Assembly (NCBI RefSeq): GCF_019972115.1
Contig: NZ_BPFJ01000002.1
Span: 310,001-374,000, forward strand
Origin: Sulfurovum sp. TSL6
Lineage (GTDB): Bacteria; Campylobacterota; Campylobacteria; Campylobacterales; Sulfurovaceae
Reading direction: 5' to 3'
DNA: 64,000 bases
The position numbers were made by a program, and so were the translations under genes. The stretch's first letter is position 1; every line of letters begins with the position of its first letter. Of the stretch, positions 1 through 64,000 are shown one piece after another. The notes under the pieces are model-generated. The model ran no database searches. It worked only from the letters and a program-made list of their open reading frames with translations, and was not told where the DNA came from.

Positions 1-183
1 AATCGCAAAAAAGTTAAACCCGGAAACCAACATATCTAAAAGTGAGTCTATGGCAGAAGCAAGTACAGCCACTGAACCGCTTGCTATTCCCAAGACCAAT
101 TTTACGATCACTAAAAGGGTTGCAACAGAACTTGACACAAGTGTTGCCCGTTTTTGTGGTGACATTTTTAACTCATGACTCAT
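1..183 (-). CDS. Cation diffusion facilitator (CDF) family transporter, N-terminal part, cut by window edge
   Basis: The minus strand from base 183 reads an open frame of 61 codons that runs off the window. It has a short polar N-terminus, a first hydrophobic helix, then a stretch with ASAIDSLLDM followed by a second hydrophobic segment. In CDF/FieF-type divalent-metal:proton antiporters the corresponding A-D-S-x-x-D region in the second helix carries metal-binding aspartates. Start: a GAGGAG ribosome site lies 7 nt before the ATG at 183; an in-frame ATG at 189 overlaps the upstream stop as ATGA but sits only 1 nt from that site. It follows the 186-839 gene with no gap, so they are probably co-transcribed. 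Which metal it exports cannot be read from this fragment. Confidence 0.7.
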   Translation of the reverse strand, partial: MSHELKMSPQKRATLVSSSVATLLVIVKLVLGIASGSVAVLASAIDSLLDMLVSGFNFFAI

Positions 184-185
184 GT

Positions 186-839
186 TCATGCTCCTCTTTT
201 TTCTTTCATTATTGTCAATCCATTGACTGCCAATAACCCCACAGATACTATAAAATAAAGTATAAGAAGTATCCATAATCCACGACTTATCACATCCAAG
301 AAAGGGAAGAAAAGTGTGATACGATATAGTATACCTAGTAAGACTGTATATTTAACCATATTGTGTAAATATGTATAGCGTTTCACAATGGTTGTTTCAC
401 GACAACTGGCACATCGGTTCTCAATCGCTTTTTTCTGATTTTTATCTAAAAATGCATAAACAAACTTTAGCACATAGCGTGACAAAGCAATGATAACTGC
501 TATTCTAATGATAATAAATAAGGCTTCTAACCAAAACCCCTCTGGTATCTCAGCCCAAGTTTCAAAGAGAAGTACTTTAAGACTCATTCCCTCCGAAAGA
601 TAATAGCTACCAAACGCAAACATACCTATCAGTCCAAACCATAACAATACTTTCAGTATAAAGAACAGATAGTGTTTGGCTTTGTCTATCTTAAACTTAT
701 GTTTTTCATATGAAGCAGTATTTTTCATCAAGCCAAAAGCAAACTGGTAATGCCATTTAAGCATAAAATAAACTGCTGCCACAGCAAAAAGAAGCGCTCC
801 AAAAGCAATGATCTCTTCGTAGAAATTCGGGATATTCAT
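186..839 (-). CDS. Multi-pass membrane protein with a CxxC pair, function unknown
   Basis: I do not recognise this protein. It has about five hydrophobic segments (near residues 8-28, 58-80, 100-125, 160-180 and 188-208 of the longer form), separated by basic loops. A CASC motif in a loop after the third segment could be a redox or metal-binding pair. Start: I prefer the ATG at 839, which has GAGG about 9 nt upstream; the ATG at 854 (five residues longer) has no ribosome site. The gene is tightly linked (ATGA overlap region) to the downstream CDF transporter, suggesting an operon. Because nothing in the sequence indicates substrate or activity, only 'membrane protein' is supported. Confidence 0.75.
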   Translation of the reverse strand: MNIPNFYEEIIAFGALLFAVAAVYFMLKWHYQFAFGLMKNTASYEKHKFKIDKAKHYLFFILKVLLWFGLIGMFAFGSYYLSEGMSLKVLLFETWAEIPEGFWLEALFIIIRIAVIIALSRYVLKFVYAFLDKNQKKAIENRCASCRETTIVKRYTYLHNMVKYTVLLGILYRITLFFPFLDVISRGLWILLILYFIVSVGLLAVNGLTIMKEKRGA

Positions 840-896
840 AGGTGACGGCCTCATAGTTAAATGAAAAATGATTTTAACATAAGTTAGATTTGAATG

Positions 897-918
897 GCAC
901 GGGATACTTTACCCGTGC
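897..918 (-). terminator. Hairpin downstream of htpG
   Basis: A perfect 7-bp stem (GCACGGG / CCCGTGC) with an 8-nt loop sits 24 nt after the htpG stop. It is the only strong hairpin between htpG and the next gene. There is no clear U-tract on either strand, so it may be a weak terminator or a 3' stabilising structure. Confidence 0.45.
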
Positions 919-941
919 GCTATAAATACGATGAAGAAAAA

Positions 942-2804
942 TTAGAGTGCTTTTGTCGCTAAAGAAGCTACGCGTTGTGCAAATGCTCCCTTGTCTTTAG
1001 GCTCAAGTCCCTCAGAGAGTTTTGCAGAATCTAAAAGTATCCATGAGAGGTCACTAAACAGAGATTCATCTTCCAATGCATCGAGTTTTTTGATCATTTC
1101 ATGATCAGGATTGATCTCCAGAATCAAAGGTATCTCTGGCATTTCTTGTCCCATTTGAGCAAACATCGCTGCCATGCCTGCCATTGGATCTGAACTGTCT
1201 TTAAGTACACATGATGGACTCGATGTCAGTCTTGTAGAGGTTTTTACCTCTTTGACTTCGTCACCCAACACTTCTTTGATCTTATCCGTAAGAGATTTGA
1301 ACTCTTTAGAGATCTCTTCTTTCTCTTCTTCCGTCTTAGAGTCTGGGGCTTCAATAGTTGTAATATCTTTAAGGCTCCACTCTTTATAAGCTCCTATCAT
1401 CGGAGTAACGATACTGTCTACCTCTTTATCATCCATGATAAGTACTTCAATATTTGCTTTTTTATACGCTTCAAGCAGTGGAGAATTTCTTAACACATTT
1501 TCATCTTCACCTACGATATAATAGATCTCTTTCTTCTCAGAATCACCACGACTCATATACTCTTCAAACGATACAAGTCCTTCCTCTGTCGAACTTTTGT
1601 ATTTGACGATATCAAGGAGTAATTCTTTATTGGTATGATCTATGTAAATACCCTCTTTCATCACTCTATTGTATTGTTCTATGAATGTATCCGCCTCTTC
1701 ACCACTTAGTTTTTTAATAGCTTGAAGTATCTTCTTTGTTGCATTTTGCTTGATGTTAGCTAAGATTCTATTTTCCTGAAGCAACTCACGAGACACATTC
1801 AGCGGCAGATCTTCAGAATCGATAATACCTTTGACAAAACGCAAATACGGTGGTAGCAACTCTTTGTTGTCATCGGTGATAAATACACGCTTCACATAGA
1901 GTTTTACCCCTGCTTCATAATCTGCTCTGTACATATCCATAGGAGCTGTTTTAGGGATATAGAAAAGTGTGGTAAATTCATTCGCACCCTCTACTCTATT
2001 GTGTAAATAAGTCAATGGTTCATCATCACCGTGCGCCAATGTTTTATAGAACTCCACATAATCATCTTTTTTCAATTCAGATTTAGAAAGTGTCCATAGT
2101 GCGGTAGCTGCATTGATCTGTTCTGATTTATTGACCATTTTAGTCGTTGCATCATCCCCTTCACCCTCTGTCTCCTCTTCAGTGTAGTTCAACATAATAG
2201 GGTATGCAATGTGGTTAGAGTACTTCTTGACTACCTCTTGTGTTCTCCACTTGTCTAAGAACTCTTTCTCATCTTCTTTGAGCTTGATGTAGATGATCGT
2301 CCCATGCTCTTCTTTTGTCACAGGCTTCACTTCATATTCACCTGTACCGTCCGTACTGAACATATAGGCTTGTTCTTCACCCGCCTTTTTTGAGATCACA
2401 TCTACTTTATCTGCTACCATGAACACAGAGTAGAATCCGACCCCGAACTGACCAATAAGGTTTGAATCTTTTTTCGCATCACCAGTAAGGTTTTCCATAA
2501 AGGCTTTTGTACCGGACTTGGCAATGGTCCCTAAATGATCCATTAAGTCTGTTTCATTCATCCCTATACCATTATCACCGATAGTAAGAGAGTTATCCTC
2601 TTTATCTAATTTAATAAATACTTTTCCGGACCACTCACCCGCTTTAAATTTTTCATCTGTCAAAGCAAGATAATTAAATTTATCTAATGCATCTGAAGCG
2701 TTGGATACAAGCTCCCTGATGAAAATTTCTTTATTGGAATAAAGTGAGTGTGTCATGAGCTTTAAAAGTTGCCCGATCTCTGTTTGAAACTGATGTTTTG
2801 CCAT
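942..2804 (-). CDS. htpG: Chaperone HtpG (bacterial Hsp90)
   Basis: Cytoplasmic ATP-dependent dimeric chaperone. The 620-residue length is normal for bacterial Hsp90. The N-terminal GHKL ATPase domain shows the E-x-x-S-N-A-S-D-A motif near residue 35, DNGIGM near 78 (nucleotide and Mg binding) and GQFGVGFYSV near 120 (ATP lid). The middle domain follows to about residue 500, with the C-terminal dimerisation domain after it. An AGGAGA ribosome site is 7-8 nt before the ATG, and a TATAAT -10 box is present on the minus strand at 2838-2843, giving a leader of about 30 nt. I saw no CIRCE inverted repeat upstream, so HrcA control is not supported by this sequence. It appears to be transcribed alone. 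Confidence 0.97.
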   Translation of the reverse strand: MAKHQFQTEIGQLLKLMTHSLYSNKEIFIRELVSNASDALDKFNYLALTDEKFKAGEWSGKVFIKLDKEDNSLTIGDNGIGMNETDLMDHLGTIAKSGTKAFMENLTGDAKKDSNLIGQFGVGFYSVFMVADKVDVISKKAGEEQAYMFSTDGTGEYEVKPVTKEEHGTIIYIKLKEDEKEFLDKWRTQEVVKKYSNHIAYPIMLNYTEEETEGEGDDATTKMVNKSEQINAATALWTLSKSELKKDDYVEFYKTLAHGDDEPLTYLHNRVEGANEFTTLFYIPKTAPMDMYRADYEAGVKLYVKRVFITDDNKELLPPYLRFVKGIIDSEDLPLNVSRELLQENRILANIKQNATKKILQAIKKLSGEEADTFIEQYNRVMKEGIYIDHTNKELLLDIVKYKSSTEEGLVSFEEYMSRGDSEKKEIYYIVGEDENVLRNSPLLEAYKKANIEVLIMDDKEVDSIVTPMIGAYKEWSLKDITTIEAPDSKTEEEKEEISKEFKSLTDKIKEVLGDEVKEVKTSTRLTSSPSCVLKDSSDPMAGMAAMFAQMGQEMPEIPLILEINPDHEMIKKLDALEDESLFSDLSWILLDSAKLSEGLEPKDKGAFAQRVASLATKAL

Positions 2805-2936
2805 TGTGTTTCTCCTATAGTATATTAATTTGGTGGGATTATAATATATTTTTCTAAATATTACAAGTTTTTCGAAAGAAAGTTTAGTGCTATTGACTAA
2901 AGTACCTCTGTTTTTTGAAATATTAGTATATCTTGT

Positions 2937-2942
2937 TATAAT
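2937..2942 (+). promoter_or_regulatory. -10 box TATAAT placed 6 nt before the sixA start
   Basis: A consensus TATAAT is followed by 6 nt and then the ATG of the next gene. A transcription start 6-7 nt downstream of the -10 box would fall on the start codon, so the mRNA is predicted to be leaderless or nearly so. No good ribosome site is present. The same geometry occurs at 10308 and 36182. Confidence 0.6.
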
Positions 2943-2948
2943 AGAGAT

Positions 2949-3440
2949 ATGAAAAATTTATATCTTATTAGACATGCAAAATCAGACTGGAGTGATGAAA
3001 GTAAAAGTGACTTCGATAGAGGTCTCAATAAAAGAGGTCAAAAAGCGATACTTACTATGGCAAAGGCACTCAAAGAGAAAAAAGTAATGCCAGATCTCAT
3101 ACTCTCCAGTTCTGCTAAAAGAGCCCAACTCACTGCCAAAGGTTTAGCGAAAGAGCTAGGCTATGGTGGAAAGATCAAATACATAGATGCCCTCTATATG
3201 GCAGAACCCATAGATGTCATTTCTATTATAAAAGAGATAAAAGATAAATACAATAATGTATTTATCATCGGACACAATCCCGAAACAACTGAATTAACAG
3301 ACCTGATGCTGGATGACTATATTGATAATATACCTACTTTAGGTATCGTAGCATTGAAACTTCCTATCAAGCATTGGCAAAAATTAAAACCCGAAAAAGT
3401 TAAATTAAAGTTTTTCATTTACCCCAAAATGTACACATAA
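2949..3440 (+). CDS. sixA: SixA-like phosphohistidine phosphatase (histidine phosphatase superfamily)
   Basis: Small (163 aa) one-domain member of the histidine phosphatase/phosphoglycerate mutase superfamily. The RHA motif at residues 8-10 carries the histidine that is phosphorylated in the family. An S-S-S-A-K-R-A segment near 55 supplies the second arginine, and IIGHNPE near 107 holds the second catalytic histidine. In E. coli SixA removes phosphate from HPt-type histidines or from the nitrogen PTS protein; the substrate here is unknown, though the genome encodes HPt proteins (see 13272-14642). The gene is flanked by divergent htpG and a convergent transglutaminase-like gene whose stop is 5 nt away. 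It is transcribed alone from a TATAAT box directly upstream. Confidence 0.85.
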   Translation: MKNLYLIRHAKSDWSDESKSDFDRGLNKRGQKAILTMAKALKEKKVMPDLILSSSAKRAQLTAKGLAKELGYGGKIKYIDALYMAEPIDVISIIKEIKDKYNNVFIIGHNPETTELTDLMLDDYIDNIPTLGIVALKLPIKHWQKLKPEKVKLKFFIYPKMYT

Positions 3441-3445
3441 ATATT

Positions 3446-4048
3446 TTATCGTTTCCATTCTAATTGCTTGAATGGAATTTTTTCATTTGAAAAAGGCTCA
3501 ACGATGACATCTATATCATCCAGTGTGTAGTGTAAAGGAAAACCTATTTTTGAATTTCTGGCTGTGCTTTCGAGAATAAAGTACTTCTTTCCATTGACCC
3601 AAAGCCCTTTTGTCTTGTCTAATCGTTGATCCTCTATGGCCGTAATGATGAAAATGTGCTTTGGCACCAAAACAAAATAGGCTTTCAACCCTAATGCATG
3701 CAGCATAGAAATAAGTAGATTACTCTTATCATCACAATCCCCAAAATTTTGCTGTATGGTTTGTTGTGCTGAATACTGCTGAAAGGTGTTGGTCTGGTAA
3801 GGTATATTGGTCACAAAATCTAATACACTTTGTACTTCACAAAGTGTATCAGAACAGTGTGCTGTTAATGTAAATGCCTTGTCTTGTATCTCTTGAGAAG
3901 TCGTGACATAAGATCTATATATACCATTGGATGTACCTACATGGGTTTTATCTACGATACCCATTGCTTTGATAGTACCGTAGATAAAGGCTACAGATGA
4001 GATCACAATAATGAGCAGTGATAGGTTTTTTTTGCTCTCGTTTTTCAT
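3446..4048 (-). CDS. Membrane-anchored transglutaminase-like cysteine protein
   Basis: 200 aa with an N-terminal hydrophobic segment (about residues 10-30) that is probably an uncleaved anchor placing the rest in the periplasm. The core resembles the transglutaminase-like fold: a cysteine in GDCDDKSNLL (near residue 104) followed by a helix, then a histidine in PKHIF (near 130), then an acidic position in FILEST. These match the Cys-His-Asp/Glu order of the family. In bacteria such proteins are usually proteases or amidases of unknown substrate. A GAGGAG ribosome-like site lies about 13 nt upstream of the ATG, rather far. Next on the same strand, upstream, is the split repeat-lipoprotein gene, which may share a transcript. 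Confidence 0.65.
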   Translation of the reverse strand: MKNESKKNLSLLIIVISSVAFIYGTIKAMGIVDKTHVGTSNGIYRSYVTTSQEIQDKAFTLTAHCSDTLCEVQSVLDFVTNIPYQTNTFQQYSAQQTIQQNFGDCDDKSNLLISMLHALGLKAYFVLVPKHIFIITAIEDQRLDKTKGLWVNGKKYFILESTARNSKIGFPLHYTLDDIDVIVEPFSNEKIPFKQLEWKR

Positions 4049-4079
4049 ATCAATCTACACACTCCTCTAAAAAATTGTC

Positions 4080-4559
4080 TTATTTTGTAGAGGTTCCACA
4101 ACCCTGTTTTTCACGCTCCGCTAAAAGTTCTACACCTTTTTTCTCTGCATCTTGTAACATTTTCTTTTTATTATTGCTCACTGTGATCCCCGGTACCGAT
4201 AGTGCTGCACCTTTTTCTTGCAAATGGAATGCAGAGGTATTCTTTACCATGATCGTAAATTCATACAGTTCGATAAGTTTTTTATTAATAGCATCACAGG
4301 TACCAGACGAAACAGTAGATTGTCTTGCTACTTCCTTCTGATCATTCATATGTACAGTACCATCGGGTACAGGGAGTTTATCAGCAAATTTTTGACGCTC
4401 TACTTCAGGTTCTGCCCGTTTTTTCTTTGCATCACTTACCATTGGTTCTTTACTATGATTTACTGTGATCTCCGGTACCGGCAGTGCTCCACTCTTTGCT
4501 TGCACAGGGACAGTCCCGGTACCGTGTACCTTAGTCATCAATGCCTCTGGTCTCATCAT
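4080..4559 (-). CDS. C-terminal half of a frameshifted repeat lipoprotein (repeats 3 and 4)
   Basis: 159-codon frame with no signal peptide and no independent promoter. Its N-terminus continues the repeat pattern of the upstream lipoprotein gene: residues 1-63 align with most of a repeat and residues 84-159 with a full fourth repeat (VPGITVSNNKK-like core). The two frames overlap by ATGA at 4556-4559, directly after an A6 tract on the coding strand. Reading one base back there joins them in register and keeps an exact 94-residue period. It is therefore best seen as the second half of one gene. The break may be a real mutation, a sequencing error, slippage at the A-tract, or ATGA-coupled re-initiation. 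Alone it would give a cytoplasmic fragment. Confidence 0.6.
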   Translation of the reverse strand: MMRPEALMTKVHGTGTVPVQAKSGALPVPEITVNHSKEPMVSDAKKKRAEPEVERQKFADKLPVPDGTVHMNDQKEVARQSTVSSGTCDAINKKLIELYEFTIMVKNTSAFHLQEKGAALSVPGITVSNNKKKMLQDAEKKGVELLAEREKQGCGTSTK

Positions 4560-5145
4560 TTTTTATCAGTATCAGAAGAGGGTTCAGACACCAACGCAGG
4601 AGTATTTACCACTGTCTTTTTATCTTGCCTTTTCTCAGTGCCTGTAGGACTAGGCATTTCACAACCCTGTTTTTGACGCTCCGCTAAAAGTTCTCCCTGT
4701 TTTTTCTTTGCATCTCTTAACATTTGTTTTTTGTTATTACTCACCGTGATCCCAGGTACAGGAAGTGCTGTAGCTTTTTCCTCTAAATGGAAAGCAGAGG
4801 TATGGTTGACCATCGTAGTAAATGCATCCAGCTTCATCAGTTTTTTATCAATAGCATCACAGGAACCAGAAGATAAAGCAGCTTTACTTGTCACTGCCTT
4901 TTTATCTGCCATTGGTGTCATGCCTGTTCGCATAGGAGTTTCACATCCGTATTTTTGACGCTGGGCAGCATATTCTGCCTGCTTCTTCTCTGCATCTCTT
5001 AACATTTGTTTTTTATTATTACTCACTGTAATTCCAGGTACCAGAATTGCTGTCGATTTTTCTTCTAAATGGAAAGCACTGGTGTTTCGTACTACTTCAG
5101 TAAATCTATCTAATCTTAGAATTTTTTTATCTAGAGCAGCACATG
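4080..5145 (-). repeat. Four tandem protein-coding repeats of 282 nt (94 codons)
   Basis: When the two overlapping frames are joined at the A6 tract, the repeat-start position falls at residues 38, 132, 226 and 320, a spacing of exactly 94 each time. Repeats 1, 2 and 4 have a cysteine there and another 66 residues later; repeat 3 has serine and aspartate at those places. Repeats 2 and 4 are most alike; repeat 3 is the most diverged. Confidence 0.75.
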
Positions 5146-5254
5146 GATCAGAGGATAAGGTAGGTGCTATTTCATCAGCCATTTGACCACTGCAGGCGGT
5201 CATCAATGTTGCAATGGCAAAAGAAGAGAGTGTGAAAAGAAGTGTTTGTTTCAT
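4556..5254 (-). CDS. Lipoprotein with 94-residue repeats (repeats 1 and 2)
   Basis: 232 codons. A lipoprotein signal peptide ends in a lipobox (L-M-T-A-C) with the lipidated cysteine at residue 21. Two repeats follow, each starting with a cysteine (C38, C132) and ending with a G-C (C104, C198), exactly 66 residues apart in both. The repeat core is a predicted helical segment with TSAFHLEEK and VPGITVSNNKK motifs, followed by charged K/E/Q-rich helix. The cysteine pairs could form one disulfide per repeat in the periplasm. AAGGA lies 7 nt before the ATG. The frame stops at GAT-AAA-AAA-TGA inside repeat 3. I do not recognise the family; the function is unknown. Confidence 0.75.
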   Translation of the reverse strand: MKQTLLFTLSSFAIATLMTACSGQMADEIAPTLSSDPCAALDKKILRLDRFTEVVRNTSAFHLEEKSTAILVPGITVSNNKKQMLRDAEKKQAEYAAQRQKYGCETPMRTGMTPMADKKAVTSKAALSSGSCDAIDKKLMKLDAFTTMVNHTSAFHLEEKATALPVPGITVSNNKKQMLRDAKKKQGELLAERQKQGCEMPSPTGTEKRQDKKTVVNTPALVSEPSSDTDKK

Positions 5255-5322
5255 AAGAGATTCCTTTATAAAATATTATAGCAGAAGCAGTTCAAATAAA
5301 CATCATGGTAACTATACATAGA

Positions 5323-5610
5323 TTACTGCAAACGCTTTTGGGTCACCTCATCAGGTTCAATCTCACATAACATGGTATCTTGACCACAATGACGGCAGGT
5401 TGTTCTTACAGTAAATATATACCAACCATTTCTGTCTTTCAGTATGGGATTACTACACTTTGGACAGTTTATGCGACTCTGAAGTATGGCAAAGATCATT
5501 GCCACTCCTAACTGAAGTGTACTATGTGTATAAAAGATTGACAAAATAATAAAAAGACCAACCATAACACCTAGGAGGATATACTTAACGTAAGCGGGAA
5601 TACATTTCAT
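5323..5610 (-). CDS. Small membrane protein with a C-terminal zinc ribbon
   Basis: 95 aa from the ATG at 5610, which has AAGGA about 9 nt upstream. The longer frame to 5733 would run into guaA and is not supported. Two hydrophobic segments (about residues 8-28 and 33-48) are followed by CPKCSN and CRHCG, two CxxC knuckles about 27 residues apart, typical of a zinc ribbon. Small membrane zinc-ribbon proteins of this sort occur widely, with no assigned role. It lies downstream of guaA on the same strand with a gap of about 80 nt, so it could be read from the guaA transcript. Confidence 0.6.
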   Translation of the reverse strand: MKCIPAYVKYILLGVMVGLFIILSIFYTHSTLQLGVAMIFAILQSRINCPKCSNPILKDRNGWYIFTVRTTCRHCGQDTMLCEIEPDEVTQKRLQ

Positions 5611-5689
5611 AACTCTATTTCCTTTTGATGAGTGTACGTGACAGAAAGTAACTAAAAAATGCCCTTTAAGGGGAGAAAAATAGTATAAA

Positions 5690-7228
5690 CTACTCCCACT
5701 CAATAGTTGCAGGAGGCTTAGAACTGATGTCATACACTACTCTATTGATCCCGTCGATCTCATTAATGATTCTTCTACTCATACCTTCCAGTACATCATG
5801 TGGAATATGAGCAAACGTAGCCGTCATACCATCGACTGATTCAACCATACGGATACATACCGTATTGTCATACGTACGGTTGTCACCCATCACGCCCACA
5901 GACTGTACATTAAGCAGTACAGTAAATGCCTGCCATACTTTGTCATAGTAACCTGTCGCTTTAAGTTCTTCCTGCATAATGGCATCTGACTCTCTAATAA
6001 GGTGTAAGCCCTCTTCTGTCACTGCTCCCATAGTTCTGATAGCAAGACCAGGTCCAGGGAATGGGTGTCTTCCTATCATGTTTTTAGGTAGTCCCAGTTC
6101 AAGCCCCAGTTTTCTTACCTCATCTTTAAATATCTCTCTAAGAGGTTCTACCAGTTCAAACGTCATCCAATCCGGTAGTCCACCTACATTATGGTGAGAC
6201 TTGATCGTTTTAGATGGTCCTTTGACTGAAACGGACTCAATGACATCTGTATAAAGTGTTCCTTGTGCTAAAAATGCAACATCTGTATGCTTCTTAGCTT
6301 CTATGTCAAAGACTTCGATGAACTTCTCACCGATAGCTTTTCTTTTAGTCTCAGGATCACTTACACCTTCAAGCACTGCCATAAACTCTTTTTTTGCATC
6401 GATCGTGATGAGTGGTATCTCTAGCATTTTAAACATCGCTTGCACTTGTTCTGCTTCATCTTTACGAAGTAATCCCTGATCCACAAATACACAGATCAGT
6501 TGTTCTTTTGGCAAGGCTTCATTCAGCATAGCAGCAACGACCGAAGAGTCTACTCCGCCACTGACACCACAAAGCACTTTTTTATCCCCGACCTGCGCTT
6601 GGATCGCAGCGATCTTTTCCTTGGCAAAGCTTCCCATATTCCAAGTGCTGTCACAACCACAGATGTGTTTAGCAAAGTTCTTCAACATCGCTGTCCCCTC
6701 TACCGAGTGATGCACTTCTGGGTGAAACTGAAATGCATAGATGTTTTTACTCTCATTTGCTATAGCCGCATACGGAGAGTTTTCACTTGTACCCACCACT
6801 TCAAAACCATCAGGTATACGTTCTGCTCTATCTCCATGACTCATCCATACGATAGAGTCATCAGAGATATCTTTGAAGATACCCGAATCATTTTCTATTT
6901 TGAGTTTTGCTTTTCCGTATTCATGGTGATCCGCGGCAATAACGCTTCCACCAAAGTGTTGTGTGATAAGCTGCATACCATAACAGATACCCAAGATAGG
7001 CAATCCTAGATCCCACACACCCTCATCTGGTTTATAGGCATCTTCGGCATAGACTGAAGCAGGACCTCCAGAAAGGATAATACCTTGCGGCTTTCTTGCC
7101 TTAATGTCTTCAATACTTTCGCGATAAGGTACCACTTCCGTATAAACACCGCTTTCTCTAAGTTTTCTAGCGATAAGCTGTGTGTATTGTGATCCGAAGT
7201 CTAAGACTAATATAGGGACTTGTTTCAT
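5690..7228 (-). CDS. guaA: GMP synthase (glutamine-hydrolysing)
   Basis: Converts XMP to GMP with ATP and glutamine in purine synthesis. The N-terminal class I glutamine amidotransferase domain has the nucleophile in GICYGMQ (C82 from this start) and the His-Glu pair in FQFHPEVHH. The ATP-pyrophosphatase domain has the PP-loop SGGVDSS near residue 215. The C-terminal dimerisation domain ends in PPATIEWE, as in known GuaA proteins. At 512 aa it is the usual length. Start: ATG at 7228 with AAGGA 6 nt upstream; the ATG one codon earlier is only 3 nt from it, and the longer frame to 7264 lacks a ribosome site. Confidence 0.97.
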
Positions 7229-7294
7229 CATCTTTCCTTGTATGTGTATGGTTAAATCTTTCAAAAAAAACTTAACTATAAAAATACTTTTTTA

Positions 7295-7321
7295 GTATTC
7301 CTGAGCGTCCCTCAGGAATAC
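7295..7321 (-). terminator. Strong hairpin between nhaD and guaA
   Basis: A perfect 11-bp stem (GTATTCCTGAG / CTCAGGAATAC) with a 5-nt loop lies about 30 nt after the nhaD stop and before guaA. It probably ends the nadB-nhaD transcript. On the minus strand it is followed by TAAAAAAG rather than a clean U-tract, so it is inferred from stem strength and position. Confidence 0.6.
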
Positions 7322-7351
7322 CAATCTCACAAACCGAACCTATGCTATGGG

Positions 7352-8698
7352 TTACGCGCCTATTCCAAGTATAAGAAACTGCACATACCAGATAGAGACA
7401 GACACAATATAACCTACAAGTACGGTCCAGGCTAATTTTAGATGTGAACCGAATGTATAGATACCGTGAAGTTTACCCATGACACCCACACCGGCAGCAG
7501 AACCAAATGAGATAAGTGAACCACCCACACCGGCTGTAAGTGTGACAAGCATCCACTGTGCATGTGCAGATGCACCCATGTCCGGACTTGATTTAAGTAC
7601 TGCTGACATGACAGGAACGTTATCAACGATAGCAGAAAGGAATCCTACTCCGATATTCACTGTTGTAGCGCCAAATTGGGCATAAAGTGCCGTGAAGTAC
7701 TCTAGGAAACCTAAGAAGTGAAGTCCACCGACCGCAGCTAAAATACCAAAGAAGAAAAGCAGTGTATCATTTTCAATTTTGGCAATGAATGAGAATACAT
7801 TTACTGGAGGGCAAACGATCCCTTCACTATCGTATTGAACCTCTCTACTCATTCTATAGATATAGAGTTTCAGAACAGCCAAACCGAACATCATCCCCCA
7901 CATTGCTGGCAAATGAAGGACTTGGTGAGAGATTACAGCTGAGGCAATAGTCAACGCAAAAAGCCCTATGATCACTTTTCCACCTTTGGAAATATAAACT
8001 TTTTGTTCATCGGCTGCAAATGGTGGTGTTCCGTTTGGTACGAAACGACTTAAAAGGAATGCAGTCACGTACCAGCCCACTATAGACGCAGGGAAAAGAT
8101 AAAGAAAATCAACAAAAGCCCCCTTACCGTCAACCCATACCATCAAAGTAGTGATATCACCAAACGGAGACCAAGCACCACCTGCATTTGCTGCAACAAC
8201 GATATTGATCGCCGAAGGTACAATAAATGCTTTATTCGTTTTATCAATGGTGATCAATACAGTTGAAAGGATCAGTGCTGTTGTCAAGTTATCTGCAACA
8301 GGAGAAATGAAGAAAGCTAAAAGACCTGTGATCCAGAAAAGTTTTTTATAGCTGTACCCTTTAGAAACAAGATTATAACGTAAAGTAGAAAATACATTCC
8401 TATCGATCATCGCTTCAATATATGTCATTGCAACATAAAGGAAGAAGAATATCCCTGCAATCTCATAAATAAGAAGCTCAATTTCATGGTGCAAATGTTT
8501 ACCGTCTAAACCATTGATAGCATAATAGACACCGATCAACATGAAGATCAATGTTCCTGCAAAAAGTGCCGGTTTAGCTTTATTTATATGGTACTTATCT
8601 TCCGCTGCAATAAAGTAATACCCTATGACAAATATGATAAGTGAAGCAATCCCCACCCATGTTGTTGTCAAATCTGTGTGCAGTATTTCTGTTGTCAT
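7352..8698 (-). CDS. nhaD: NhaD-type sodium:proton antiporter
   Basis: 448 aa, nearly all hydrophobic, with about 11-12 membrane segments, in the ion transporter superfamily. It resembles NhaD proteins of marine and halophilic bacteria, with conserved stretches such as SPVADNLTTAL, ANAGGAWSPFGDITT and VDNVPVMSA, the duplicated Asp/Asn-Thr elements of this family. It would exchange internal Na+ (or Li+) for H+ across the inner membrane, as expected for a marine organism. Start: ATG at 8698 with GGAGAGG 6 nt upstream; the frame extends to 8743 without a ribosome site. It lies 50 nt after nadB on the same strand. Confidence 0.9.
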   Translation of the reverse strand: MTTEILHTDLTTTWVGIASLIIFVIGYYFIAAEDKYHINKAKPALFAGTLIFMLIGVYYAINGLDGKHLHHEIELLIYEIAGIFFFLYVAMTYIEAMIDRNVFSTLRYNLVSKGYSYKKLFWITGLLAFFISPVADNLTTALILSTVLITIDKTNKAFIVPSAINIVVAANAGGAWSPFGDITTLMVWVDGKGAFVDFLYLFPASIVGWYVTAFLLSRFVPNGTPPFAADEQKVYISKGGKVIIGLFALTIASAVISHQVLHLPAMWGMMFGLAVLKLYIYRMSREVQYDSEGIVCPPVNVFSFIAKIENDTLLFFFGILAAVGGLHFLGFLEYFTALYAQFGATTVNIGVGFLSAIVDNVPVMSAVLKSSPDMGASAHAQWMLVTLTAGVGGSLISFGSAAGVGVMGKLHGIYTFGSHLKLAWTVLVGYIVSVSIWYVQFLILGIGA

Positions 8699-8748
8699 TA
8701 ATTCCTCTCCTAATACTTTGGTATGCCATATTTCTCTATGCATTTATT

Positions 8749-10200
8749 TTAGATAGATTCTATATAGTGCGAACCCAAAGACTCTTTTCTCGCAAGTGCT
8801 GCATCTACGATGGCAGAAGCAGTATTTAATCTAAGTTTAAGCAGTCTGCCTATCTCTTTATTTTTCATATCATAAATAAGATTTTTCGCTTCATGCAAGC
8901 CTTTTGTTGTCCTGATAATCCCTATATCATCCCACATTACTTGACGCAATTTTTGTTTATAGGTTTTATCGTTTTCTTTGTGCAGAATATTACCGTAATC
9001 TTTCTCAAATATAGGTGTTTGCATCGCTTCATGCTCTTTGGAAAGCAGATGCTCTACGGCACGTTTGGCAAAGACCACTCCTTCAAGCAGTGAATTTGAT
9101 GCAAGACGATTTGCGCCATGTACACCTGTTCTTGCTGCTTCACCTATGACATAAAGACCTTCCATACCGTCTATAGAGCCATTGGTATCGCATTTTATAC
9201 CACCATTAGAGTAGTGAAATGCAGGTGAAATAGCAATCTTATCCTTCGGAAATTTATAACCCAGCGCACCAAAAGTATGCGTGATATTAGGGAAACGATG
9301 TTCAAACCATTGGTCCTCGAACATAGAAAAATCAAGATAGGCTTTTTGTCCCGTTTTTCGTTTATGATTGAAGATACCACGAGCCACAATATCTCGACTT
9401 GCCAATTCTCCCCTCTCATCATAATCAAACAAGAAACGTCTTCCCTCTTCATCCACTACATGTGCACCTTCACCTCTCAGTGCTTCAGTCAGTAACAGTT
9501 TTCTTGCAAAAGGGGTCTCAACAAATACAGTAGGGTGAAACTGCATGAATTCCATATCGGCAAGTTCTATACCTTTTTCAACACAGATACCATGAATATC
9601 GGCACTTACGGTACGTGAGTTGGTATTATATGCATAAAGTGAGCCTATACCTCCAGAAGCGATGATCACATCATCTGCATAGATCGTCGTAGGTTCATAA
9701 TTGACCGTTGCTTTTACCCCAAAACATCTGCCATTTTCTATAAGCAGATCATAAACCAGTGTATTTTTCTGAAGTTGGTGTTTGTTTTGCACCATCATAA
9801 AGTAATGCATGTAACGCCCAGTAGCATCTCCTCCAGCATGGATAATACGCTCTACAGAATGTGCAGCCTCTTTCGTATATGAAAGGTTCCCCGTTGCATC
9901 TGTATCAAACTCCATCCCTCTAGAAATGATATCAGGAGTGGTCTCCAGTGAAGTACGGGAAAGGATCTCCACAGCCTCTTTATTATTATGATACGAACCT
10001 GCGGCCATGGTATCTTCTACATGTATAGGGATATCTGCTTCATTCAATGCTGTTGTCATACCTCCCTGAGCATAAAAGGTATTACATTCCCAAGGGATAT
10101 CTTTGCATACCACTAAGACTTTTTTACTTGCAGGTAACTGCATGGCTGCATAAAGTCCTGCTATCCCTGCACCTATGATCAGCACATCATACTTCTGCAT
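8749..10200 (-). CDS. nadB: L-aspartate oxidase
   Basis: FAD-dependent oxidation of L-aspartate to iminoaspartate, first step of NAD synthesis. The Rossmann motif GAGIAGLYAA is at residues 10-19. The substrate region has the FMQFHPT and TEALRGEGAHVVDEEGRRF segments, a ASRDIVARGI segment, and a NRLASNSLLEGVVF motif near the C-terminus, all typical of NadB/succinate dehydrogenase flavoproteins. The 483-aa length and lack of a longer helical C-terminal domain favour NadB over SdhA/FrdA. GGAAGG lies 6 nt before the ATG and overlaps the end of the small lipoprotein frame upstream. Confidence 0.95.
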   Translation of the reverse strand: MQKYDVLIIGAGIAGLYAAMQLPASKKVLVVCKDIPWECNTFYAQGGMTTALNEADIPIHVEDTMAAGSYHNNKEAVEILSRTSLETTPDIISRGMEFDTDATGNLSYTKEAAHSVERIIHAGGDATGRYMHYFMMVQNKHQLQKNTLVYDLLIENGRCFGVKATVNYEPTTIYADDVIIASGGIGSLYAYNTNSRTVSADIHGICVEKGIELADMEFMQFHPTVFVETPFARKLLLTEALRGEGAHVVDEEGRRFLFDYDERGELASRDIVARGIFNHKRKTGQKAYLDFSMFEDQWFEHRFPNITHTFGALGYKFPKDKIAISPAFHYSNGGIKCDTNGSIDGMEGLYVIGEAARTGVHGANRLASNSLLEGVVFAKRAVEHLLSKEHEAMQTPIFEKDYGNILHKENDKTYKQKLRQVMWDDIGIIRTTKGLHEAKNLIYDMKNKEIGRLLKLRLNTASAIVDAALARKESLGSHYIESI

Positions 10201-10202
10201 CT

Positions 10203-10349
10203 TTAACCTTCCGTCTTCATACTTGTATTGTTCTCTACAGTTTCTTCTACATAGACCGGATTGGTTTTATATCCACACCCTGTCAAGATGATACAGCAAA
10301 GTGATGTTATAATCGCTTTATGAAAAAAGCCAATATGATTTTGTCTCAT
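10203..10349 (-). CDS. Small lipoprotein (48 aa), LptM-like lipobox
   Basis: A short minus-strand frame starting ATG at 10349 and ending TAA at 10203-10205, two bases before nadB. The product has a basic N-terminus, a hydrophobic stretch (IITSLCCIIL) and a lipobox LTGC followed by GYKTNPVYVEE, a pattern like the small LptM-type lipoproteins (L-x-x-C-G-x-K-x-P) next to many housekeeping genes. The TGC cysteine (residue 26) would be lipidated, leaving a 22-residue tail. Its 5' end overlaps the start of the opposing 10320 gene by 30 nt. A weak ribosome site (GAAG) precedes the ATG. The frame is short, but the lipobox and fit against nadB make it likely real. Function is inferred only from the motif. 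Confidence 0.6.
   Translation of the reverse strand: MRQNHIGFFHKAIITSLCCIILTGCGYKTNPVYVEETVENNTSMKTEG
10308..10313 (+). promoter_or_regulatory. -10 box TATAAT placed 6 nt before the 10320 start
   Basis: Consensus TATAAT, then 6 nt, then ATG with no ribosome site. A leaderless transcript is predicted. The box lies inside the opposing small lipoprotein frame. Confidence 0.6.
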
Positions 10350-10763
10350 TTATCTTCACAGCCTCAGTTTAAATCATTAAAACGGCAGGAGTGTTATCAA
10401 AAGTATATCGATCTTCTGAGTCCCAAATGGCAAAAAGCTGTTGCCTTTGTATACATCAAAGACAATACACTCTTCATAGCAGTGACGCACCCTGGTTTTA
10501 AAATGGAGCTTAATTATAATAGAGATTTATTAAAAAGCCTATTAACTCAGCTTAACAGACACGATGAAGGGTGTCAGATGATGCAGGCTGAAAAGGTTGT
10601 CGTCTTCCATAGCAAGTATTATGCTATGCCTCAGGAAAAAGCGACTTATGTCAGTGTCCCTCATTATCATGAACGTGCCAAGGGAAATTTTGAAACACCT
10701 TCAGATAAAGAACTCAAAGAAAAGTTTGAACGTATTAAAGCCATAGTTACATGCAGTCAATAA
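10320..10763 (+). CDS. DUF721 (DciA-like) family protein
   Basis: 147 aa. The N-terminal ~90 residues have the pattern of the DUF721 fold: a helix, then W-Q-K-A-V-A-F-V-Y-I-K-D-N-T-L-F-I-A-V and L-N-Y-N-R-D-L-L-K-S-L-L, i.e. strands carrying 'dgtLtv.v.s' followed by a helix with L-x-x-x-L-L. DciA proteins with this domain load the replicative helicase in many bacteria; whether this protein does so is unknown. The C-terminal tail is charged. It overlaps uvrC by 13 nt, so the two genes are co-transcribed. Its start codon lies 6 nt after a TATAAT box and it appears to be translated without a leader. Confidence 0.5.
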   Translation: MKKANMILSHLSSQPQFKSLKRQECYQKYIDLLSPKWQKAVAFVYIKDNTLFIAVTHPGFKMELNYNRDLLKSLLTQLNRHDEGCQMMQAEKVVVFHSKYYAMPQEKATYVSVPHYHERAKGNFETPSDKELKEKFERIKAIVTCSQ

Positions 10764-12541
10764 TTCAAGATCTCCCCTCATGTGCAGGTGTTTACCAGTA
10801 TTTTGACACAAGCGGCAAGCTGCTGTATGTGGGGAAAGCTAAAAATCTTAGAAACAGAGTCAAGAGTTACTGGCGTTTTTCTCCTGAATTTAGACCAAAC
10901 CCTGCTCAAAGTTCTCGCATCATCAAAATGCTCTATGAAGCCAGTAGACTTGAGTACATTGTTGTAGAAACAGAAGAAGATGCCCTCATCCTCGAAAACT
11001 CGCTGATCAAGCAACTCAAACCCAAGTACAACATTTTACTTCGTGATGATAAAACCTACCCCTACATTTATATCGATGAATCTGCTGAATATCCCAGATT
11101 TGAGATTACCCGAAAAGTCATCAAAGGAAAAAGCATTACCTACTATGGGCCTTTTCCTACTGGTGGGAAAGCCTTACTTGACGCTCTTTATGAAGTCTAT
11201 CCTCTTGTACAAAAAAAGTCTTGTTTAAAAGAGGGGAAAGCCTGCCTCTTCTACCAGATCAAAAAGTGTCTGGCACCTTGTGAAGGGAAAGTATCACCTG
11301 AAGCGTATGGAGAGATCGTCACACAAGCCAAAACATCCATTGTCAAACGTAAAGATCTTATCTCTACCCTTGAAGAAAAGATGACAAACCTTGCGATGCA
11401 AGAACGTTATGAAGAAGCAGCGGCTATGCGCGACAGTATCAATGCCATCTCTTCACTCACAATCTCATCAAACATCGACTTGGCCAATGCCATGGATCTC
11501 GATATCTTTGCCATACTCAATGGCGATGAAAGAGGTGTGATCGTCAAACTCTTTATGCGGGGAGGAAAGATCATCTCTTCTGCATACTCTTACTTCAGGC
11601 ATACCCATATTTTTGACGAGAATGAAGCCTATAAGCAGGCTTTATTGGAATTTTATACCATTGACACCCCTCATAGTTGCAAACAGATTCTTACTGCCCA
11701 TACTTTTGAAGACTCGGAACAGGTGGCGCATAGCCTTTCTGCCCGGTTTGACAAAAAAATAGAGATCCTTACCCCGAAACGTGGGCCCAAAGCCAAACTC
11801 ATCTCTTTGGCTCTGCAAAACTGTGAAGAGTTATTGCGTAAAACACAGAGTGATACGCTCATGGAACAAAAAATAGCAGATCTCTTTGACCTTTCTGTCA
11901 TCCCTTACCGCATAGAAACGTTCGATAACTCTCATCTTATGGGTGCAGCGACCGTAGGAGGTATGGTCGTTTGGGATGAAAACAAATGGGCTAAATCCGC
12001 ATACCGACGATACACGCTACACGAACGCGATGAGTATGGACAGATGAAAGAGATGCTCTCTAGACGGATAGAAAACTTTAAAGAACAGCCTGCTCCGGAC
12101 CTTTGGATACTTGATGGAGGACAAGCCAATCTCAATCTTGCGAAAACCCTTCTAAAAGAAGCCCATGTCAATCTTGATGTCATAGCCATAGCCAAAGAGA
12201 AACTCGACGCCAAAGCACATCGTGCGAAAGGTGCAGCCAAAGATATCCTCTATACCTCCCAGGGAGTTCTTGAACTCAAAGCAAATGACAAACGTCTACA
12301 CTGGATACAGCGCCAAAGGGACGAAGCACATCGTTATGCCATCACTTACCATCAAAACAAAAAACGTAAAGAAGATACGCAAATTTCGCTTCTCAATAAA
12401 AAAGGCATAGGCAAAGCAACGGTCAAAAAGTTGATCGATTATTTTGGCACATTTGAAGCCATAGAGAGCGCATCTTACGAAGAAATAGAAAAAGTTACGA
12501 ATAAGAAAATCTCTAACATTATTAAAAATAATAATCCCTAA
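10751..12541 (+). CDS. uvrC: Excinuclease ABC subunit C
   Basis: Makes the dual incisions in nucleotide excision repair with UvrA and UvrB. The N-terminal GIY-YIG nuclease domain (residues 1-90) has the GVYQYF and LLYVGKAKNLRNRV elements. A CLFYQIKKCLAPC cysteine pair is near 160-175, a UVR helical motif near 205-235, and the RNase H-like endonuclease domain near 380-530 with IETFDNSHLMG and LWILDGGQANLN (catalytic aspartates). A C-terminal helix-hairpin-helix pair has GIGKATVKKLIDYFG. 596 aa is typical. It overlaps the preceding gene; no clear ribosome site is seen, consistent with coupled translation. Confidence 0.97.
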   Translation: MQSIIQDLPSCAGVYQYFDTSGKLLYVGKAKNLRNRVKSYWRFSPEFRPNPAQSSRIIKMLYEASRLEYIVVETEEDALILENSLIKQLKPKYNILLRDDKTYPYIYIDESAEYPRFEITRKVIKGKSITYYGPFPTGGKALLDALYEVYPLVQKKSCLKEGKACLFYQIKKCLAPCEGKVSPEAYGEIVTQAKTSIVKRKDLISTLEEKMTNLAMQERYEEAAAMRDSINAISSLTISSNIDLANAMDLDIFAILNGDERGVIVKLFMRGGKIISSAYSYFRHTHIFDENEAYKQALLEFYTIDTPHSCKQILTAHTFEDSEQVAHSLSARFDKKIEILTPKRGPKAKLISLALQNCEELLRKTQSDTLMEQKIADLFDLSVIPYRIETFDNSHLMGAATVGGMVVWDENKWAKSAYRRYTLHERDEYGQMKEMLSRRIENFKEQPAPDLWILDGGQANLNLAKTLLKEAHVNLDVIAIAKEKLDAKAHRAKGAAKDILYTSQGVLELKANDKRLHWIQRQRDEAHRYAITYHQNKKRKEDTQISLLNKKGIGKATVKKLIDYFGTFEAIESASYEEIEKVTNKKISNIIKNNNP

Positions 12542-12691
12542 TCATACATAATTTAATATTTTTTACTAAAAAGCCTCTTAATTCAATCGATTTTTAGTTT
12601 AATTGTTATAGAGTTTTATGAACTGTGTTATAAATTGAATAATACTAGGCATGTATATTCTAGTGCATCTTATGTTATAAATAACGCTAAG

Positions 12692-12766
12692 TTAAAAAGC
12701 TAAACTCATTGTGAAGTGGGGACAGAAAGCCATGGGTCTCATGAAGATTGCCAGGCTGCGAACAAT
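12692..12766 (+). promoter_or_regulatory. Probable cyclic-di-GMP-I (GEMM) riboswitch
   Basis: The plus strand has, in order: a GCTAAAC segment; a 6-bp stem CTCATT/AGTGGG (12705-12720, with G-U pairs) closed by GTGA, a GNRA tetraloop; the junction GGACAGAAAGCC; a GGGTCT segment; and GATTGCCAGGCTGCG. This matches the c-di-GMP-I aptamer layout (G-C-A-A-A-C, stem with GNRA loop, GGGACGCAAAGCC, then AGCCxGGxUxCCG) closely, in sequence and spacing. It ends about 75 nt before the ATG of the PAS gene, and the ribosome site AAGGGGGG is at about 12821-12829. No clear terminator hairpin with a U-tract follows, so control may be at translation or through an unseen fold. Direction of control is unknown. 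Confidence 0.75.
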
Positions 12767-12839
12767 AAACTTGATGACTGTAAGTTTATTGGAACTACAC
12801 TTCTTACGCGACACATTACAAAAGGGGGGAAACAATACA

Positions 12840-13253
12840 ATGAATAAACCTGATCCAATTGATGAAGAGTATATCTTTGAAAAAGGCTTGATCGTTAGTT
12901 CTACAGATATTAAAGGCATCATTACATACGCCAACAGAAAATTTTGTGAAATATCTGGATATACCAAAGAGGAACTCATAGGCAAGAATCACAATATCGT
13001 CAGACATCCAGATATGCCAAAAGCAGCATTTCAAGAACTTTGGGACACGATACAAGGGGGAAAAGAGTGGACTGGTATCGTGAAAAACTTGAGAAAAGAT
13101 GGCAGATATTATTGGGTTTATTCACATATTTCACCTATAGTCGTGGATGGAGAGACCACAGGTTATACTGCAGCCAGAAGACCAGCATCTGAAACGGAAG
13201 TAACAGAGACCATTCCTATTTACAGGGATTTGCTAGAAAAAGAAAGTAACTAA
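12840..13253 (+). CDS. Aer/CetB-like PAS-domain redox or energy sensor
   Basis: 137 aa, a single PAS domain (about residues 15-120) with little else. The segments ITYANRKFCEISGYTKEEL and NIVRHPDMPKAAFQELWDTI are characteristic of the FAD-binding PAS of the aerotaxis receptor Aer and Campylobacter CetB, which sense redox state. It has no output domain of its own, so it probably acts by binding a partner such as the kinase encoded two genes downstream. Start: ATG at 12840 with AAGGGGGG upstream; an open extension to 12711 runs through the riboswitch and is not coding. It is the first gene of the riboswitch-led operon. Confidence 0.85.
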   Translation: MNKPDPIDEEYIFEKGLIVSSTDIKGIITYANRKFCEISGYTKEELIGKNHNIVRHPDMPKAAFQELWDTIQGGKEWTGIVKNLRKDGRYYWVYSHISPIVVDGETTGYTAARRPASETEVTETIPIYRDLLEKESN

Positions 13254-13271
13254 AGAGGAGTTGTTAACAAA

Positions 13272-14642
13272 ATGTACTATATACTAAACGAAACAAATCA
13301 AATTATCGCTGCGGATAAGAGTCTATTAGAATTGTGTGGACTGTCCCACATAGACGAATTATCATTAAAAATTGCATTAGACGATACAAAGTTTGATTTA
13401 TCTGAAACAAATATCACGATCACTACAGATCATAATGATAAAATGTTTCCTATATCTAAAACTCCCCTTTCAAGTATGCTTGGTAATATCACATTAGTTG
13501 AGATACAAGCAGAGCAAGAAAAAGCAGAAGAAGATGATCTATCTGTATTAACACTTGATGATACCGTAGAAAGTATCGCTCCCCTTGAGACAGAGGATAT
13601 AAGTGAAGAAATAGAGATTGCTATAGATGACAACGAGCTGTTTGATCTTGTCACAGAAGAGGAAACAGAGGATAGCGTTGAGACGGTGGAAGAACCACTC
13701 GATACAATCACTGAAGATACAGAGATCCTTGATTTAGGATTATCAGATAAAGAAGATGAAATAGCTATTGACAGAGCAGAAGAGTCACTCGATGTTTCTA
13801 CTGAAGATACAGAGATCCTTGACTTGGGGTTATCAGATAAAGAAGAGGAAGTGGCTATTGATACTGCTGAGATTCTTATAGACATAGATAAAGTTTCTCA
13901 ACAGATCGGTGTTTCTCATGAAGACTACGATACATTCCTTAAAGAATATATTGATACAGCACTGGGACTAGAACAGGATCTAATCAGCGAAGACAGTGCG
14001 AAACGTTCCGATGCTGTTGCAACACTTTCCCATCTTGGTGAGGTATTACAACTCCCGTTTATTGGTGATATCATAGCAAAAATAGATACTGCATCTGTAA
14101 ATGATAGAAAAGAAACTGTAGCATCTTTTTACGCGGCACTCACAAGAATCACTACAGCACCAACTGTTCAAGCAGAACCTGAAATGGAACTCTTTAATAC
14201 CCAAGAAGAGGCTAAAATTGATCTTTTAGGTGTAGAGGAAGAAGAAATTGAACCAGAAGTGACAGTCAGTGAAAAGGGCTTCGGTACTATTTCTCTGGAA
14301 GGTATCAAACCTATTCACTTTGACTTTCAACTTGAAGAAGCAGCAAATGATCTCTCTTTACCTGTAGAACTTATTGAAGAATTTGTACATGATTTTATTG
14401 AACAATGTCATATTGAGACTGAAAAGATGTTAAAAGCCTATGAAGAGGGTGATCTGGATGCCATTCAGAAAATAGGACATCTCCTTAAAGGAGCCGCAAG
14501 TAACCTTCGTATCAATCCATTGGCGGATACGCTCTATAAGATACAGTTTTGTGAAGACAGCAGTAATTTAGAAGCTTTAATCAAAGACTATTGGGGACAC
14601 TTTTTGTCTTTCGAAATTCAAATAAATGCGCTAGCAAAATAA
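13272..14642 (+). CDS. HPt-domain signalling protein with an acidic repeat linker
   Basis: 456 aa, very acidic. Residues 1-60 look like a partial PAS-like fold. Residues ~75-205 are an Asp/Glu/Ser/Thr-rich linker containing two tandem 30-residue repeats (TEDTEILDLGLSDKE core). Residues ~205-290 form a helical region with SHLGEVLQLPFIGD that resembles an HPt helix, and residues ~355-456 are a clearer HPt domain with GHLLKGAASNLRI holding the likely phospho-accepting histidine. HPt proteins carry phosphate between a hybrid kinase and a response regulator, exactly the genes that follow. A GAGGAG site precedes the ATG. The upper HPt-like region may be degenerate. The linker is unlikely to fold. 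Confidence 0.75.
   Translation: MYYILNETNQIIAADKSLLELCGLSHIDELSLKIALDDTKFDLSETNITITTDHNDKMFPISKTPLSSMLGNITLVEIQAEQEKAEEDDLSVLTLDDTVESIAPLETEDISEEIEIAIDDNELFDLVTEEETEDSVETVEEPLDTITEDTEILDLGLSDKEDEIAIDRAEESLDVSTEDTEILDLGLSDKEEEVAIDTAEILIDIDKVSQQIGVSHEDYDTFLKEYIDTALGLEQDLISEDSAKRSDAVATLSHLGEVLQLPFIGDIIAKIDTASVNDRKETVASFYAALTRITTAPTVQAEPEMELFNTQEEAKIDLLGVEEEEIEPEVTVSEKGFGTISLEGIKPIHFDFQLEEAANDLSLPVELIEEFVHDFIEQCHIETEKMLKAYEEGDLDAIQKIGHLLKGAASNLRINPLADTLYKIQFCEDSSNLEALIKDYWGHFLSFEIQINALAK
13686..13865 (+). repeat. 90-bp tandem duplication within the HPt gene
   Basis: Two in-frame 90-nt units (13686-13775 and 13776-13865) share long near-identical stretches beginning ACTGAAGATACAGAGATCCT. They encode 30 residues each of acidic linker. 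A partial third start follows at 13866. The high identity indicates a recent duplication. Confidence 0.85.
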
Positions 14643-14655
14643 AAGGAAATAAACT

Positions 14656-17600
14656 ATGACTATACGTAATAGACTTAAACTGATTGGTCTTGTACCAATT
14701 ACCCTGCTCATTCTACTATCAAGTTATTTCTTTGTAACTTCATATGTAAACTATGAAAAGGCCAATGCACTCAAAACGACATTGATCAATAATGGTGCTT
14801 TGGACAAATCACTTATCGAAATAGGTAAAGAAAGCGGATTAACGGCCTTATATCTAGGAACTGATAAGAAAATGTATGAAGATGCACTTATTAAACAACG
14901 AGAGAAAACTGATGAGTCTTTTGAAAACCTTAAATATGAGGTAATCACAGAAAAAAAAGTATACCTTCCATTCTTAGTTGAACTTGTAGGAAGTAGAACA
15001 GTACAATGGACAGACCCTTATACACTGCTTGTATCAAATATAGGTAAACTTCCAGAAGCGAGAAAAAAGATAGATTCTGAAAATGTAGATTTTAAAACTA
15101 CTTTTTTTCAAACCTATAGAAATGGTTTATCTACTCCAACGCTTGACAAGATTCTTACACTTAAGAAGTATGCTCTTGATACAGATATTTCAGTACTGAT
15201 CGATACACTTACACAAATTTATACGGCTAAAGAGAACAGTGGACTTGAAAGAGGGTTTATTTCATACTATATGGCAAAAAAATCTTCTTTAACGTTCGAG
15301 GAAATTGCTTTATGGGATGAATTTAAAACAAAAGCGCATATTTTTGATATTAAGCAAGTAGCCAATAGTGCATTGCGTCAACAACTTGAGAAAGTCCTCT
15401 ATAATGATCAAGCTAAAGAAGTGATGAATGACCTAGCCCAGACATCATCTGCGATTCAAACGGATATCGATAATGGAGACTATGCGGAAGAGGTTTTAGA
15501 CTGGTTTGCACTTCAAACACAGAAGATCGCATTGCTTTCAAAAGCAGAACTTGTGGTGTCAAATGCTTTATGGAAAAAAAGTAACCTCTACCTTGAGAAA
15601 CAACTTTTACTTCTTGCTATCGCAGGCGCTATCTGGTTGCTGAGTTTTATTTTGGCATACCTCGGGTACACAACCGCAAGAGATATTACAAGAAATATTA
15701 AAGAGCTTGAAGACGTACTTAACAAAGCAGTGGAAGAGATGAAAACCAGCGATGAATATCTTGCATCCGATTCACATGCTATTGAAAATATTGACCTTGA
15801 TACGCATGAAGGTACAAAAGAAGCCTATAAGTTCCTTGAAGACCTTGTTGAAACAGCAAAAGATGATAAACTCATTGCCCTCCAAGCCAATGAAGCAAAA
15901 TCTCTTTTCCTTGCAAACATGTCACATGAGATCCGTACACCACTGAACGGTATTGTTGGGTTTACAGAAATCTTACGTAGTACAAACCTTTCAGAAGAGC
16001 AAGAGGAATTCCTTGCAATTATCGATAAGAGTTCTGAAAACCTTTTGAGTATTATCAACAACATTCTTGACCTTTCAAAAATTGAAAGTAACAAGGTCGA
16101 GATTGAAAGTGTTGTATTTGATGCGGCCGAAGAGTTTGAAAGTGCAGTGGAAACCTATGCTGTTGCTGCAACAGAGAAAAATATTGATATGAACTACTAT
16201 ATGGATCCAACGATCTCTACAAAACTCAAAGGGGATCCGACAAAGATCAAAGAGATTGTTATTAACCTTCTCTCTAATGCCGTCAAATTTACAAGTTACG
16301 GTGGAGAAGTGAATCTTGATATTGTAAAAGAGACAGATGACAATGGTGTCAACAGAGTTAAATTCACGGTAAAAGATAACGGTATTGGTATGACAAAAGA
16401 CCAACAGTCTCGTATTTTTGATGCCTTTTCTCAAGCCGATGTATCGGTTACAAGAAAGTATGGTGGTACAGGTCTTGGTCTAACTATTTCCAGTCAATTC
16501 GTTGAACTTATGGGTGGAAAACTTGAACTTGAAAGTGCTAAAGACCATGGTACCTCATTCTTCTTCTCTTTACCATTGGAAGAGGTTGCATCTACTGAGG
16601 TCAATTACGAACATGCGTTCAGCGATCTTGTCATAGGTAAATATGAGCAAGAGATTCCGACAAAACTAGACAAAAATCTTGAAAAATGGTTTGAATACTT
16701 TAGTCCGACTGTCAAACATTTTGAATCCATAGCTGAACTAAAAGATCTTGACTATAATGATACGTGTAAAAACTACTGGATCGATCTTGACAAAGCAAGA
16801 CAAAATATACTGGATGCTATTCAGAATATGGATAAATCAAAACTCATTGTTATTGCTAATGTTACAAGCCGTGATAAAGTTGAAGCGCTGGGTATTGATC
16901 AAAGTCGTGTTCTCTTTAAGCCCGTTACACTCTCTAAATTAAAAACTGTCTTAACCAATACAGCTTCTGTAGCGCCACAACTGATTAAAGAAACAGCAGC
17001 AACACAACAGACAAGATTTGATGCCAAAGTATTGGTTACAGAAGATAATATCATTAACCAGAAACTTATCAGACGTATACTTGAAGAACATGGGATCACG
17101 GTTGATATCGCAAACAATGGTCTTGAATCATTTGAAAAACGTAGAAGTGGTGATTATGATCTGCTCTTTATGGATATTCAAATGCCTGTGATGGATGGTA
17201 TCGAAGCAACACATGAAATCCTTGACTATGAAGAAGATGAAGAGTTAGCGCATATCCCTATCGTAGCCTTAACAGCAAATGCACTTAAAGGTGACAGAGA
17301 GCGGTTCTTAAGTGAGGGTATGGATGAGTATATCACTAAGCCTATTGAAACGACAGAATTACTTTATATACTCAACAAATTCTTATCAGACAAAGCAAGC
17401 AGTGAGACCGCAGAACCTGTTAAAACAGAAGAGAAGGTTGTAGAAGAGAAAACGATGGAAACACCTGAAGAGAGTGTCACTCCGGTAATGGAAGTCTCTG
17501 ATGAACCAGAACTAAATCTCGAAGAACCTGCAGTAGATCTCATTGAGACACCAAAAGAAAAAAAGATTCTTATTGCTAAAAAATTCGTACTGGCTCGTAG

Positions 17601-17880
17601 AGTTTTAGCTAAAGTCCTGGAAAATCTGGGTCATGACTATGATATATTGGATGATATGGAGATGTTAGAGAATACATTGGCGTCAGGTGACTATGATATA
17701 CTCTTTACCGATACAAACCTGGTTACAGAGAGCATCAGCCAAGCTAATAGAAATGTAGCTATAATTTCATCAAGTAATACAAATGTTCCTCAAGAAGTAA
17801 GTGTACAAAAAGGTGAAACCATCTCAAATACAGCTTCTAAAGAAGAGACAGAAAATATAATAAATAAGTATAGAGGATAA
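14656..17880 (+). CDS. Hybrid sensor histidine kinase with receiver and pseudo-receiver domains
   Basis: 1074 aa. A first membrane helix is near residues 8-28. A helical periplasmic sensor (about 30-315) has spaced S-G-L-T-A and GLERGFISYYM motifs like NIT (nitrate/nitrite-sensing) domains, though the ligand is unproven. A second membrane helix lies near 316-340. The kinase core follows: SHEIRTPLNGI (phospho-accepting His near 424), then NLLSNAVKFT, DNGIGM and GTGLGLTIS. After it come a degenerate receiver-like region (~650-775), a full receiver (~790-915) with MDIQMPVMDG as phospho-acceptor and ending KPI, and a second degenerate receiver (~980-1074) that keeps FTDTN but lacks the acidic pair at its start. 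It lies between the HPt and CheY-like genes, so a His-Asp-His-Asp relay is likely. Confidence 0.92.
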   Translation: MTIRNRLKLIGLVPITLLILLSSYFFVTSYVNYEKANALKTTLINNGALDKSLIEIGKESGLTALYLGTDKKMYEDALIKQREKTDESFENLKYEVITEKKVYLPFLVELVGSRTVQWTDPYTLLVSNIGKLPEARKKIDSENVDFKTTFFQTYRNGLSTPTLDKILTLKKYALDTDISVLIDTLTQIYTAKENSGLERGFISYYMAKKSSLTFEEIALWDEFKTKAHIFDIKQVANSALRQQLEKVLYNDQAKEVMNDLAQTSSAIQTDIDNGDYAEEVLDWFALQTQKIALLSKAELVVSNALWKKSNLYLEKQLLLLAIAGAIWLLSFILAYLGYTTARDITRNIKELEDVLNKAVEEMKTSDEYLASDSHAIENIDLDTHEGTKEAYKFLEDLVETAKDDKLIALQANEAKSLFLANMSHEIRTPLNGIVGFTEILRSTNLSEEQEEFLAIIDKSSENLLSIINNILDLSKIESNKVEIESVVFDAAEEFESAVETYAVAATEKNIDMNYYMDPTISTKLKGDPTKIKEIVINLLSNAVKFTSYGGEVNLDIVKETDDNGVNRVKFTVKDNGIGMTKDQQSRIFDAFSQADVSVTRKYGGTGLGLTISSQFVELMGGKLELESAKDHGTSFFFSLPLEEVASTEVNYEHAFSDLVIGKYEQEIPTKLDKNLEKWFEYFSPTVKHFESIAELKDLDYNDTCKNYWIDLDKARQNILDAIQNMDKSKLIVIANVTSRDKVEALGIDQSRVLFKPVTLSKLKTVLTNTASVAPQLIKETAATQQTRFDAKVLVTEDNIINQKLIRRILEEHGITVDIANNGLESFEKRRSGDYDLLFMDIQMPVMDGIEATHEILDYEEDEELAHIPIVALTANALKGDRERFLSEGMDEYITKPIETTELLYILNKFLSDKASSETAEPVKTEEKVVEEKTMETPEESVTPVMEVSDEPELNLEEPAVDLIETPKEKKILIAKKFVLARRVLAKVLENLGHDYDILDDMEMLENTLASGDYDILFTDTNLVTESISQANRNVAIISSSNTNVPQEVSVQKGETISNTASKEETENIINKYRG

Positions 17881-17885
17881 TAGAC

Positions 17886-18254
17886 ATGGCATTAAAAGTA
17901 CTCGTTGTTGATGATGACTTCATCAACAGAAAGCTAATACAGACTCTTTTAAAAAAGAATCCAAAAGTAACAGAAATCATAGAGGCAGAAAATGGGTCTG
18001 ACGCATTAGATAAAATGAAAAAAGATCCTAGTATCAATCTTATACTATTAGATATCATGATGCCAGTTGTAGATGGTATAGAATTTCTTAAGATCTTTAG
18101 GTCTGACATGAATAATGCACAGGTACCTGTCATTGTACTCTCTACAGATGATACACGTAAAACAGAAGTCTATGACAATGGTGCAAACGACTTCTTACGT
18201 AAACCTGTTATGCAAGACAATCTCTATCAGAAAATAGATCAGTGGACAGACTAA
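17886..18254 (+). CDS. CheY-like single-domain response regulator
   Basis: 122 aa, a lone receiver domain. It has the acidic pair VVDDD at residues 7-11, the phospho-accepting aspartate in LLDIMMP near residue 57, a serine/threonine switch in VLST near 84 and a lysine in RKPV near 104. No output domain is present. It is 5 nt downstream of the hybrid kinase and is the natural end point of the relay, acting through protein-protein contact. The target is unknown and may be motility, adhesion or another enzyme. The operon ends here with a hairpin. Confidence 0.93.
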   Translation: MALKVLVVDDDFINRKLIQTLLKKNPKVTEIIEAENGSDALDKMKKDPSINLILLDIMMPVVDGIEFLKIFRSDMNNAQVPVIVLSTDDTRKTEVYDNGANDFLRKPVMQDNLYQKIDQWTD

Positions 18255-18274
18255 GATCTTAATACTACAAACAC

Positions 18275-18297
18275 GACCAGCCCAATAAAGGCTGGTC
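18275..18297. terminator. Terminator hairpin between the signalling operon and lon
   Basis: A perfect 8-bp stem (GACCAGCC / GGCTGGTC) with a 7-nt loop lies between the convergent response-regulator and lon genes, so it could serve both strands. U-tracts are weak on either side. Confidence 0.6.
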
Positions 18298-18317
18298 AAC
18301 CTTTATAAATAATCCCT

Positions 18318-20738
18318 TTATTTTACAAATATTTCTTTCAATACTTCTTCAATTCGAGACACTCCAATAATGTCTATATTACCCTTTACTTCATCAGGAA
18401 TATCATCTAGATCACGTTCATAATTTTTCATTGGAATGAGTGCTTTTTTAACCCCTGCTTTATAAGCAGCGATCAATTTCTCTTTAAGTCCACCTATAGG
18501 AAGTACTTTCCCCGTCAGTGTAACTTCGCCTGTCATTGCAACTTTATTGTCTATCTTTTGTCCGCTTAAAATGGAGGCGATGGCACTTACCATAGCGATA
18601 CCGGCACTTGGTCCATCTTTAGGTGTTGCACCTTCAGGTACATGGATATGAAGGTCATAACGCTTATAGACTTCACTCGCATCTACTGTGATATGTTCTT
18701 CTCTCTCTTTAGGACTGTGAGGTATGATGGAAGGAGAGATAGGAAGCTCACCATTGTCTATCAGTATCTTCACAACAGAATGTGCGATACGAACAGATTC
18801 TTTCATCACATCACCTAAACTACCGGTAAGCTGTAATGCACCTTTACCTTTGATCTTGATCGCTTCTATGGTTAAAACATCTCCTCCAACTGCCGTCCAT
18901 GCCAATCCACTGACAATTCCGACTTGAGGTTTACTGTCTACTTGCGATATTTCAAATACTTTCTTGTCTGTAAATTTTTCCAAGTTCTTTCTTGTGATGC
19001 TTATCGACTCTTTTGTTGTATCTTCCAAGAGTTGTCTTGCACCTTTTCGCATCAAGCCGGCTATTCTACGACGTAAATTACGTACGCCTGCTTCTCTGGT
19101 ATACTCATCGATCAGTATTTTAAGTGCTTTATCGGAAATAGAAAATTCTCTACGCTTGAGTGCATGTTTTTTTAGTTCCTGAGGTATGAGATAACGCTTT
19201 GCGATCTCAAATTTCTCTTTAGGGGTATAAGAGTTCAACCCTATGAATTCCATTCTGTCACGTAACGGAGCAGGTATACGTCCCACATCATTGGCAGTAG
19301 CAATAAAAATAGCTTTACTCAGATCAATGTTAAAATTGAGATAATAGTCTCTATACTTGCTGTTTTGCTCCGGGTCTAGTATCTCAAGCAGTGCTGCGGT
19401 AGGGTCACCCCTCATGCTACGTCCTACTTTATCTATCTCATCGAGTACGATGACTGGGTCCATGCTTTTGGCTTCTATGAGTCCTTGTACTAGGCGCCCA
19501 GGCATTGCCCCTACATACGTTCTTCTATGTCCTCTAAGTTCATTGACATCTTCAAGTCCACCCAGTGCCATTCGCACAAGGGGTCTTCCCAATGCAGTGG
19601 CGATGGAGTTGGCAAGTGAGGTCTTACCTACACCCGGAGGTCCTGCGAAACAGAGTATGACACCCCCTGTCTCTTTTTGTTTGATGCCTCTAAGCTCTGC
19701 CAGTTCACGAACAGAGAAAAATTCAACAATGCGTTCTTTGGGTTTTTCCAGTGAATAATGGTCTTTATCGAGCTCAAGCGAAACATCTTTCACACTTAGG
19801 TTTTTCTTGGTTAACTTTCCAAAAGGAAGTTCAAGTACCCATTCCAAATAACTCTGAAGTACATTGGCATCTGCCGAATCAGGATGCATACGTGCAAAAC
19901 GGTCTAACTGTTTACTGATCTCTTTAAAGGCATCTTCTTGCATGTGAGGTTTGAGTTCTGCTATTTTTTCTCTAAAGTTGGCGATCTCCTCTTCTCTTTG
20001 CGTATCCATGCCTAACTCTTGCTGGATCTCTTTAAGTTGTTCTTTGAGGAAATACTCTTTGTTGGTCTGTTCTATCTTGGTATGCACTTTTGTACGTATC
20101 TCACGTTGCACTTTTGCAGACTCTATCTCAGAGGTTACGATGTCAATGAGACCCAATAAACGTTTTTCTATATTCAATTCCACATAGAGAACATAGGCTA
20201 CTTCTTTATCCAGTTTCAACATAGAAGAAACCAGGTCTGCTATACGGTTTGGTTCATCATTCTCTTCTATGGTACGTACAAGGTCCGCAGGTATTTGACT
20301 GTTTAAAGCAGAAAGTTTTTTGACTTTATCTCTGAGAATATCCATCAAAGCATCTGCTTTGAGTTTATTATAACTCTCTAACGTGACCACATCTATCATG
20401 GCACGATTAAAAGGTCCTTCTTGAGGTTCAACGATCTTTCCTCGGGCAAGACCTTGGAAAAGTATCTTGACCCTACCATCAGGTATATGTACTTTTCGCA
20501 TGATCGATCCGACAACCCCTACTTTATACATGGTATCAAAATCATGTATGCCTTCTTTCCCAGGTATGGATGAAGTCACAAAGAGTAAAGAGTTATTTTC
20601 CATCGCATCGGTTGCGGCATCGATATCTTTCTGATCTGTAAGAAAAATAGGACTTATCATAAAAGGGTAAAGGAAAAGTTCATCCTCGACCACTATAGGT
20701 AAGGTAGTGGGAAATGCATCATAATCACTGAGTTGCAT
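18318..20738 (-). CDS. lon: ATP-dependent protease Lon
   Basis: 806 aa cytoplasmic AAA+ serine protease for damaged and regulatory proteins. The N-terminal substrate-binding domain (residues 1-~200) is followed by a coiled-coil region (~200-260). The AAA+ module has Walker A GPPGVGKTS near 365 and Walker B VIVLDEIDK near 428. The C-terminal protease domain has the catalytic serine in DGPSAG near 690 and the partner lysine in GGLKEKLIAA about 43 residues later. A clear ribosome site precedes the ATG (AAAGGAGC). It is followed upstream by bamD on the same strand with a weak hairpin between them. Confidence 0.97.
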   Translation of the reverse strand: MQLSDYDAFPTTLPIVVEDELFLYPFMISPIFLTDQKDIDAATDAMENNSLLFVTSSIPGKEGIHDFDTMYKVGVVGSIMRKVHIPDGRVKILFQGLARGKIVEPQEGPFNRAMIDVVTLESYNKLKADALMDILRDKVKKLSALNSQIPADLVRTIEENDEPNRIADLVSSMLKLDKEVAYVLYVELNIEKRLLGLIDIVTSEIESAKVQREIRTKVHTKIEQTNKEYFLKEQLKEIQQELGMDTQREEEIANFREKIAELKPHMQEDAFKEISKQLDRFARMHPDSADANVLQSYLEWVLELPFGKLTKKNLSVKDVSLELDKDHYSLEKPKERIVEFFSVRELAELRGIKQKETGGVILCFAGPPGVGKTSLANSIATALGRPLVRMALGGLEDVNELRGHRRTYVGAMPGRLVQGLIEAKSMDPVIVLDEIDKVGRSMRGDPTAALLEILDPEQNSKYRDYYLNFNIDLSKAIFIATANDVGRIPAPLRDRMEFIGLNSYTPKEKFEIAKRYLIPQELKKHALKRREFSISDKALKILIDEYTREAGVRNLRRRIAGLMRKGARQLLEDTTKESISITRKNLEKFTDKKVFEISQVDSKPQVGIVSGLAWTAVGGDVLTIEAIKIKGKGALQLTGSLGDVMKESVRIAHSVVKILIDNGELPISPSIIPHSPKEREEHITVDASEVYKRYDLHIHVPEGATPKDGPSAGIAMVSAIASILSGQKIDNKVAMTGEVTLTGKVLPIGGLKEKLIAAYKAGVKKALIPMKNYERDLDDIPDEVKGNIDIIGVSRIEEVLKEIFVK

Positions 20739-20782
20739 AATGTTGCTCCTTTAAAAATATTAAATTTTGTTTTATATATCAA

Positions 20783-20803
20783 ACACACCCTTAAAAGGTG
20801 TTT
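20783..20803 (-). terminator. Weak hairpin between bamD and lon
   Basis: A 5-bp stem ACACC/GGTGT around TTAAAA, followed on the minus strand by GTTTGATATAT. It may partly end bamD transcription before lon. Confidence 0.4.
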
Positions 20804-20822
20804 TATAGCTTCACGTTAAAGG

Positions 20823-21476
20823 TTAGTCGAAGACATAACCTATAATGCCTTTCTCAGGTGGCGTAATATCAGTCATTTCAACCACAGAGCCTTTGTTTTT
20901 CTCTCTGTAGATCTTTGCTGCCTCTTCTTTGCCTGTACGGTCATACAATGCTGCGATATTTTCATTCAGCAAGTACTGGCTCATATGTAATCTTATCAGC
21001 ATAGTGTTGACAAGTGGTGCATAAGGAGAGCCCGGATAACGGTTAATGTATACTTTAGCCGTGGCGATACTGTCTATAATGAGTTTTTGGTCCTTGTAGA
21101 CATCTTTGATACCTAAAAACGATGCTTTGAGTTTCATAAAGTCTGTATATTCACGACTTTCATACTCACCAAAACGTTTGTTATACTCATCAAGGTAATA
21201 GTTCGCAAGCAGATACTCTTCAGCATTCATATGTGCATATGCAAGCATCATTAAAGAGGTCGGCATGAGCGGTGAACGCATATGTTCACTCTTAAGGGAA
21301 ATGTAGTACGCATCAGCTTTATCCAAATTTCCGCTCGTAATACTATTGGCTATTTGCTGATACCAATAGAGTGCAGGTTTATTAAACTCGGCCACTTCCT
21401 TTTCATCTCCGCATCCTACAAATAAAAATGATATTGCTAAAGCCATACCTACTAAAACACTTTTCTTCAAGTTCAT
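20823..21476 (-). CDS. bamD: Outer-membrane assembly lipoprotein BamD
   Basis: 217 aa with a lipoprotein signal ending in L-F-V-G-C, lipidated cysteine at residue 22. The body is helical TPR-like, with an LYWYQQIANSITSGNLDKADAYY pattern and later I-N-R-Y-P-G-S-P-Y, which fits BamD, the TPR lipoprotein that works with BamA to insert beta-barrel proteins. Campylobacterota BamD proteins have this length. The C-terminal segment (EKGIIGYVFD) is short. A 349-base untranslated stretch lies upstream, towards the divergent pilus operon. Confidence 0.85.
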   Translation of the reverse strand: MNLKKSVLVGMALAISFLFVGCGDEKEVAEFNKPALYWYQQIANSITSGNLDKADAYYISLKSEHMRSPLMPTSLMMLAYAHMNAEEYLLANYYLDEYNKRFGEYESREYTDFMKLKASFLGIKDVYKDQKLIIDSIATAKVYINRYPGSPYAPLVNTMLIRLHMSQYLLNENIAALYDRTGKEEAAKIYREKNKGSVVEMTDITPPEKGIIGYVFD

Positions 21477-21825
21477 ATCTTTCCCTAATTAAAATCTAAT
21501 AACATATATAATAGCTCAAAGTATGTAAAAAGCGTATTAGCAGTAACTCTATTTCACTAAATATCTTTTTAAAAGATACTTCTACACCAGTAAAATCAAA
21601 ATAATATTTCTTAAAAATGGTCATTATAAAGTAAATCTATGTTTTAAAATATACAAAAGTTACCAATTATAATATTAAATAATAAAAGAAGCTTTATTTT
21701 AAGATAACTTAAATGTTAAAAAACTTATACTTATGTACAATATGAATTAGGCTCTATTTAGGGATAGATGTCCTCTATAAACTGGAGAGTTTGATCTCTT
21801 TAGCTAAATTATAACAGGATATATG
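21477..21825. other. Long AT-rich intergenic region upstream of the pilus operon
   Basis: 349 bases between divergent bamD and the MshQ-like gene. It is very AT-rich and holds no plausible coding frame. A short hairpin AGAG-TTTGAT-CTCT is at 21786-21799, about 25 nt before the ribosome site AGGA (21816-21819), and a GGGATAGATGTCC segment lies just upstream of it. I see no known riboswitch motif here; the region probably holds both promoters. Confidence 0.5.
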
Positions 21826-24800
21826 ATGAAACTTTTAAATAAACTTTTTACTCTATTACTTTTTTCTTTCTTCTTAAGTACATATATACACGCTGTAACT
21901 TATGAAGATGCTGAACCCATTAATGATAGCTGCCCGGGTGAAGCTTTAAGCACAATTGTCAGTGGTACAACTACTTTTACTGGTACCATTGAAAGAGCAA
22001 ATAACGGGCTAGGGTTAACTGGTATTGATTATTCTCAAATGACTATTCCAAGTGATGGAAATATCACTATCACATGGCAAACTGACGACAATGGAAATCA
22101 AGCTTCTTTTTTAGTCGGTTCATCCTGTGATGATGATATCTATTACGATGGGTCAAGCCGTGAAAATACACATACGACAGATACATTTTCCGTGAATGCA
22201 AATGATGTTATTTACCTAAAAATATATGATGGTGAGGCTGAAGGCTATAGTATTACCATCACGTATAATCTTGCTACTCCTACTCCAGGTACTGACTTGC
22301 AAATTACAAAAGTGGACAGTGATGATCCTGTTGAAATTAATGAAGAGTTTTATTATATTATTGATGTTTCAAATGCAGGTGACAGTACATCATCGGGTAT
22401 AGTAGTACATGATATGTTGCCTATAGGTATGGATATGAATAAAACTAAAACCAATGAAGCTTCTGGGTTTTGGTCATGTGATCAACAGGCTGGTTCTCCT
22501 CATGTCTATTGTACTCATAACAGTGATATACCTTCAGGAGTGACCCATACTATCTATTTACATGTAACGGCACCTGATATAGCAGGCGTCATTACCAATA
22601 ACGTCGAGGTCAGTGACAATAACGGTTCTCATGATACTGCATTTGAAGAGACAACTATTACGGCAGAAATACAAAATGCAGATAATCTTTGTTACATAGA
22701 AAACACTGTTGCATATGGTGCCAATACCGATATCAATGCTTCATGTGAAAAAAGAGGTAACTTTTTTTATGGTAATATTGGCGGACAGGACGATTGTGTC
22801 GCACAAGTGATTATTCGAAAAGACCTAAATGTATCAATTGACCCTATAACCGGACTTGATGTCACTAAAATGTATGCTCCTGGTCTTAGTAGTGGTTCAG
22901 CTACTTCTTCAACAGGAAGTACAGTACTTAACGGTGGAGTAAAAACCACCTTAAACTTTGAAAGTTTTACTTCTTATCAGGAAGGCTATGTCGTACGGGT
23001 GAACGACGGCGTAATAGATGATAACAATTTAACTATTACTGATACAGGATCTGATTATACTCCAAATATGAATGGTATTGCGCTTTATGCGGATTATAAT
23101 ATATCTAATGAGCATCACTTTGGACGTATTTATGCCTGTAGTGGGGCCAGTGAAGGTGGTATAGAAATTAACTATTCTACTGATGTCATTGATACTCATA
23201 TCGGTGCTGATGCTGCTATAGCAAGCCAATATAATGCCAGTACAGATACTTCAGATACAGATAATAACATAAAATATATACGGACCATGGTTAGTGCATC
23301 TCCTACTAGGACGATTGAGGGTGTGCATCTTAATCTTGATGGAGCTGCTACAGTCTATACGCCAACCAATCCTGATTTTAACTTCATTATTTCACCCATC
23401 CTTGTTAATGATTCATGTGCTGGAGGAGTTGAGCCGCTCTATGAACCTGGTACGAATAATCCAGCTTTTATTATCGTACCCGATAATGCATATTCTGCTA
23501 CAGGGGCCATAGAAGTTCCTAGTACTGTAAGAAAAAGTGCCAGATTGCAACTTATAGCTATAGACCCTGACTCTTTAAGTGTAGAGGGACAGCAATGTAT
23601 TCTTAGTAGTAGTGCTGATGGAAACTTTGCAGGGGTACCATCCTGTGCCAACTCTGAAGTACAATATTCAGATTCATTTGGTCAAGATGCCTGGGATAGA
23701 TGTGGTATAGCTAGTGGAAGACCTTGTGACCCAAATAATCATGGTATTGCAAACACAAGTGATCCCTCTTATAATCCAGATACAGACAGTATTTATGTGA
23801 ATGATTACGGCTGTTATTTGTGTACCTTTAATGTTGCACCGGTCTGCTCAACAGATAACTTTGCCATCCGTCCTGAAAAGTTTGATATGGAGATGTCAGA
23901 CACCGATGCACCTAATCTTTTGCGTGCAGGAGAAGGTTATGGTGTTTCTCTGACCGCAAGAGATGCTCTAGGCAATATGCCAGTTGACTATACGGTGACT
24001 GATCACAATTTCAATAGCGATCTTGCTAGTAGGACAACGAAATATTTTAAAAACGGAATTGTAGATACGTCCGACCTACTTCACGGTACATCTGAATTAA
24101 ATAATACGGCTGTAGCATACATGGTTGAAGGTTTGTCAAGTTTAACCACTTCCAATCCAGGAAGTGCACAAGAAATTGTTGATGTAACCTATGATGATGT
24201 AGGTAAAATAAATTTAGAAATATATGATGAAGAGTGGGCTGCGATAGATAATGATGATACACCAATGGATTGTAATAGTTCTAAGCATACTTATATCTGT
24301 GGAGATTTAAATGTGACTTTCATTCCTCATCACTTCGGATTTGCAGAGCTTGCTATCTATAACCATGCAGGTCCAACTAGTGACTTTACCTATGTTGCAG
24401 ATAAAAGGGGTATGCCGTCTACAACTCCACCTACAAGAAGCCCAATGGCTGCCCGAGTAAAGACACGTATAGAAGCACTTAATAAACAAAATGGCATTAC
24501 ACAAAACTTTAAAAAGGACTTTGCTGGAAACCAATATTATGAAAATAATATTACAGTTATTCAAAAGGTTAAAATACCAACTGCTCGTACCCTTCCTAAT
24601 GAACCGCATGCTTATCTATTTGGATCTGATGCAAATGAATCTAAAATAGATAACAAGCTTATAGGATTTGGTCGGACTATTGGTACAGAAACAGATAGTC
24701 CAGGAACAAGAAATATCAAATGGGATGAAAGTACTTACCCACTCGATTTTAACTTCCAAAGAAAGATCAATGAAGAGGCAAACCCATTTGATGTTAATGG

Positions 24801-25560
24801 TACTTACTATTCCATTTCGGTCACCTCTGAGTATGTAGATATAGATACTGGAAACCTAGCAAAAATAGATGGAAGTCGCGTCGGTGATGATAATGCTTCA
24901 ACATCACCATGTATTGCACCACCGGCGGGAAGTTGTGTCAACTCTAATGCAGCATCAAAAGCAACTTTCTACTATGCAAGAACCCGACCATCTCAATATT
25001 TTTATGATGACATCACAGCTGCCAATGTCAATACGCCTATTGCGATCGATGTCTATTGTGATCTTCTATTTTCAGAATGCTATGAATATGGTATAGATAT
25101 ATACAATGCACAGATCAATGAAGCGGATTGGTGGTTATCATTAGATCATACTGAAAACAATACACGTCATGATGGGAATGTCACACTTCATGTAGGTGCT
25201 GTTACCCCTGCAGGCACCGCATCCGTTTCCTCTATAATATCTACAGACCCAGCCGAAGTGCAAATTACCTTGGGTGGTATAGATCCAACTGTTGGTGTAA
25301 CAGCCACTTCAGCAGATAGACCTATGACTGTTGATATAGAATTGGTACACAACATACTGCCATTCACATTGCCATACTATACCGCTTCAATACCATATAC
25401 TAACAGTTGGTTGATCTATAATGAGGACTCTTTAGACCTTCCAAGTCCTTTCTATAAAGTACGTTTTATCGGTATATCTGATTGGGCGGGGCATGGTGAT
25501 ACAGGACATGTTGTTGGTGGTAGTACCAGTACCAAGAAAAATAGACGACTAGGATGGTAA
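21826..25560 (+). CDS. MshQ-like (DUF6701) secreted surface protein of a type IV pilus locus
   Basis: 1244 aa. The Sec signal peptide is cleaved after ...YIHA near residue 25. Residues ~150-285 form a DUF11-type beta-sandwich repeat (DLQITKVDSDDPVEINE...TNNVEVSDNN). The C-terminal half has FAIRPEKFDME, later RAGEGYGVSLTARDALGN and FIPHHFGFAEL, matching the repeated 'RP-x-F ... AG ... F-x-P-x-H-F' layout of the DUF6701/MshQ family. MshQ sits in MSHA pilus clusters with minor pilins, as here. Cysteines are frequent, consistent with disulfides outside the cell. Start: ATG at 21826 is 6 nt from AGGA; the ATG at 21823 is only 3 nt away. It is probably an adhesive pilus tip or surface adhesin. Confidence 0.75.
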   Translation: MKLLNKLFTLLLFSFFLSTYIHAVTYEDAEPINDSCPGEALSTIVSGTTTFTGTIERANNGLGLTGIDYSQMTIPSDGNITITWQTDDNGNQASFLVGSSCDDDIYYDGSSRENTHTTDTFSVNANDVIYLKIYDGEAEGYSITITYNLATPTPGTDLQITKVDSDDPVEINEEFYYIIDVSNAGDSTSSGIVVHDMLPIGMDMNKTKTNEASGFWSCDQQAGSPHVYCTHNSDIPSGVTHTIYLHVTAPDIAGVITNNVEVSDNNGSHDTAFEETTITAEIQNADNLCYIENTVAYGANTDINASCEKRGNFFYGNIGGQDDCVAQVIIRKDLNVSIDPITGLDVTKMYAPGLSSGSATSSTGSTVLNGGVKTTLNFESFTSYQEGYVVRVNDGVIDDNNLTITDTGSDYTPNMNGIALYADYNISNEHHFGRIYACSGASEGGIEINYSTDVIDTHIGADAAIASQYNASTDTSDTDNNIKYIRTMVSASPTRTIEGVHLNLDGAATVYTPTNPDFNFIISPILVNDSCAGGVEPLYEPGTNNPAFIIVPDNAYSATGAIEVPSTVRKSARLQLIAIDPDSLSVEGQQCILSSSADGNFAGVPSCANSEVQYSDSFGQDAWDRCGIASGRPCDPNNHGIANTSDPSYNPDTDSIYVNDYGCYLCTFNVAPVCSTDNFAIRPEKFDMEMSDTDAPNLLRAGEGYGVSLTARDALGNMPVDYTVTDHNFNSDLASRTTKYFKNGIVDTSDLLHGTSELNNTAVAYMVEGLSSLTTSNPGSAQEIVDVTYDDVGKINLEIYDEEWAAIDNDDTPMDCNSSKHTYICGDLNVTFIPHHFGFAELAIYNHAGPTSDFTYVADKRGMPSTTPPTRSPMAARVKTRIEALNKQNGITQNFKKDFAGNQYYENNITVIQKVKIPTARTLPNEPHAYLFGSDANESKIDNKLIGFGRTIGTETDSPGTRNIKWDESTYPLDFNFQRKINEEANPFDVNGTYYSISVTSEYVDIDTGNLAKIDGSRVGDDNASTSPCIAPPAGSCVNSNAASKATFYYARTRPSQYFYDDITAANVNTPIAIDVYCDLLFSECYEYGIDIYNAQINEADWWLSLDHTENNTRHDGNVTLHVGAVTPAGTASVSSIISTDPAEVQITLGGIDPTVGVTATSADRPMTVDIELVHNILPFTLPYYTASIPYTNSWLIYNEDSLDLPSPFYKVRFIGISDWAGHGDTGHVVGGSTSTKKNRRLGW

Positions 25561-26289
25561 ATGATTCTCAAAACTAAAATAATGCGTCCGGCAATTGCCA
25601 TGATAGAATTGATCTTTGCCATTGTGGTCATGGGCATCATACTGATGTCTGCGCCTCAACTCATCAGTACAGCAACCAAAAGTGGTTATGTTGCGATCCA
25701 ACAGGAAGCTATCAATGAGGCTGCATCCAGAATTAACATGATCATGGGTTACCATTGGGATGAAAACAGTGCAGATGAAACTGTGCTCGATCCTATTTTA
25801 CAAACTGCAAGTCCAGTAGCCGACCTTGCGGAATCTACATATACAGACGGAAATGGGACAGGACGAAGAGTTGGTACTCCATTGGAGAGCTACAGAAGTT
25901 TTGTGAGACCGGATGGTTCCAGACTTACAGCTACAGCAGCAGGTGGACTGGGAAATGATGGTCTAGAAAATGACATAGACGATTTTATAGGTATTATCGG
26001 ATTGAATCTTGCAGGAACGGGAACAGGGACAAATTACATTGAAAAGAATGTAACTATTGCCACTGCAGTATTCTATATATCCGATAATACAAATTACAAT
26101 CCTGCTGGCAATACCATCAATTTTAATGCAGACTTTACCCAGCAATCAGCAACTACCACTAACATAAAACGTATCAGCACTACACTTACCAGTGATGCTG
26201 CGAGTCCGGACGAACTTGACAAAACTATTATACTGCATGCATTTTCTTGCAATATAGGTGGATACAAACTTGAAGAGAGGGATTTCTAA
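25561..26289 (+). CDS. Prepilin-like minor pilin (MSHA/type II secretion type)
   Basis: 242 aa. A short leader ends in P-A, then IAMIELIFAIVVMGIILMSA, a type IV prepilin N-terminus: cleavage after alanine, glutamate at +5, and a hydrophobic helix. The rest is a polar globular domain with no clear family. It starts one codon after the MshQ-like gene stops, with AGGA 7 nt upstream, so the genes are one operon. Size and position suggest a minor pilin (MshD or PilV-like). The missing methylatable phenylalanine at +1 (isoleucine here) is uncommon. Confidence 0.7.
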   Translation: MILKTKIMRPAIAMIELIFAIVVMGIILMSAPQLISTATKSGYVAIQQEAINEAASRINMIMGYHWDENSADETVLDPILQTASPVADLAESTYTDGNGTGRRVGTPLESYRSFVRPDGSRLTATAAGGLGNDGLENDIDDFIGIIGLNLAGTGTGTNYIEKNVTIATAVFYISDNTNYNPAGNTINFNADFTQQSATTTNIKRISTTLTSDAASPDELDKTIILHAFSCNIGGYKLEERDF

Positions 26290-26290
26290 T

Positions 26291-27100
26291 ATGAATCACA
26301 AGAGACTCACCCCGGCCTTTAGTATGCTCGAACTTGTTTTTGTTATCACCATACTTGGTATTGTTTCATCCATTGGTGCTGAATTGATCGCCAAAGTCTA
26401 TGAAGGCTATATTGTTCAAAGAGCAGAGCATCGAGCTACAATTAAAACAGAGTTAGCAGCAACACAGATAGCAAATAGACTTACTTCTGCAATTCCGGGT
26501 ACTGTTTATCGAAAAAATAGTGGCGCAACTGTTATTGAAGAGATAACTGATGATATGAGTTTACCTGGAAATGCATATACTGTGCTTCAATGGGTTGCTA
26601 GTGACATGGACAGTTACAATGCAGCAGCTACACCTGGATGGAGTGGATTTTGTGATATTGATGATCCTGCCAATACAGCAAATTCACTTTCAACTCCAGG
26701 ATCTGCATTGGGTACTACCACTGCTGTTATAAATAACCTCTCATCATCTGCACCTGCGCCTAAAATATATTTTCCTTATGACTCTAATGAATATAATGCC
26801 ACAATTGCCGGTACAACCATTACACTCTCAGGAGCGGGAGCACCACATATCGTAGAGCACTACAAACTGGCTTGGTCTTCTTATGCTTTAGCAGTAGAGA
26901 ATGGAGACCTCTATCTTTATTATGATTTTCCTGCCATACCGGCAGTAGGAGTCGGTACTAAAAAATCACTATTGTTATCAAATGTTAGTACATTCAAATT
27001 TAAAGGTGATGGACAAACCATCCGATTTAAGATTTGCAAAGAAGAACGAATAAGCGAGGATATAAATATCACAGCATGTAAAGAAAAGGCGGTATTCTAA
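26291..27100 (+). CDS. Prepilin-like minor pilin (PilW/MshO-like size)
   Basis: 269 aa. Leader ends in T-P-A, then FSMLELVFVITILGIVSSIG with F at +1 and E at +5: a canonical prepilin site with alanine at -1. The hydrophobic helix is followed by a globular domain of about 230 residues, a length seen in the larger minor pilins (MshO, PilW, GspJ). GAGAGGG lies about 10 nt before the ATG at 26291; an earlier in-frame start at 26258 would overlap the previous gene and is not supported. Transcribed with its neighbours. Confidence 0.7.
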   Translation: MNHKRLTPAFSMLELVFVITILGIVSSIGAELIAKVYEGYIVQRAEHRATIKTELAATQIANRLTSAIPGTVYRKNSGATVIEEITDDMSLPGNAYTVLQWVASDMDSYNAAATPGWSGFCDIDDPANTANSLSTPGSALGTTTAVINNLSSSAPAPKIYFPYDSNEYNATIAGTTITLSGAGAPHIVEHYKLAWSSYALAVENGDLYLYYDFPAIPAVGVGTKKSLLLSNVSTFKFKGDGQTIRFKICKEERISEDINITACKEKAVF

Positions 27101-27561
27101 TGAGAAAAGCATTTTCAATGTTAACAGCGATTTTTATTATCGTTTTGATGGCAACAGTAGCAGCATTTATAATGAATCTTTCAGGGAAAATGGTTAAAGG
27201 AACTACTGCACAGTTCCAACATGAACAGTCTGTTCTTTTGGCAAAAAGCTATACTGAATATGCCATTATGGCGGTCACTGCAAATGAGCATAATACCTCT
27301 ACCTGCCTGAATAATATTAGTGGTGGTTATGGAGATATTGGGGGTGGTAATTATCTCTATAATATTGATGTCAATATCTCTTATATCGGAGATACGAACT
27401 TACATGCGAATTGTAGAACACTAAGTAATAGTGTCGTCGCTACAAAATCTCCACTCAACATTATTGTTGATGTCTTTGTCAAATATAAAGATTTAGATCA
27501 TCCAGCAGGTGCAAATACACCTGATACCACTTATCATAGAAGGAGCTTACAAAAAATATGA
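27100..27561 (+). CDS. Prepilin-like protein lacking the +5 glutamate (PilX/GspK-like)
   Basis: 153 aa. N-terminus RKAFSMLTAIFIIVLMATVAAF: cleavage expected after alanine, F at +1, but threonine instead of glutamate at +5. In type II secretion and type IV pilus systems the tip-capping minor pilins GspK (and PilX relatives) lack this glutamate. The rest is small and polar with two cysteines (near 68 and 108) that could form a disulfide. It starts inside the stop of the previous gene (TAATG) and overlaps the next gene by ATGA, so translation is coupled. Confidence 0.65.
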   Translation: MRKAFSMLTAIFIIVLMATVAAFIMNLSGKMVKGTTAQFQHEQSVLLAKSYTEYAIMAVTANEHNTSTCLNNISGGYGDIGGGNYLYNIDVNISYIGDTNLHANCRTLSNSVVATKSPLNIIVDVFVKYKDLDHPAGANTPDTTYHRRSLQKI

Positions 27562-28220
27562 GAACTATAACTAAACAAACAAAAGCCTTTACTATGATTG
27601 AATTAGTATTCGTCATTGTCGTTCTGGGTATACTTGCTGCACTTGCTCTCCCTAGAATGGATCGTGATTTAAGGCAGGAAGCAGCAGATAACATTCTCTC
27701 TGCAATACGATATACACAACATTTGGCACTTAATGATGATAAGACAGATCCATTTGATCCGAACTGGCAAAATGAATTATGGCAAATTCAATTTAGTACA
27801 ACAGCATCTACAGGCTATCTGTTTTATGTTATTGGGTCAGATACAGATCATACTGGAGGAACTACAGCTTACCCTGCAAAAGAGGAAACAGCCATTGATC
27901 CCGTAAATGGTAAATATATATTCCATATAAGTGCAAACTCTGAACTTCAAGATGAAGAGAGCCCAAATATACTTTTAGGGAAAAAATATGGTGTATCTGG
28001 AGTAAATCCAACTGGAGGATGTACCACTCAACAACTTGCTTTCGATCAACTTGGAAGACCGCATACAAATGTAGGTGGTGCAGGAAATACTTATAATACA
28101 TATATGAGTGCTGACTGTAATTTGACATTCAGTTTTACAAATAATGCAGCTTTACCTTTTTCTATCATTATCACAAAAGAAACTGGATATGCCTATATTG
28201 ATGGTCAAGAGGATTCTTAA
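27558..28220 (+). CDS. Prepilin-like protein with GspH/FimT-like layout
   Basis: 220 aa. Leader ends KA, then FTMIELVFVIVVLGILAALALP, a textbook prepilin site with glutamate at +5. It is followed by R-Q-E-A-A-D-N-I-L-S-A-I-R-Y-T-Q-H-L-A, the helix seen in GspH/FimT-type pseudopilins. The downstream region is polar, with two cysteines (GCTTQQLAF and a later C). It overlaps the previous gene by 4 nt and is last in the operon. No ATPase, platform protein or secretin gene is nearby, so assembly machinery must be encoded elsewhere. Confidence 0.75.
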   Translation: MRTITKQTKAFTMIELVFVIVVLGILAALALPRMDRDLRQEAADNILSAIRYTQHLALNDDKTDPFDPNWQNELWQIQFSTTASTGYLFYVIGSDTDHTGGTTAYPAKEETAIDPVNGKYIFHISANSELQDEESPNILLGKKYGVSGVNPTGGCTTQQLAFDQLGRPHTNVGGAGNTYNTYMSADCNLTFSFTNNAALPFSIIITKETGYAYIDGQEDS

Positions 28221-28266
28221 TCTCTTCTCTATTTACCTTTCATTAAGTATCTTAAGTTAAAATTAA

Positions 28267-28292
28267 GTATGGATATAGCGATATATCTATAC
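28267..28292 (+). promoter_or_regulatory. 11-bp inverted repeat with GCGA loop upstream of hpf
   Basis: The stretch GTATGGATATA-GCGA-TATATCTATAC can pair over 11 bp with one G-U. It ends 9 nt before the ribosome site AAGGA (28302-28306) of hpf. It may be an operator, or an RNA hairpin controlling hpf translation or ending the pilus transcript. Confidence 0.45.
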
Positions 28293-28312
28293 TTTAATAT
28301 TAAGGATATATT

Positions 28313-28846
28313 ATGAACAAAAGTATAACGGGAAGACATTTCGAACTGACTGAGCCTATAAAGGCATATGCTGAAGCAGCCATAGATAGTTTAGAGAAAT
28401 ATCATTTAGACATTATATCTGCCAGTACAGTTATCTCTGCAAGTGAGAAGAATGGGAAAAAAGGCTTTGTCACAGAGTTCATTATTAACCTTAAAGATAA
28501 AAACACGATCGTTATCACCCAAGTGGATAAAGATGTGTATGCTGCCATGGACCTTGCTATAGAAAGAGTGAAAAAATCACTTAGAAGACATGCCGATAAA
28601 ATAAAAGATCATAAAGTTATGAGTTTTAGGGATTTGGGAGAAGAAGCTGAAGCTGTCAGTGAATTAACCACAGAGGAAGTAGAGATTGTCCCAATGGACT
28701 TAGAGCTTCACAAGCCAATTGATTTTGATGAAGCGATAGAAGCACTTCAAGCTGAGAAAAAAAGACAATTTATTGTATTTAATGACAATGAGGGGTTGAT
28801 GAGAGTCATGTATAAAAGAGCGGATGGGAGATTCGGACTCTATTAA
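28313..28846 (+). CDS. hpf: Ribosome hibernation promoting factor, long form
   Basis: 177 aa. N-terminal domain (residues 1-~105) starts MNKSITGRHFELTEPIKAYAE and has the beta-alpha-beta-beta-beta-alpha layout that binds the decoding site of 30S. A linker of about 25 acidic residues follows, then a C-terminal ~55-residue domain (KPIDFDEAIEALQAE...FIVFNDNEGLMRVMYKRADGRFGLY), the dimerisation domain of long HPF. Long HPF pairs two 70S ribosomes into 100S dimers under stress and in stationary phase. AAGGA is 6 nt before the ATG. It is transcribed alone and is followed by a convergent recG with a strong hairpin between. Confidence 0.93.
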   Translation: MNKSITGRHFELTEPIKAYAEAAIDSLEKYHLDIISASTVISASEKNGKKGFVTEFIINLKDKNTIVITQVDKDVYAAMDLAIERVKKSLRRHADKIKDHKVMSFRDLGEEAEAVSELTTEEVEIVPMDLELHKPIDFDEAIEALQAEKKRQFIVFNDNEGLMRVMYKRADGRFGLY

Positions 28847-28851
28847 TAGAA

Positions 28852-28879
28852 AGGCAAATGGGCAAAGCCCATCTTGCCT
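28852..28879. terminator. Bidirectional terminator between hpf and recG
   Basis: An interrupted stem AGGCAA-a-TGGGC / GCCCA-tc-TTGCCT around AAA (28852-28879) starts 6 nt after the hpf stop. Eleven pairs with a one-sided bulge. It lies between convergent genes. Its core GGCAAAGCC also occurs in a hairpin at 42191. Confidence 0.65.
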
Positions 28880-28898
28880 ACGCTAACGCTTACTTGGC

Positions 28899-28977
28899 TT
28901 ACGACTCGCATTTAATGCCTCGCATGCACTGTAATTTAGTTACTTGTCAGCAACCGGATCATGACACTGGTGTCACT
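28899..28977 (+). repeat. Intergenic repeat copy 1
   Basis: Starts TTACGACTCG, continues as AT-rich sequence with ACTTGTCAGC, and ends in the palindrome TGACAC-TG-GTGTCA (28962-28975). It is highly similar over about 75 nt to the segment at 43765-43841. It lies 8 nt downstream of the recG stop on the minus strand. Confidence 0.65.
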
Positions 28978-28984
28978 TTAAATC

Positions 28985-30799
28985 TTAACCATTCATATTC
29001 ACACTTCCCAATCTATTTTTAGCCCTGAGAACCACCTCTTCATCTTCAGCCATATCTAACCATTTAAACCTTTGCCCACTCTGTATACTACCATCTAGTA
29101 TATCACCACTGTCTCGAAACTTCAGATCCAGTTTCGCGATATCAAAGCCATTGGTTGTTTGGGAAAATTGTTCCAGTCTGAAGTTCTCTGTACTGTTAGA
29201 GTAGAGATAACACCAGCTCTTTAAACCGTTACGGCCTACTCTACCCCTGAGTTGATGCAGTGTAGCAAGTCCAAGCCGTTCTGCACCAACTATAACGATC
29301 AGTGTAAGCTTCGGCAAGGAGATTCCCACTTCAACCACTGTGGTTGCTAAAAGTATGTTTCCTTTTTCCCTGAATTCAAGTAACACATCCTCTTTTTGTT
29401 TATCTTTTCCATGTGTAACATAGACATTCTCAAACTTCTCTTCCCAAAATCCTCTACTCTCTTCCAGAGACTGATAGGGTACTTCACTGCTCTCCTCTAC
29501 CAAGGGGTAAATGATGAGCACCTGATGCTCTTGTGCTATCTCTTCTTTGATATGTGTCAAAAGGTTGGGAAAATCTTGTTTACTGATGGTCTGAGTCAAT
29601 ACTTCACGTTCAAAAGGCGTGGTGGTAATGAGACTGACATCAAGAAGTTCAGACTCCATCATCGCTTGTGTTCTTGGTATAGGGGTAGCAGAGAACTGTA
29701 TAAAATGCGGTTTTTTCTCATCTGCACTTACCAAGGCTTCCAGACTCTGTCTCTGTTTGGTTCCAAAACGATGCTGTTCATCCACCATGACCAAAGAGGC
29801 CTGGGGTAGATCTTCTTTGAAAAGAAGCGCATGCGTACCTATAATAAAATCTGCAGTTCTATAATCTCCCTGATCTTTGCCTTGCATGACCAGTGCCACT
29901 TTGACATGTTCGGGCAAATGTTTACATGCCTCTTCATAGAGTTGCAGTGCAAGCAGTGAGGTAGGTGCCATCAAAATACTTATATGCGGCAGCGCTATCA
30001 TCACTGAGGCAAGTATCACCATCGTTTTACCAGAACCCACATCACCAACGACCATTCGTTTGGCTGCTTTGTCTTCTCTTGCCAAGTCTGATCGTATCTG
30101 TGCTATGACCTTTTTCTGTTCTTGTGTCAGCGTAAAAGGCAAATGATCAACAAAAGGTTCTATACTCCCGGTTAGTGCTCTGTGTGCAGGAAAATCTGCC
30201 CTTTTACCCCGTAATTTTTTTAGATGATTGTAGGCTTCAACAAACTTTAGTACAGTGACAAAGTCCGGCTTAAATGTTGTGCCATCATACACCTCTTCCA
30301 TACTTTTTGGAAAATGTATATGCATCAGGGTTGAGACTTCTCTGCTGTCCAAACCTTCATTATATAGATTTTGTTCATTGATATAACACTCTATCAAAGA
30401 AGATATCTCACTCTCTTTGAGTACGGTTTTGTACTTAGGTGTTATTTTACCTATTGTTTTGATGGACTTGGGCTGTGACATTTGCAAGTAGCCTTTATAC
30501 TCTTCCAGCCTGCCTTGTATCACATGGCTTGAGCCTACTTCAAAAAGTTTATGGTGGTAAGGCGTCACCCTAAAAAAAGTAGAAGAGAGTCGTCTTCCTG
30601 ATTTTGTGAGGTTAAACGTGACACGCAGCTTCCCCCCGTAAATACTTGAATCAACTACTTTGGCTTCAAGGGTATTGACTTTACCTAGTTCCAGAGTAGT
30701 TGAGAGTGTTGTATCATTATATGAAGTAGGAATGATGAGTGCTAAGTCAAGCAAAGAGTGAATCTTAAGCTTTTTAAAGAGTTGTTTTGCTTCTTCCAT
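28985..30799 (-). CDS. recG: ATP-dependent DNA helicase RecG
   Basis: 604 aa, shorter than E. coli RecG (693) mainly at the N-terminus, as in related Campylobacterota. The N-terminal OB-fold wedge domain is near residues 45-125. Helicase motif I is VVGDVGSGKT near 255, motif II DEQHRFG near 350, motif III FSATPIPRT near 376, and motif VI HQLRGRVGRN near 530. It unwinds and regresses replication forks and branch-migrates Holliday junctions. No ribosome site stands out. It follows a divergent/convergent arrangement with hpf and the M16-like gene upstream. Confidence 0.96.
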   Translation of the reverse strand: MEEAKQLFKKLKIHSLLDLALIIPTSYNDTTLSTTLELGKVNTLEAKVVDSSIYGGKLRVTFNLTKSGRRLSSTFFRVTPYHHKLFEVGSSHVIQGRLEEYKGYLQMSQPKSIKTIGKITPKYKTVLKESEISSLIECYINEQNLYNEGLDSREVSTLMHIHFPKSMEEVYDGTTFKPDFVTVLKFVEAYNHLKKLRGKRADFPAHRALTGSIEPFVDHLPFTLTQEQKKVIAQIRSDLAREDKAAKRMVVGDVGSGKTMVILASVMIALPHISILMAPTSLLALQLYEEACKHLPEHVKVALVMQGKDQGDYRTADFIIGTHALLFKEDLPQASLVMVDEQHRFGTKQRQSLEALVSADEKKPHFIQFSATPIPRTQAMMESELLDVSLITTTPFEREVLTQTISKQDFPNLLTHIKEEIAQEHQVLIIYPLVEESSEVPYQSLEESRGFWEEKFENVYVTHGKDKQKEDVLLEFREKGNILLATTVVEVGISLPKLTLIVIVGAERLGLATLHQLRGRVGRNGLKSWCYLYSNSTENFRLEQFSQTTNGFDIAKLDLKFRDSGDILDGSIQSGQRFKWLDMAEDEEVVLRAKNRLGSVNMNG

Positions 30800-30869
30800 C
30801 TCTATACTATTTCCCTTTTGTTTTAATGATTATACAAAAAGTTTTAAAGACAAAAGAAATAATATGTCA

Positions 30870-30897
30870 AATTGTCATGCTTTTAAGTATGACAATT
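30870..30897 (-). terminator. Hairpin downstream of the M16-like gene
   Basis: A perfect 9-bp stem AATTGTCAT/ATGACAATT with a 10-nt loop that can pair further inside (CTT/AAG), about 46 nt after the M16-like stop. Followed on the minus strand by a T-rich run. Probably ends that transcript before recG. Confidence 0.5.
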
Positions 30898-30943
30898 CAG
30901 ATCATGCGATGAGTATAGCGAGGAAATGCCCTAGAAGTGCATA

Positions 30944-32245
30944 TTATTTAGTAGAAGAAGCTTCCTTTTTTGTGACAATACTGAAAGTAATATCTGACAG
31001 CTCTGTATGTGCTTTAATAAAGGCATTGACCTCATCAAGTGTAACAGACTCGATCTTTTTTAACTGCGCTTTAGTAAAATCAAGTGGTCTTCCATAATAA
31101 TAATCATTATAAGCCCTATGCAGTCTTTGCGAAAGTGTTTCTATACGCAGAGGCTCAGAACCGAGTAAAAACTTCTTCGTATCGTCAAGCTCTTTTTGGG
31201 TGATCCCCTCTTTGACAAAAGTGTCTACCACTTCTTGTATCAGATCTTTTGCCTCATCTTGTGTACTGAGCTTTGTTTGCATGTAACCACTCAAATAAGA
31301 AACCGGTTTTGTACGTCTGAATGAGGAGTAGACACCATAGGTGAGTCCGCGTTTTACACGTATCTCTTCCATCAGACGGGAACCAAACCCGGCACCTCCA
31401 AGAAGATACTCTGCGATCTTTGCGAGGTACTGGTCTTTTTCTTTATAACTGTAGTTAAAGGGGGCACCAAAATAGATATATGCCTGTTGTGTATCTTCAT
31501 CGATGAGTACAACTTCTTTTTTATCTGAAGCTTGAATACGTTTCACTTCTTTCTCTTCAACTTTTGGTAACACTGCAAGAAGTTTTGTCAGATATCCTTC
31601 TGCTTCATCCAAAGTAATATCACCGCCCACAACACCTATGGCATTGTTGTACCCTACATGTGTAGAGATAAATGTTTGAATATCTTCCAGTGAGATACTC
31701 TCTATACTCTCAATCGTACCGTCATACGGTCTGGCTAAAACGCTTTCTTTAAAAAGTGTCGCTCTCAAAGAAGTACCTGCTATATAATCAAAGTCACTCT
31801 TCTTTTGTGTCAGCCAACCTATCTTTTGATGTTTAATTTGAGCCAATGCTTCTTGCGTGTAATTTGGATCTTTTAAAAGTTCCTCCAAACGCTCTACTGC
31901 ATAAGGAAATTCACTTTTTAATGAAGAAACCTCTATCATAAAACTCTCACGTCCTACATGTGCACCGATATCTACTGCATGTGCATCAAGTTTGGTAGCG
32001 AATCCTACACTTCCTTCTTTCGATGTACCTTCATTCATCAGCCTTGCAGACATATCGGCTAAACCATCTTTGGTATTACTCAAATGTCCTGCATTTTTAA
32101 AGACCAGTTGCATCGATACGATAGGAAGATACTTCTCTTGCTCAAATACAACGGGTACCTTACTCTCTTTAATCTCTATCTCGTGAACGAATGCTGCCAT
32201 CAATACTCCTTGTACTGCTATCAATAATAAAATAATTTTCTTCAT
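30944..32245 (-). CDS. M16-family peptidase-like protein without the zinc motif
   Basis: 433 aa with an N-terminal signal peptide (residues 1-~17), so periplasmic or outer-membrane associated. The fold order of M16 (insulinase) proteins is present: an N-terminal domain, an ENRILA-like core and a C-terminal domain with GFGSRLMEEIRVKRGLTYGVYSSF near 290. The usual HxxEH zinc site in the first domain is replaced by HLSNTKDGLADMSARLM, with no H-x-x-E-H. It therefore is probably a non-catalytic M16 subunit that pairs with an active partner, as in heterodimeric M16 proteins. The partner is not in the window. It sits downstream of mqnC with a 147-nt gap. Confidence 0.75.
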   Translation of the reverse strand: MKKIILLLIAVQGVLMAAFVHEIEIKESKVPVVFEQEKYLPIVSMQLVFKNAGHLSNTKDGLADMSARLMNEGTSKEGSVGFATKLDAHAVDIGAHVGRESFMIEVSSLKSEFPYAVERLEELLKDPNYTQEALAQIKHQKIGWLTQKKSDFDYIAGTSLRATLFKESVLARPYDGTIESIESISLEDIQTFISTHVGYNNAIGVVGGDITLDEAEGYLTKLLAVLPKVEEKEVKRIQASDKKEVVLIDEDTQQAYIYFGAPFNYSYKEKDQYLAKIAEYLLGGAGFGSRLMEEIRVKRGLTYGVYSSFRRTKPVSYLSGYMQTKLSTQDEAKDLIQEVVDTFVKEGITQKELDDTKKFLLGSEPLRIETLSQRLHRAYNDYYYGRPLDFTKAQLKKIESVTLDEVNAFIKAHTELSDITFSIVTKKEASSTK

Positions 32246-32286
32246 ATAAAACCTTTGGGTTTTTATTTACTCCGATGTAGAAATAA

Positions 32287-32302
32287 ATGTGACCAGTCAC
32301 AT
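32287..32302. repeat. Palindrome ATGTGACCAGTCACAT, partial copy of the intergenic repeat
   Basis: A 16-nt inverted repeat with a 2-nt centre. Its minus-strand form shares 15 nt exactly (TGTGACTGGTCACAT) with 43828-43842. It lies in the 147-base gap between mqnC and the M16-like gene. Confidence 0.55.
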
Positions 32303-32392
32303 GAGCCGACTGCTGAAGTGCCCGAAGGAAATACCTTTAGGTGCACCCCAGTGTTAACGTAGTTTTTTGAGCTTTGATTAAAAAACGTCCTA

Positions 32393-33466
32393 TTAATAGT
32401 AACGTTCTAATATCTCATACGCAGTATTACGTTTTGCAGGGTTCTCCCCCACATCTCTAATGAGCTTGATCATCTCTTCTTGATTCATCTCATTCTTAGC
32501 TCCAGCTGCTGAAACGACGTTTTCTTCCATCATCGTTGAACCCAGATCATTCGCGCCAAAAAGAAGTGCCATTTGTCCTATGTAAGAACCCTGCGTCACC
32601 CATGAACTCTGTATATTGGGAACATTGTCCAAAAAGAGTCTGGCTACAGCCAAATAACGAAGATAGAGATTTGAAGAAGTCTTAGTGATCGTTGGTAACT
32701 CTCTTTTTAGCTGTGTATGGTCACTTTGATAAGACCACATGATAAATGCTCTAAACCCTCCGGTTTCATCCTGAAGCTGACGTACATAATCCCAATGCTC
32801 CACTATCTCACGTGTTGTCTCCACCGTACCGTACATCATCGTAGCTGTTGACTTGATCCCAAGCTTATGCGCTTGACGGTGCACATCCAGCCATGTGTCC
32901 TTATCGTGTTTTTTAGGTGCTATGATGTCACGTACCCTGTCTGAAAGTATCTCTGCACCTGCACCGGGAATTGAACTGAGTCCTTTTGCCTTCAATCTGC
33001 GTAAGACTTCGGAGATACTTATCTTTGAACGGTTGGCAATGTAATCTATCTCGATAGATGAAAAACCGTGTATCGTGACTTGAGGGTATTTCTTTGAGAT
33101 ATGTTCAACCAGATCTTCATACCACTCTATCTGCAGTTTAGGGTGCACACCTCCTTGAAAGAGTATCTGTGTTCCACCTATAGCCAGGAGTTCATCTATC
33201 TTTTGGTCTATCTCATCAAAACTCAGAATGTACGCATCTTCTTTTTTCTCATGCGTATAAAAAGCACAAAACTTACAATCCACCCAACAAATGTTCGTAT
33301 AGTTGATATTTCTATCCACAACAAAGGTAGTAACACCTTTGGGATGCATCTCTTTCTTACGTGCAAGTGCCATCTTTCCAAGGGTTTTCAGATCAGCCTT
33401 TTCAATAAGCTCTACGGCTTCATCCACACTCATACGTTTATTTGTAGAATTAGTACGAATCGTCAT
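32393..33466 (-). CDS. mqnC: Cyclic dehypoxanthinyl futalosine synthase
   Basis: 357 aa radical-SAM enzyme of the futalosine menaquinone pathway, which forms the cyclic product from dehypoxanthine futalosine. The CxxxCxxC cluster motif is in ICWVDCKFCAFY near residue 54. A following ILFQGGVHPKLQ is typical of MqnC/CofH-like proteins. Menaquinone by this route is characteristic of Campylobacterota. Start: ATG at 33466 with GAGG 6 nt upstream; the frame extends to a GTG at 33478 but lacks a ribosome site there. It lies 41 nt downstream of nusB on the same strand, probably the same operon. Confidence 0.92.
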   Translation of the reverse strand: MTIRTNSTNKRMSVDEAVELIEKADLKTLGKMALARKKEMHPKGVTTFVVDRNINYTNICWVDCKFCAFYTHEKKEDAYILSFDEIDQKIDELLAIGGTQILFQGGVHPKLQIEWYEDLVEHISKKYPQVTIHGFSSIEIDYIANRSKISISEVLRRLKAKGLSSIPGAGAEILSDRVRDIIAPKKHDKDTWLDVHRQAHKLGIKSTATMMYGTVETTREIVEHWDYVRQLQDETGGFRAFIMWSYQSDHTQLKRELPTITKTSSNLYLRYLAVARLFLDNVPNIQSSWVTQGSYIGQMALLFGANDLGSTMMEENVVSAAGAKNEMNQEEMIKLIRDVGENPAKRNTAYEILERYY

Positions 33467-33507
33467 TTGGTACCTCACTCAGATTGCGTTTTAACGCACA
33501 TCATTTT

Positions 33508-33906
33508 TTATTTCTCTTTATCCAATGCATCTAGAACACCATTGATAAACTGTGGTGACTTTTCATCTGCAAGTTCTTTTGCCAATTCAACTGCTTCATT
33601 GATGATAATGGCTTTATCTGTTTTTGCAACAAGGATCTCATAGGCTCCCAGTCTCATGATCGCTTTTTCTACTTTACCAATACCCTCATAATCCCAATCT
33701 TTCAAATGTTCTTTAATTTTAGCATCCAGCATTTCAAGATTTTCTATAGTGCCCTGGAAAAGTGTATCTGAAAAAGCTTTTTGTTTATTTCGAATCTTAC
33801 CCTCTTCCAAAATTTCATCTGAAAACTTACTTATGTTCTCATTCCCTAAGTCATAAGCATAAAGTAGTCCCACTACAGCAGTACGTGCCTGATGTCTAGT
33901 AGCCAT
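33508..33906 (-). CDS. nusB: Transcription antitermination factor NusB
   Basis: 132 aa all-helical protein. The start [21 protein letters not shown] is the typical NusB N-terminus (A-R-x-x-A-x-x-x-L-Y). The end has DKSPQFINGVLDAL, a conserved element in the second half. NusB with S10 binds boxA RNA in rRNA transcription antitermination. It starts in the stop of ribH (TAATG), so the two are translationally coupled, and the kdsA-ribH-nusB order is the usual one in Campylobacterota. Confidence 0.95.
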   Translation of the reverse strand: MATRHQARTAVVGLLYAYDLGNENISKFSDEILEEGKIRNKQKAFSDTLFQGTIENLEMLDAKIKEHLKDWDYEGIGKVEKAIMRLGAYEILVAKTDKAIIINEAVELAKELADEKSPQFINGVLDALDKEK

Positions 33907-34373
33907 TAGTCAAGCTCACTGTATAGGTTGATGAGTTCAATAAGGCCTACCATCGCTTCAGCACCTTTGTTTCCTGCTTTGGTACCCGCTCTTTCTATAG
34001 CTTGTTCAATACTGTCTACGGTAAGTACACCGAATGTTGCCGGTTTACCATGTTTTAGTGTTACTGATGCCACACCTTTGGTTGCTTCTGCGGATACATA
34101 GTCAAAGTGAGGTGTTGCACCACGGATCACTGCACCTAAACAACATACTGCGTCATATTTTCCAGAAGCCAATGCTTTGTCCAATGCGAATGGTATTTCA
34201 AATGCACCCGGCACCAAGATAAGATCCAGATCATCTGCATTTCCGCCATGTCTTGCATAAGCATCCTTTGCCCCTTCTACCAGTCTGTCTGTAATGAAGT
34301 GGTTAAATCTTGCATTGATGATCGCTACTTTTTTACTCTTATCTACGGATAATTGACCTTCTACAATTTTCAT
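33906..34373 (-). CDS. ribH: 6,7-dimethyl-8-ribityllumazine synthase
   Basis: 155 aa; the enzyme joins the dihydroxybutanone phosphate and the aminouracil intermediates in riboflavin synthesis, before RibE forms the vitamin. Motifs: [11 protein letters not shown] near residue 20, [15 protein letters not shown] near 55, [15 protein letters not shown] near 81 and [13 protein letters not shown] near 110, all matching lumazine synthases. Length is right for a homo-oligomeric shell enzyme. AAGGA precedes the ATG. It sits in the kdsA-ribH-nusB unit. Confidence 0.97.
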
Positions 34374-34406
34374 GTTATTCCTTTAATTTAGTATTTAAAT
34401 TTTTGT

Positions 34407-35207
34407 TTATTCGACGATCGTTCGGATCTCATCGATCTGTTGGATTAATGCATCTAACTTGCTTAACTCTATCATATTAGGGCCATCACTTAAAGCAATA
34501 CTCGGATCAAAGTGTGTTTCAAAAAAGAAACCGTCTACACCTACTGCTGCTGCTGCACGTGAAAGATAGGGTACAAATGAAGAGTCTCCACCTGAACTTG
34601 CTCCGCCAGATGCAGGCATCTGTACAGAGTGTGTTGCATCAAATACTACCGGAGCAAACTCACGCATCGTTTTAAGACCACGCATGTCTACGACAAGATT
34701 ACCATATCCAAATGTTGTACCCCTCTCGGTGAGCCATACGTTATATTTCTTGGCATTTTCATAACTGACCTCACCATCGAACCCTCGGGTTTTAAGCACT
34801 TTTCCTACAGAGTGTTCCATTGCAGCTGGTGCCAGGAACTGTCCTTTTTTAATGTTCACTACCGCAGATGTTTTTGCAGCTGCCACAAGCAGGTCAGTCT
34901 GACGACATAAAAATGCTGGAATTTGAAGGACATCTGCTACCTCAGCTGCTGCTGCTGGTTGTGTGTAGTCATGGACATCCGTTAAGATCTTATAGCCAAA
35001 CTGCTCTTTGACCTCTTGAAGCATTTTAAGCCCTTCATCCAGTCCCGGACCTCTAAAAGAGTCGAGACTGGTACGATTGGCTTTGTCAAAACTTGCTTTA
35101 AAATAAAAATCTTTAGTACAGTCATCATGGTACTTCCCTAAAGATTCTGCTATACGCATCACAGTGTCACGACTCTCCAGAACACAAGGTCCAGCGATTA
35201 AAATCAT
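34407..35207 (-). CDS. kdsA: 3-deoxy-8-phosphooctulonate synthase (KDO-8-P synthase)
   Basis: 266 aa, makes KDO-8-phosphate from arabinose-5-phosphate and PEP for LPS core. It starts [14 protein letters not shown], the family signature. [21 protein letters not shown] near 52, [16 protein letters not shown] near 180 and [11 protein letters not shown] near 205 follow, and a C-terminal FFETHFDP motif near 239 is present. Start: ATG at 35207 with AGGA 6 nt upstream; a longer frame to 35276 lies inside the upstream transporter gene. It overlaps that gene by ATGA, so expression is coupled. Confidence 0.97.
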
Positions 35208-36106
35208 TTTAGTCCTTTTGGCAGAGCTACGAGAAGCCCTGATAATATTACCAAGATTATACCCAAAACTGTCCAAATATCAGGAATGGGGTCTCCCAAC
35301 ATGATACCGATCACTACTGCAAAGACAATATTACTGTAACTAATGGTACCAACGATACCTGCCTTTGTCAGTTCATACGCTTTGGTCATCAAAAGCTGAG
35401 AGATAGTAGCAAAGATACCGACTGCAATCACGTAGACCCACTCTATACCCGATGGCATGACAAATTCTGCAAACATCCAGTCAAATTCTTCTGAGACATT
35501 GACATACGGAGTGATCAGCATTAATACCAGTGGTGCTGCAGTTCCTACCCCCATAAATGACATCACAATGGCACGTGTATCATAGTACTTTCTAAGTTCC
35601 CGTATAGAAGTATACGCCAGCGCTGCACCTATACCTGAAAAAATACCCAGAATGTCATATTTATCAAAGGTTCCCCCCTGAGGTTGTGCCACCAGAACAA
35701 TCCCTATAAATCCTATAATGATAGCCAATAAAGCACTCTTGTGCAATTTTTCATTTAAAAATAGATAGGCAAATATCGCCACAAATATCGGTGAGGTTTT
35801 GTTATACGTCACTGCTTCACCCAAAGGAATATATGCCATGATATAAAAATATGCCAAAAGCGCTGCAAATCCCATAGAACCCCGGAAAATAAGTAAGAAG
35901 AACTTTCCGCCTGTTTGTTTCAACGGTACTCTATAGATAGCCAGTCCTACAAGAACAACACCAAAAATATTTCTAAAAAATGTTACTTCTACTGGGGGCA
36001 AAACCTGACTCACAACCTTGGCAAAACCACCCATAAGTGCGAAGCTCAGTGAAGCCAATAACATCAAAAGGATACCTCTATCCATATTTTTAATCATTTT
36101 CTTCAA
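35204..36106 (-). CDS. DMT-superfamily (EamA) transporter
   Basis: 300 aa with 10 hydrophobic segments in two EamA halves (about residues 10-140 and 155-290). Conserved features of this group include [16 protein letters not shown] at the start of the first half, VTFFRNIFG after the second helix, and [17 protein letters not shown] in the fourth. Substrates of these permeases (nucleotide sugars, amino acids, metabolites) cannot be told from sequence. The frame opens with TTG at 36106, with AGGA about 7 nt upstream; an ATG four codons in lacks such a site. It overlaps kdsA by 4 nt and is the first gene of that operon. Confidence 0.8.
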
Positions 36107-36181
36107 TCATTTATCCTCATTTTTCTAATAGAAGTTTTTTGCCTAGGCAAAACGGCATTTGCTAATTTTGTGAAAGTGTAG

Positions 36182-36187
36182 CATAAT
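36182..36187 (+). promoter_or_regulatory. -10 box CATAAT placed 6 nt before the 36194 start
   Basis: CATAAT, then 6 nt, then ATG, with no ribosome site. Same layout as at 2937 and 10308, predicting a leaderless mRNA. Confidence 0.5.
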
Positions 36188-36193
36188 ACATTT

Positions 36194-36454
36194 ATGAACC
36201 ATACAGAATTTTATACAAAACTTTTAGCGCTTCCCAATGGGGCCAATGATATACGCTACCTTGGTAAACGGTATTTACTAAGAAAAGAGACATTGTTAGA
36301 TGGCAAACTTCTCAAAATTTATGCAGAAGAGTTAGGCGGGAATGACATTGTCAGCGGAAACTACTATCCTACGATGAAAGGCGGGATGTTGAAACCTTGT
36401 GAAATGTCAGATCAAAAAGTGATCGACTTTGTTTTACACGCTAGTGCTATTTGA
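36194..36454 (+). CDS. Small conserved-looking protein of unknown function
   Basis: 86 aa, soluble, with no membrane helix or signal. It has alternating charged and hydrophobic segments (RYLGKRYLLRKETLLDGKLLKIYAEELG) suggesting a small alpha/beta fold, and a KPCEMSDQKVIDFVL tail. I do not recognise the family. It overlaps the convergent DUF3108 gene by 8 nt at the 3' ends. It is preceded by a -10 box 6 nt from the start codon and no ribosome site. Confidence 0.55.
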   Translation: MNHTEFYTKLLALPNGANDIRYLGKRYLLRKETLLDGKLLKIYAEELGGNDIVSGNYYPTMKGGMLKPCEMSDQKVIDFVLHASAI

Positions 36455-37193
36455 TCCTTGTCAGCTTTGCATCCCCATAAAAAAGTATATCTTTGATCAC
36501 CGATTTATGGATAAAGCCGTCTTTTGCAACAGCAAGCAGGATATCACCTTTTTTCTTTCTGAAATTTTTTTGATGGATGAACGCCTTCGCATAGATCTTT
36601 GCATCTTGACCTAGATCTTTTTTATAGTCTGTCACTTGCACATCATCAGGTATAGTGATCTGTACTTCACCATTTTGTTTTTCAAGACCCACCGATTTAA
36701 ACAAGTATGTTCTGCCTTTTGGCTTCTGCTTCACAGCATTACCTAGGTTAAAGTACAGTGTCAACAAGTCATCTTTGGCATAAAATTTAAGTTTTTCAGT
36801 ACGGTCTTCTACCAATTTTTCTTTACGCCATTTTCTCACTCTTTTTGTGACATACTTCTTTTTGTGGTCTATATGATACTCTTTAATGACTCTTTTATTT
36901 CTCTTCTTACTTGTCATCTGGTAAAAATCACTGACCATGAGTCCATTTCTCATATGTCCTTTTGAAACATAATGTTCCGTTTGTCCACCCATAAGTACTT
37001 TAGCCAATCCCGCTAAGGTGACTTTTGTATCAATCTCATAGGTTTTAGCGTTTTGCGTCAGTCTGTTTTCAATGGTTCCTACAGTACCAAATATCCCAAA
37101 GGTAGCTCTATAGTCCAATTGTGTCATTTTAGCTGAAGCAAAACTTCCTAAAAGTAAAAATAAACCGCTCATTATAAAAATTCTTCTTAACAC
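36447..37193 (-). CDS. DUF3108-like exported protein
   Basis: 248 aa. The signal peptide (residues 1-~21) is followed by QLDYRATFGIFGTVGTIENRL, a beta-rich pattern like DUF3108, periplasmic proteins with an 8-10 stranded barrel-like sheet. The body is rich in K/R (KRNKRVIKEYHIDHKKKYVTKRVRKWRKEK). Its partner and role are unknown. It lies divergent to the MscS-like gene with a 76-base shared promoter region, and its 3' end overlaps the small 36194 gene. Confidence 0.65.
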   Translation of the reverse strand: MLRRIFIMSGLFLLLGSFASAKMTQLDYRATFGIFGTVGTIENRLTQNAKTYEIDTKVTLAGLAKVLMGGQTEHYVSKGHMRNGLMVSDFYQMTSKKRNKRVIKEYHIDHKKKYVTKRVRKWRKEKLVEDRTEKLKFYAKDDLLTLYFNLGNAVKQKPKGRTYLFKSVGLEKQNGEVQITIPDDVQVTDYKKDLGQDAKIYAKAFIHQKNFRKKKGDILLAVAKDGFIHKSVIKDILFYGDAKLTRIK

Positions 37194-37269
37194 ATCAATC
37201 CTTTTCTATCTCAACTTATATCAATTTTTACTATAATTACCTGTAGAAAAAGTGAAGGATAACATAAAA

Positions 37270-38463
37270 ATGCAAACAAACGAAGTGAATACAAGTGACC
37301 TGAATACAACAATTGAATTAAATGTGATAGATGGTCTCTCGATGAATCTTGAGGGTACCGTACAGTCACTGCTGATACCTATCTATGAAAAATATCCTAT
37401 TTTGGCAAATACCTTTTTAGATATCCCCTTAGCCAACCTTATTGCTGCCATAGTAGTCTTCTTACTCTTTTTACTTTTGCGAAAACTTTTCACGCTTATT
37501 GTGATGGGTACCCTGCAAAAAGTCTCCAAAGTAACAGCCACATACCATGATGACAAGGTTATATCTGCACTGAAAAGACCTGTGAGTTTTGCTTTTATAC
37601 TGATAGGAGCACATCTCTTTTTCGTACTTATTTTCAAAGAGACCGAATGGATCAAAAATATTCTCAATACACTGGTTGTCTATACGATCTTTTGGGCAAT
37701 TATTTCTGTTCTGGAGTCTTTACGTAGCGTGTTCCATCATGCTACAGAAAAATTTAATCCTGATCTTGCCGAAGAGATGGGTAATTTCATACTTAAAATA
37801 GTCATATTCCTTATAGCTGCTATGGGACTCGGTGCGATGCTTCAAGTATGGGGGATCAATGTCACCGCACTAGTTGCTTCACTCGGACTTGGAGGTCTTG
37901 CTTTTGCCCTCGCTGCTAAAGATACCGCGTCAAATATGTTTGGCTCTTTTGCCCTGCTTGCAGATAAATCTATTCGTATCGGCGAATGGATCAAAGTAGG
38001 AGGTGTGGAAGGTACAGTGGAAGACATAGGGATGCGTACGACTAAAATACGCTCATTTGAAAAGTCACTTATCACCGTTCCTAACCAAATTGTCTCTAAT
38101 TCCCCTATAGAAAATTTTTCTCGCAGAGGTATCCGTAGAATCAAAATGCAGGTAGGACTCACATACGGTACCAGCAGAGATCAAGTGAATGCCATAGTAA
38201 AAGATCTCAGAGAGATGTTGCATACCCATGAAAAAATCTCTCAAAAAGATGCTTTACTCGTCAATTTTGAATCTTTTGGGGACTCTTCACTCAATATCTT
38301 TATCTATGCTTTTACCAGCACTTCCAACTGGGAACGCTATTTAAATATACGTGAAGATATCCATCTGAAAATTATGAAAATCGTTGAAGACAACGGGTCA
38401 AGTTTTGCCTTTCCTTCACGGTCTATCTACATGGAACAGATACCTGATAAAAATGTGTTATAA
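37270..38463 (+). CDS. MscS-family mechanosensitive channel
   Basis: 397 aa inner-membrane protein with about four to five membrane helices. The pore helix region near residues 195-230 has GLGGLAFALAAKDTASNMFGSFALL, matching the Gly/Ala-rich TM3 of MscS. The beta-domain follows with GGVEGTVEDIGMRTTKIRSFEKSLITVPN, the family signature. The cytosolic vestibule ends the protein. It releases solutes on hypo-osmotic shock. Start: ATG at 37270 with AAGGA 10 nt upstream; the frame reaches back to a GTG at 37252. It is 31 nt upstream of der. Confidence 0.92.
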   Translation: MQTNEVNTSDLNTTIELNVIDGLSMNLEGTVQSLLIPIYEKYPILANTFLDIPLANLIAAIVVFLLFLLLRKLFTLIVMGTLQKVSKVTATYHDDKVISALKRPVSFAFILIGAHLFFVLIFKETEWIKNILNTLVVYTIFWAIISVLESLRSVFHHATEKFNPDLAEEMGNFILKIVIFLIAAMGLGAMLQVWGINVTALVASLGLGGLAFALAAKDTASNMFGSFALLADKSIRIGEWIKVGGVEGTVEDIGMRTTKIRSFEKSLITVPNQIVSNSPIENFSRRGIRRIKMQVGLTYGTSRDQVNAIVKDLREMLHTHEKISQKDALLVNFESFGDSSLNIFIYAFTSTSNWERYLNIREDIHLKIMKIVEDNGSSFAFPSRSIYMEQIPDKNVL

Positions 38464-38494
38464 TTACGATAATTATTAAGAAAGAATACTATTT

Positions 38495-39901
38495 ATGCAA
38501 GAACTTAAAAAAGTAGCGATACTAGGACGTCCAAATGTAGGAAAGAGTTCACTCTTCAACCGTTTGGCAAGACAAAGAGATGCCATCACTGCTGATATCT
38601 CAGGAACCACAAGAGATATCAAAAAACGTATCGTGACTATTTCAGAAAACCGTGACTTTGAAGTGATCGATACAGGAGGAATAGACTATTCTACTGAACT
38701 TTTCTCTAAGGTAGCCGATTTTTCACTGAAAGCGGCTGAAATGGCAGATATCATCATCTATATGGTAGATGGTAAAACACTGCCATCTGAAGAAGACAGA
38801 GAACTCTTTTACAAACTTCAGGCCATGGGTAAACCGCTTGCGCTTGTTGTCAACAAGATTGACAATGACAAAGAAGAAGAGCGTTACTGGGAATTTTTGG
38901 AGTTTGGTGCAGAGGCAACTTTTCCTATGTCAGTCAGTCATAACCGTTATTTTAATGACTTCTATGCATGGCTTGAAGCACTCATCCCTCCTCGCGAAGA
39001 AGAACCTGAAGGACTTGAATTAACTGAAGATGCGGAAGTAGATCCTTTTGATGAGATCATTCGTGATATTAATAGTGTCAAAGAAGAAACCATAGACAAT
39101 GAGATCAAAGTCGCGATAATCGGTCGTGTCAACACAGGAAAAAGTTCACTCCTTAATGCACTGTTGGGTGAAGAGCGTTCAGTCGTTTCTGATGTTGCAG
39201 GAACCACGATTGACCCCATTGATGAGATGATAGAATACAATGACTATAAAATTACTTTCGTTGACACAGCAGGGATCAGAAGAAGAAGTAAAATTGTAGG
39301 TATTGAGAAGTATGCTCTGACACGTACGACAGAAATGCTGGAAAAAGCAAACCTGGTACTGCTTATGATCGATGCAACTGCAGGTGTGACAGAGCTTGAT
39401 GAAAGGGTTGCAGGACTCATAGAGAAATACAAATTGGCTTGTCTTATCGTTGTGAATAAATGGGACATACATGGAGACAAAACCTATGAGGAAGTGGTTG
39501 AAGAGATACGAGATGAAATGAAGTTCCTTCACTATGCACCGCTTATTACCATTTCGGCAAAAACAGGGTTGCGTGTCAACAAGATACTTGACCAAGTCAC
39601 AGAGATCTATAAGCGATACACCCAACGTATCCCTACTTCTGAACTTAACGATACCATACGTGAAGCCATAAGAAGACACCATGTACCTACACATAACGGT
39701 GCGGTAGTAAATATCAAGTATGCGACACAGTATGAGACAAAACCACCAAAAATTGCTCTCATAAGCAATAGACCTGAATTTATACACTTTTCCTACAAAC
39801 GTTACCTGTCAAACTTCCTTCGAAGCAAGTTTGACTTTGAAGGTGTACCTTTAGACATCGTTGCCCGTAAACGCGGTGAACGGTTCGATGACGATGAATA
39901 G
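38495..39901 (+). CDS. der: GTPase Der (EngA)
   Basis: 468 aa ribosome-assembly GTPase with two G domains. Domain 1 (~5-165): G1 GRPNVGKSS near 11, G3 DTGG near 57, G4 NKID near 117. Domain 2 (~200-370): G1 GRVNTGKSS near 210, G3 DTAG near 259, G4 NKWD near 325. A KH-like C-terminal domain follows (~375-468). An acidic linker lies between the G domains. It acts in 50S assembly. It has TATAAT at about 38459, overlapping the end of mscS, so it may use its own promoter. Confidence 0.97.
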   Translation: MQELKKVAILGRPNVGKSSLFNRLARQRDAITADISGTTRDIKKRIVTISENRDFEVIDTGGIDYSTELFSKVADFSLKAAEMADIIIYMVDGKTLPSEEDRELFYKLQAMGKPLALVVNKIDNDKEEERYWEFLEFGAEATFPMSVSHNRYFNDFYAWLEALIPPREEEPEGLELTEDAEVDPFDEIIRDINSVKEETIDNEIKVAIIGRVNTGKSSLLNALLGEERSVVSDVAGTTIDPIDEMIEYNDYKITFVDTAGIRRRSKIVGIEKYALTRTTEMLEKANLVLLMIDATAGVTELDERVAGLIEKYKLACLIVVNKWDIHGDKTYEEVVEEIRDEMKFLHYAPLITISAKTGLRVNKILDQVTEIYKRYTQRIPTSELNDTIREAIRRHHVPTHNGAVVNIKYATQYETKPPKIALISNRPEFIHFSYKRYLSNFLRSKFDFEGVPLDIVARKRGERFDDDE

Positions 39902-39953
39902 GTTTTTTACTAACACTTCGCTATAATCTCCTAAAATTATTTTAGGATACAAT

Positions 39954-40916
39954 ATGCGTGTACTTACAGGAATACAAGCTTCAGGAAAACTTCATATAGG
40001 GAACTATTTTGGAGCTATGAAACCTATGGTTGAACTTCAAGAAGAGCATGAACTTTTTACATTTATCGCCAACTACCACTCACTGACCACTTCAAAAGAT
40101 GCAGCCACACTGAAACAACACACTATTGATGCTGCTGTTGACTACCTTTCCATTGGAATTGACCCGGAGAAAACAACATTCTGGGTACAGAGTGATATGC
40201 CTGAAGTACTTGAACTTTACTGGATACTTTCTAAGTTTACGCCTATGGGACTACTTGAACGTGCACATTCCTATAAAGACAAAGTAGCTAAAGGTATTGC
40301 CGCGAATCATGCACTCTTCTCTTATCCCGTACTTATGGCTGCAGATATACTGATGTTAGACACTGAAAAAGTCCCTGTAGGAAAAGACCAGATCCAACAC
40401 GTTGAAATGACAAGAGACATCGCGATAAAATTCAACAATGAGTATGGAGAGATCTTTACACTTCCTGAGCATCTTGTACAAGAGGATGTTGCTACGATCC
40501 CGGGCATAGACGGGCAAAAGATGAGTAAGAGTTATGGGAATGCCATTGACCTTTTTATGGATGAGAAACCGCTGCAAAAAAGATGTAATAAGATCGTCTC
40601 ATCCTCTACGCCATTAGGTGAACCATTGGAATATGAGGGAGACAATATCTATGCATTGGCATCACTCTTTTTAAATGATGAACAAAAACTTGAACTGCAG
40701 GCACGTTATAAAAGCGGTAAAGAGGGGTATGGGCACTTCAAAAAGTATCTTAAAGAGTTGATTTGGGAAGAACTGGGTGAAGCCAGGGAAAAACGCGAGT
40801 ATTACCTCAACCATATGGATGAGGTAAATGACATTTTGGCTCAAGGCGCTAAGAAAGCCAAAGCTATAGCAAATGCCAAAATGTCGAAAGTAAGAGAAGC
40901 GGTAGGACTACTGTAA
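39954..40916 (+). CDS. trpS: Tryptophanyl-tRNA synthetase
   Basis: 320 aa class I aminoacyl-tRNA synthetase. The HIGH-like motif is LHIGNYFGA near residue 16. KMSKSYGNAI near 193 is the KMSKS motif. Other motifs are SDMPEVLELYWIL near 82 and KVPVGKDQIQHVEMTRDIA near 141, which contact tryptophan and ATP in the family. Length fits short bacterial TrpRS. AGGA is 6 nt before the ATG; a TATAAT box at about 39920 gives a short leader. Confidence 0.97.
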   Translation: MRVLTGIQASGKLHIGNYFGAMKPMVELQEEHELFTFIANYHSLTTSKDAATLKQHTIDAAVDYLSIGIDPEKTTFWVQSDMPEVLELYWILSKFTPMGLLERAHSYKDKVAKGIAANHALFSYPVLMAADILMLDTEKVPVGKDQIQHVEMTRDIAIKFNNEYGEIFTLPEHLVQEDVATIPGIDGQKMSKSYGNAIDLFMDEKPLQKRCNKIVSSSTPLGEPLEYEGDNIYALASLFLNDEQKLELQARYKSGKEGYGHFKKYLKELIWEELGEAREKREYYLNHMDEVNDILAQGAKKAKAIANAKMSKVREAVGLL

Positions 40917-40928
40917 AGTAAGTCCTAC
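40902..40928 (+). terminator. Terminator at the end of trpS
   Basis: An 8-bp stem GTAGGACT/AGTCCTAC with an 11-nt loop overlaps the last codons and stop of trpS and is followed by TTTCGCC. It lies between convergent trpS and the small acidic gene. Confidence 0.5.
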
Positions 40929-40939
40929 TTTCGCCTCAT

Positions 40940-41155
40940 CTACGCTTCATCCTCTAGATCAATATCTTCATCATCAAGATCAAGATCATCAGCTTCTTCT
41001 AATTCTGCATCAGTCGGCATTTGATATGCAGTCTTGTCTAACGGGTCTACGTAATTTTTATCATCGATCGAATTGTACTGTACAATTAAATATACAACAC
41101 CTATAGACAAAAGTCCAACAAGAAATATAGCAAAGCTTTCTAACAAATTTTTCAT
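40940..41155 (-). CDS. Small single-pass membrane protein with an acidic tail
   Basis: 71 aa. One hydrophobic helix (residues 8-26) is followed by a polar region and a strongly acidic C-terminus of Asp/Glu/Leu repeats, about 20 residues. It is not a recognised family. The tail is likely on the cytoplasmic or periplasmic face depending on topology; positive charges are few. GAGGA lies 6 nt before the ATG. A 230-base non-coding gap follows upstream toward murI. Such short membrane proteins with acidic tails occur in Campylobacterota without known roles. Confidence 0.6.
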   Translation of the reverse strand: MKNLLESFAIFLVGLLSIGVVYLIVQYNSIDDKNYVDPLDKTAYQMPTDAELEEADDLDLDDEDIDLEDEA

Positions 41156-41385
41156 CTTTTATCCTCAAATTGGTAGTCTGGCAAACTCAGATATGAAGTT
41201 TCTGAGTCCCATAACTTTCTGCACTTGCTTCACAACAAACTAGGCTTTTTACATACAGTAAAACCGTGTGGATGTATTTTAACATAGATAAGTTTATAGT
41301 AGCCGTTTTTCATAAAAATATAATTGGAAATAACTTTAACTAATGTATAATTAAGTAGCAGCCTAGAAAAATTAAATAGTGGACT

Positions 41386-42177
41386 TTAGTTATTTTCAAC
41401 GTCTATGAAATATATATTTTCATAGGCACCAATAAGACTCTCAACAACATGCATATGAATCTCACCCGTAGTATGAATATGCACCTGTAAGTCGCCCTCA
41501 TTGAGATGTCCTTTTTGGGTGCCTAATGTGAGTAAATGTTTGGATATAGCTTCAGCCGTATGGATCAGACTCACATTACAGGCCATAATCTTTTCAATAC
41601 TTTGACCCACAAGAGGGTAATGTGTACATCCCAGTACGATCGTATCTACATTATTCTGACGCATAGGTGCAAGCCATTTTTCAAGTAACCCTTTTGTCAC
41701 GTCACTATCCATTTCACCTTTTTCGATCTGTTCAACCAAACCGGGACAAGCCTGTTCAAAAATGTCAACACTTTTTTGTGAAGAGAGCGTTTGTGCCAAT
41801 GTCTGATACTTATCTCCCTGTAGTGTGGCTGGTGTTGCTAAAACCCCTATTTTCCCTGTTCTCGTCTGCTCGATAGCCGGTTTGATACCAGGTTCTGTAC
41901 CTATAATGATCAGCGAAGGATACGTTTCACGCAAATGTTGGATCGCAGAAGAAGTAGCCGTATTACAGGCTAAGATCAATGCATCTATCTGATGGGTCTT
42001 AACAAGATATTTGGTTATATTTAGTGAGTATTGTAGAATTTGTTCAGGGGTTTTTTCGCCATAAGGCGCATTTTTGGTGTCTGCCACATAGAATATCTGA
42101 GCACCTTTGATCACTTGGGTCATTGCCTGAACAACGGTCAAGCCACCCAAACCAGAATCAAAAACACCAATACGCAT
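41386..42177 (-). CDS. murI: Glutamate racemase
   Basis: 263 aa cofactor-independent racemase making D-glutamate for peptidoglycan. Motifs: FDSGLGGLTV near residue 5, ILACNTATS near 67 (first catalytic Cys), and VLGCTHYPLV near 178 (second catalytic Cys). Start: ATG at 42177 with AAGGAG 9 nt upstream; an extended frame to 42204 lacks a ribosome site and lies in the hairpin region. It follows rho on the same strand, after about 100 nt that contain two hairpins. Confidence 0.96.
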   Translation of the reverse strand: MRIGVFDSGLGGLTVVQAMTQVIKGAQIFYVADTKNAPYGEKTPEQILQYSLNITKYLVKTHQIDALILACNTATSSAIQHLRETYPSLIIIGTEPGIKPAIEQTRTGKIGVLATPATLQGDKYQTLAQTLSSQKSVDIFEQACPGLVEQIEKGEMDSDVTKGLLEKWLAPMRQNNVDTIVLGCTHYPLVGQSIEKIMACNVSLIHTAEAISKHLLTLGTQKGHLNEGDLQVHIHTTGEIHMHVVESLIGAYENIYFIDVENN

Positions 42178-42190
42178 GATAGTTATCTCC

Positions 42191-42217
42191 TTGTAGATAG
42201 GCAAAGCCCATCTACAA
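42191..42217 (-). terminator. Hairpin between rho and murI
   Basis: TTGTAGAT-a-GGC / GCC-c-ATCTACAA around AAA: 11 pairs with one mismatch. Its GGCAAAGCC core matches the 28852 hairpin. It may attenuate read-through from rho into murI; another hairpin lies at 42251. Confidence 0.5.
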
Positions 42218-42250
42218 TTCCTTTCACTAAAGCTTCAGCTATCGGCTCAG

Positions 42251-42272
42251 ATGAAAATATAGATATTTTCAT
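42251..42272 (-). terminator. AT-rich 9-bp hairpin just after rho
   Basis: Perfect inverted repeat ATGAAAATA/TATTTTCAT with a TAGA loop, 9 nt beyond the rho stop. It may be a weak terminator. Confidence 0.35.
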
Positions 42273-42281
42273 TGCAGTTAC

Positions 42282-43610
42282 CTACGCACCTTCGTTCATC
42301 ATAGAAAGAAACTCTTCATTTGTTTTGGTTTTCATCATTTTAGAGAAGAGGAATTTCAGCCCTTCTACCTCTTCCATGTTTTGCATTGCATTTCTCAATG
42401 CCCAAACTTTTTGAAGGGTTTCAGGCTCCATCATCAACTCTTCTTTTCTTGTTCCCGATTTCGTTACATCGATCGCAGGATAGATACGTCTTTCAGAAAC
42501 GTGACGGCTGAGAACTACTTCAGAGTTACCTGTACCTTTAAACTCTTCAAAGATCACTTCATCCATACGGCTACCTGTATCTATCAGTGCTGTAGCAATG
42601 ATGGTCAAAGAACCACCCTCTTCTATGTTTCTTGCTGCACCGAAGAAACGTTTTGGTTTATGCAGTGCATTGGCATCCACACCACCAGAAAGTACTTTAC
42701 CTGAACTTGGTGTGACTGTGTTGTAAGCACGTGCAAGTCTTGTGATAGAATCAAGTAAAATGATAACATCTTTACCCATCTCCACACGTCTTTTGGCTTT
42801 TTCTATCACCATTTCTGCTGTTCTAACATGGTTTTGGGCTGGAAGGTCAAAAGTTGAAGCATACACTTCACCTTTCACTGAACGCTGCATGTCTGTGACT
42901 TCTTCAGGTCTTTCATCTACAAGAAGTACCATCAGTGAAGCATCAGGATTATTATACGTAACACCATGCGCAAGTTCTTTAAGCAGTTCTGTTTTACCTG
43001 TTCTTGGCGGAGCAACGATAAGTGCTCTTTGTCCTTTTCCTATAGGGGTAAAGAGATCCAGTACACGTCCTGTCATTTTCATTGGGTTATACTCAAGCTT
43101 GAGTTGTTCACTTGCATATAATGGTGTAAGGTTTTCAAAAAGAGGTCTCTGTTTTGACTTCTCAGGCGCTAAATAATTGATCGCTTCAATTTTAAGCAAT
43201 GCATAATACTTTTCTTGATCTTTAGGCGAACGTACCTGGCCTGTCACGATATCACCATTTCTCAGTGCAAATCGTTTGATCTGAGTACCGCTTACATAGG
43301 TGTCATTACTGGAGTTGGCAAAGTTCCCATCGATAGAACGTAAAAAACCAAAACCATCGTTCATCACTTCAAGAATACCCGTATAGAGGATAAATCCTCC
43401 CTGGCTCACTTGAGATTTGAGGATTTCAAAAATAAGATCTTTTCTTTGAAATTCATTGGGATTTTCAACTTTTACTTCTTTTGCTATCGTTACAAGTTCT
43501 GTCAGTGGGAGTTGTTGAAGATTTTCTATTTTGTAGCCATCTACCGGTACGTGTGTTCTGTTTTTTCTGCTGGCAGTATTGCCGTTAGAAGATTTTTTAT
43601 TATCGCTCAT
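42282..43610 (-). CDS. rho: Transcription termination factor Rho
   Basis: 442 aa RNA-dependent hexameric ATPase. An N-terminal basic/helical segment (1-~65) precedes the OB-type RNA-binding domain with FGFLRS near residue 90. The ATPase domain has Walker [12 protein letters not shown] near 202, [10 protein letters not shown] near 235, and [15 protein letters not shown] near 285. The C-terminal third holds [21 protein letters not shown] and a [10 protein letters not shown] region typical of Rho. A TATAAT box at 43684-43689 on the minus strand gives a leader of about 70 nt. It stands first in a rho-murI pair separated by hairpins. Confidence 0.97.
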
Positions 43611-43764
43611 ATTTCCTCTTGTATTGAATATGCATTATGGAGATTGTACGTTAGCCATACGATGTGCTACGTGTAGTTATGGCATTATAATCTTTTTTGG
43701 CTGAAATTATCATTAAGGACGCCTCTTGGGCAAAGCATGACAGATTACATTGACACTATGCAGA

Positions 43765-43841
43765 TTACGACTCGGCATTTAGTGCCTCGCTTGCACTGCA
43801 ATTTAGTTGCTTGTCAGTATCTGGTTCTGTGACTGGTCACA
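43765..43841 (+). repeat. Intergenic repeat copy 2
   Basis: Begins TTACGACTCGGC and ends with the palindrome TGTGACTGGTCACA (43828-43841). Shares most of its 77 nt with 28899-28977; for example both have TTGTCAG and TTTAGT segments in the same order. It ends 5 nt from the stop of the following minus-strand membrane gene, as copy 1 does for recG. Confidence 0.65.
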
Positions 43842-43846
43842 TGCAT

Positions 43847-44236
43847 TCATATTAGAGCATAAAACAATAACGGAGGATATAAGGCAGCCCCCATCAAAAA
43901 AAATATTGGAGGCATTTTCCATTCTAACATTTGTGCTATCTCCGGGGATACTTTACGATCGATAAACACTTTTTTAATCAGTTCTATTTTATAAAACATG
44001 TCAAAAATTTTAATCGCCAAAAGAAAGATCATCGTCACATTCAGTACACCTGTAAGGACTACTATTAAAAGTATAAAGTAAAACCCAGGCTGGATGAGAA
44101 AAAACAGAAAGATACTTTTCTGATAATAAGCATAGAGTTTTTTCAAAACACCCAAAAGCGTTGGGGCACGCTGAATAGTTGCCTCAAAAAGTTCTGCAAA
44201 AAGAAGGATGATCGTAAATAAAAGTGCATTTTCCAT
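43847..44236 (-). CDS. Small multi-pass membrane protein, function unknown
   Basis: 129 aa with four hydrophobic segments (about 3-18, 40-65, 66-85 and 108-127). A hydrophilic stretch DRKVSPEIAQMLEWKMPP lies before the last segment. I do not recognise the family. It is divergent from ccoI and shares an 88-base promoter region with it, which could hint at a role near the cytochrome oxidase assembly genes, but that is only location. Confidence 0.6.
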   Translation of the reverse strand: MENALLFTIILLFAELFEATIQRAPTLLGVLKKLYAYYQKSIFLFFLIQPGFYFILLIVVLTGVLNVTMIFLLAIKIFDMFYKIELIKKVFIDRKVSPEIAQMLEWKMPPIFFLMGAALYPPLLFYALI

Positions 44237-44324
44237 AGAAGATTTTACCCATATTTAGATAAAATATACACTTCTCATAATGTGGACAAAAAACTGCATA
44301 TTACCATCAATCAAGGAATTATCA

Positions 44325-46739
44325 TTGGCAGACATCGCATGTACCCACTGTAATCTCACTTTTCCTGAAGAAGTGATGATCGCTGAACAGCAGAATGAGA
44401 CACAACTTTATTTCTGCTGTAAAGGCTGCCAGGGTGTCTACCATCTCTTAAACTCTGAAGGGTTGGATACCTTTTATGACAAGTTAGGCGATACCAAACT
44501 TCAACCTGCCATACAAAGCAATGAAGATCTGGAAAAGTTTGACTTAGAAGGATTTAAAAACAAGTATATCACTACCCATGAGGATGGACTGTGTGAAATT
44601 AACCTTATCATCGAAGGTATCCACTGTTCTGCCTGTGTATGGCTGAACGAAAAGGTTCTCCATAAAACGGATGGGGTCATTGAAACCAGTATCAACTACA
44701 CCAACAACAAAGCCAAGGTCATCTGGGACCCGGAGGTCATCAAGCTCTCCAAAATTATAGAAACGATTCGTTCCATCGGCTATAATGCCTACCCTTATGA
44801 TCCAAAGCTTCAGGAAGAACGTGCCACCCGTACACGAAAAACCTATTATTCCCGTATTTTGGTGGCTGTATTTGGATCTATGAACATTATGTGGTTGGCT
44901 GTTGCACACTATGCCGGATACTTTGGCGGTATACAGCAATCGTTTAAAGACATTCTCAATGTGGCTGAATTCATCTTAGCTACACCTGTACTTTTTTACT
45001 CTGGATGGATATTCTTCCGAGGTGCCTACTATGGCTATAAAAACAATATCGTCAATATGGATACCCTTGTTGCCTCAGGTGCACTCTCTGCTTATATCTA
45101 CTCCATCTACGCGATGATCAGTCAAAGCGGAGAAGTCTACTTTGACTCAGTGGTGATGATTATCACTTTTGTGCTGGTAGGAAAATACCTTGAAGTACTG
45201 AGTAAAAAGCATGCTGTTGATACCTTGGACAGTCTTATGGGAAGTACACCGACCGAAGTGACCACTCTGAAAGATGGTGTAAAGTCCTTAGTGAGTATTG
45301 AAAACATTATTGTGGGAGATATCATCGAACTTAAACCCGGTGAAAAAGTTGTGATTGATGGTGAAGTCACCTGGGGGAAAGGTTCTTTTGATGAGAGTTC
45401 TCTGACAGGAGAAAATGAACCTATTTACAAAAAGAAGCATGACACGATTTTAAGTGGTTCTCTCTGTTTAGACTCCATCATACACTATAGTGCAACCAAA
45501 GATGCTTCAAACTCTATGTTGACCTCCATCGTCAACCTGCTTGAAGAATCCATCACTAAAAAACCCCGTATAGAACAGCTTGCCAACAGTGTTTCAGGAT
45601 ACTTTTCTACCGTGATTCTCATCATTGCCTTACTCACCTTCGTAAGTTGGTACTTTTGGGTTGATAGCTTTGAACAGGCACTCATCGTAGGCATCTCCGT
45701 GATCGTTATCGCTTGTCCCTGTGCATTAGGGTTGGCTACTCCTATGGCAACCCTTGTGGGTATCAGTGTTGCAGCAAAACGAGGTATCCTTTTTAAAGAA
45801 GCCTCTTTTTTGGAAACGATGGCAAAAAGTGACATCCTTGCTTTGGACAAAACCGGTACGATCACTGAGGGGAAACCTTCTGTAGTGAAGGCAGACTATC
45901 TTGAAACTTTTGATCCTTCACTGCTTTATTCGCTTGTCAGTACCTCCAACCATCCCATCTCTAAAGGGATCAAAGCATATCTTGAGGATACACATGAGAA
46001 GGTAGAACTGCTCACGCTTGAAGAGATCACAAGTATCGAAGCCAAAGGAGTAAAAGGCAGAGTTAAAAACCAATCACTTCTTGGAGGCAATGCGGAACTG
46101 ATGAAAGCTTCAAAGCTCGATGTAGATACAGATTCACAAAATGCCCTCTTCTTCTTTACGATTGACGACAGACTTGTCGCACGGTTTGAGCTGACTGATA
46201 CCATCAGAGAAGGTGCGGCCAAAGCTATCAAAAACATTCAAGAGTTAGGTGTCAAGGTAGTCATGCTTACAGGAGACCATGAGCAAAGTGCCCAAAAGGT
46301 GGCGAAACAGGTAGGGGTAGAAGAAGTCTATGCAAAACTTCTCCCCCAGGACAAAGCTGCACTGATAGATACATTTCATCAAGACGGACATGTCGTTGTG
46401 ATGGCCGGAGACGGTATCAATGATGCTATAGCTCTTGCTTCCTCAGATATCTCCATAGCGATGGGGAATGGCGCGGATGTGGCTATCTCTGTCAGTGACA
46501 TCGTGCTTTTAGATGAAAAACCTGAAAGTATTTACGAATCTTACAAACTCTCTAGGAGAACGTTTGGTGCAGTCAAAGAAAATCTTGGCTTTTCTTTGTT
46601 GTATAATGTCGTAGCTGTTCCACTGGCTGTCATGGGGTTTGTCAATCCACTTGTGGCAGCACTCTCTATGAGTTTGAGCTCACTGGTTGTGGTCGGTAAC
46701 TCTATGCGTATTAAAAGTTTAAAATTTAAGGATAAATAA
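44325..46739 (+). CDS. ccoI: Copper-type P1B ATPase for cbb3 oxidase assembly (CcoI/FixI)
   Basis: 804 aa. The N-terminus has CTHC and CCKGCQGVYHLL, a heavy-metal YHS-like Cys pair region typical of CcoI-type ATPases, then an HMA metal-binding domain with GIHCSACVW near residue 104. About eight membrane helices follow, with CPCALGLATP in the sixth (copper path). DKTGTITEGKP is the phosphorylation loop, GDGINDAIAL the hinge. It would move copper into or through the membrane for cbb3 cytochrome oxidase. Start: TTG at 44325 with AAGGA 7 nt upstream; the ATG at 44280 has none and adds 15 residues unlike the family. ccoS overlaps its stop. Confidence 0.9.
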   Translation: MADIACTHCNLTFPEEVMIAEQQNETQLYFCCKGCQGVYHLLNSEGLDTFYDKLGDTKLQPAIQSNEDLEKFDLEGFKNKYITTHEDGLCEINLIIEGIHCSACVWLNEKVLHKTDGVIETSINYTNNKAKVIWDPEVIKLSKIIETIRSIGYNAYPYDPKLQEERATRTRKTYYSRILVAVFGSMNIMWLAVAHYAGYFGGIQQSFKDILNVAEFILATPVLFYSGWIFFRGAYYGYKNNIVNMDTLVASGALSAYIYSIYAMISQSGEVYFDSVVMIITFVLVGKYLEVLSKKHAVDTLDSLMGSTPTEVTTLKDGVKSLVSIENIIVGDIIELKPGEKVVIDGEVTWGKGSFDESSLTGENEPIYKKKHDTILSGSLCLDSIIHYSATKDASNSMLTSIVNLLEESITKKPRIEQLANSVSGYFSTVILIIALLTFVSWYFWVDSFEQALIVGISVIVIACPCALGLATPMATLVGISVAAKRGILFKEASFLETMAKSDILALDKTGTITEGKPSVVKADYLETFDPSLLYSLVSTSNHPISKGIKAYLEDTHEKVELLTLEEITSIEAKGVKGRVKNQSLLGGNAELMKASKLDVDTDSQNALFFFTIDDRLVARFELTDTIREGAAKAIKNIQELGVKVVMLTGDHEQSAQKVAKQVGVEEVYAKLLPQDKAALIDTFHQDGHVVVMAGDGINDAIALASSDISIAMGNGADVAISVSDIVLLDEKPESIYESYKLSRRTFGAVKENLGFSLLYNVVAVPLAVMGFVNPLVAALSMSLSSLVVVGNSMRIKSLKFKDK

Positions 46740-46990
46740 TGTCAGAAAATATAGTCATTTTAATGATAGGCATCTCTACGTTGTTAGGTGCCATAGGGTT
46801 ATTGGCTCTGATCTGGGCTGTAAGAACAGGACAATTTGACGACCATAGCAAATTCATAGATGCTGTCCGCCACGACAATGAAGAGGACCTTAAAGATGCA
46901 GCTATGATGGAAGAGAAGAAAAAAGCGTATAAAGAAAAGATCAAACAAGAAAAACGGGAAAAAGAAAAAAACTATCGACCTGCAGATTAA
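46739..46990 (+). CDS. ccoS: cbb3 oxidase maturation protein CcoS
   Basis: 83 aa. One membrane helix (residues 5-28) is followed by ALIWAVRTGQFDD, the CcoS signature, and then a charged lysine/glutamate-rich coil. CcoS helps mature the cbb3-type cytochrome c oxidase and usually lies next to ccoI, as it does here with overlapping stop and start (TAATG). The long charged tail (~40 residues) is more extended than in many CcoS proteins. The structural ccoNOP genes are not in the window. Confidence 0.9.
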   Translation: MSENIVILMIGISTLLGAIGLLALIWAVRTGQFDDHSKFIDAVRHDNEEDLKDAAMMEEKKKAYKEKIKQEKREKEKNYRPAD

Positions 46991-47044
46991 GAACTATCAA
47001 GAAAATTATGATAGTATTATATGAATAAATATTAAAGGTTTGCC

Positions 47045-47608
47045 ATGTACTTAAAAAAACTCTGTTTCACTTCACTTTTAACCTTTGGACTACTTCACGC
47101 CCAAAGCACTATAGGACTCAATATTAACAATGATGATCTGGAAATAGGTGCTTCTATTGACCTTAATGCTTTAACCTACTACTCAGACAGTACTTCATAC
47201 ACACTGGATGCTTCTTATCTTCATACAGATGGTGACAACTTAACGACTGTAGGTGTCAGTGCGGAAAGTAATTTCCAGGGCGTAGAAGGACTTGCACTAG
47301 GGTTAGGGATAAAATCTGTGTTTGCCGATAATTTTATCGCTATTCCTTTCTTTGCAAAAGCAAAATATACACTTCCATTCAACTACAGTATCCCTACTAC
47401 TTCATTAGCCACAAGTGTGGCTTATGCTCCTTCTGTTCTTACATTTAGTGATGGAGAAAGCTATACAGAGTTTAGAGTAGAAGCCGACATGGAGATCATC
47501 ACGAATGTGCATCTATTTACAGGTTATCGTAATATAGATACAGAGTATGATACCTATGATCAGACTTTTAATAACAGCTTTTATGGTGGGATGAAACTTA
47601 GTTTTTAG
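47045..47608 (+). CDS. YfaZ-like outer-membrane beta-barrel protein
   Basis: 187 aa. A signal peptide ends in LLHA near residue 19, followed by alternating polar and hydrophobic strands (QSTIGLNINNDDLEIGASIDLN...). The last residue is a phenylalanine (GGMKLSF), an outer-membrane barrel signal. The strand pattern and length fit the YfaZ family (small barrels). The function is unknown. AAAGG lies about 8 nt before the ATG. It is separated from ccoS by 54 nt. Confidence 0.7.
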   Translation: MYLKKLCFTSLLTFGLLHAQSTIGLNINNDDLEIGASIDLNALTYYSDSTSYTLDASYLHTDGDNLTTVGVSAESNFQGVEGLALGLGIKSVFADNFIAIPFFAKAKYTLPFNYSIPTTSLATSVAYAPSVLTFSDGESYTEFRVEADMEIITNVHLFTGYRNIDTEYDTYDQTFNNSFYGGMKLSF

Positions 47609-47689
47609 TGATATACTTTCATATTCAAACTGAAAGCATGTTCTTGGGCATCTTTGGTCACCTCACAGACTGCATAAAGGAAGAAGATA

Positions 47690-49072
47690 ATGGCAGACCG
47701 TATAGAAAAAAGTATATTCAGAGAGTATGATATCCGCGGGATCTTCGAAAAAGAGCTGAATGAAACATCTGTCAAACTGATCGGCTATTACCTTGGCCAA
47801 AAAATTGGTGGAGATAAAGTGGTTTCCATCGGTTATGATGCCCGTTCCCACTCTCCCATCCTAAGAGATTATCTGACTTCCGGACTGAATGCTGCTGGAT
47901 GTAAAGTATTGGATATGGGTATGGTCGCTACCCCGGTGAACTACTATAGCAACTACATCGATTTTGACGGTATCACGACTGATGCTTCCATTATGATCAC
48001 AGGCTCGCACAACCCCAGCGAATACAACGGTTTTAAAATCACTGTGGATCAAAGTCCTTTTTTCGGTGAAGACATTTATGCCTTAGGGGATGAGATCCTG
48101 GCCCATCAAGAACGCATCATCGAAGACAATACTGCCAAGACAGATATAGATGTAAAAACCCCTTACATTAACTTTATGGTCAAAGAGTTCGATCACCTGA
48201 AAAACTTCCCTCAAAAAATTGTCATTGATTCCGGTAACGGTGTTGCAGATACAGTCATCACAGATATTTTTGATGCTTTGCACTTTAACTACACAGGCCT
48301 CTACCTTGAACCAGACGGTACTTTCCCAAACCACCATCCAGACCCCTCTGTAGAAAAAAACCTTGTCGATGTCAAAGCAGCCTTAGAAAAAGATGGAGAC
48401 ATCGCTTTTGCCTATGATGGAGATGCTGACCGTATCGCTGTGCTCACACATAATCATAACATCAAAGGGGATCAAATGGCATTGCTCTATGCTATGAAGA
48501 TGCAAAACCCTACGGTCATAGGAGAGGTCAAGTGTTCACAGGTCATGTACGATGAACTGGAACGTCGTGGTGCAAAAGCCATCATGTATAAAACAGGTCA
48601 CTCCAACCTCAAAGTAAAAATGAAAGAAACCGGTGCAGATCTTGCCTGTGAAGTCAGTGGACATATCTTCTTTAAGAACCGTTATTTTGGGTATGATGAT
48701 GCCATCTATGCTACCCTTAGAATGCTGGAGCTTATCCATGATGGTATTGATCTGGATAAAGAGATCGATGCACTTCCCACTGTGTTTTCTACAGAAGAGA
48801 TAAAAGTCGAGACCACGGAAGAAGAGAAATTTGCGATTATTGACAAAGTCAAAGAACTGCTTGTCAACCCACCTGAAGATTTTCCTGAAATTCTTAACAT
48901 CATTGATGTAGATGGTGTGCGTATTAACTTTGAAAAGGGTTGGGGATTGGTGAGAGCCAGTAACACTACACCTGTACTTGTCACACGGTTCGAGTCTACG
49001 GATGAAGCACTGGCAAAAGAGTACGAATCAAAAGTCAATGCACTGATCAAACAAGCAAAGAGCCTATTGTGA
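47690..49072 (+). CDS. Phosphomannomutase/phosphoglucomutase
   Basis: 460 aa. The active-site phosphoserine is in MITGSHNPSEYNGFK near residue 107. The metal-binding loop is DGDADRIAV near 245, the sugar-binding loop CEVSGHIFF near 325, and the C-terminal phosphate-binding RASNTTP near 423. This four-domain order matches the AlgC/ManB type, which uses both glucose and mannose phosphates. It feeds galU (glucose-1-P) and mannose pathways for the polysaccharide genes downstream. An AAGGAAG site is 7 nt before the ATG. It overlaps pgi by GTGA. Confidence 0.92.
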   Translation: MADRIEKSIFREYDIRGIFEKELNETSVKLIGYYLGQKIGGDKVVSIGYDARSHSPILRDYLTSGLNAAGCKVLDMGMVATPVNYYSNYIDFDGITTDASIMITGSHNPSEYNGFKITVDQSPFFGEDIYALGDEILAHQERIIEDNTAKTDIDVKTPYINFMVKEFDHLKNFPQKIVIDSGNGVADTVITDIFDALHFNYTGLYLEPDGTFPNHHPDPSVEKNLVDVKAALEKDGDIAFAYDGDADRIAVLTHNHNIKGDQMALLYAMKMQNPTVIGEVKCSQVMYDELERRGAKAIMYKTGHSNLKVKMKETGADLACEVSGHIFFKNRYFGYDDAIYATLRMLELIHDGIDLDKEIDALPTVFSTEEIKVETTEEEKFAIIDKVKELLVNPPEDFPEILNIIDVDGVRINFEKGWGLVRASNTTPVLVTRFESTDEALAKEYESKVNALIKQAKSLL

Positions 49073-50292
49073 TCAATAAAATTTCTTTTACTTACCAAGA
49101 TGAAAAAACCCAGGAAAAAGCGTTTAAAGCGATTGAAAAAGAGCAGCGGAGTATTGGCTATTATACACTGCCAGACCAAGACATCACGCCTATATTAAAG
49201 TACTGTGACACGATTCCTGATACGATAGAGACGATCGCAGTCATTGGTATAGGTGGGAGTTCTTTAGGTGCCAGGGCCGTGTATGAATTTCTAAAACCTC
49301 TGAATGGGCTTACACGGAAACTTTACTTTTTTGAAAGTACGGACCCTATCAATATCACTACCCTGCTTTCAAAAATAGACCTTACAAAAACCCATTTTCT
49401 TGTGATTTCCAAATCAGGGACCACTGTAGAGACTTTCTCTATCTATAAATACATCTATTCACTTCAAAGTGATCCTACCGCCTATACGTTTATCACTGAT
49501 CCTGACTCACCGCTTGAAAAATATGCTAAAGAGATCAATGCTGCCGTACTTCATCTACCTCATAATGTAGGAGGAAGGTTTTCTGTTCTCTCAACGGTAG
49601 GACTTGTGCCCTTGGCTTTATGCGGTATAGACATACAGGCACTATTAACTGGTGCTAAAGACGTCAAACAGAGCTTTTTTAATGATGGATACCTCAAAGA
49701 TACACTTCTCAAAAAAGCCGCCTTTTATGCAAAAAATCATACCCAGTACAACATCAACTGTATTTTCGCCTATTCTGAAACACTCAAATATTTTTGTGAG
49801 TGGTATGTGCAGCTTTGGGGTGAAAGCTTAGGAAAACACCAACGCCATAGTGCATTTCATGTCGGGTTAACACCTATCGGTCTTATCGGTCCGGAAGACC
49901 AGCATTCATTCCTGCAGCTTATCATGGAAGGAACCAGAGACAAGTCAGTCACCTTCATTAAAATTGAAGATTTTAATGACAATATCACTATCCCAGATAT
50001 CACGCTTCCTCACTTGGAAAGTCTCGATACACTCAATAACCTGCCTTTTTCCAAACTCATCAATATGCAGTGTGACTCTGTATTGGAATCACTGGAAGCA
50101 CAAAATGACATTCCTATTGACAGTATTATCCTTCCAAACGTCAATGAGAATACCATAGGCTCACTGCTCTACTACTATGAACTGCTGACATCACTTGTGG
50201 GAGAGCTCATCGATGTCAATACCTATGATCAACCCGGAGTGGAAGCAGGCAAGATTATTTTGAAGAAAAAACTAAACCAAAGGAAAGGATAA
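49069..50292 (+). CDS. pgi: Glucose-6-phosphate isomerase, short form
   Basis: 407 aa, the short form seen in Campylobacterota (E. coli is 549). Phosphate-binding loop [13 protein letters not shown] near residue 63, [11 protein letters not shown] near 130, [11 protein letters not shown] near 168 and an [23 protein letters not shown] block near 265 are PGI motifs. Converts fructose-6-P and glucose-6-P, linking glycolysis or gluconeogenesis with sugar-nucleotide synthesis. The start is GTG, overlapping the previous stop, so translation is likely coupled to the upstream mutase. Confidence 0.95.
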
Positions 50293-50296
50293 AAGT

Positions 50297-51469
50297 ATGA
50301 GTTACAAAATAGCCATAGCCGGAACAGGATATGTAGGACTGTCAAATGGGATCTTACTGGCACAGCATAATGAAGTCGTAGCCCTGGATGTCATTCCTGA
50401 AAAAGTAGAAATGCTCAACAAAAAGATCTCTCCTATCGAAGATACAGAAATAGAAGCGTACCTCAAAAACAAACCGCTGAACTTCAAAGCAACACTGGAT
50501 AAGCATGAAGCTTATGAGAATGCTGATTTTGTCATTATAGCTACCCCTACAGATTACGATCCAGAGACCAATTATTTCAATACAGACCTGGTAGAAGCCG
50601 TGATCAAGGATGTCATTGAGATCAATCCTGATGCAGTAATGGTGATCAAGTCTACCATTCCTGTAGGCTACACAAAAAGCATAAGAGAAAAATTCAACTG
50701 TAACAATATCATTTTCTCTCCGGAGTTCCTTAGAGAAGGCAAAGCCCTCCATGACAACCTTTACCCTTCCCGTATCATCGTAGGAGAAGAGGGTGAACGT
50801 GCAAAAACCTTTGCAAACCTTCTGGCGCAGGGTGCTATCAAAAAAGATATTGACATTCTATTTACAGGGTCTACAGAAGCAGAAGCAGTGAAACTCTTTT
50901 CAAATACTTTTCTGGCGATGAGAGTAGCCTACTTCAATGAACTGGATTCTTATGCTGAAACTCATAACCTTGATACCAGACAAATCATAGAGGGGGTGGG
51001 ACTTGATCCTAGAATAGGAATGCACTACAATAACCCTTCGTTTGGATATGGTGGCTACTGTTTGCCTAAAGATACTAAACAGTTACGAGCGAACTATAAA
51101 AATGTACCTAACAGTCTCATTGGTGCCATAGTAGAGGCTAACAGTATGAGAAAAGATTTTATTGCAGACTCTATACTTAAAAAGCACCCGTCTACAGTCG
51201 GTATCTACCGTTTGACGATGAAAAGCGGATCAGACAACTTTAGATCCTCATCCATTCAAGGTATTATGAAACGTATCAAAGCCAAAGGGGTCAAGGTCGT
51301 GGTTTATGAACCCGTATTAGACGAAGATACATTCTTTCACTCAAAAGTCATGAACGATCTGCAAGCATTCAAAGAGATTTCAGATGTCATCGTAGCAAAT
51401 AGACTCTCAGATGATCTCAAAGATGTGAAAGAGAAAGTGTATACCAGGGATCTCTTTGGTAATGACTAA
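50297..51469 (+). CDS. ugd: UDP-glucose 6-dehydrogenase
   Basis: 390 aa, oxidises UDP-glucose to UDP-glucuronate with 2 NAD+. N-terminal Rossmann motif [11 protein letters not shown] at 8-18. [11 protein letters not shown] near 141 (active-site region) and the catalytic cysteine in [14 protein letters not shown] near 254 are classic. The [10 protein letters not shown] region supports UDP-glucose or GDP-mannose class. Followed after 9 nt by an epimerase that fits UDP-glucuronate, favouring Ugd over GDP-mannose dehydrogenase. AAAGGA lies near the ATG. Confidence 0.92.
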
Positions 51470-51478
51470 AGGAAGAAA

Positions 51479-52486
51479 ATGAAGATTTTAGTTACAGGAA
51501 CAGCTGGGTTCATAGGATTTCATTTGGCAAAAAAATTGCTTGAGCGTGGTGATGAAGTGGTAGGACTTGATAATATCAATGATTATTATGATGTAAATCT
51601 AAAATATGGTCGTTTAAAAGAGTTGGGTATCGATCCCGAAAAAATAGAGGAGAACCAACCTATCGCTTCGAGTATTTCTCCAAAACATACGTTTGTAAAG
51701 TTGGATCTTGCCGATAAAGATCAAATGGAAGCCCTGTTTAAAAGAGAAAAATTTGATGCGGTTTGCAACCTTGCCGCACAGGCAGGTGTACGCTACAGTC
51801 TTGAGAATCCACATGCTTACATAGAAAGTAATATACAGGGCTTTATGAATATCCTTGAAGGGTGTCGGGAAAACGGCATCAAAAACCTCTCTTATGCTTC
51901 CAGCTCTTCTGTGTATGGACTCAACAAAGAACAACCGTTCAAAACCACTGATCAAGTCGACAGACCTATCTCTATCTATGCAGCGACCAAAAAATCAAAT
52001 GAACTGATGGCGCATACCTACTCCCATCTCTTTGGTATCTCTACAACCGGTCTTAGATTTTTTACAGTCTATGGTCCCTGGGGAAGACCCGATATGGCAC
52101 CTATGCTCTTTGCGGATGCCATTCTTCATGACCGCGCCATTAAGATCTTTAATCAAGGAGATATGAGCAGAGACTTTACTTACATCGATGATATTGTAGA
52201 TGGATGTATCAAAGTGATCGACAACCCTAATGAAAAAGATCTCTATCAAATCTATAACATCGGTAATAATGCTCCTGTGCAACTGATGGACTTTATCAAG
52301 GCTTTAGAGAATTCTCTAGGGAGAGAAGCAAAGAAAGAGTATCTTCCAATGCAACAGGGAGATGTCAAATCAACCTATGCGGATGTCAGTGGTCTTATTG
52401 ATAATTTTGATTATAAACCCGATACTTCTATTGAGGAGGGTGTGGACAAATTTGCACAGTGGTATAGAGCATTCTACCATATATAA
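51479..52486 (+). CDS. UDP-glucuronate 4-epimerase-like NAD-dependent epimerase
   Basis: 335 aa short-chain dehydrogenase-type sugar epimerase. NAD-binding TGTAGFIGFHLAKKL at 7-21, a DNINDYYDVNLKYGRL segment (near 37) characteristic of CapI/LspL-type UDP-glucuronate epimerases, and the catalytic Tyr-Lys in SIYAATKKSNEL near 160. Converts UDP-GlcA to UDP-GalA. It is directly downstream of Ugd, its substrate source. GGAAG precedes the ATG. Confidence 0.85.
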   Translation: MKILVTGTAGFIGFHLAKKLLERGDEVVGLDNINDYYDVNLKYGRLKELGIDPEKIEENQPIASSISPKHTFVKLDLADKDQMEALFKREKFDAVCNLAAQAGVRYSLENPHAYIESNIQGFMNILEGCRENGIKNLSYASSSSVYGLNKEQPFKTTDQVDRPISIYAATKKSNELMAHTYSHLFGISTTGLRFFTVYGPWGRPDMAPMLFADAILHDRAIKIFNQGDMSRDFTYIDDIVDGCIKVIDNPNEKDLYQIYNIGNNAPVQLMDFIKALENSLGREAKKEYLPMQQGDVKSTYADVSGLIDNFDYKPDTSIEEGVDKFAQWYRAFYHI

Positions 52487-52503
52487 AATACAAAAAATGT
52501 ATT
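52487..52503 (+). terminator. Weak hairpin after the epimerase
   Basis: AATACA/TGTATT around AAAAA followed by CTTTT. The stem is AT-rich; it lies between convergent genes. Confidence 0.35.
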
Positions 52504-52506
52504 CTT

Positions 52507-54087
52507 TTACAGGTTCGTAAATTTTAGAATATCCATCTTTTTATCATACACTTCGGTCTCCACATCAAAAAGTCCAAGCAGTGTGGAGAAAAGGTTGTCC
52601 TGTGTAAATTCGTATGAAGCAGTTTTTCTAAGATTTTCTCTATCCACAGGAAAATCTTTTCCGAACCATAGTACAGAAGCCACATGTTTTTGAGCATCCG
52701 GTGCTATGAAATAGGGAAGTCCGTGCAAGTAAAATCCTCCCTCGCCCAAAGACTCTCCATGATCCGCCATATAGAACATGGCTATATCTATACTATTTTC
52801 ATACTTCTTCAAAAGCCCTATCGTCTGAGAAAGAAAATAATCTGTATAGAGTAGTGCATTATCATAGGCATTAGCAATCTCTTCTTGAGAACACTCTTCT
52901 AGCTGATTGGTCTGACAAGTGGGAGTAAAGCGTTCAAACTCTTTTGGATACCGTTTGTAATAGGCAGGACCGTGGTTACCCATTTGGTGCAGCACGATCA
53001 CCATATCTTTATCACTCTCTTCGATCAGTGTATCCAATCCAACCAACATACCCTCATCTCGACACTCTCCTTCACACAGAGTATTATTATCAGGTGTTTT
53101 ATAATACTCGTATTTCACTCTATCTGCCACGCCTTTGGAATCGGAGTTATTGTCTCTCCACAACACTTCTATCCCTGCATGAGAAAGCACATCCAGAGCA
53201 TTCTCCGTATGAAGTCCTTTTTGGGTATCATAATCGCTTCTACCATACACAGAGAACATACATGGCACGGAGACCGCTGTAGTGGTACCACAGGAATACA
53301 TATTTGAAAAATTGATGATATCTTCTTGTTTGATCAGTGGATTGGTCTCTCTTTGATACCCATTGAGTGAAAAATGGTCTGCGCGTGTTGCTTCGCCCAC
53401 AACCATGATCACTACTCTTCTTTTTTCTCTTTTTTCTATCTTAGCATCTAACCCTGTTTGTATGAGTGGCATATCAGTTACTGCTACCTGTTCTTTCACA
53501 TAAGAACCTAAAGAGTAAAGTCCGTAGGTTGGGTTGGTATAAGAACGTAAGATTTTATGCTCTCTGAAAAAAGAAGTATAGTGTTTAGAAAAAGGAAGCA
53601 TAATGACAAATATCAACACAAAGCTTCCCGTGCTCAATTTTAATTTTGAAAACAACTCCTTTTTTATTCCGTGATACACGATAGGTGTTTTATAAATAAA
53701 ATACGAAGGCAGTATTCCAAGTACTATTACGTATGCAAACAGTTTCCAGCTAATAAGGTCGAAGGCTTCACTTATATCTGTTTGTACCGTATTTTCAATC
53801 ATTGTTTTATCTATCATGATGTTATACGTTTGCATAAAATAGTTTTCCACCGCAGCAATCATCAACATGACGATGAGCAATGGCTTGGTAAGATATCTCC
53901 AACTTAAAAGAGAGAAAAAAAGTACTAAAAAAAGAGTAAAGACCAATCCCTGAGAAATGACAAAAGGTGTATACATACTATCAAAAGGATAGACTTCCAG
54001 CACATGCTTAAAAAATGAAACATTGGTAAATAGTACGATAAATAACGAGACCCCTATAATAAGAGCTGCAGATGTTCTAGGTTTCAA
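52507..54087 (-). CDS. EptA-like phosphoethanolamine transferase
   Basis: 526 aa. Five hydrophobic segments in the N-terminal third (about 8-26, 42-62, 65-85, 114-132, 150-166), then a periplasmic sulfatase-fold domain (~220-526). Motifs: MVVGEATRADHFSLNGY (metal binding), SCGTTTAVSVPCMFS with the nucleophile threonine near residue 267, and YMADHGESLGEGG near 450. The family transfers phosphoethanolamine from phosphatidylethanolamine to lipid A or core sugars. It is on the opposite strand from the polysaccharide genes around it. The cysteines in the second motif are normal for this family. Confidence 0.9.
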   Translation of the reverse strand: MKPRTSAALIIGVSLFIVLFTNVSFFKHVLEVYPFDSMYTPFVISQGLVFTLFLVLFFSLLSWRYLTKPLLIVMLMIAAVENYFMQTYNIMIDKTMIENTVQTDISEAFDLISWKLFAYVIVLGILPSYFIYKTPIVYHGIKKELFSKLKLSTGSFVLIFVIMLPFSKHYTSFFREHKILRSYTNPTYGLYSLGSYVKEQVAVTDMPLIQTGLDAKIEKREKRRVVIMVVGEATRADHFSLNGYQRETNPLIKQEDIINFSNMYSCGTTTAVSVPCMFSVYGRSDYDTQKGLHTENALDVLSHAGIEVLWRDNNSDSKGVADRVKYEYYKTPDNNTLCEGECRDEGMLVGLDTLIEESDKDMVIVLHQMGNHGPAYYKRYPKEFERFTPTCQTNQLEECSQEEIANAYDNALLYTDYFLSQTIGLLKKYENSIDIAMFYMADHGESLGEGGFYLHGLPYFIAPDAQKHVASVLWFGKDFPVDRENLRKTASYEFTQDNLFSTLLGLFDVETEVYDKKMDILKFTNL

Positions 54088-54323
54088 TGTTATCCTTGGA
54101 AAGATTTTCGTTATGGTAGCTGAAAAAGGTTAATATCCTTTAAGTACCAAAAAACGATTCATGCTATAGTGTTTAAAAACTATTGGGTTTTGACACAAAA
54201 TATTACATAAATTTGACATCATAATACTAACCTTCGTATTTAAAAAATCAAATTTAAAAATCTAATGCCTAATTAACTGTCCTTTAGTTATAATTTGCAT
54301 GATTTTTAAAACGAAAGTTCACT

Positions 54324-55151
54324 ATGATAAAAAAATGTCTATTCCCCGCTGCAGGGTATGGAACACGTTTCCTACCAGCGACCAAAGCCACACCAAAAGA
54401 GATGTTACCGGTCCTCACCAAGCCACTCATCCAATATGGTGTAGAAGAAGCACTGGAAGCGGGACTTAATACCATGGCCATTATTACAGGACGTGGTAAA
54501 CGTGCGATAGAAGACCATTTTGATATCTCCTATGAACTTGAACAGCAGATCAAAGGTACGAGCAAAGAACATCTTCTTGATGAGATCCGTTCCCTGATAG
54601 ACCAATGTACATTCTCATACACAAGACAAGTAGAGATGAAAGGGTTGGGACATGCTATCCTCACAGGAGAAACACTTATAGGAAATGAACCGTTTGCCGT
54701 TGTTCTGGCAGATGACCTCTGTACCAATGGGAATGATGGTGTACTCAAGCAGATGATTGAGGTGTTTGAAAAGTACCAATGTTCTGTTGTAGCCATTGAA
54801 GAAGTACGTATGGACCAGACGCATAAGTATGGTGTGATAGCTGGAAACCTGGTCGATAATACAGACAATATCTATAGAGTGACTGATATGGTAGAAAAAC
54901 CAGCCCCAAAAGATGCTCCAACCAACATGGCCATTATCGGACGCTATATTCTTACACCAGATATCTTTGATATTCTCAGAGAAACAAAACCGGGTAAAAA
55001 CGGAGAGATCCAGATCACTGATGCCCTTCTTGAGCAGGCGAAGAACGGTAAAGTGATCGCTTATAAATTTGATGGTCAACGTTTTGACTGTGGTTCTGTT
55101 GATGGATTTGTTCAAGCTACTAATTATTTTTATAACAAAGGAAAAAATTGA
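54324..55151 (+). CDS. galU: UTP-glucose-1-phosphate uridylyltransferase
   Basis: 275 aa; makes UDP-glucose. The activator motif is [22 protein letters not shown] at 9-30. The catalytic region has [14 protein letters not shown] near 126, and [24 protein letters not shown] near 190. A TATAAT box at 54289-54294 gives a leader of about 23 nt. It is the first gene of the long co-directional operon and supplies Ugd's substrate. Its stop overlaps the TTG start of cysD. Confidence 0.96.
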
Positions 55152-56059
55152 TAACTAAAGAAAGATTAACCCATCTTCGGCAACTTGAAGCCGAATCCAT
55201 CCACATCTTACGTGAAGTAGCAGCTGAATTCACTAACCCTGTGATGATGTATTCAGTAGGTAAAGACTCTTCTGTTATGCTACATCTTGCGATGAAAGCA
55301 TTTGCTCCGAGTAAACTCCCTTTCCCTCTTTTACATGTCGATACACTCTGGAAATTCAAAGAGATGATCGAGTTTCGTGACCAGCGTGCAAAAGATCTAG
55401 GATTTGACCTTGTCGTTCACTCTAATCCTGAAGGTATAGAGATGGATATCTCTCCTTTTGAACATGGTTCTAAAGTCCATACGGACATCATGAAAACCCA
55501 AGGTCTTAAACAAGCACTCAATGCAGGTGGCTACGATGCTATCATTGGTGGAGCTCGTCGTGATGAAGAGAAATCCCGTGCCAAAGAGCGTATTTTTTCA
55601 TTCCGAGATAAACACCATAGATGGGACCCAAAGAACCAACGTCCAGAACTTTGGAATGTTTATAACACTGCCATCCAAAAAGGTGAAAGTGTACGTGTCT
55701 TTCCTATCTCTAACTGGACGGAACTGGATATCTGGCAATATATCTACCTGGAAGATATCAAAATACCATCACTTTACTTTGCAAAAGAGCAGGATGTCGT
55801 GGAGTATGAAGGTACAAAAATACGTGTCGATGATGACCGTATGCCTGAAGAACTACGTAAAACAGCTAAAAAAGAGATGGTACGTTTTAGAACACTGGGA
55901 TGTTACCCACTCACAGGTGCTATCAACTCTACAGCAACTACACTTCCAGAGATCATCAAAGAGATGCTTCTCTCAACCAGTTCAGAAAGAGAAGGCCGTC
56001 TTATCGATAAAGACCAGGAAGGCGCTATGGAATTAAAGAAAATCGAGGGATACTTTTAA
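55148..56059 (+). CDS. cysD: Sulfate adenylyltransferase subunit 2
   Basis: 303 aa. With CysN it makes adenosine 5'-phosphosulfate from ATP and sulfate. The PP-loop [11 protein letters not shown] (near residue 36) is the ATP pyrophosphatase site, and [26 protein letters not shown] near 117 with [14 protein letters not shown] near 250 are conserved CysD segments. The start is TTG, beginning [20 protein letters not shown], closely matching other CysD N-termini; it overlaps the galU stop as TTGA. Stop and start of cysN overlap by one base. Confidence 0.97.
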
Positions 56060-57462
56060 TGGATATTATAAACTACCTAAAGGCACATGAAAACAAAGAT
56101 ATGCTCCGCTTCCTCACCTGCGGATCAGTCGATGATGGTAAAAGTACTCTTATTGGAAGAATGCTCTATGATTCAAAGATGATCTTTGATGATCAACTTG
56201 CAGCAGCAGAAGGTGAAAGTAAAAAGTACGGTACTACCGGAGAGAAGATCGATATGGCTCTACTTGTTGATGGTCTCCAAAGTGAACGTGAACAGGGTAT
56301 CACCATTGATGTTGCTTACCGTTTCTTTGCAACAGAGAACCGTAAATTCATCATTGCAGACACTCCAGGTCATGAACAATATACTCGTAACATGGTTACA
56401 GGTGCTTCAACCGCTGATGTGGCCATCATCCTTATCGATGCACGTAAAGGTATCTTGACACAGACACGTCGTCATAGTTTCATTGTAAACCTACTTGGTA
56501 TTGAACATGTCATTGTAGCCATTAATAAGATGGACCTGGTTGACTTCAGTGAAGATGTATTCAACGAGATATCTGAAGCTTATGGTGAACTCGCAGATGA
56601 GCTTGGTATCAAGAATACGTATTATATCCCTGTAAGTGCTTTAGATGGCGATAACGTCGTTGATCAAAGTGAGAATACACCTTGGTATGATGGTAAACCA
56701 TTGTTAGGCTTACTTGATACTATGGATATCTCTAAGGAACCAAAAGCAGAGAATTTCAGATTTCCTGTCCAGTACGTTAACCGTCCAAACCTTGACTTTA
56801 GAGGTTTCTGCGGGACCATAGCAGCAGGATCGGTCAAAGTAGGCGATGAGATCACCGTATTGCCTTCAGGGAAAAGTACTACTGTCAAAAGCATTATCAA
56901 TGCAGGTGACATCACTGAAGATAATCGTGAAGCCACAACAAATGAAGCCTATGCTCCTATGGCCATCACGATTACTACAGAAGATGAAGTAGACATTTCC
57001 AGAGGCGATATGCTGGTACATACAGAGAGTTTACCTGCAGTATCCAATAACCTCAAAGTCATGCTTGTATGGATGGATGAAACTCCTATGACTACAGGAA
57101 AGTCTTACGACATCAAGCGTGCTACATCTGTTGTTTCAGGAAGCTTTGAGCATATCAACTATAAAGTCGATGTCAATACCTATGAGAGAGAAGAAGTCTC
57201 TACATTGGAACTAAATGATATCGCTTCTTGCCGTATGGTACTTACACGTCCTATAGCAGCAGATGCTTATACGGATAACAGATTAACAGGTAGTTTTATC
57301 GTAGTAGACCGTATCACTAACAACACCGTAGGTGCTGGGATGATTCTAGGAGTAAGCAGACGTAATACTGAAGCAATCACTAAAGAGTACAGTGATGCAG
57401 AAAAAGAACTTAATGCCTATGTCAGAAAACACTTTCCAGAGTGGGATTGTAAAGCCATTTAA
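56059..57462 (+). CDS. cysN: Sulfate adenylyltransferase subunit 1 (GTPase)
   Basis: 467 aa translation-factor-like GTPase that drives sulfate activation by CysD. G1 GSVDDGKSTL near residue 22, G3 DTPGHEQYTRNM near 100, G4 NKMD near 156. The EF-Tu-like beta-barrel domains follow. It is a standalone CysN without a fused CysC. The APS kinase is encoded separately, twice, just downstream. Adjacent genes overlap by one base, so the subunits are co-translated. Confidence 0.97.
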   Translation: MDIINYLKAHENKDMLRFLTCGSVDDGKSTLIGRMLYDSKMIFDDQLAAAEGESKKYGTTGEKIDMALLVDGLQSEREQGITIDVAYRFFATENRKFIIADTPGHEQYTRNMVTGASTADVAIILIDARKGILTQTRRHSFIVNLLGIEHVIVAINKMDLVDFSEDVFNEISEAYGELADELGIKNTYYIPVSALDGDNVVDQSENTPWYDGKPLLGLLDTMDISKEPKAENFRFPVQYVNRPNLDFRGFCGTIAAGSVKVGDEITVLPSGKSTTVKSIINAGDITEDNREATTNEAYAPMAITITTEDEVDISRGDMLVHTESLPAVSNNLKVMLVWMDETPMTTGKSYDIKRATSVVSGSFEHINYKVDVNTYEREEVSTLELNDIASCRMVLTRPIAADAYTDNRLTGSFIVVDRITNNTVGAGMILGVSRRNTEAITKEYSDAEKELNAYVRKHFPEWDCKAI

Positions 57463-58187
57463 TGTATAAAGAGACAAACAGGCGTTCTATAGTTAAAGGT
57501 ATCAGTTGGCGTATACTGGCAACCACTACCACTATCATCATTGTTTACCTATTCTTTGGAAGACTTGACCTTGCTATTGCTGCAGGATTGATAGAAACTA
57601 TACTCAAAGTAGGACTCTACTGGGCACATGAGAGAGCATGGTTTAAAATTCAATGGGGAAAAAAGAAAATAGATCCATTTAACCTTTGGTTCACAGGACT
57701 TCCTCTGAGTGGAAAAACAACCATAGCAGACAAGGTTTACACTGAACTGGAAAAATTGCATATACCTATCGAAAGAATTGACTCCAAAGATATCCGTGAT
57801 CTTATCCCTGGTATCGGGTATAGCAGAGAAGAGCGTAATCGACATATGCACCGTATTGGAAACCTAGTACGTACTTTACAGCATAATTCTATCTCTACTG
57901 TGGCATCGTTTGTCTCTCCTTACCGGGAATCAAGAAAAGCCATTCGGGATATGGTTAAAAACAATGTTGTTGTCTATGTGAAAGCGGATGTTGAAACCTG
58001 TAAAGCACGTGACTACAAAGGCAAATATAAAAAAGCGTTAGCCGGTGAACTTCAGAACTTTCCAGGTGTCAATGATATTTATGAAGAACCACAACATGCT
58101 GAGATCGTAATAGATACTGATAAAATGAGTGCAGATGAAGCCTGTAGAATCATTGTAAAATATATAAAGAAACACTATGTCAAATAA
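57462..58187 (+). CDS. DUF2061 membrane domain fused to an APS-kinase-like domain
   Basis: 241 aa. Residues 1-65 are a DUF2061-type membrane domain, with [18 protein letters not shown], a helix, and [18 protein letters not shown]. Residues ~70-241 are APS kinase-like with a Walker [10 protein letters not shown] near 84, [12 protein letters not shown] near 145, and [17 protein letters not shown] near 180. Compared with the CysC encoded next, the DGDNIR segment is DSKDIR and the P-loop serines differ (SGSGKST in CysC). It probably phosphorylates APS at the membrane, or has diverged in substrate. Such fusions are uncommon. Overlaps cysN by one base and the next gene by 11. Confidence 0.8.
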
Positions 58188-58779
58188 AAATATTGTATGG
58201 CATGATCATCATGTCACTAAAGAAGAACGTTCACAAATAAAAGCTCAAAAACCCTGCATACTCTGGTTCACAGGGTTAAGCGGTTCAGGTAAGTCTACCA
58301 TTGCAAATGCCGTTGAAAGTAAACTCTTAGAACTGAATAAACACACCTATCTTCTTGATGGAGACAATATTCGTATGGGGCTGAATAAAGGTTTAGGCTT
58401 TTCAGATGAAGATCGAATTGAAAATATTAGACGCATTGGAGAAGTCTCTAAGCTCTTTGTGGATTCCGGAACTATTGTGCTCACAGCATTTATCTCACCT
58501 TTCCAAAAGGAAAGAGATGCCGTCAGAGGATTGGTACAAGAAGATGAATTTATTGAAGTGTTTATAGATACTTCTTTGGAAGTATGTGAATCAAGAGATC
58601 CAAAAGGTCTTTACCAGAAAGCCAGAAATGGAGAGATACCGGACTTTACCGGGATCTCTTCGCCGTATGAAGCTCCAACAAAACCTGAAATACATATATT
58701 AAATGATCAAATATCTATAGAAGATGTTACCACACAAATCATAGATTATTTGAAAGATAAAGGATATTTACTTGCTTGA
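58177..58779 (+). CDS. cysC: Adenylyl-sulfate kinase
   Basis: 200 aa, forms PAPS from APS. Walker [12 protein letters not shown] near residue 34, [20 protein letters not shown] near 62, [14 protein letters not shown] near 106 (phosphoserine site), and [28 protein letters not shown] near 138 are all canonical. It follows the membrane-fused paralogue, overlapping it by 11 nt. The product PAPS is the sulfate donor for the sulfotransferase downstream or for assimilation. No cysH was seen in the window. Confidence 0.96.
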
Positions 58780-59533
58780 TAAAATAGACCTGGATCTCGT
58801 AGTGTCCATTGCTAAAGATGCTGGTGATGTCATTATGGAAATCTATGATAAAGATTTTACTATCGATTATAAAGATGACAAATCACCATTGACTGAAGCA
58901 GATACAAAGTCAAATGAAATCATATGTGAGGCATTGGGAAAAGCTTATTCTAATATCCCTTTACTTTCTGAAGAAAATAAAGAAGTTCCTTATGAGGTAA
59001 GAAAACATTGGGAATACTTTTGGTTGATCGACCCAATTGATGGTACAAAAGAGTTCATTAAGAAAAATGATGAGTTTACTGTTAATATTGCACTTATTCA
59101 TAAAGACACGCCCGTACTTGGTGTTGTTTATGCTCCAGCATTGGGTGATATGTATAAGGCTAAAAAAGGTACCGGTGCATTTAAAAATGGACATAAGTTA
59201 CCATTAGAGGTAAATGAAATGCCTGAAAAATTATTAAGAGTGGTTGCATCTAAGTCTCATCTCTCGGAAGAGACACAAACTTTTATCGATGATGTAGCAA
59301 AGAGTACAGAAAACATTGAACAAGTTTCAAAGGGAAGCTCTTTAAAGCTAGTCATGGTTGCTGAAGGATCTGCAGACATCTACCCCCGTTTAGCACCGAC
59401 CATGGAGTGGGATACCGGCGCGGCTGATGCAATTGTCAGAGAAAGTGGTAAACTGACATATCAGTATGATTCAGATCAGCCTATCGTATACAATAAAGAA
59501 AATCTTTTAAACCCTTGGTTTGTCGTAAAATGA
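58772..59533 (+). CDS. cysQ: 3'(2'),5'-bisphosphate nucleotidase
   Basis: 253 aa inositol-monophosphatase-fold phosphatase. It removes the 3'-phosphate from PAP left by sulfotransfer or reduction. [15 protein letters not shown] near residue 37, [16 protein letters not shown] near 85 (metal site), and [12 protein letters not shown] near 213 are CysQ motifs. The start is TTG overlapping the cysC stop. Its place after two APS kinases and before a flippase and sulfotransferase makes PAP recycling its likely role. Confidence 0.95.
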
Positions 59534-60870
59534 TAAGAAAAATTAAAACGAAACTTGAAGAAGATAGCCACTTGTCCGATCTTATCAGTAGTTCAATCAT
59601 GTCATTCGGACTGCGTATTATGGGTATTGTGGTGGGGTATCTTTTCATACTACTGATCTCGCGCAATCTAGGGGCATCCTCCGTAGGTATCTTTACATTG
59701 GCCTTTACAGTGTTGCAGATCGCCTCTATCTTCGGGAGATTCGGACTTGATACAGCACTTTTGCGGTTTGTCTCTGAATCAGCTGCACATGGTAAAATGG
59801 GTGAAGCTGCAGGTTCCTATGGGAAAGCTATGGTATTAGCGTTTTTCCTGGCACTTTCTATAAGCATTGCCGTGTACCTGTCGGCAGAAACCATTGCAGC
59901 CGGAGTTTTTTCTAACCTGGAACTTACAAGGTCATTTGAGATTGCTTCGACAGGCGTTGTCCCGATGACACTGACCTATCTCAATTTCGAAACAATGCGG
60001 GCCATGAAAAAAATACGTGAGTATGCTTTTTTTCAAAATGTTTCGACCTTTTTGGTAGCGACAGTGTTGCTATTTTTTATGCTGGACACCGACTCAGATC
60101 CAGCTGTATCGATAGTGGTTTTTGTCACCGCAGCTTATGTTACATGGCTTTTGAGCCAGTATAAGGTAATGAAACTTTTCAGATTCAAACTTACGATGCA
60201 GGGACGTGAAATTTTTTCTATGTTAAAAGTCTCATTTCCCATGATGGTTGCAAGTTCACTAATGCTCATCATGGGCTGGACCGATACCATCATGATCGGT
60301 ATGTTTATAGATGAAAGTAGTGTTGGTGTGTACAGTGTCGCGTTAAAGGTAGCTACGGTGACGAGTATCACTTTGATGGCCATTAACAGCATGTCTGCCC
60401 CAAAGTTCGCTGAGTTTTATGCCAAAAACGATATGGCGTCGTTACAGTATGTTGTCAGTCATTCGAGCCGACTTATTTTTTGGACATCATTGCCTATTTT
60501 GATTGTTAGCATTGTTTTTCCGGAGCAAATACTGAGTATTTTTGGAGAAGAATTCAAATTGGCATCATGGGCATTAATTATCTTATGTATAGGACAGTTC
60601 GTTAATGTTGTATCTGGATCCGTAGGCTATATATTGCAAATGACTGGTAAAGAAAAAGTGTTTCAGCATATTATTTTGCTGTCAATAGTGTTAAATATCG
60701 CATTGAACTATTGGTTAATACCACTATATGGAATAGAAGGTGCTGCAGTGGCAAGCGCATTTAGCTTAGGAACATGGAATTTGTTATCAGTGTATGTTGT
60801 AAGATATAAAGTGAAAATTACAACAATATATCTACCATATAAACTAGAAAGAGGGATTTATGAAAAATAA
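59530..60870 (+). CDS. Wzx-type polysaccharide flippase (MATE/MOP superfamily)
   Basis: 446 aa with 12-14 hydrophobic segments in the MOP superfamily pattern. LLISRNLGASSVGIFTLAFTVLQI near residue 45 is the characteristic first transport segment. A long hydrophilic N-terminus (~20 residues) precedes it. It would flip lipid-linked sugar units to the periplasm. Start: ATG at 59530 overlaps the cysQ stop (ATGA); the frame reaches back to a TTG at 59515. It lies between PAP recycling and the sulfotransferase, consistent with a sulfated polymer. An amino-acid exporter role is not excluded but context favours Wzx. Confidence 0.82.
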   Translation: MIRKIKTKLEEDSHLSDLISSSIMSFGLRIMGIVVGYLFILLISRNLGASSVGIFTLAFTVLQIASIFGRFGLDTALLRFVSESAAHGKMGEAAGSYGKAMVLAFFLALSISIAVYLSAETIAAGVFSNLELTRSFEIASTGVVPMTLTYLNFETMRAMKKIREYAFFQNVSTFLVATVLLFFMLDTDSDPAVSIVVFVTAAYVTWLLSQYKVMKLFRFKLTMQGREIFSMLKVSFPMMVASSLMLIMGWTDTIMIGMFIDESSVGVYSVALKVATVTSITLMAINSMSAPKFAEFYAKNDMASLQYVVSHSSRLIFWTSLPILIVSIVFPEQILSIFGEEFKLASWALIILCIGQFVNVVSGSVGYILQMTGKEKVFQHIILLSIVLNIALNYWLIPLYGIEGAAVASAFSLGTWNLLSVYVVRYKVKITTIYLPYKLERGIYEK

Positions 60871-61789
60871 GATTAAAGTCATCTATATTTTGGGCGAAGG
60901 GAGAAGCGGAAGTACGCTTGTCGAAAGAATTTTGGGACAGCACAGTGAAATATTTTCAGCTGGTGAATTAAAACATATATGGGAAAGAAGTTTTAAAGAG
61001 AACCAGTTATGCAGCTGTGGTAAAGCATTTAATGAGTGTGATATATGGGGGAAAATTCTTGATAATTTTGAGCTAAAAGACATCAACCCAAATAAACAAC
61101 AAGAAGCACAAGAAAAAATAAGCAGACTAAGACATTTTTTTACTTTGAAAAACCTACAATTTAATAATAAGTATAGAGATAATGAAGATCTTATGGAAAT
61201 AATTAATGCATATTATGAACTCTATAAAGCAATTTTGAAAACTACTGGGAAAAAATATGTTTTGGATGCATCGAAACATCCTGTTTTTGCGCTTTTATTG
61301 TCTATGCACCCTGATATAGAACTAAGTGTGATACATCTTGTAAGGGATGTAAGAGGTGTAGCTTATTCTTGGAGAAAAAAGAAAATCAGACCCGAGATCA
61401 CAACGCATCAGGAATTAATGCCTAGATACTCTGTAATCCGTACTGCCATTTCTTGGGATGTCGTGAATTTTATTGGCAATTATGTTGGGCAACAAGTAAA
61501 TACATATACTCTGTTACGTTATGAGGATATTATTCAAAATCCTAAAAATGAAATCAGTAATATACTTGAATTATTAAAGTTAAAGGATGAAACAAACCAT
61601 ATCTTTATGGATGAAAAAACTGTACAATTAAATCAAAATCATACAGTTTCGGGCAATCCAATGCGTTTTAAAACCGGTGAAGTCAACTTAAGACTTGATG
61701 AAGAATGGAAAGAAAAGATGAATAAAAAAGATCAAATCATAACAAATGTATTTACATTTCCTTTATTAAAAAAATATAGGTATGTATAA
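60860..61789 (+). CDS. PAPS-dependent sulfotransferase
   Basis: 309 aa cytoplasmic sulfotransferase. The 5'-phosphosulfate-binding loop is LGEGRSGSTLVERIL (P-loop-like, residues 11-25). A cysteine segment LCSCGKAFNECDIWG (~50-64) is common in the bacterial sulfotransferase family. The 3'-phosphate-binding region is HLVRDVRGVAYSWRK near 162. It takes PAPS made by the upstream cysDN-cysC genes and probably sulfates a sugar of the polysaccharide unit. The DNA from here on is more AT-rich. It overlaps the flippase by 11 nt. Confidence 0.85.
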   Translation: MKNKIKVIYILGEGRSGSTLVERILGQHSEIFSAGELKHIWERSFKENQLCSCGKAFNECDIWGKILDNFELKDINPNKQQEAQEKISRLRHFFTLKNLQFNNKYRDNEDLMEIINAYYELYKAILKTTGKKYVLDASKHPVFALLLSMHPDIELSVIHLVRDVRGVAYSWRKKKIRPEITTHQELMPRYSVIRTAISWDVVNFIGNYVGQQVNTYTLLRYEDIIQNPKNEISNILELLKLKDETNHIFMDEKTVQLNQNHTVSGNPMRFKTGEVNLRLDEEWKEKMNKKDQIITNVFTFPLLKKYRYV

Positions 61790-62698
61790 ATGAAAAAAAC
61801 AATTTTTTATGTATATTCCAATAAAGCATATTATCCAGAATTAGAAGCATACCGAGATTATTTTTCAGATATGTTTCATGTAGAAATAATCGAGAAAAAA
61901 AATTTGAAACAAAAAAAATATGATAAAAATACGATACTTTGGTTTATTATGGGATTCTATCCAGAACGATATAATGCGGGATTAATTATTCATGATTATA
62001 GATCACTTTCGGTGGGTATGTTTCCAAAAATAAAAAATTTTCTAAAAAAATATATTAATCAACAACCAAATATTAGAATTTTTTTAAATGAAACTATTGC
62101 AAATGAAATGAATTTTAAAGACAAGGTACCAGAGATATTTATAGATATGGGCGTGCCAGAAAAAATTCTTAAAAATAAAGAGACCAATAAAAATAGTTAT
62201 CAATTTGATTTTATTTATGTTGGAGATATTTCTTTTGAAAGAGAAACAGATAAATTAATAGAAAAATTTCAAAAAAAACATCAAAAAAAAACTTTAATGC
62301 TGGTAGGAACGTACGAAGAATTGATTTTCAAGGAATATCATACATATGAAAATGTTTTTTTTACTGGGCGTTTACCTCAATATGAAGTTTTCAATATGAT
62401 ACAAAAATCAGAATTCGCATTAAATTTTATTCCTAATAAATACCCTTATTCGTTTCAAACCTCGACAAAGCTTTTGGAATATGCTTCACTGGGTAAAAAG
62501 ATAATAACTTCATTCACACAAGCAAATAAAATAACTCTTGAAAAGTATAAAATAAATAGTTTGATAGTAGATGATTATAATTTTCCTGATGAAAATGAGC
62601 TTAAAAAAATTGTTGACAATAATGCATTTGAGGTTTCTACAGTTTTATGGAAAAAAATAATTGAGGAAAGTAATATTGAATACTTATTATTACAATAG
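61790..62698 (+). CDS. Glycosyltransferase, GT4-like
   Basis: 302 aa, soluble. The N-terminal half is short and not clearly recognised. The C-terminal half resembles GT-B fold glycosyltransferases: FIYVGDISFERETDKLIEKF, then a FFTGRLPQYEVFNMIQKSEFALN segment, and TSTKLLEYASLGKKIITS, the usual nucleotide-sugar binding region. The donor and acceptor sugars cannot be read. It is directly downstream of the sulfotransferase with no gap, AT-rich and lysine-rich, suggesting acquisition from elsewhere. It overlaps the polymerase gene at its 3' end. Confidence 0.65.
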   Translation: MKKTIFYVYSNKAYYPELEAYRDYFSDMFHVEIIEKKNLKQKKYDKNTILWFIMGFYPERYNAGLIIHDYRSLSVGMFPKIKNFLKKYINQQPNIRIFLNETIANEMNFKDKVPEIFIDMGVPEKILKNKETNKNSYQFDFIYVGDISFERETDKLIEKFQKKHQKKTLMLVGTYEELIFKEYHTYENVFFTGRLPQYEVFNMIQKSEFALNFIPNKYPYSFQTSTKLLEYASLGKKIITSFTQANKITLEKYKINSLIVDDYNFPDENELKKIVDNNAFEVSTVLWKKIIEESNIEYLLLQ

Positions 62699-63857
62699 TA
62701 CAATATATAAATTTGTTTTTCCTTTTTTTGTATTATTCAACCTATTGGCATATGAACAAAATCTATTTACAGGTTTTTCAAATCTCATCATGTTAATGTC
62801 GGTGAGTTTTTTAATATTTTGTTTAGTGATATTGAAAAACAATATAAAGACAAAATCAGTTATAGGTAACAAAGTCTTAGCTTTTTTATTACTAAGTATT
62901 GTATTGTCAGAATGGATAAGTACATTATCTTCACAAGTATTGGATATAAGTCAGTATTCTGATTGGCATTTATTATTAAAATTACTTTTGATAAACATCT
63001 GGTTAGTGTTTATGCTTTTGTACCTAGAGCTATCCGATATTAAAGAGCTTTTAGAGTCATATTATAAAATTGGAATTCTACTTGCAATTATTAACTTATT
63101 AATTATGTATAATGGCAGCTTCTTATTTTGGAACAAAATATACATTGTGAGAGGTGCATCAATATTTTATGACCCTAATTTCTTTGGTGCTTTTAATATG
63201 TTCTTACTTCTTTATTACATTTTATTTAAATTGAATAAAAGTACAAAATCTTTCTTAGTCACAGGAATACTGATACTCAGTTTAATTTTAACTTTTTCAA
63301 AAGCATCAGTTGCAGCATTTGTCATATCACTTTTTTTTTATTTTTTCTTGAAAACAACTTTATTGAAGAAAATATTAGCCATCGTTATATTTATGGTAAC
63401 AAGTATTTTAGTTTATTTCATATTTACAAAACTAGATTTTTTTAGATTTTCCATGGGATTTAATAATAGAGATAATATGGCATCTTTTTTTCTAGATAAA
63501 ATTTCTGAATCACCTCTTTTTGGTTATGGAGCAAACGATTTAAAAGTGCATTTGTTGAATAATGATTTATTGAATAGGAGTTTTCATAATTATTTATTGG
63601 ACACAATTTTTGCATACGGCTTTATCACTGGAGCTATAATTGTTTTAGTAATAACATGTACCTTTTTTATTTTAAAAAAATACGATTTAAAATTAGCAAT
63701 TTTGTTTTTCGCATTAGTACTTAATGCAAATTTTATTAGTTATTCAATCGGTGGATTTGGCGCAATGTCAATTTTGTTAACCTTGCCAGTAATTTATGCT
63801 ATTAAAATTATTAGTTTGAAAGACCAAATAGTTATCTTTATTAAGGAAAAAAAATGA
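62676..63857 (+). CDS. Wzy-type O-antigen/polysaccharide polymerase
   Basis: About 393 aa with 10-11 membrane helices and a larger periplasmic loop. A typical GYGANDLKVHL segment near residue 285 and RSFHNYLLDTIFAYGFITG near 303 match the Wzy_C region of O-antigen ligase/polymerase proteins. Start: TTG at 62676, with GAGGA 8 nt upstream; an upstream TTG at 62661 lacks spacing. It overlaps the glycosyltransferase by 23 nt. It would join flipped repeat units in the periplasm, completing a Wzx/Wzy pathway with the flippase. Very AT-rich. Confidence 0.7.
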   Translation: MNTYYYNSTIYKFVFPFFVLFNLLAYEQNLFTGFSNLIMLMSVSFLIFCLVILKNNIKTKSVIGNKVLAFLLLSIVLSEWISTLSSQVLDISQYSDWHLLLKLLLINIWLVFMLLYLELSDIKELLESYYKIGILLAIINLLIMYNGSFLFWNKIYIVRGASIFYDPNFFGAFNMFLLLYYILFKLNKSTKSFLVTGILILSLILTFSKASVAAFVISLFFYFFLKTTLLKKILAIVIFMVTSILVYFIFTKLDFFRFSMGFNNRDNMASFFLDKISESPLFGYGANDLKVHLLNNDLLNRSFHNYLLDTIFAYGFITGAIIVLVITCTFFILKKYDLKLAILFFALVLNANFISYSIGGFGAMSILLTLPVIYAIKIISLKDQIVIFIKEKK

Positions 63858-64000
63858 AAATAGTCCACATTGTTGAATCATTCGCTGGCGGTGTTTTTGA
63901 TTTTCTAGTCGACCTGACCAGTGGAATGCCTGAAAACGAGTTTATTATTATTTATGGTGAACGAGAGCACACTCCTGAAAATTTTGAAAAATATTTTCCA
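63854..64000 (+). CDS. Glycosyltransferase, N-terminal part, cut by window edge
   Basis: 49 codons of a plus-strand frame that starts ATGA over the polymerase stop, with AAGGA 7 nt upstream. The product begins MKIVHIVESFAGGVFDFLVDLT, the N-terminus of a family-4 glycosyltransferase (the GG loop after the first strand binds the acceptor side). It continues the polysaccharide operon beyond the window. Confidence 0.7.
   Translation, partial: MKIVHIVESFAGGVFDFLVDLTSGMPENEFIIIYGEREHTPENFEKYFP

Follow-up and report, generated by a model that had tools for sequence, protein, structure and literature searches.

The window analyzed, 64,000 nucleotides of a contig of Sulfurovum sp. TSL6, contains five genes that lie head to tail on the + strand between positions 21823 and 28220, as the first-pass annotation had described. 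The first (21823..25560) encodes a predicted MshQ-like tip protein of 1245 aa, or 1244 aa from the second ATG at 21826. It is followed by an I-like minor pilin (25561..26289, 242 aa, leader A↓IAMIE), a J-like one (26291..27100, 269 aa from the inner ATG at 26291 in an ORF open from a GTG at 26258, leader A↓FSMLE), a K-like one (27100..27561, 153 aa, leader A↓FSMLT), and an H-like one (27558..28220, 220 aa, leader A↓FTMIE). The frames are overlapping or adjacent, with gaps of 0 and 1 base and overlaps of 1 and 4 bases when J starts at 26291, and all five are open in this copy. These overlaps, and the failure to find a terminator-like site on the + strand within 21400-28900, suggest that the cassette is co-transcribed. 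A promoter scan of the region gave 32 matches against 31.7 expected, which is chance level. No gene of an assembly machine adjoins the cassette, in agreement with the earlier reading. The flanks are a bamD-like (YfiO) gene (20823..21476) and lon, both on the - strand, hpf (28313..28846, +), encoding an S30EA ribosome hibernation factor, and recG (-). The bamD-like gene is a frequent neighbor and hpf a conserved one; both are outside the device. The cassette was located at the hpf site in 108 of 113 genomes, and the same gene order was seen again in many genomes, which places it beyond chance.

MshQ starts with a Sec-type signal peptide, recognized by eye, and its N-terminal part is variable. 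Mean identity to this MshQ per 50 residues was 0.08-0.20 over residues 1-600 and 0.16-0.37 thereafter, the C-terminal half being better conserved and mostly beta. In its N-terminal part, this copy has a single named module, DUF11 (22294..22635, +; residues 158-271). Among nine orthologues the modules differed, comprising CUB, Big_9, cadherin-like, Calx-beta, and DUF11 domains, and four of the nine had none. The DUF6701 domain proposed in the first-pass annotation is real (23845..24537, +; residues 675-905): PF20419 (cutoff 27) reached 40.7 bits on a 500-aa fragment, where the match covers profile positions 139-338 of 577, and 40.2 bits when the genome was searched; neither the full-length protein nor a 745-aa fragment gave the match when scanned. 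Up to the tail, the predicted structure consists of Ig-like beta modules, and no barrel was recognized. The structure matches were generic: Foldseek placed complement C5/C3 and relatives first and the adhesin FdeC sixth, and with VIA one domain from a glycoside hydrolase came first and FdeC second. PilY1 was absent among the matches listed, an absence that rules out nothing. No solved structure was matched by sequence, and plasmid searches found no MshQ relatives on plasmids. A literature search on DUF6701 returned no paper, and one source lists MshQ among the MSHA components of unknown function (PMC9815625).

The four pilins were recognized on different grounds. The H-like pilin passed Pfam N_methyl, and J and H passed NCBIfam TIGR02532; I and K were identified by leader motif, gene order, and homologues, and K also by its predicted fold. 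The H-like pilin was not detected in the cassettes of many relatives. The letters H, I, J, and K are weak assignments, that of K having a single hint from the GspK model (E 0.0035). All four leaders carry Ala at -1, as first noted. This was considered as a special signal and rejected, as 13 prepilins read in this genome had Ala in 8 and Gly in 5; 20 K pilins from relatives had Ala in 9, Gly in 10, and Ser in 1. The third pilin lacks Glu5, as the first-pass annotation had stated, and has Thr at +5; Glu5 was likewise found in 0 of the 20 K homologues. These K counts were read from the alignment because automated cleavage calls misplaced the cut in several K pilins, reporting Ser when the residue before the cleavage site is Ala or Gly; they also passed over 12 of the 24 J rows, 2 of the 24 I rows, and 1 of the 22 K rows. 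The earlier comparison of this pilin with GspK-type tip pilins needs correction, with NF037980 scoring 16.9 bits against a cutoff of 130 on a profile of 307 positions. At 153 aa and with one small pilin domain in its model, the protein counts as K by its position and because, like PilX, it lacks Glu5; it is not a complete GspK. The best structure matches of the K model were minor pseudopilins and pilins (2ret_C, Z 7.5, rmsd 3.3, 78 aligned); Foldseek gave no match with E <0.2.

A search of the genome for pilus machine genes, as the first-pass annotation had suggested, revealed an operon of the mannose-sensitive haemagglutinin (MSHA) type about 203 kb from the cassette. It contains the MshL secretin (TIGR02519, 254.4 bits against a cutoff of 250.2) together with MshI/J/K/M/N/E/G-like genes. 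The pilus assignment had been tied to type IV pilus or type II secretion system (T2SS) machinery in the genome, and both this machine and a T2SS are present. In the operon with MshL, the MshE ATPase is a PilB/GspE-type protein and the MshG platform a PilC/GspF-type one; they score below the GspE, PilB, and GspF model cutoffs and are identified by family and position. The MshM-like protein of 270 aa, between MshL and the MshN-like gene, matched TIGR03015 at E 6e-8 (32.4 bits, cutoff 324.5). An A24 prepilin peptidase gave one match at E ≤0.001, at C2:258.8 kb, outside the MSHA locus. One PilT-family ATPase scored 434.1 bits (cutoff 319.1), and there are two more T2SSE-family matches of PilT size. 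Four further pilins at C2:507.8-510 kb are candidates for the MshA major pilin. In a published MSH model, MshA may sit away from the locus, and the locus is without a prepilin peptidase (PMC6668835).

The distribution of the genes was surveyed across the class, using 298 genomes. MshQ was detected in 119 by an alignment-based search (E ≤1e-5), the J pilin in 158 (E ≤1e-8), and MshL in 251 (E ≤1e-40); a Pfam DUF6701 survey, which found 18 of 298, was set aside as an undercount. Among the 119 MshQ genomes, 118 had J and 116 had MshL, a co-occurrence that is confounded by kinship. The three MshQ genomes without MshL at this threshold were G174 and G295, in around 110 contigs each, and G144, in one contig and with J in two frames. 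In G224, the I pilin is in two frames. Of the 108 genomes that have both genes in the typed listings, 104 carry J no more than 4 kb downstream of MshQ. The order MshQ-I-J-K-H was directly upstream of the MSHA machine operon, from MshI onward to MshE, at four loci (L052, L059, L096, and L097); at two others (L056 and L063) the pilins adjoin machine genes, and MshQ is about 1.9 kb upstream of the pilins. A literature search for an MSHA type IV pilus in Sulfurimonas returned no paper.

An MshL tree was built from 27 rows, leaving out four noQ-locus rows (including two out-of-frame translations) and a long-branch GspD. Five of the seven single-operon rows formed a clade (100/99), with G006 and G224 elsewhere; a single clade of all seven was not rejected (p-AU 0.093). 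The MshL of the present genome was in a group of 13 (100/99), outside which were G195, G165, G061, G240, G272, G182, and G053, and the remaining rows other than the single-operon ones formed no one clade.

The extreme C terminus of MshQ (R-L-G-W, 25546..25557, +), at the low-confidence end of the model, carries a class-specific motif. Where the neighboring J pilin is of the present type, 58 of 60 MshQ proteins have Trp as the last residue (29/29 in the held-out part); where it is of the paralogous single-operon type, all 20 terminate in [FLY]R (12/12 held out). Trp is likewise the final residue encoded by eight MshQ genes that lie away from the pilin trio of the genome, and in seven genomes both tail types occur, each beside the matching J. 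As a rule, the tails read [RK]-x-x-W-COOH for the hpf-site type and G-[VI]-[KR]-x-[FLY]-R-COOH for the single-operon type. As judged from these protein ends, the class-specific tail is new here; a literature search combining tip adhesin, minor pilins, and C-terminal tail found no paper. We tentatively suggest that the tail is an address tag: the Trp tail would dock into an I-J-K tip complex of hpf-site type, and the other tail into its single-operon counterpart. Several MshQ variants, whether unlinked or in tandem, could then replace one another on one tip, and two pilus systems in one cell could be kept apart. It is also possible, though less likely than not, that the tail is a signal for secretion, folding, or outer-membrane targeting that is read by other machinery without contact to the minor pilins. 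Outer-membrane export signals, too, typically end in an aromatic residue, the tail is within a low-confidence stretch of the model, and its class tracks the neighboring J type, so that descent alone could explain the match. However, general export machinery would presumably be shared in the seven genomes that hold both tails with matching J, and the tail is preceded by Ig-like beta modules and not by a recognizable barrel.

The co-occurrence with J and MshL, together with the direct linkage in four relatives, indicates that the cassette is very probably the tip and initiation complex of an MSHA-type type IV pilus whose machine is encoded elsewhere in the genome. This agrees with the first alternative of the first-pass annotation, a tip complex with a distant machine; its second, a separate surface-display device, was not supported. 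It is very unlikely that the minor pilins instead cap the pseudopilus of the T2SS, with MshQ as a substrate or tip. The genome does have a T2SS, and one peptidase serves both systems; in one relative (G234, locus L065), MshQ-I-J-K-H follows GspD, GspE, a pilin, and a HerA-like gene in series on one strand, an order that points toward the T2SS. Gene content and the GspG survey argue against it: the T2SS locus already has its own five pilins, the cassette is in line with the MSHA machine in four relatives, and GspG was present in 48 and missing from 71 of the 119 MshQ genomes, 70 of those 71 having MshL. It is hardly credible that the cassette is a free-standing surface device or an orphan operon in decay, for although no machine gene is adjacent and some relatives look decayed (J in G144, I in G224), the five frames here are open, the arrangement is repeated in many genomes, and a machine is present.

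For the MSHA-type tip complex, the following mechanism is proposed. Once cleaved by the sole prepilin peptidase of the genome, the four minor pilins would assemble in the inner membrane into a complex resembling H-I-J-K. This complex may prime the distant MSHA machine (MshE ATPase, MshG platform, and MshL secretin), after which major pilins would be added below it. MshQ would cap the complex, its Ig-like C-terminal half and short tail directed toward the pilins, with the tail as a putative docking contact, and its variable N-terminal modules would face outward as the adhesive part.

From the survey, MshQ emerges as a protein with conserved partners, an N-terminal part that is modular and varies, and a short tail that is conserved and whose class follows the J type. 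The question of what holds the tip protein on the MSHA pilus thereby becomes testable by deletion of a few residues. The survey also shows that the tip cassette and the machine can be passed on separately, with the cassette occupying one chromosomal site in many genomes. Annotation based on a single-locus model would thus overlook or misinterpret it.

The cassette resembles known pilus tips in part. It has four minor pilins, one without Glu5, like the T2SS tip GspH-I-J-K, in which GspK lacks Glu5 (PMC7541494). It differs in that its K has 153 aa compared with the 307 positions of the GspK model, in its large nonpilin protein, and in occurring so often without GspG. The type IVa tip of PilY1 with FimU, PilV, PilW, and PilX is similar in having a big nonpilin with a variable N terminus and four clustered minor pilins, PilX being the one without Glu5 (PMC7541494). 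Unlike PilY1, MshQ has DUF6701 and models as Ig-like beta modules, and Pfam scans gave no PilY1 family match.

As in V. cholerae MSHA (MshC, D, O, P, and MshQ), a DUF6701 protein of the MshQ type is combined with minor pilins, and the machine genes have the Vibrio order MshI-J-K-L-M-N-E-G. In V. cholerae, mshQ encodes a putative adhesin, and its loss is reported to leave less MSHA at the surface (PMC7096442). MshQ is first in the cassette here, whereas the Vibrio operon runs from mshB to mshQ (PMC4624765). MSH has been described as almost exclusively a single locus, occurring also in Epsilonproteobacteria and with mshA as a loner (PMC6668835). Unlike in Vibrio MSHA, the tip cassette here is separated from both the machine genes and the remaining pilins.

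The first-pass annotation had proposed an operon of an MshQ-like protein and four prepilins, and this was borne out by the reading frames, which comprise the MshQ-like protein (1245 aa) and the pilins I, J, K and H as five plus-strand ORFs at 21823-28220. The junctions are gaps of 0 and 1 base and overlaps of 1 and 4 bases, with the J start taken at the inner ATG 26291. DUF6701 scored 40.7 bits (cut-off 27) in a 500-aa piece of the MshQ-like protein and 40.2 bits in the genome search, and was undetected when the entire protein or a 745-aa piece was scanned. Since hmmscan of the full protein (21823-25560) misses a domain that is well above the cut-off in the 500-aa piece, default annotation may overlook such proteins. 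A DUF11 module occupies MshQ residues 158-271. The flanking genes are bamD and lon at one end of the cassette, hpf and recG at the other; lon and recG were identified by eye. The nearest named relative among the loci compared is a Sulfurovum MAG, with 57% identity in the best segment, which makes the host a probable Sulfurovum relative.

The genome (2.25 Mb, seven contigs; the window is C2:310001-374000) contains an MSHA-type operon some 203 kb away from the cassette, at C2:120.1-128.8 kb, with the gene order MshI, J, K, L, M, N, E, G. Its MshL exceeds the curated cut-off, and the letters MshI, J, K and N were assigned by position and size. Four pilins are located at C2:507.8-510 kb, and a single prepilin peptidase, of the A24 family, at C2:258.8 kb. 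One PilT-family ATPase scored above the cut-off, and two more T2SSE-family matches are of PilT size. The best reading is that the H-I-J-K-like minor pilins would form a priming complex, which MshQ would cap and the distant MSHA machine would assemble.

An unlikely alternative is that the minor pilins cap the pseudopilus of a type II secretion system (T2SS). A T2SS with its own pilins is encoded at C2:746-756 kb; its GspD and GspG pass the cut-offs, and no NCBIfam model matched its K-like pilin. The surveys drew on one set of 298 genomes from the class, in which MshQ was found in 119 (alignment of the C-terminal half, E<=1e-5), J in 158 (alignment search, E<=1e-8) and MshL in 251 (E<=1e-40). 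Among the 119 MshQ genomes, 118 had J and 116 had MshL, with G144, G174 and G295 below the MshL threshold. The T2SS marker GspG was present in 57 genomes overall, 48 of them among the 119; of the 71 MshQ genomes without GspG, 70 had MshL. Fisher values for MshQ co-occurrence ignore kinship and were not used as probabilities. The sole arrangement seen that points to T2SS is the gene order of G234 (L065, 8415-19878), where a single strand carries GspD, GspE, a pilin, a HerA-like gene and then the MshQ cassette, so that T2SS genes and genes of MSHA type are mixed.

Among the matches listed, 108 genomes had both MshQ and J; in 104 of them J followed MshQ on the same strand at a distance of no more than 4 kb (median gap 691 bases). 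In the one-contig genome G144 (L194, 2888-3930), MshQ is present, J is split in two frames and MshL is absent at E<=1e-40; its pilus is perhaps decaying. G007, outside the 119 MshQ genomes, carries lon, bamD and then the I, J, K and H pilins (L185, 1-5461), with no MshQ match between.

Two arrangements were found among relatives. In the hpf-site type, J and hpf are no more than 4 kb apart, the same site as in the window (108 of 113 genomes with both, among the matches listed). In the single-operon type, MshQ-I-J-K-H heads a complete MSHA operon running from MshI to MshE (L052, L059, L096, L097); L056 and L063 have their pilins next to machine genes, with MshQ about 1.9 kb upstream of the pilins. 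The two sets look like paralogous pilus types, because in the J tree (36 rows) the 23 hpf-site-type rows form one clade (100/100) separate from the single-operon rows. In the MshL tree, the MshL of this genome falls inside a group of 13 (100/99), mostly from hpf-site genomes, and neither the single-operon nor the remaining rows form a single clean clade.

The MshQ C-terminus was class-specific in a first set of 42. A test set of 40 further loci, with tails unexamined beforehand, was then classified by whether J scored higher on the hpf-site or the single-operon profile; the J proteins of 4 test loci had gone into building these profiles. MshQ ended in W in 29/29 cases beside hpf-site-type J and in [FLY]R in 12/12 beside single-operon-type J, and seven test-set genomes carry both tail types, each next to the matching J. 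Pooled by J type in the locus, the counts were 58/60 and 20/20. The tail listing holds 63 and 21 proteins, as against 60 and 20 pooled, with L187, L188, L193 (all W-ending, on the hpf-site list) and L095 excluded for want of a scorable J. The two exceptions, L083 (7820-11647) and L192 (1637-5500), have low J scores; their MshQ carry a third ending, DY(A/T)PA(V/T)R, which resembles neither main class. The open-licence literature searched yielded no paper on these tail classes.

Six genomes have an I-J-K trio without adjacent MshQ. The trio adjoins hpf in five (G004, G040, G006, G028, G039), no hpf was found within the 8 kb examined in G086, and in all six the hpf-site profile gives J the higher score. 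Eight MshQ genes elsewhere in these genomes (L050, three in L051, L055, L062, L186, L190) all end in W; in a tally of ten solo MshQ proteins, nine end in W, the exception being L053. We infer that the tail may dock on the pilin tip complex; shared descent could explain the tail-J match without contact.

The N-terminal part of MshQ differs in length and named modules among nine orthologues (CUB, Big_9, cadherin-like, Calx-beta and DUF11; none in four). Per 50 residues, mean identity to the MshQ of this genome was 0.08-0.20 in the first 600 residues and 0.16-0.37 in the rest. Residues 501-1245, modelled from 24 sequences, give a mostly beta structure (mean pLDDT 75.6, pTM 0.69), with the last 23 residues under pLDDT 50. 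Its matches are Ig-like multidomain proteins: Foldseek placed complement C5 and C3 at the top and the adhesin FdeC sixth (E 3.6e-4), and VIA placed FdeC second (Z 8.3, 281 aligned, rmsd 6.1) after one glycoside hydrolase domain. The likeness of this predicted structure to its matches is generic. Two or three MshQ paralogues occur in tandem or close together in L051, L091, L154, L195 and L064, adjoining one pilin trio or, in L051, apart from it, as if the tip proteins were exchangeable.

The K model (pLDDT 81.9) has a single long helix and a small sheet. It is matched best by minor pseudopilins and minor pilins, with Z up to 7.5, a range that the tool calls common; Foldseek alone gave no match with E under 0.2. 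In their last 8 residues, most hpf-site copies of K end RR(S/T)(L/I)QK(I/L), and the single-operon-type K of L094, L096 and L097 ends RR(T/S)(M/L)QRP; L083, L086 and L092 are exceptions. These K endings may correspond to the MshQ tail.

In passages of the literature on known systems, V. cholerae MshQ is described as a putative adhesin that is dispensable for retraction, with less MSHA on the surface when it is lost (PMC7096442), and mshQ exchange between V. fischeri strains is described as changing squid colonisation (PMC4094467). One such passage reports MSH already in Epsilon-proteobacteria and describes it as almost exclusively single-locus (PMC6668835). Glu5 was found in 0/20 K homologues, and in this the K pilin resembles PilX and GspK, which a passage of PMC7541494 likewise describes as without Glu5.
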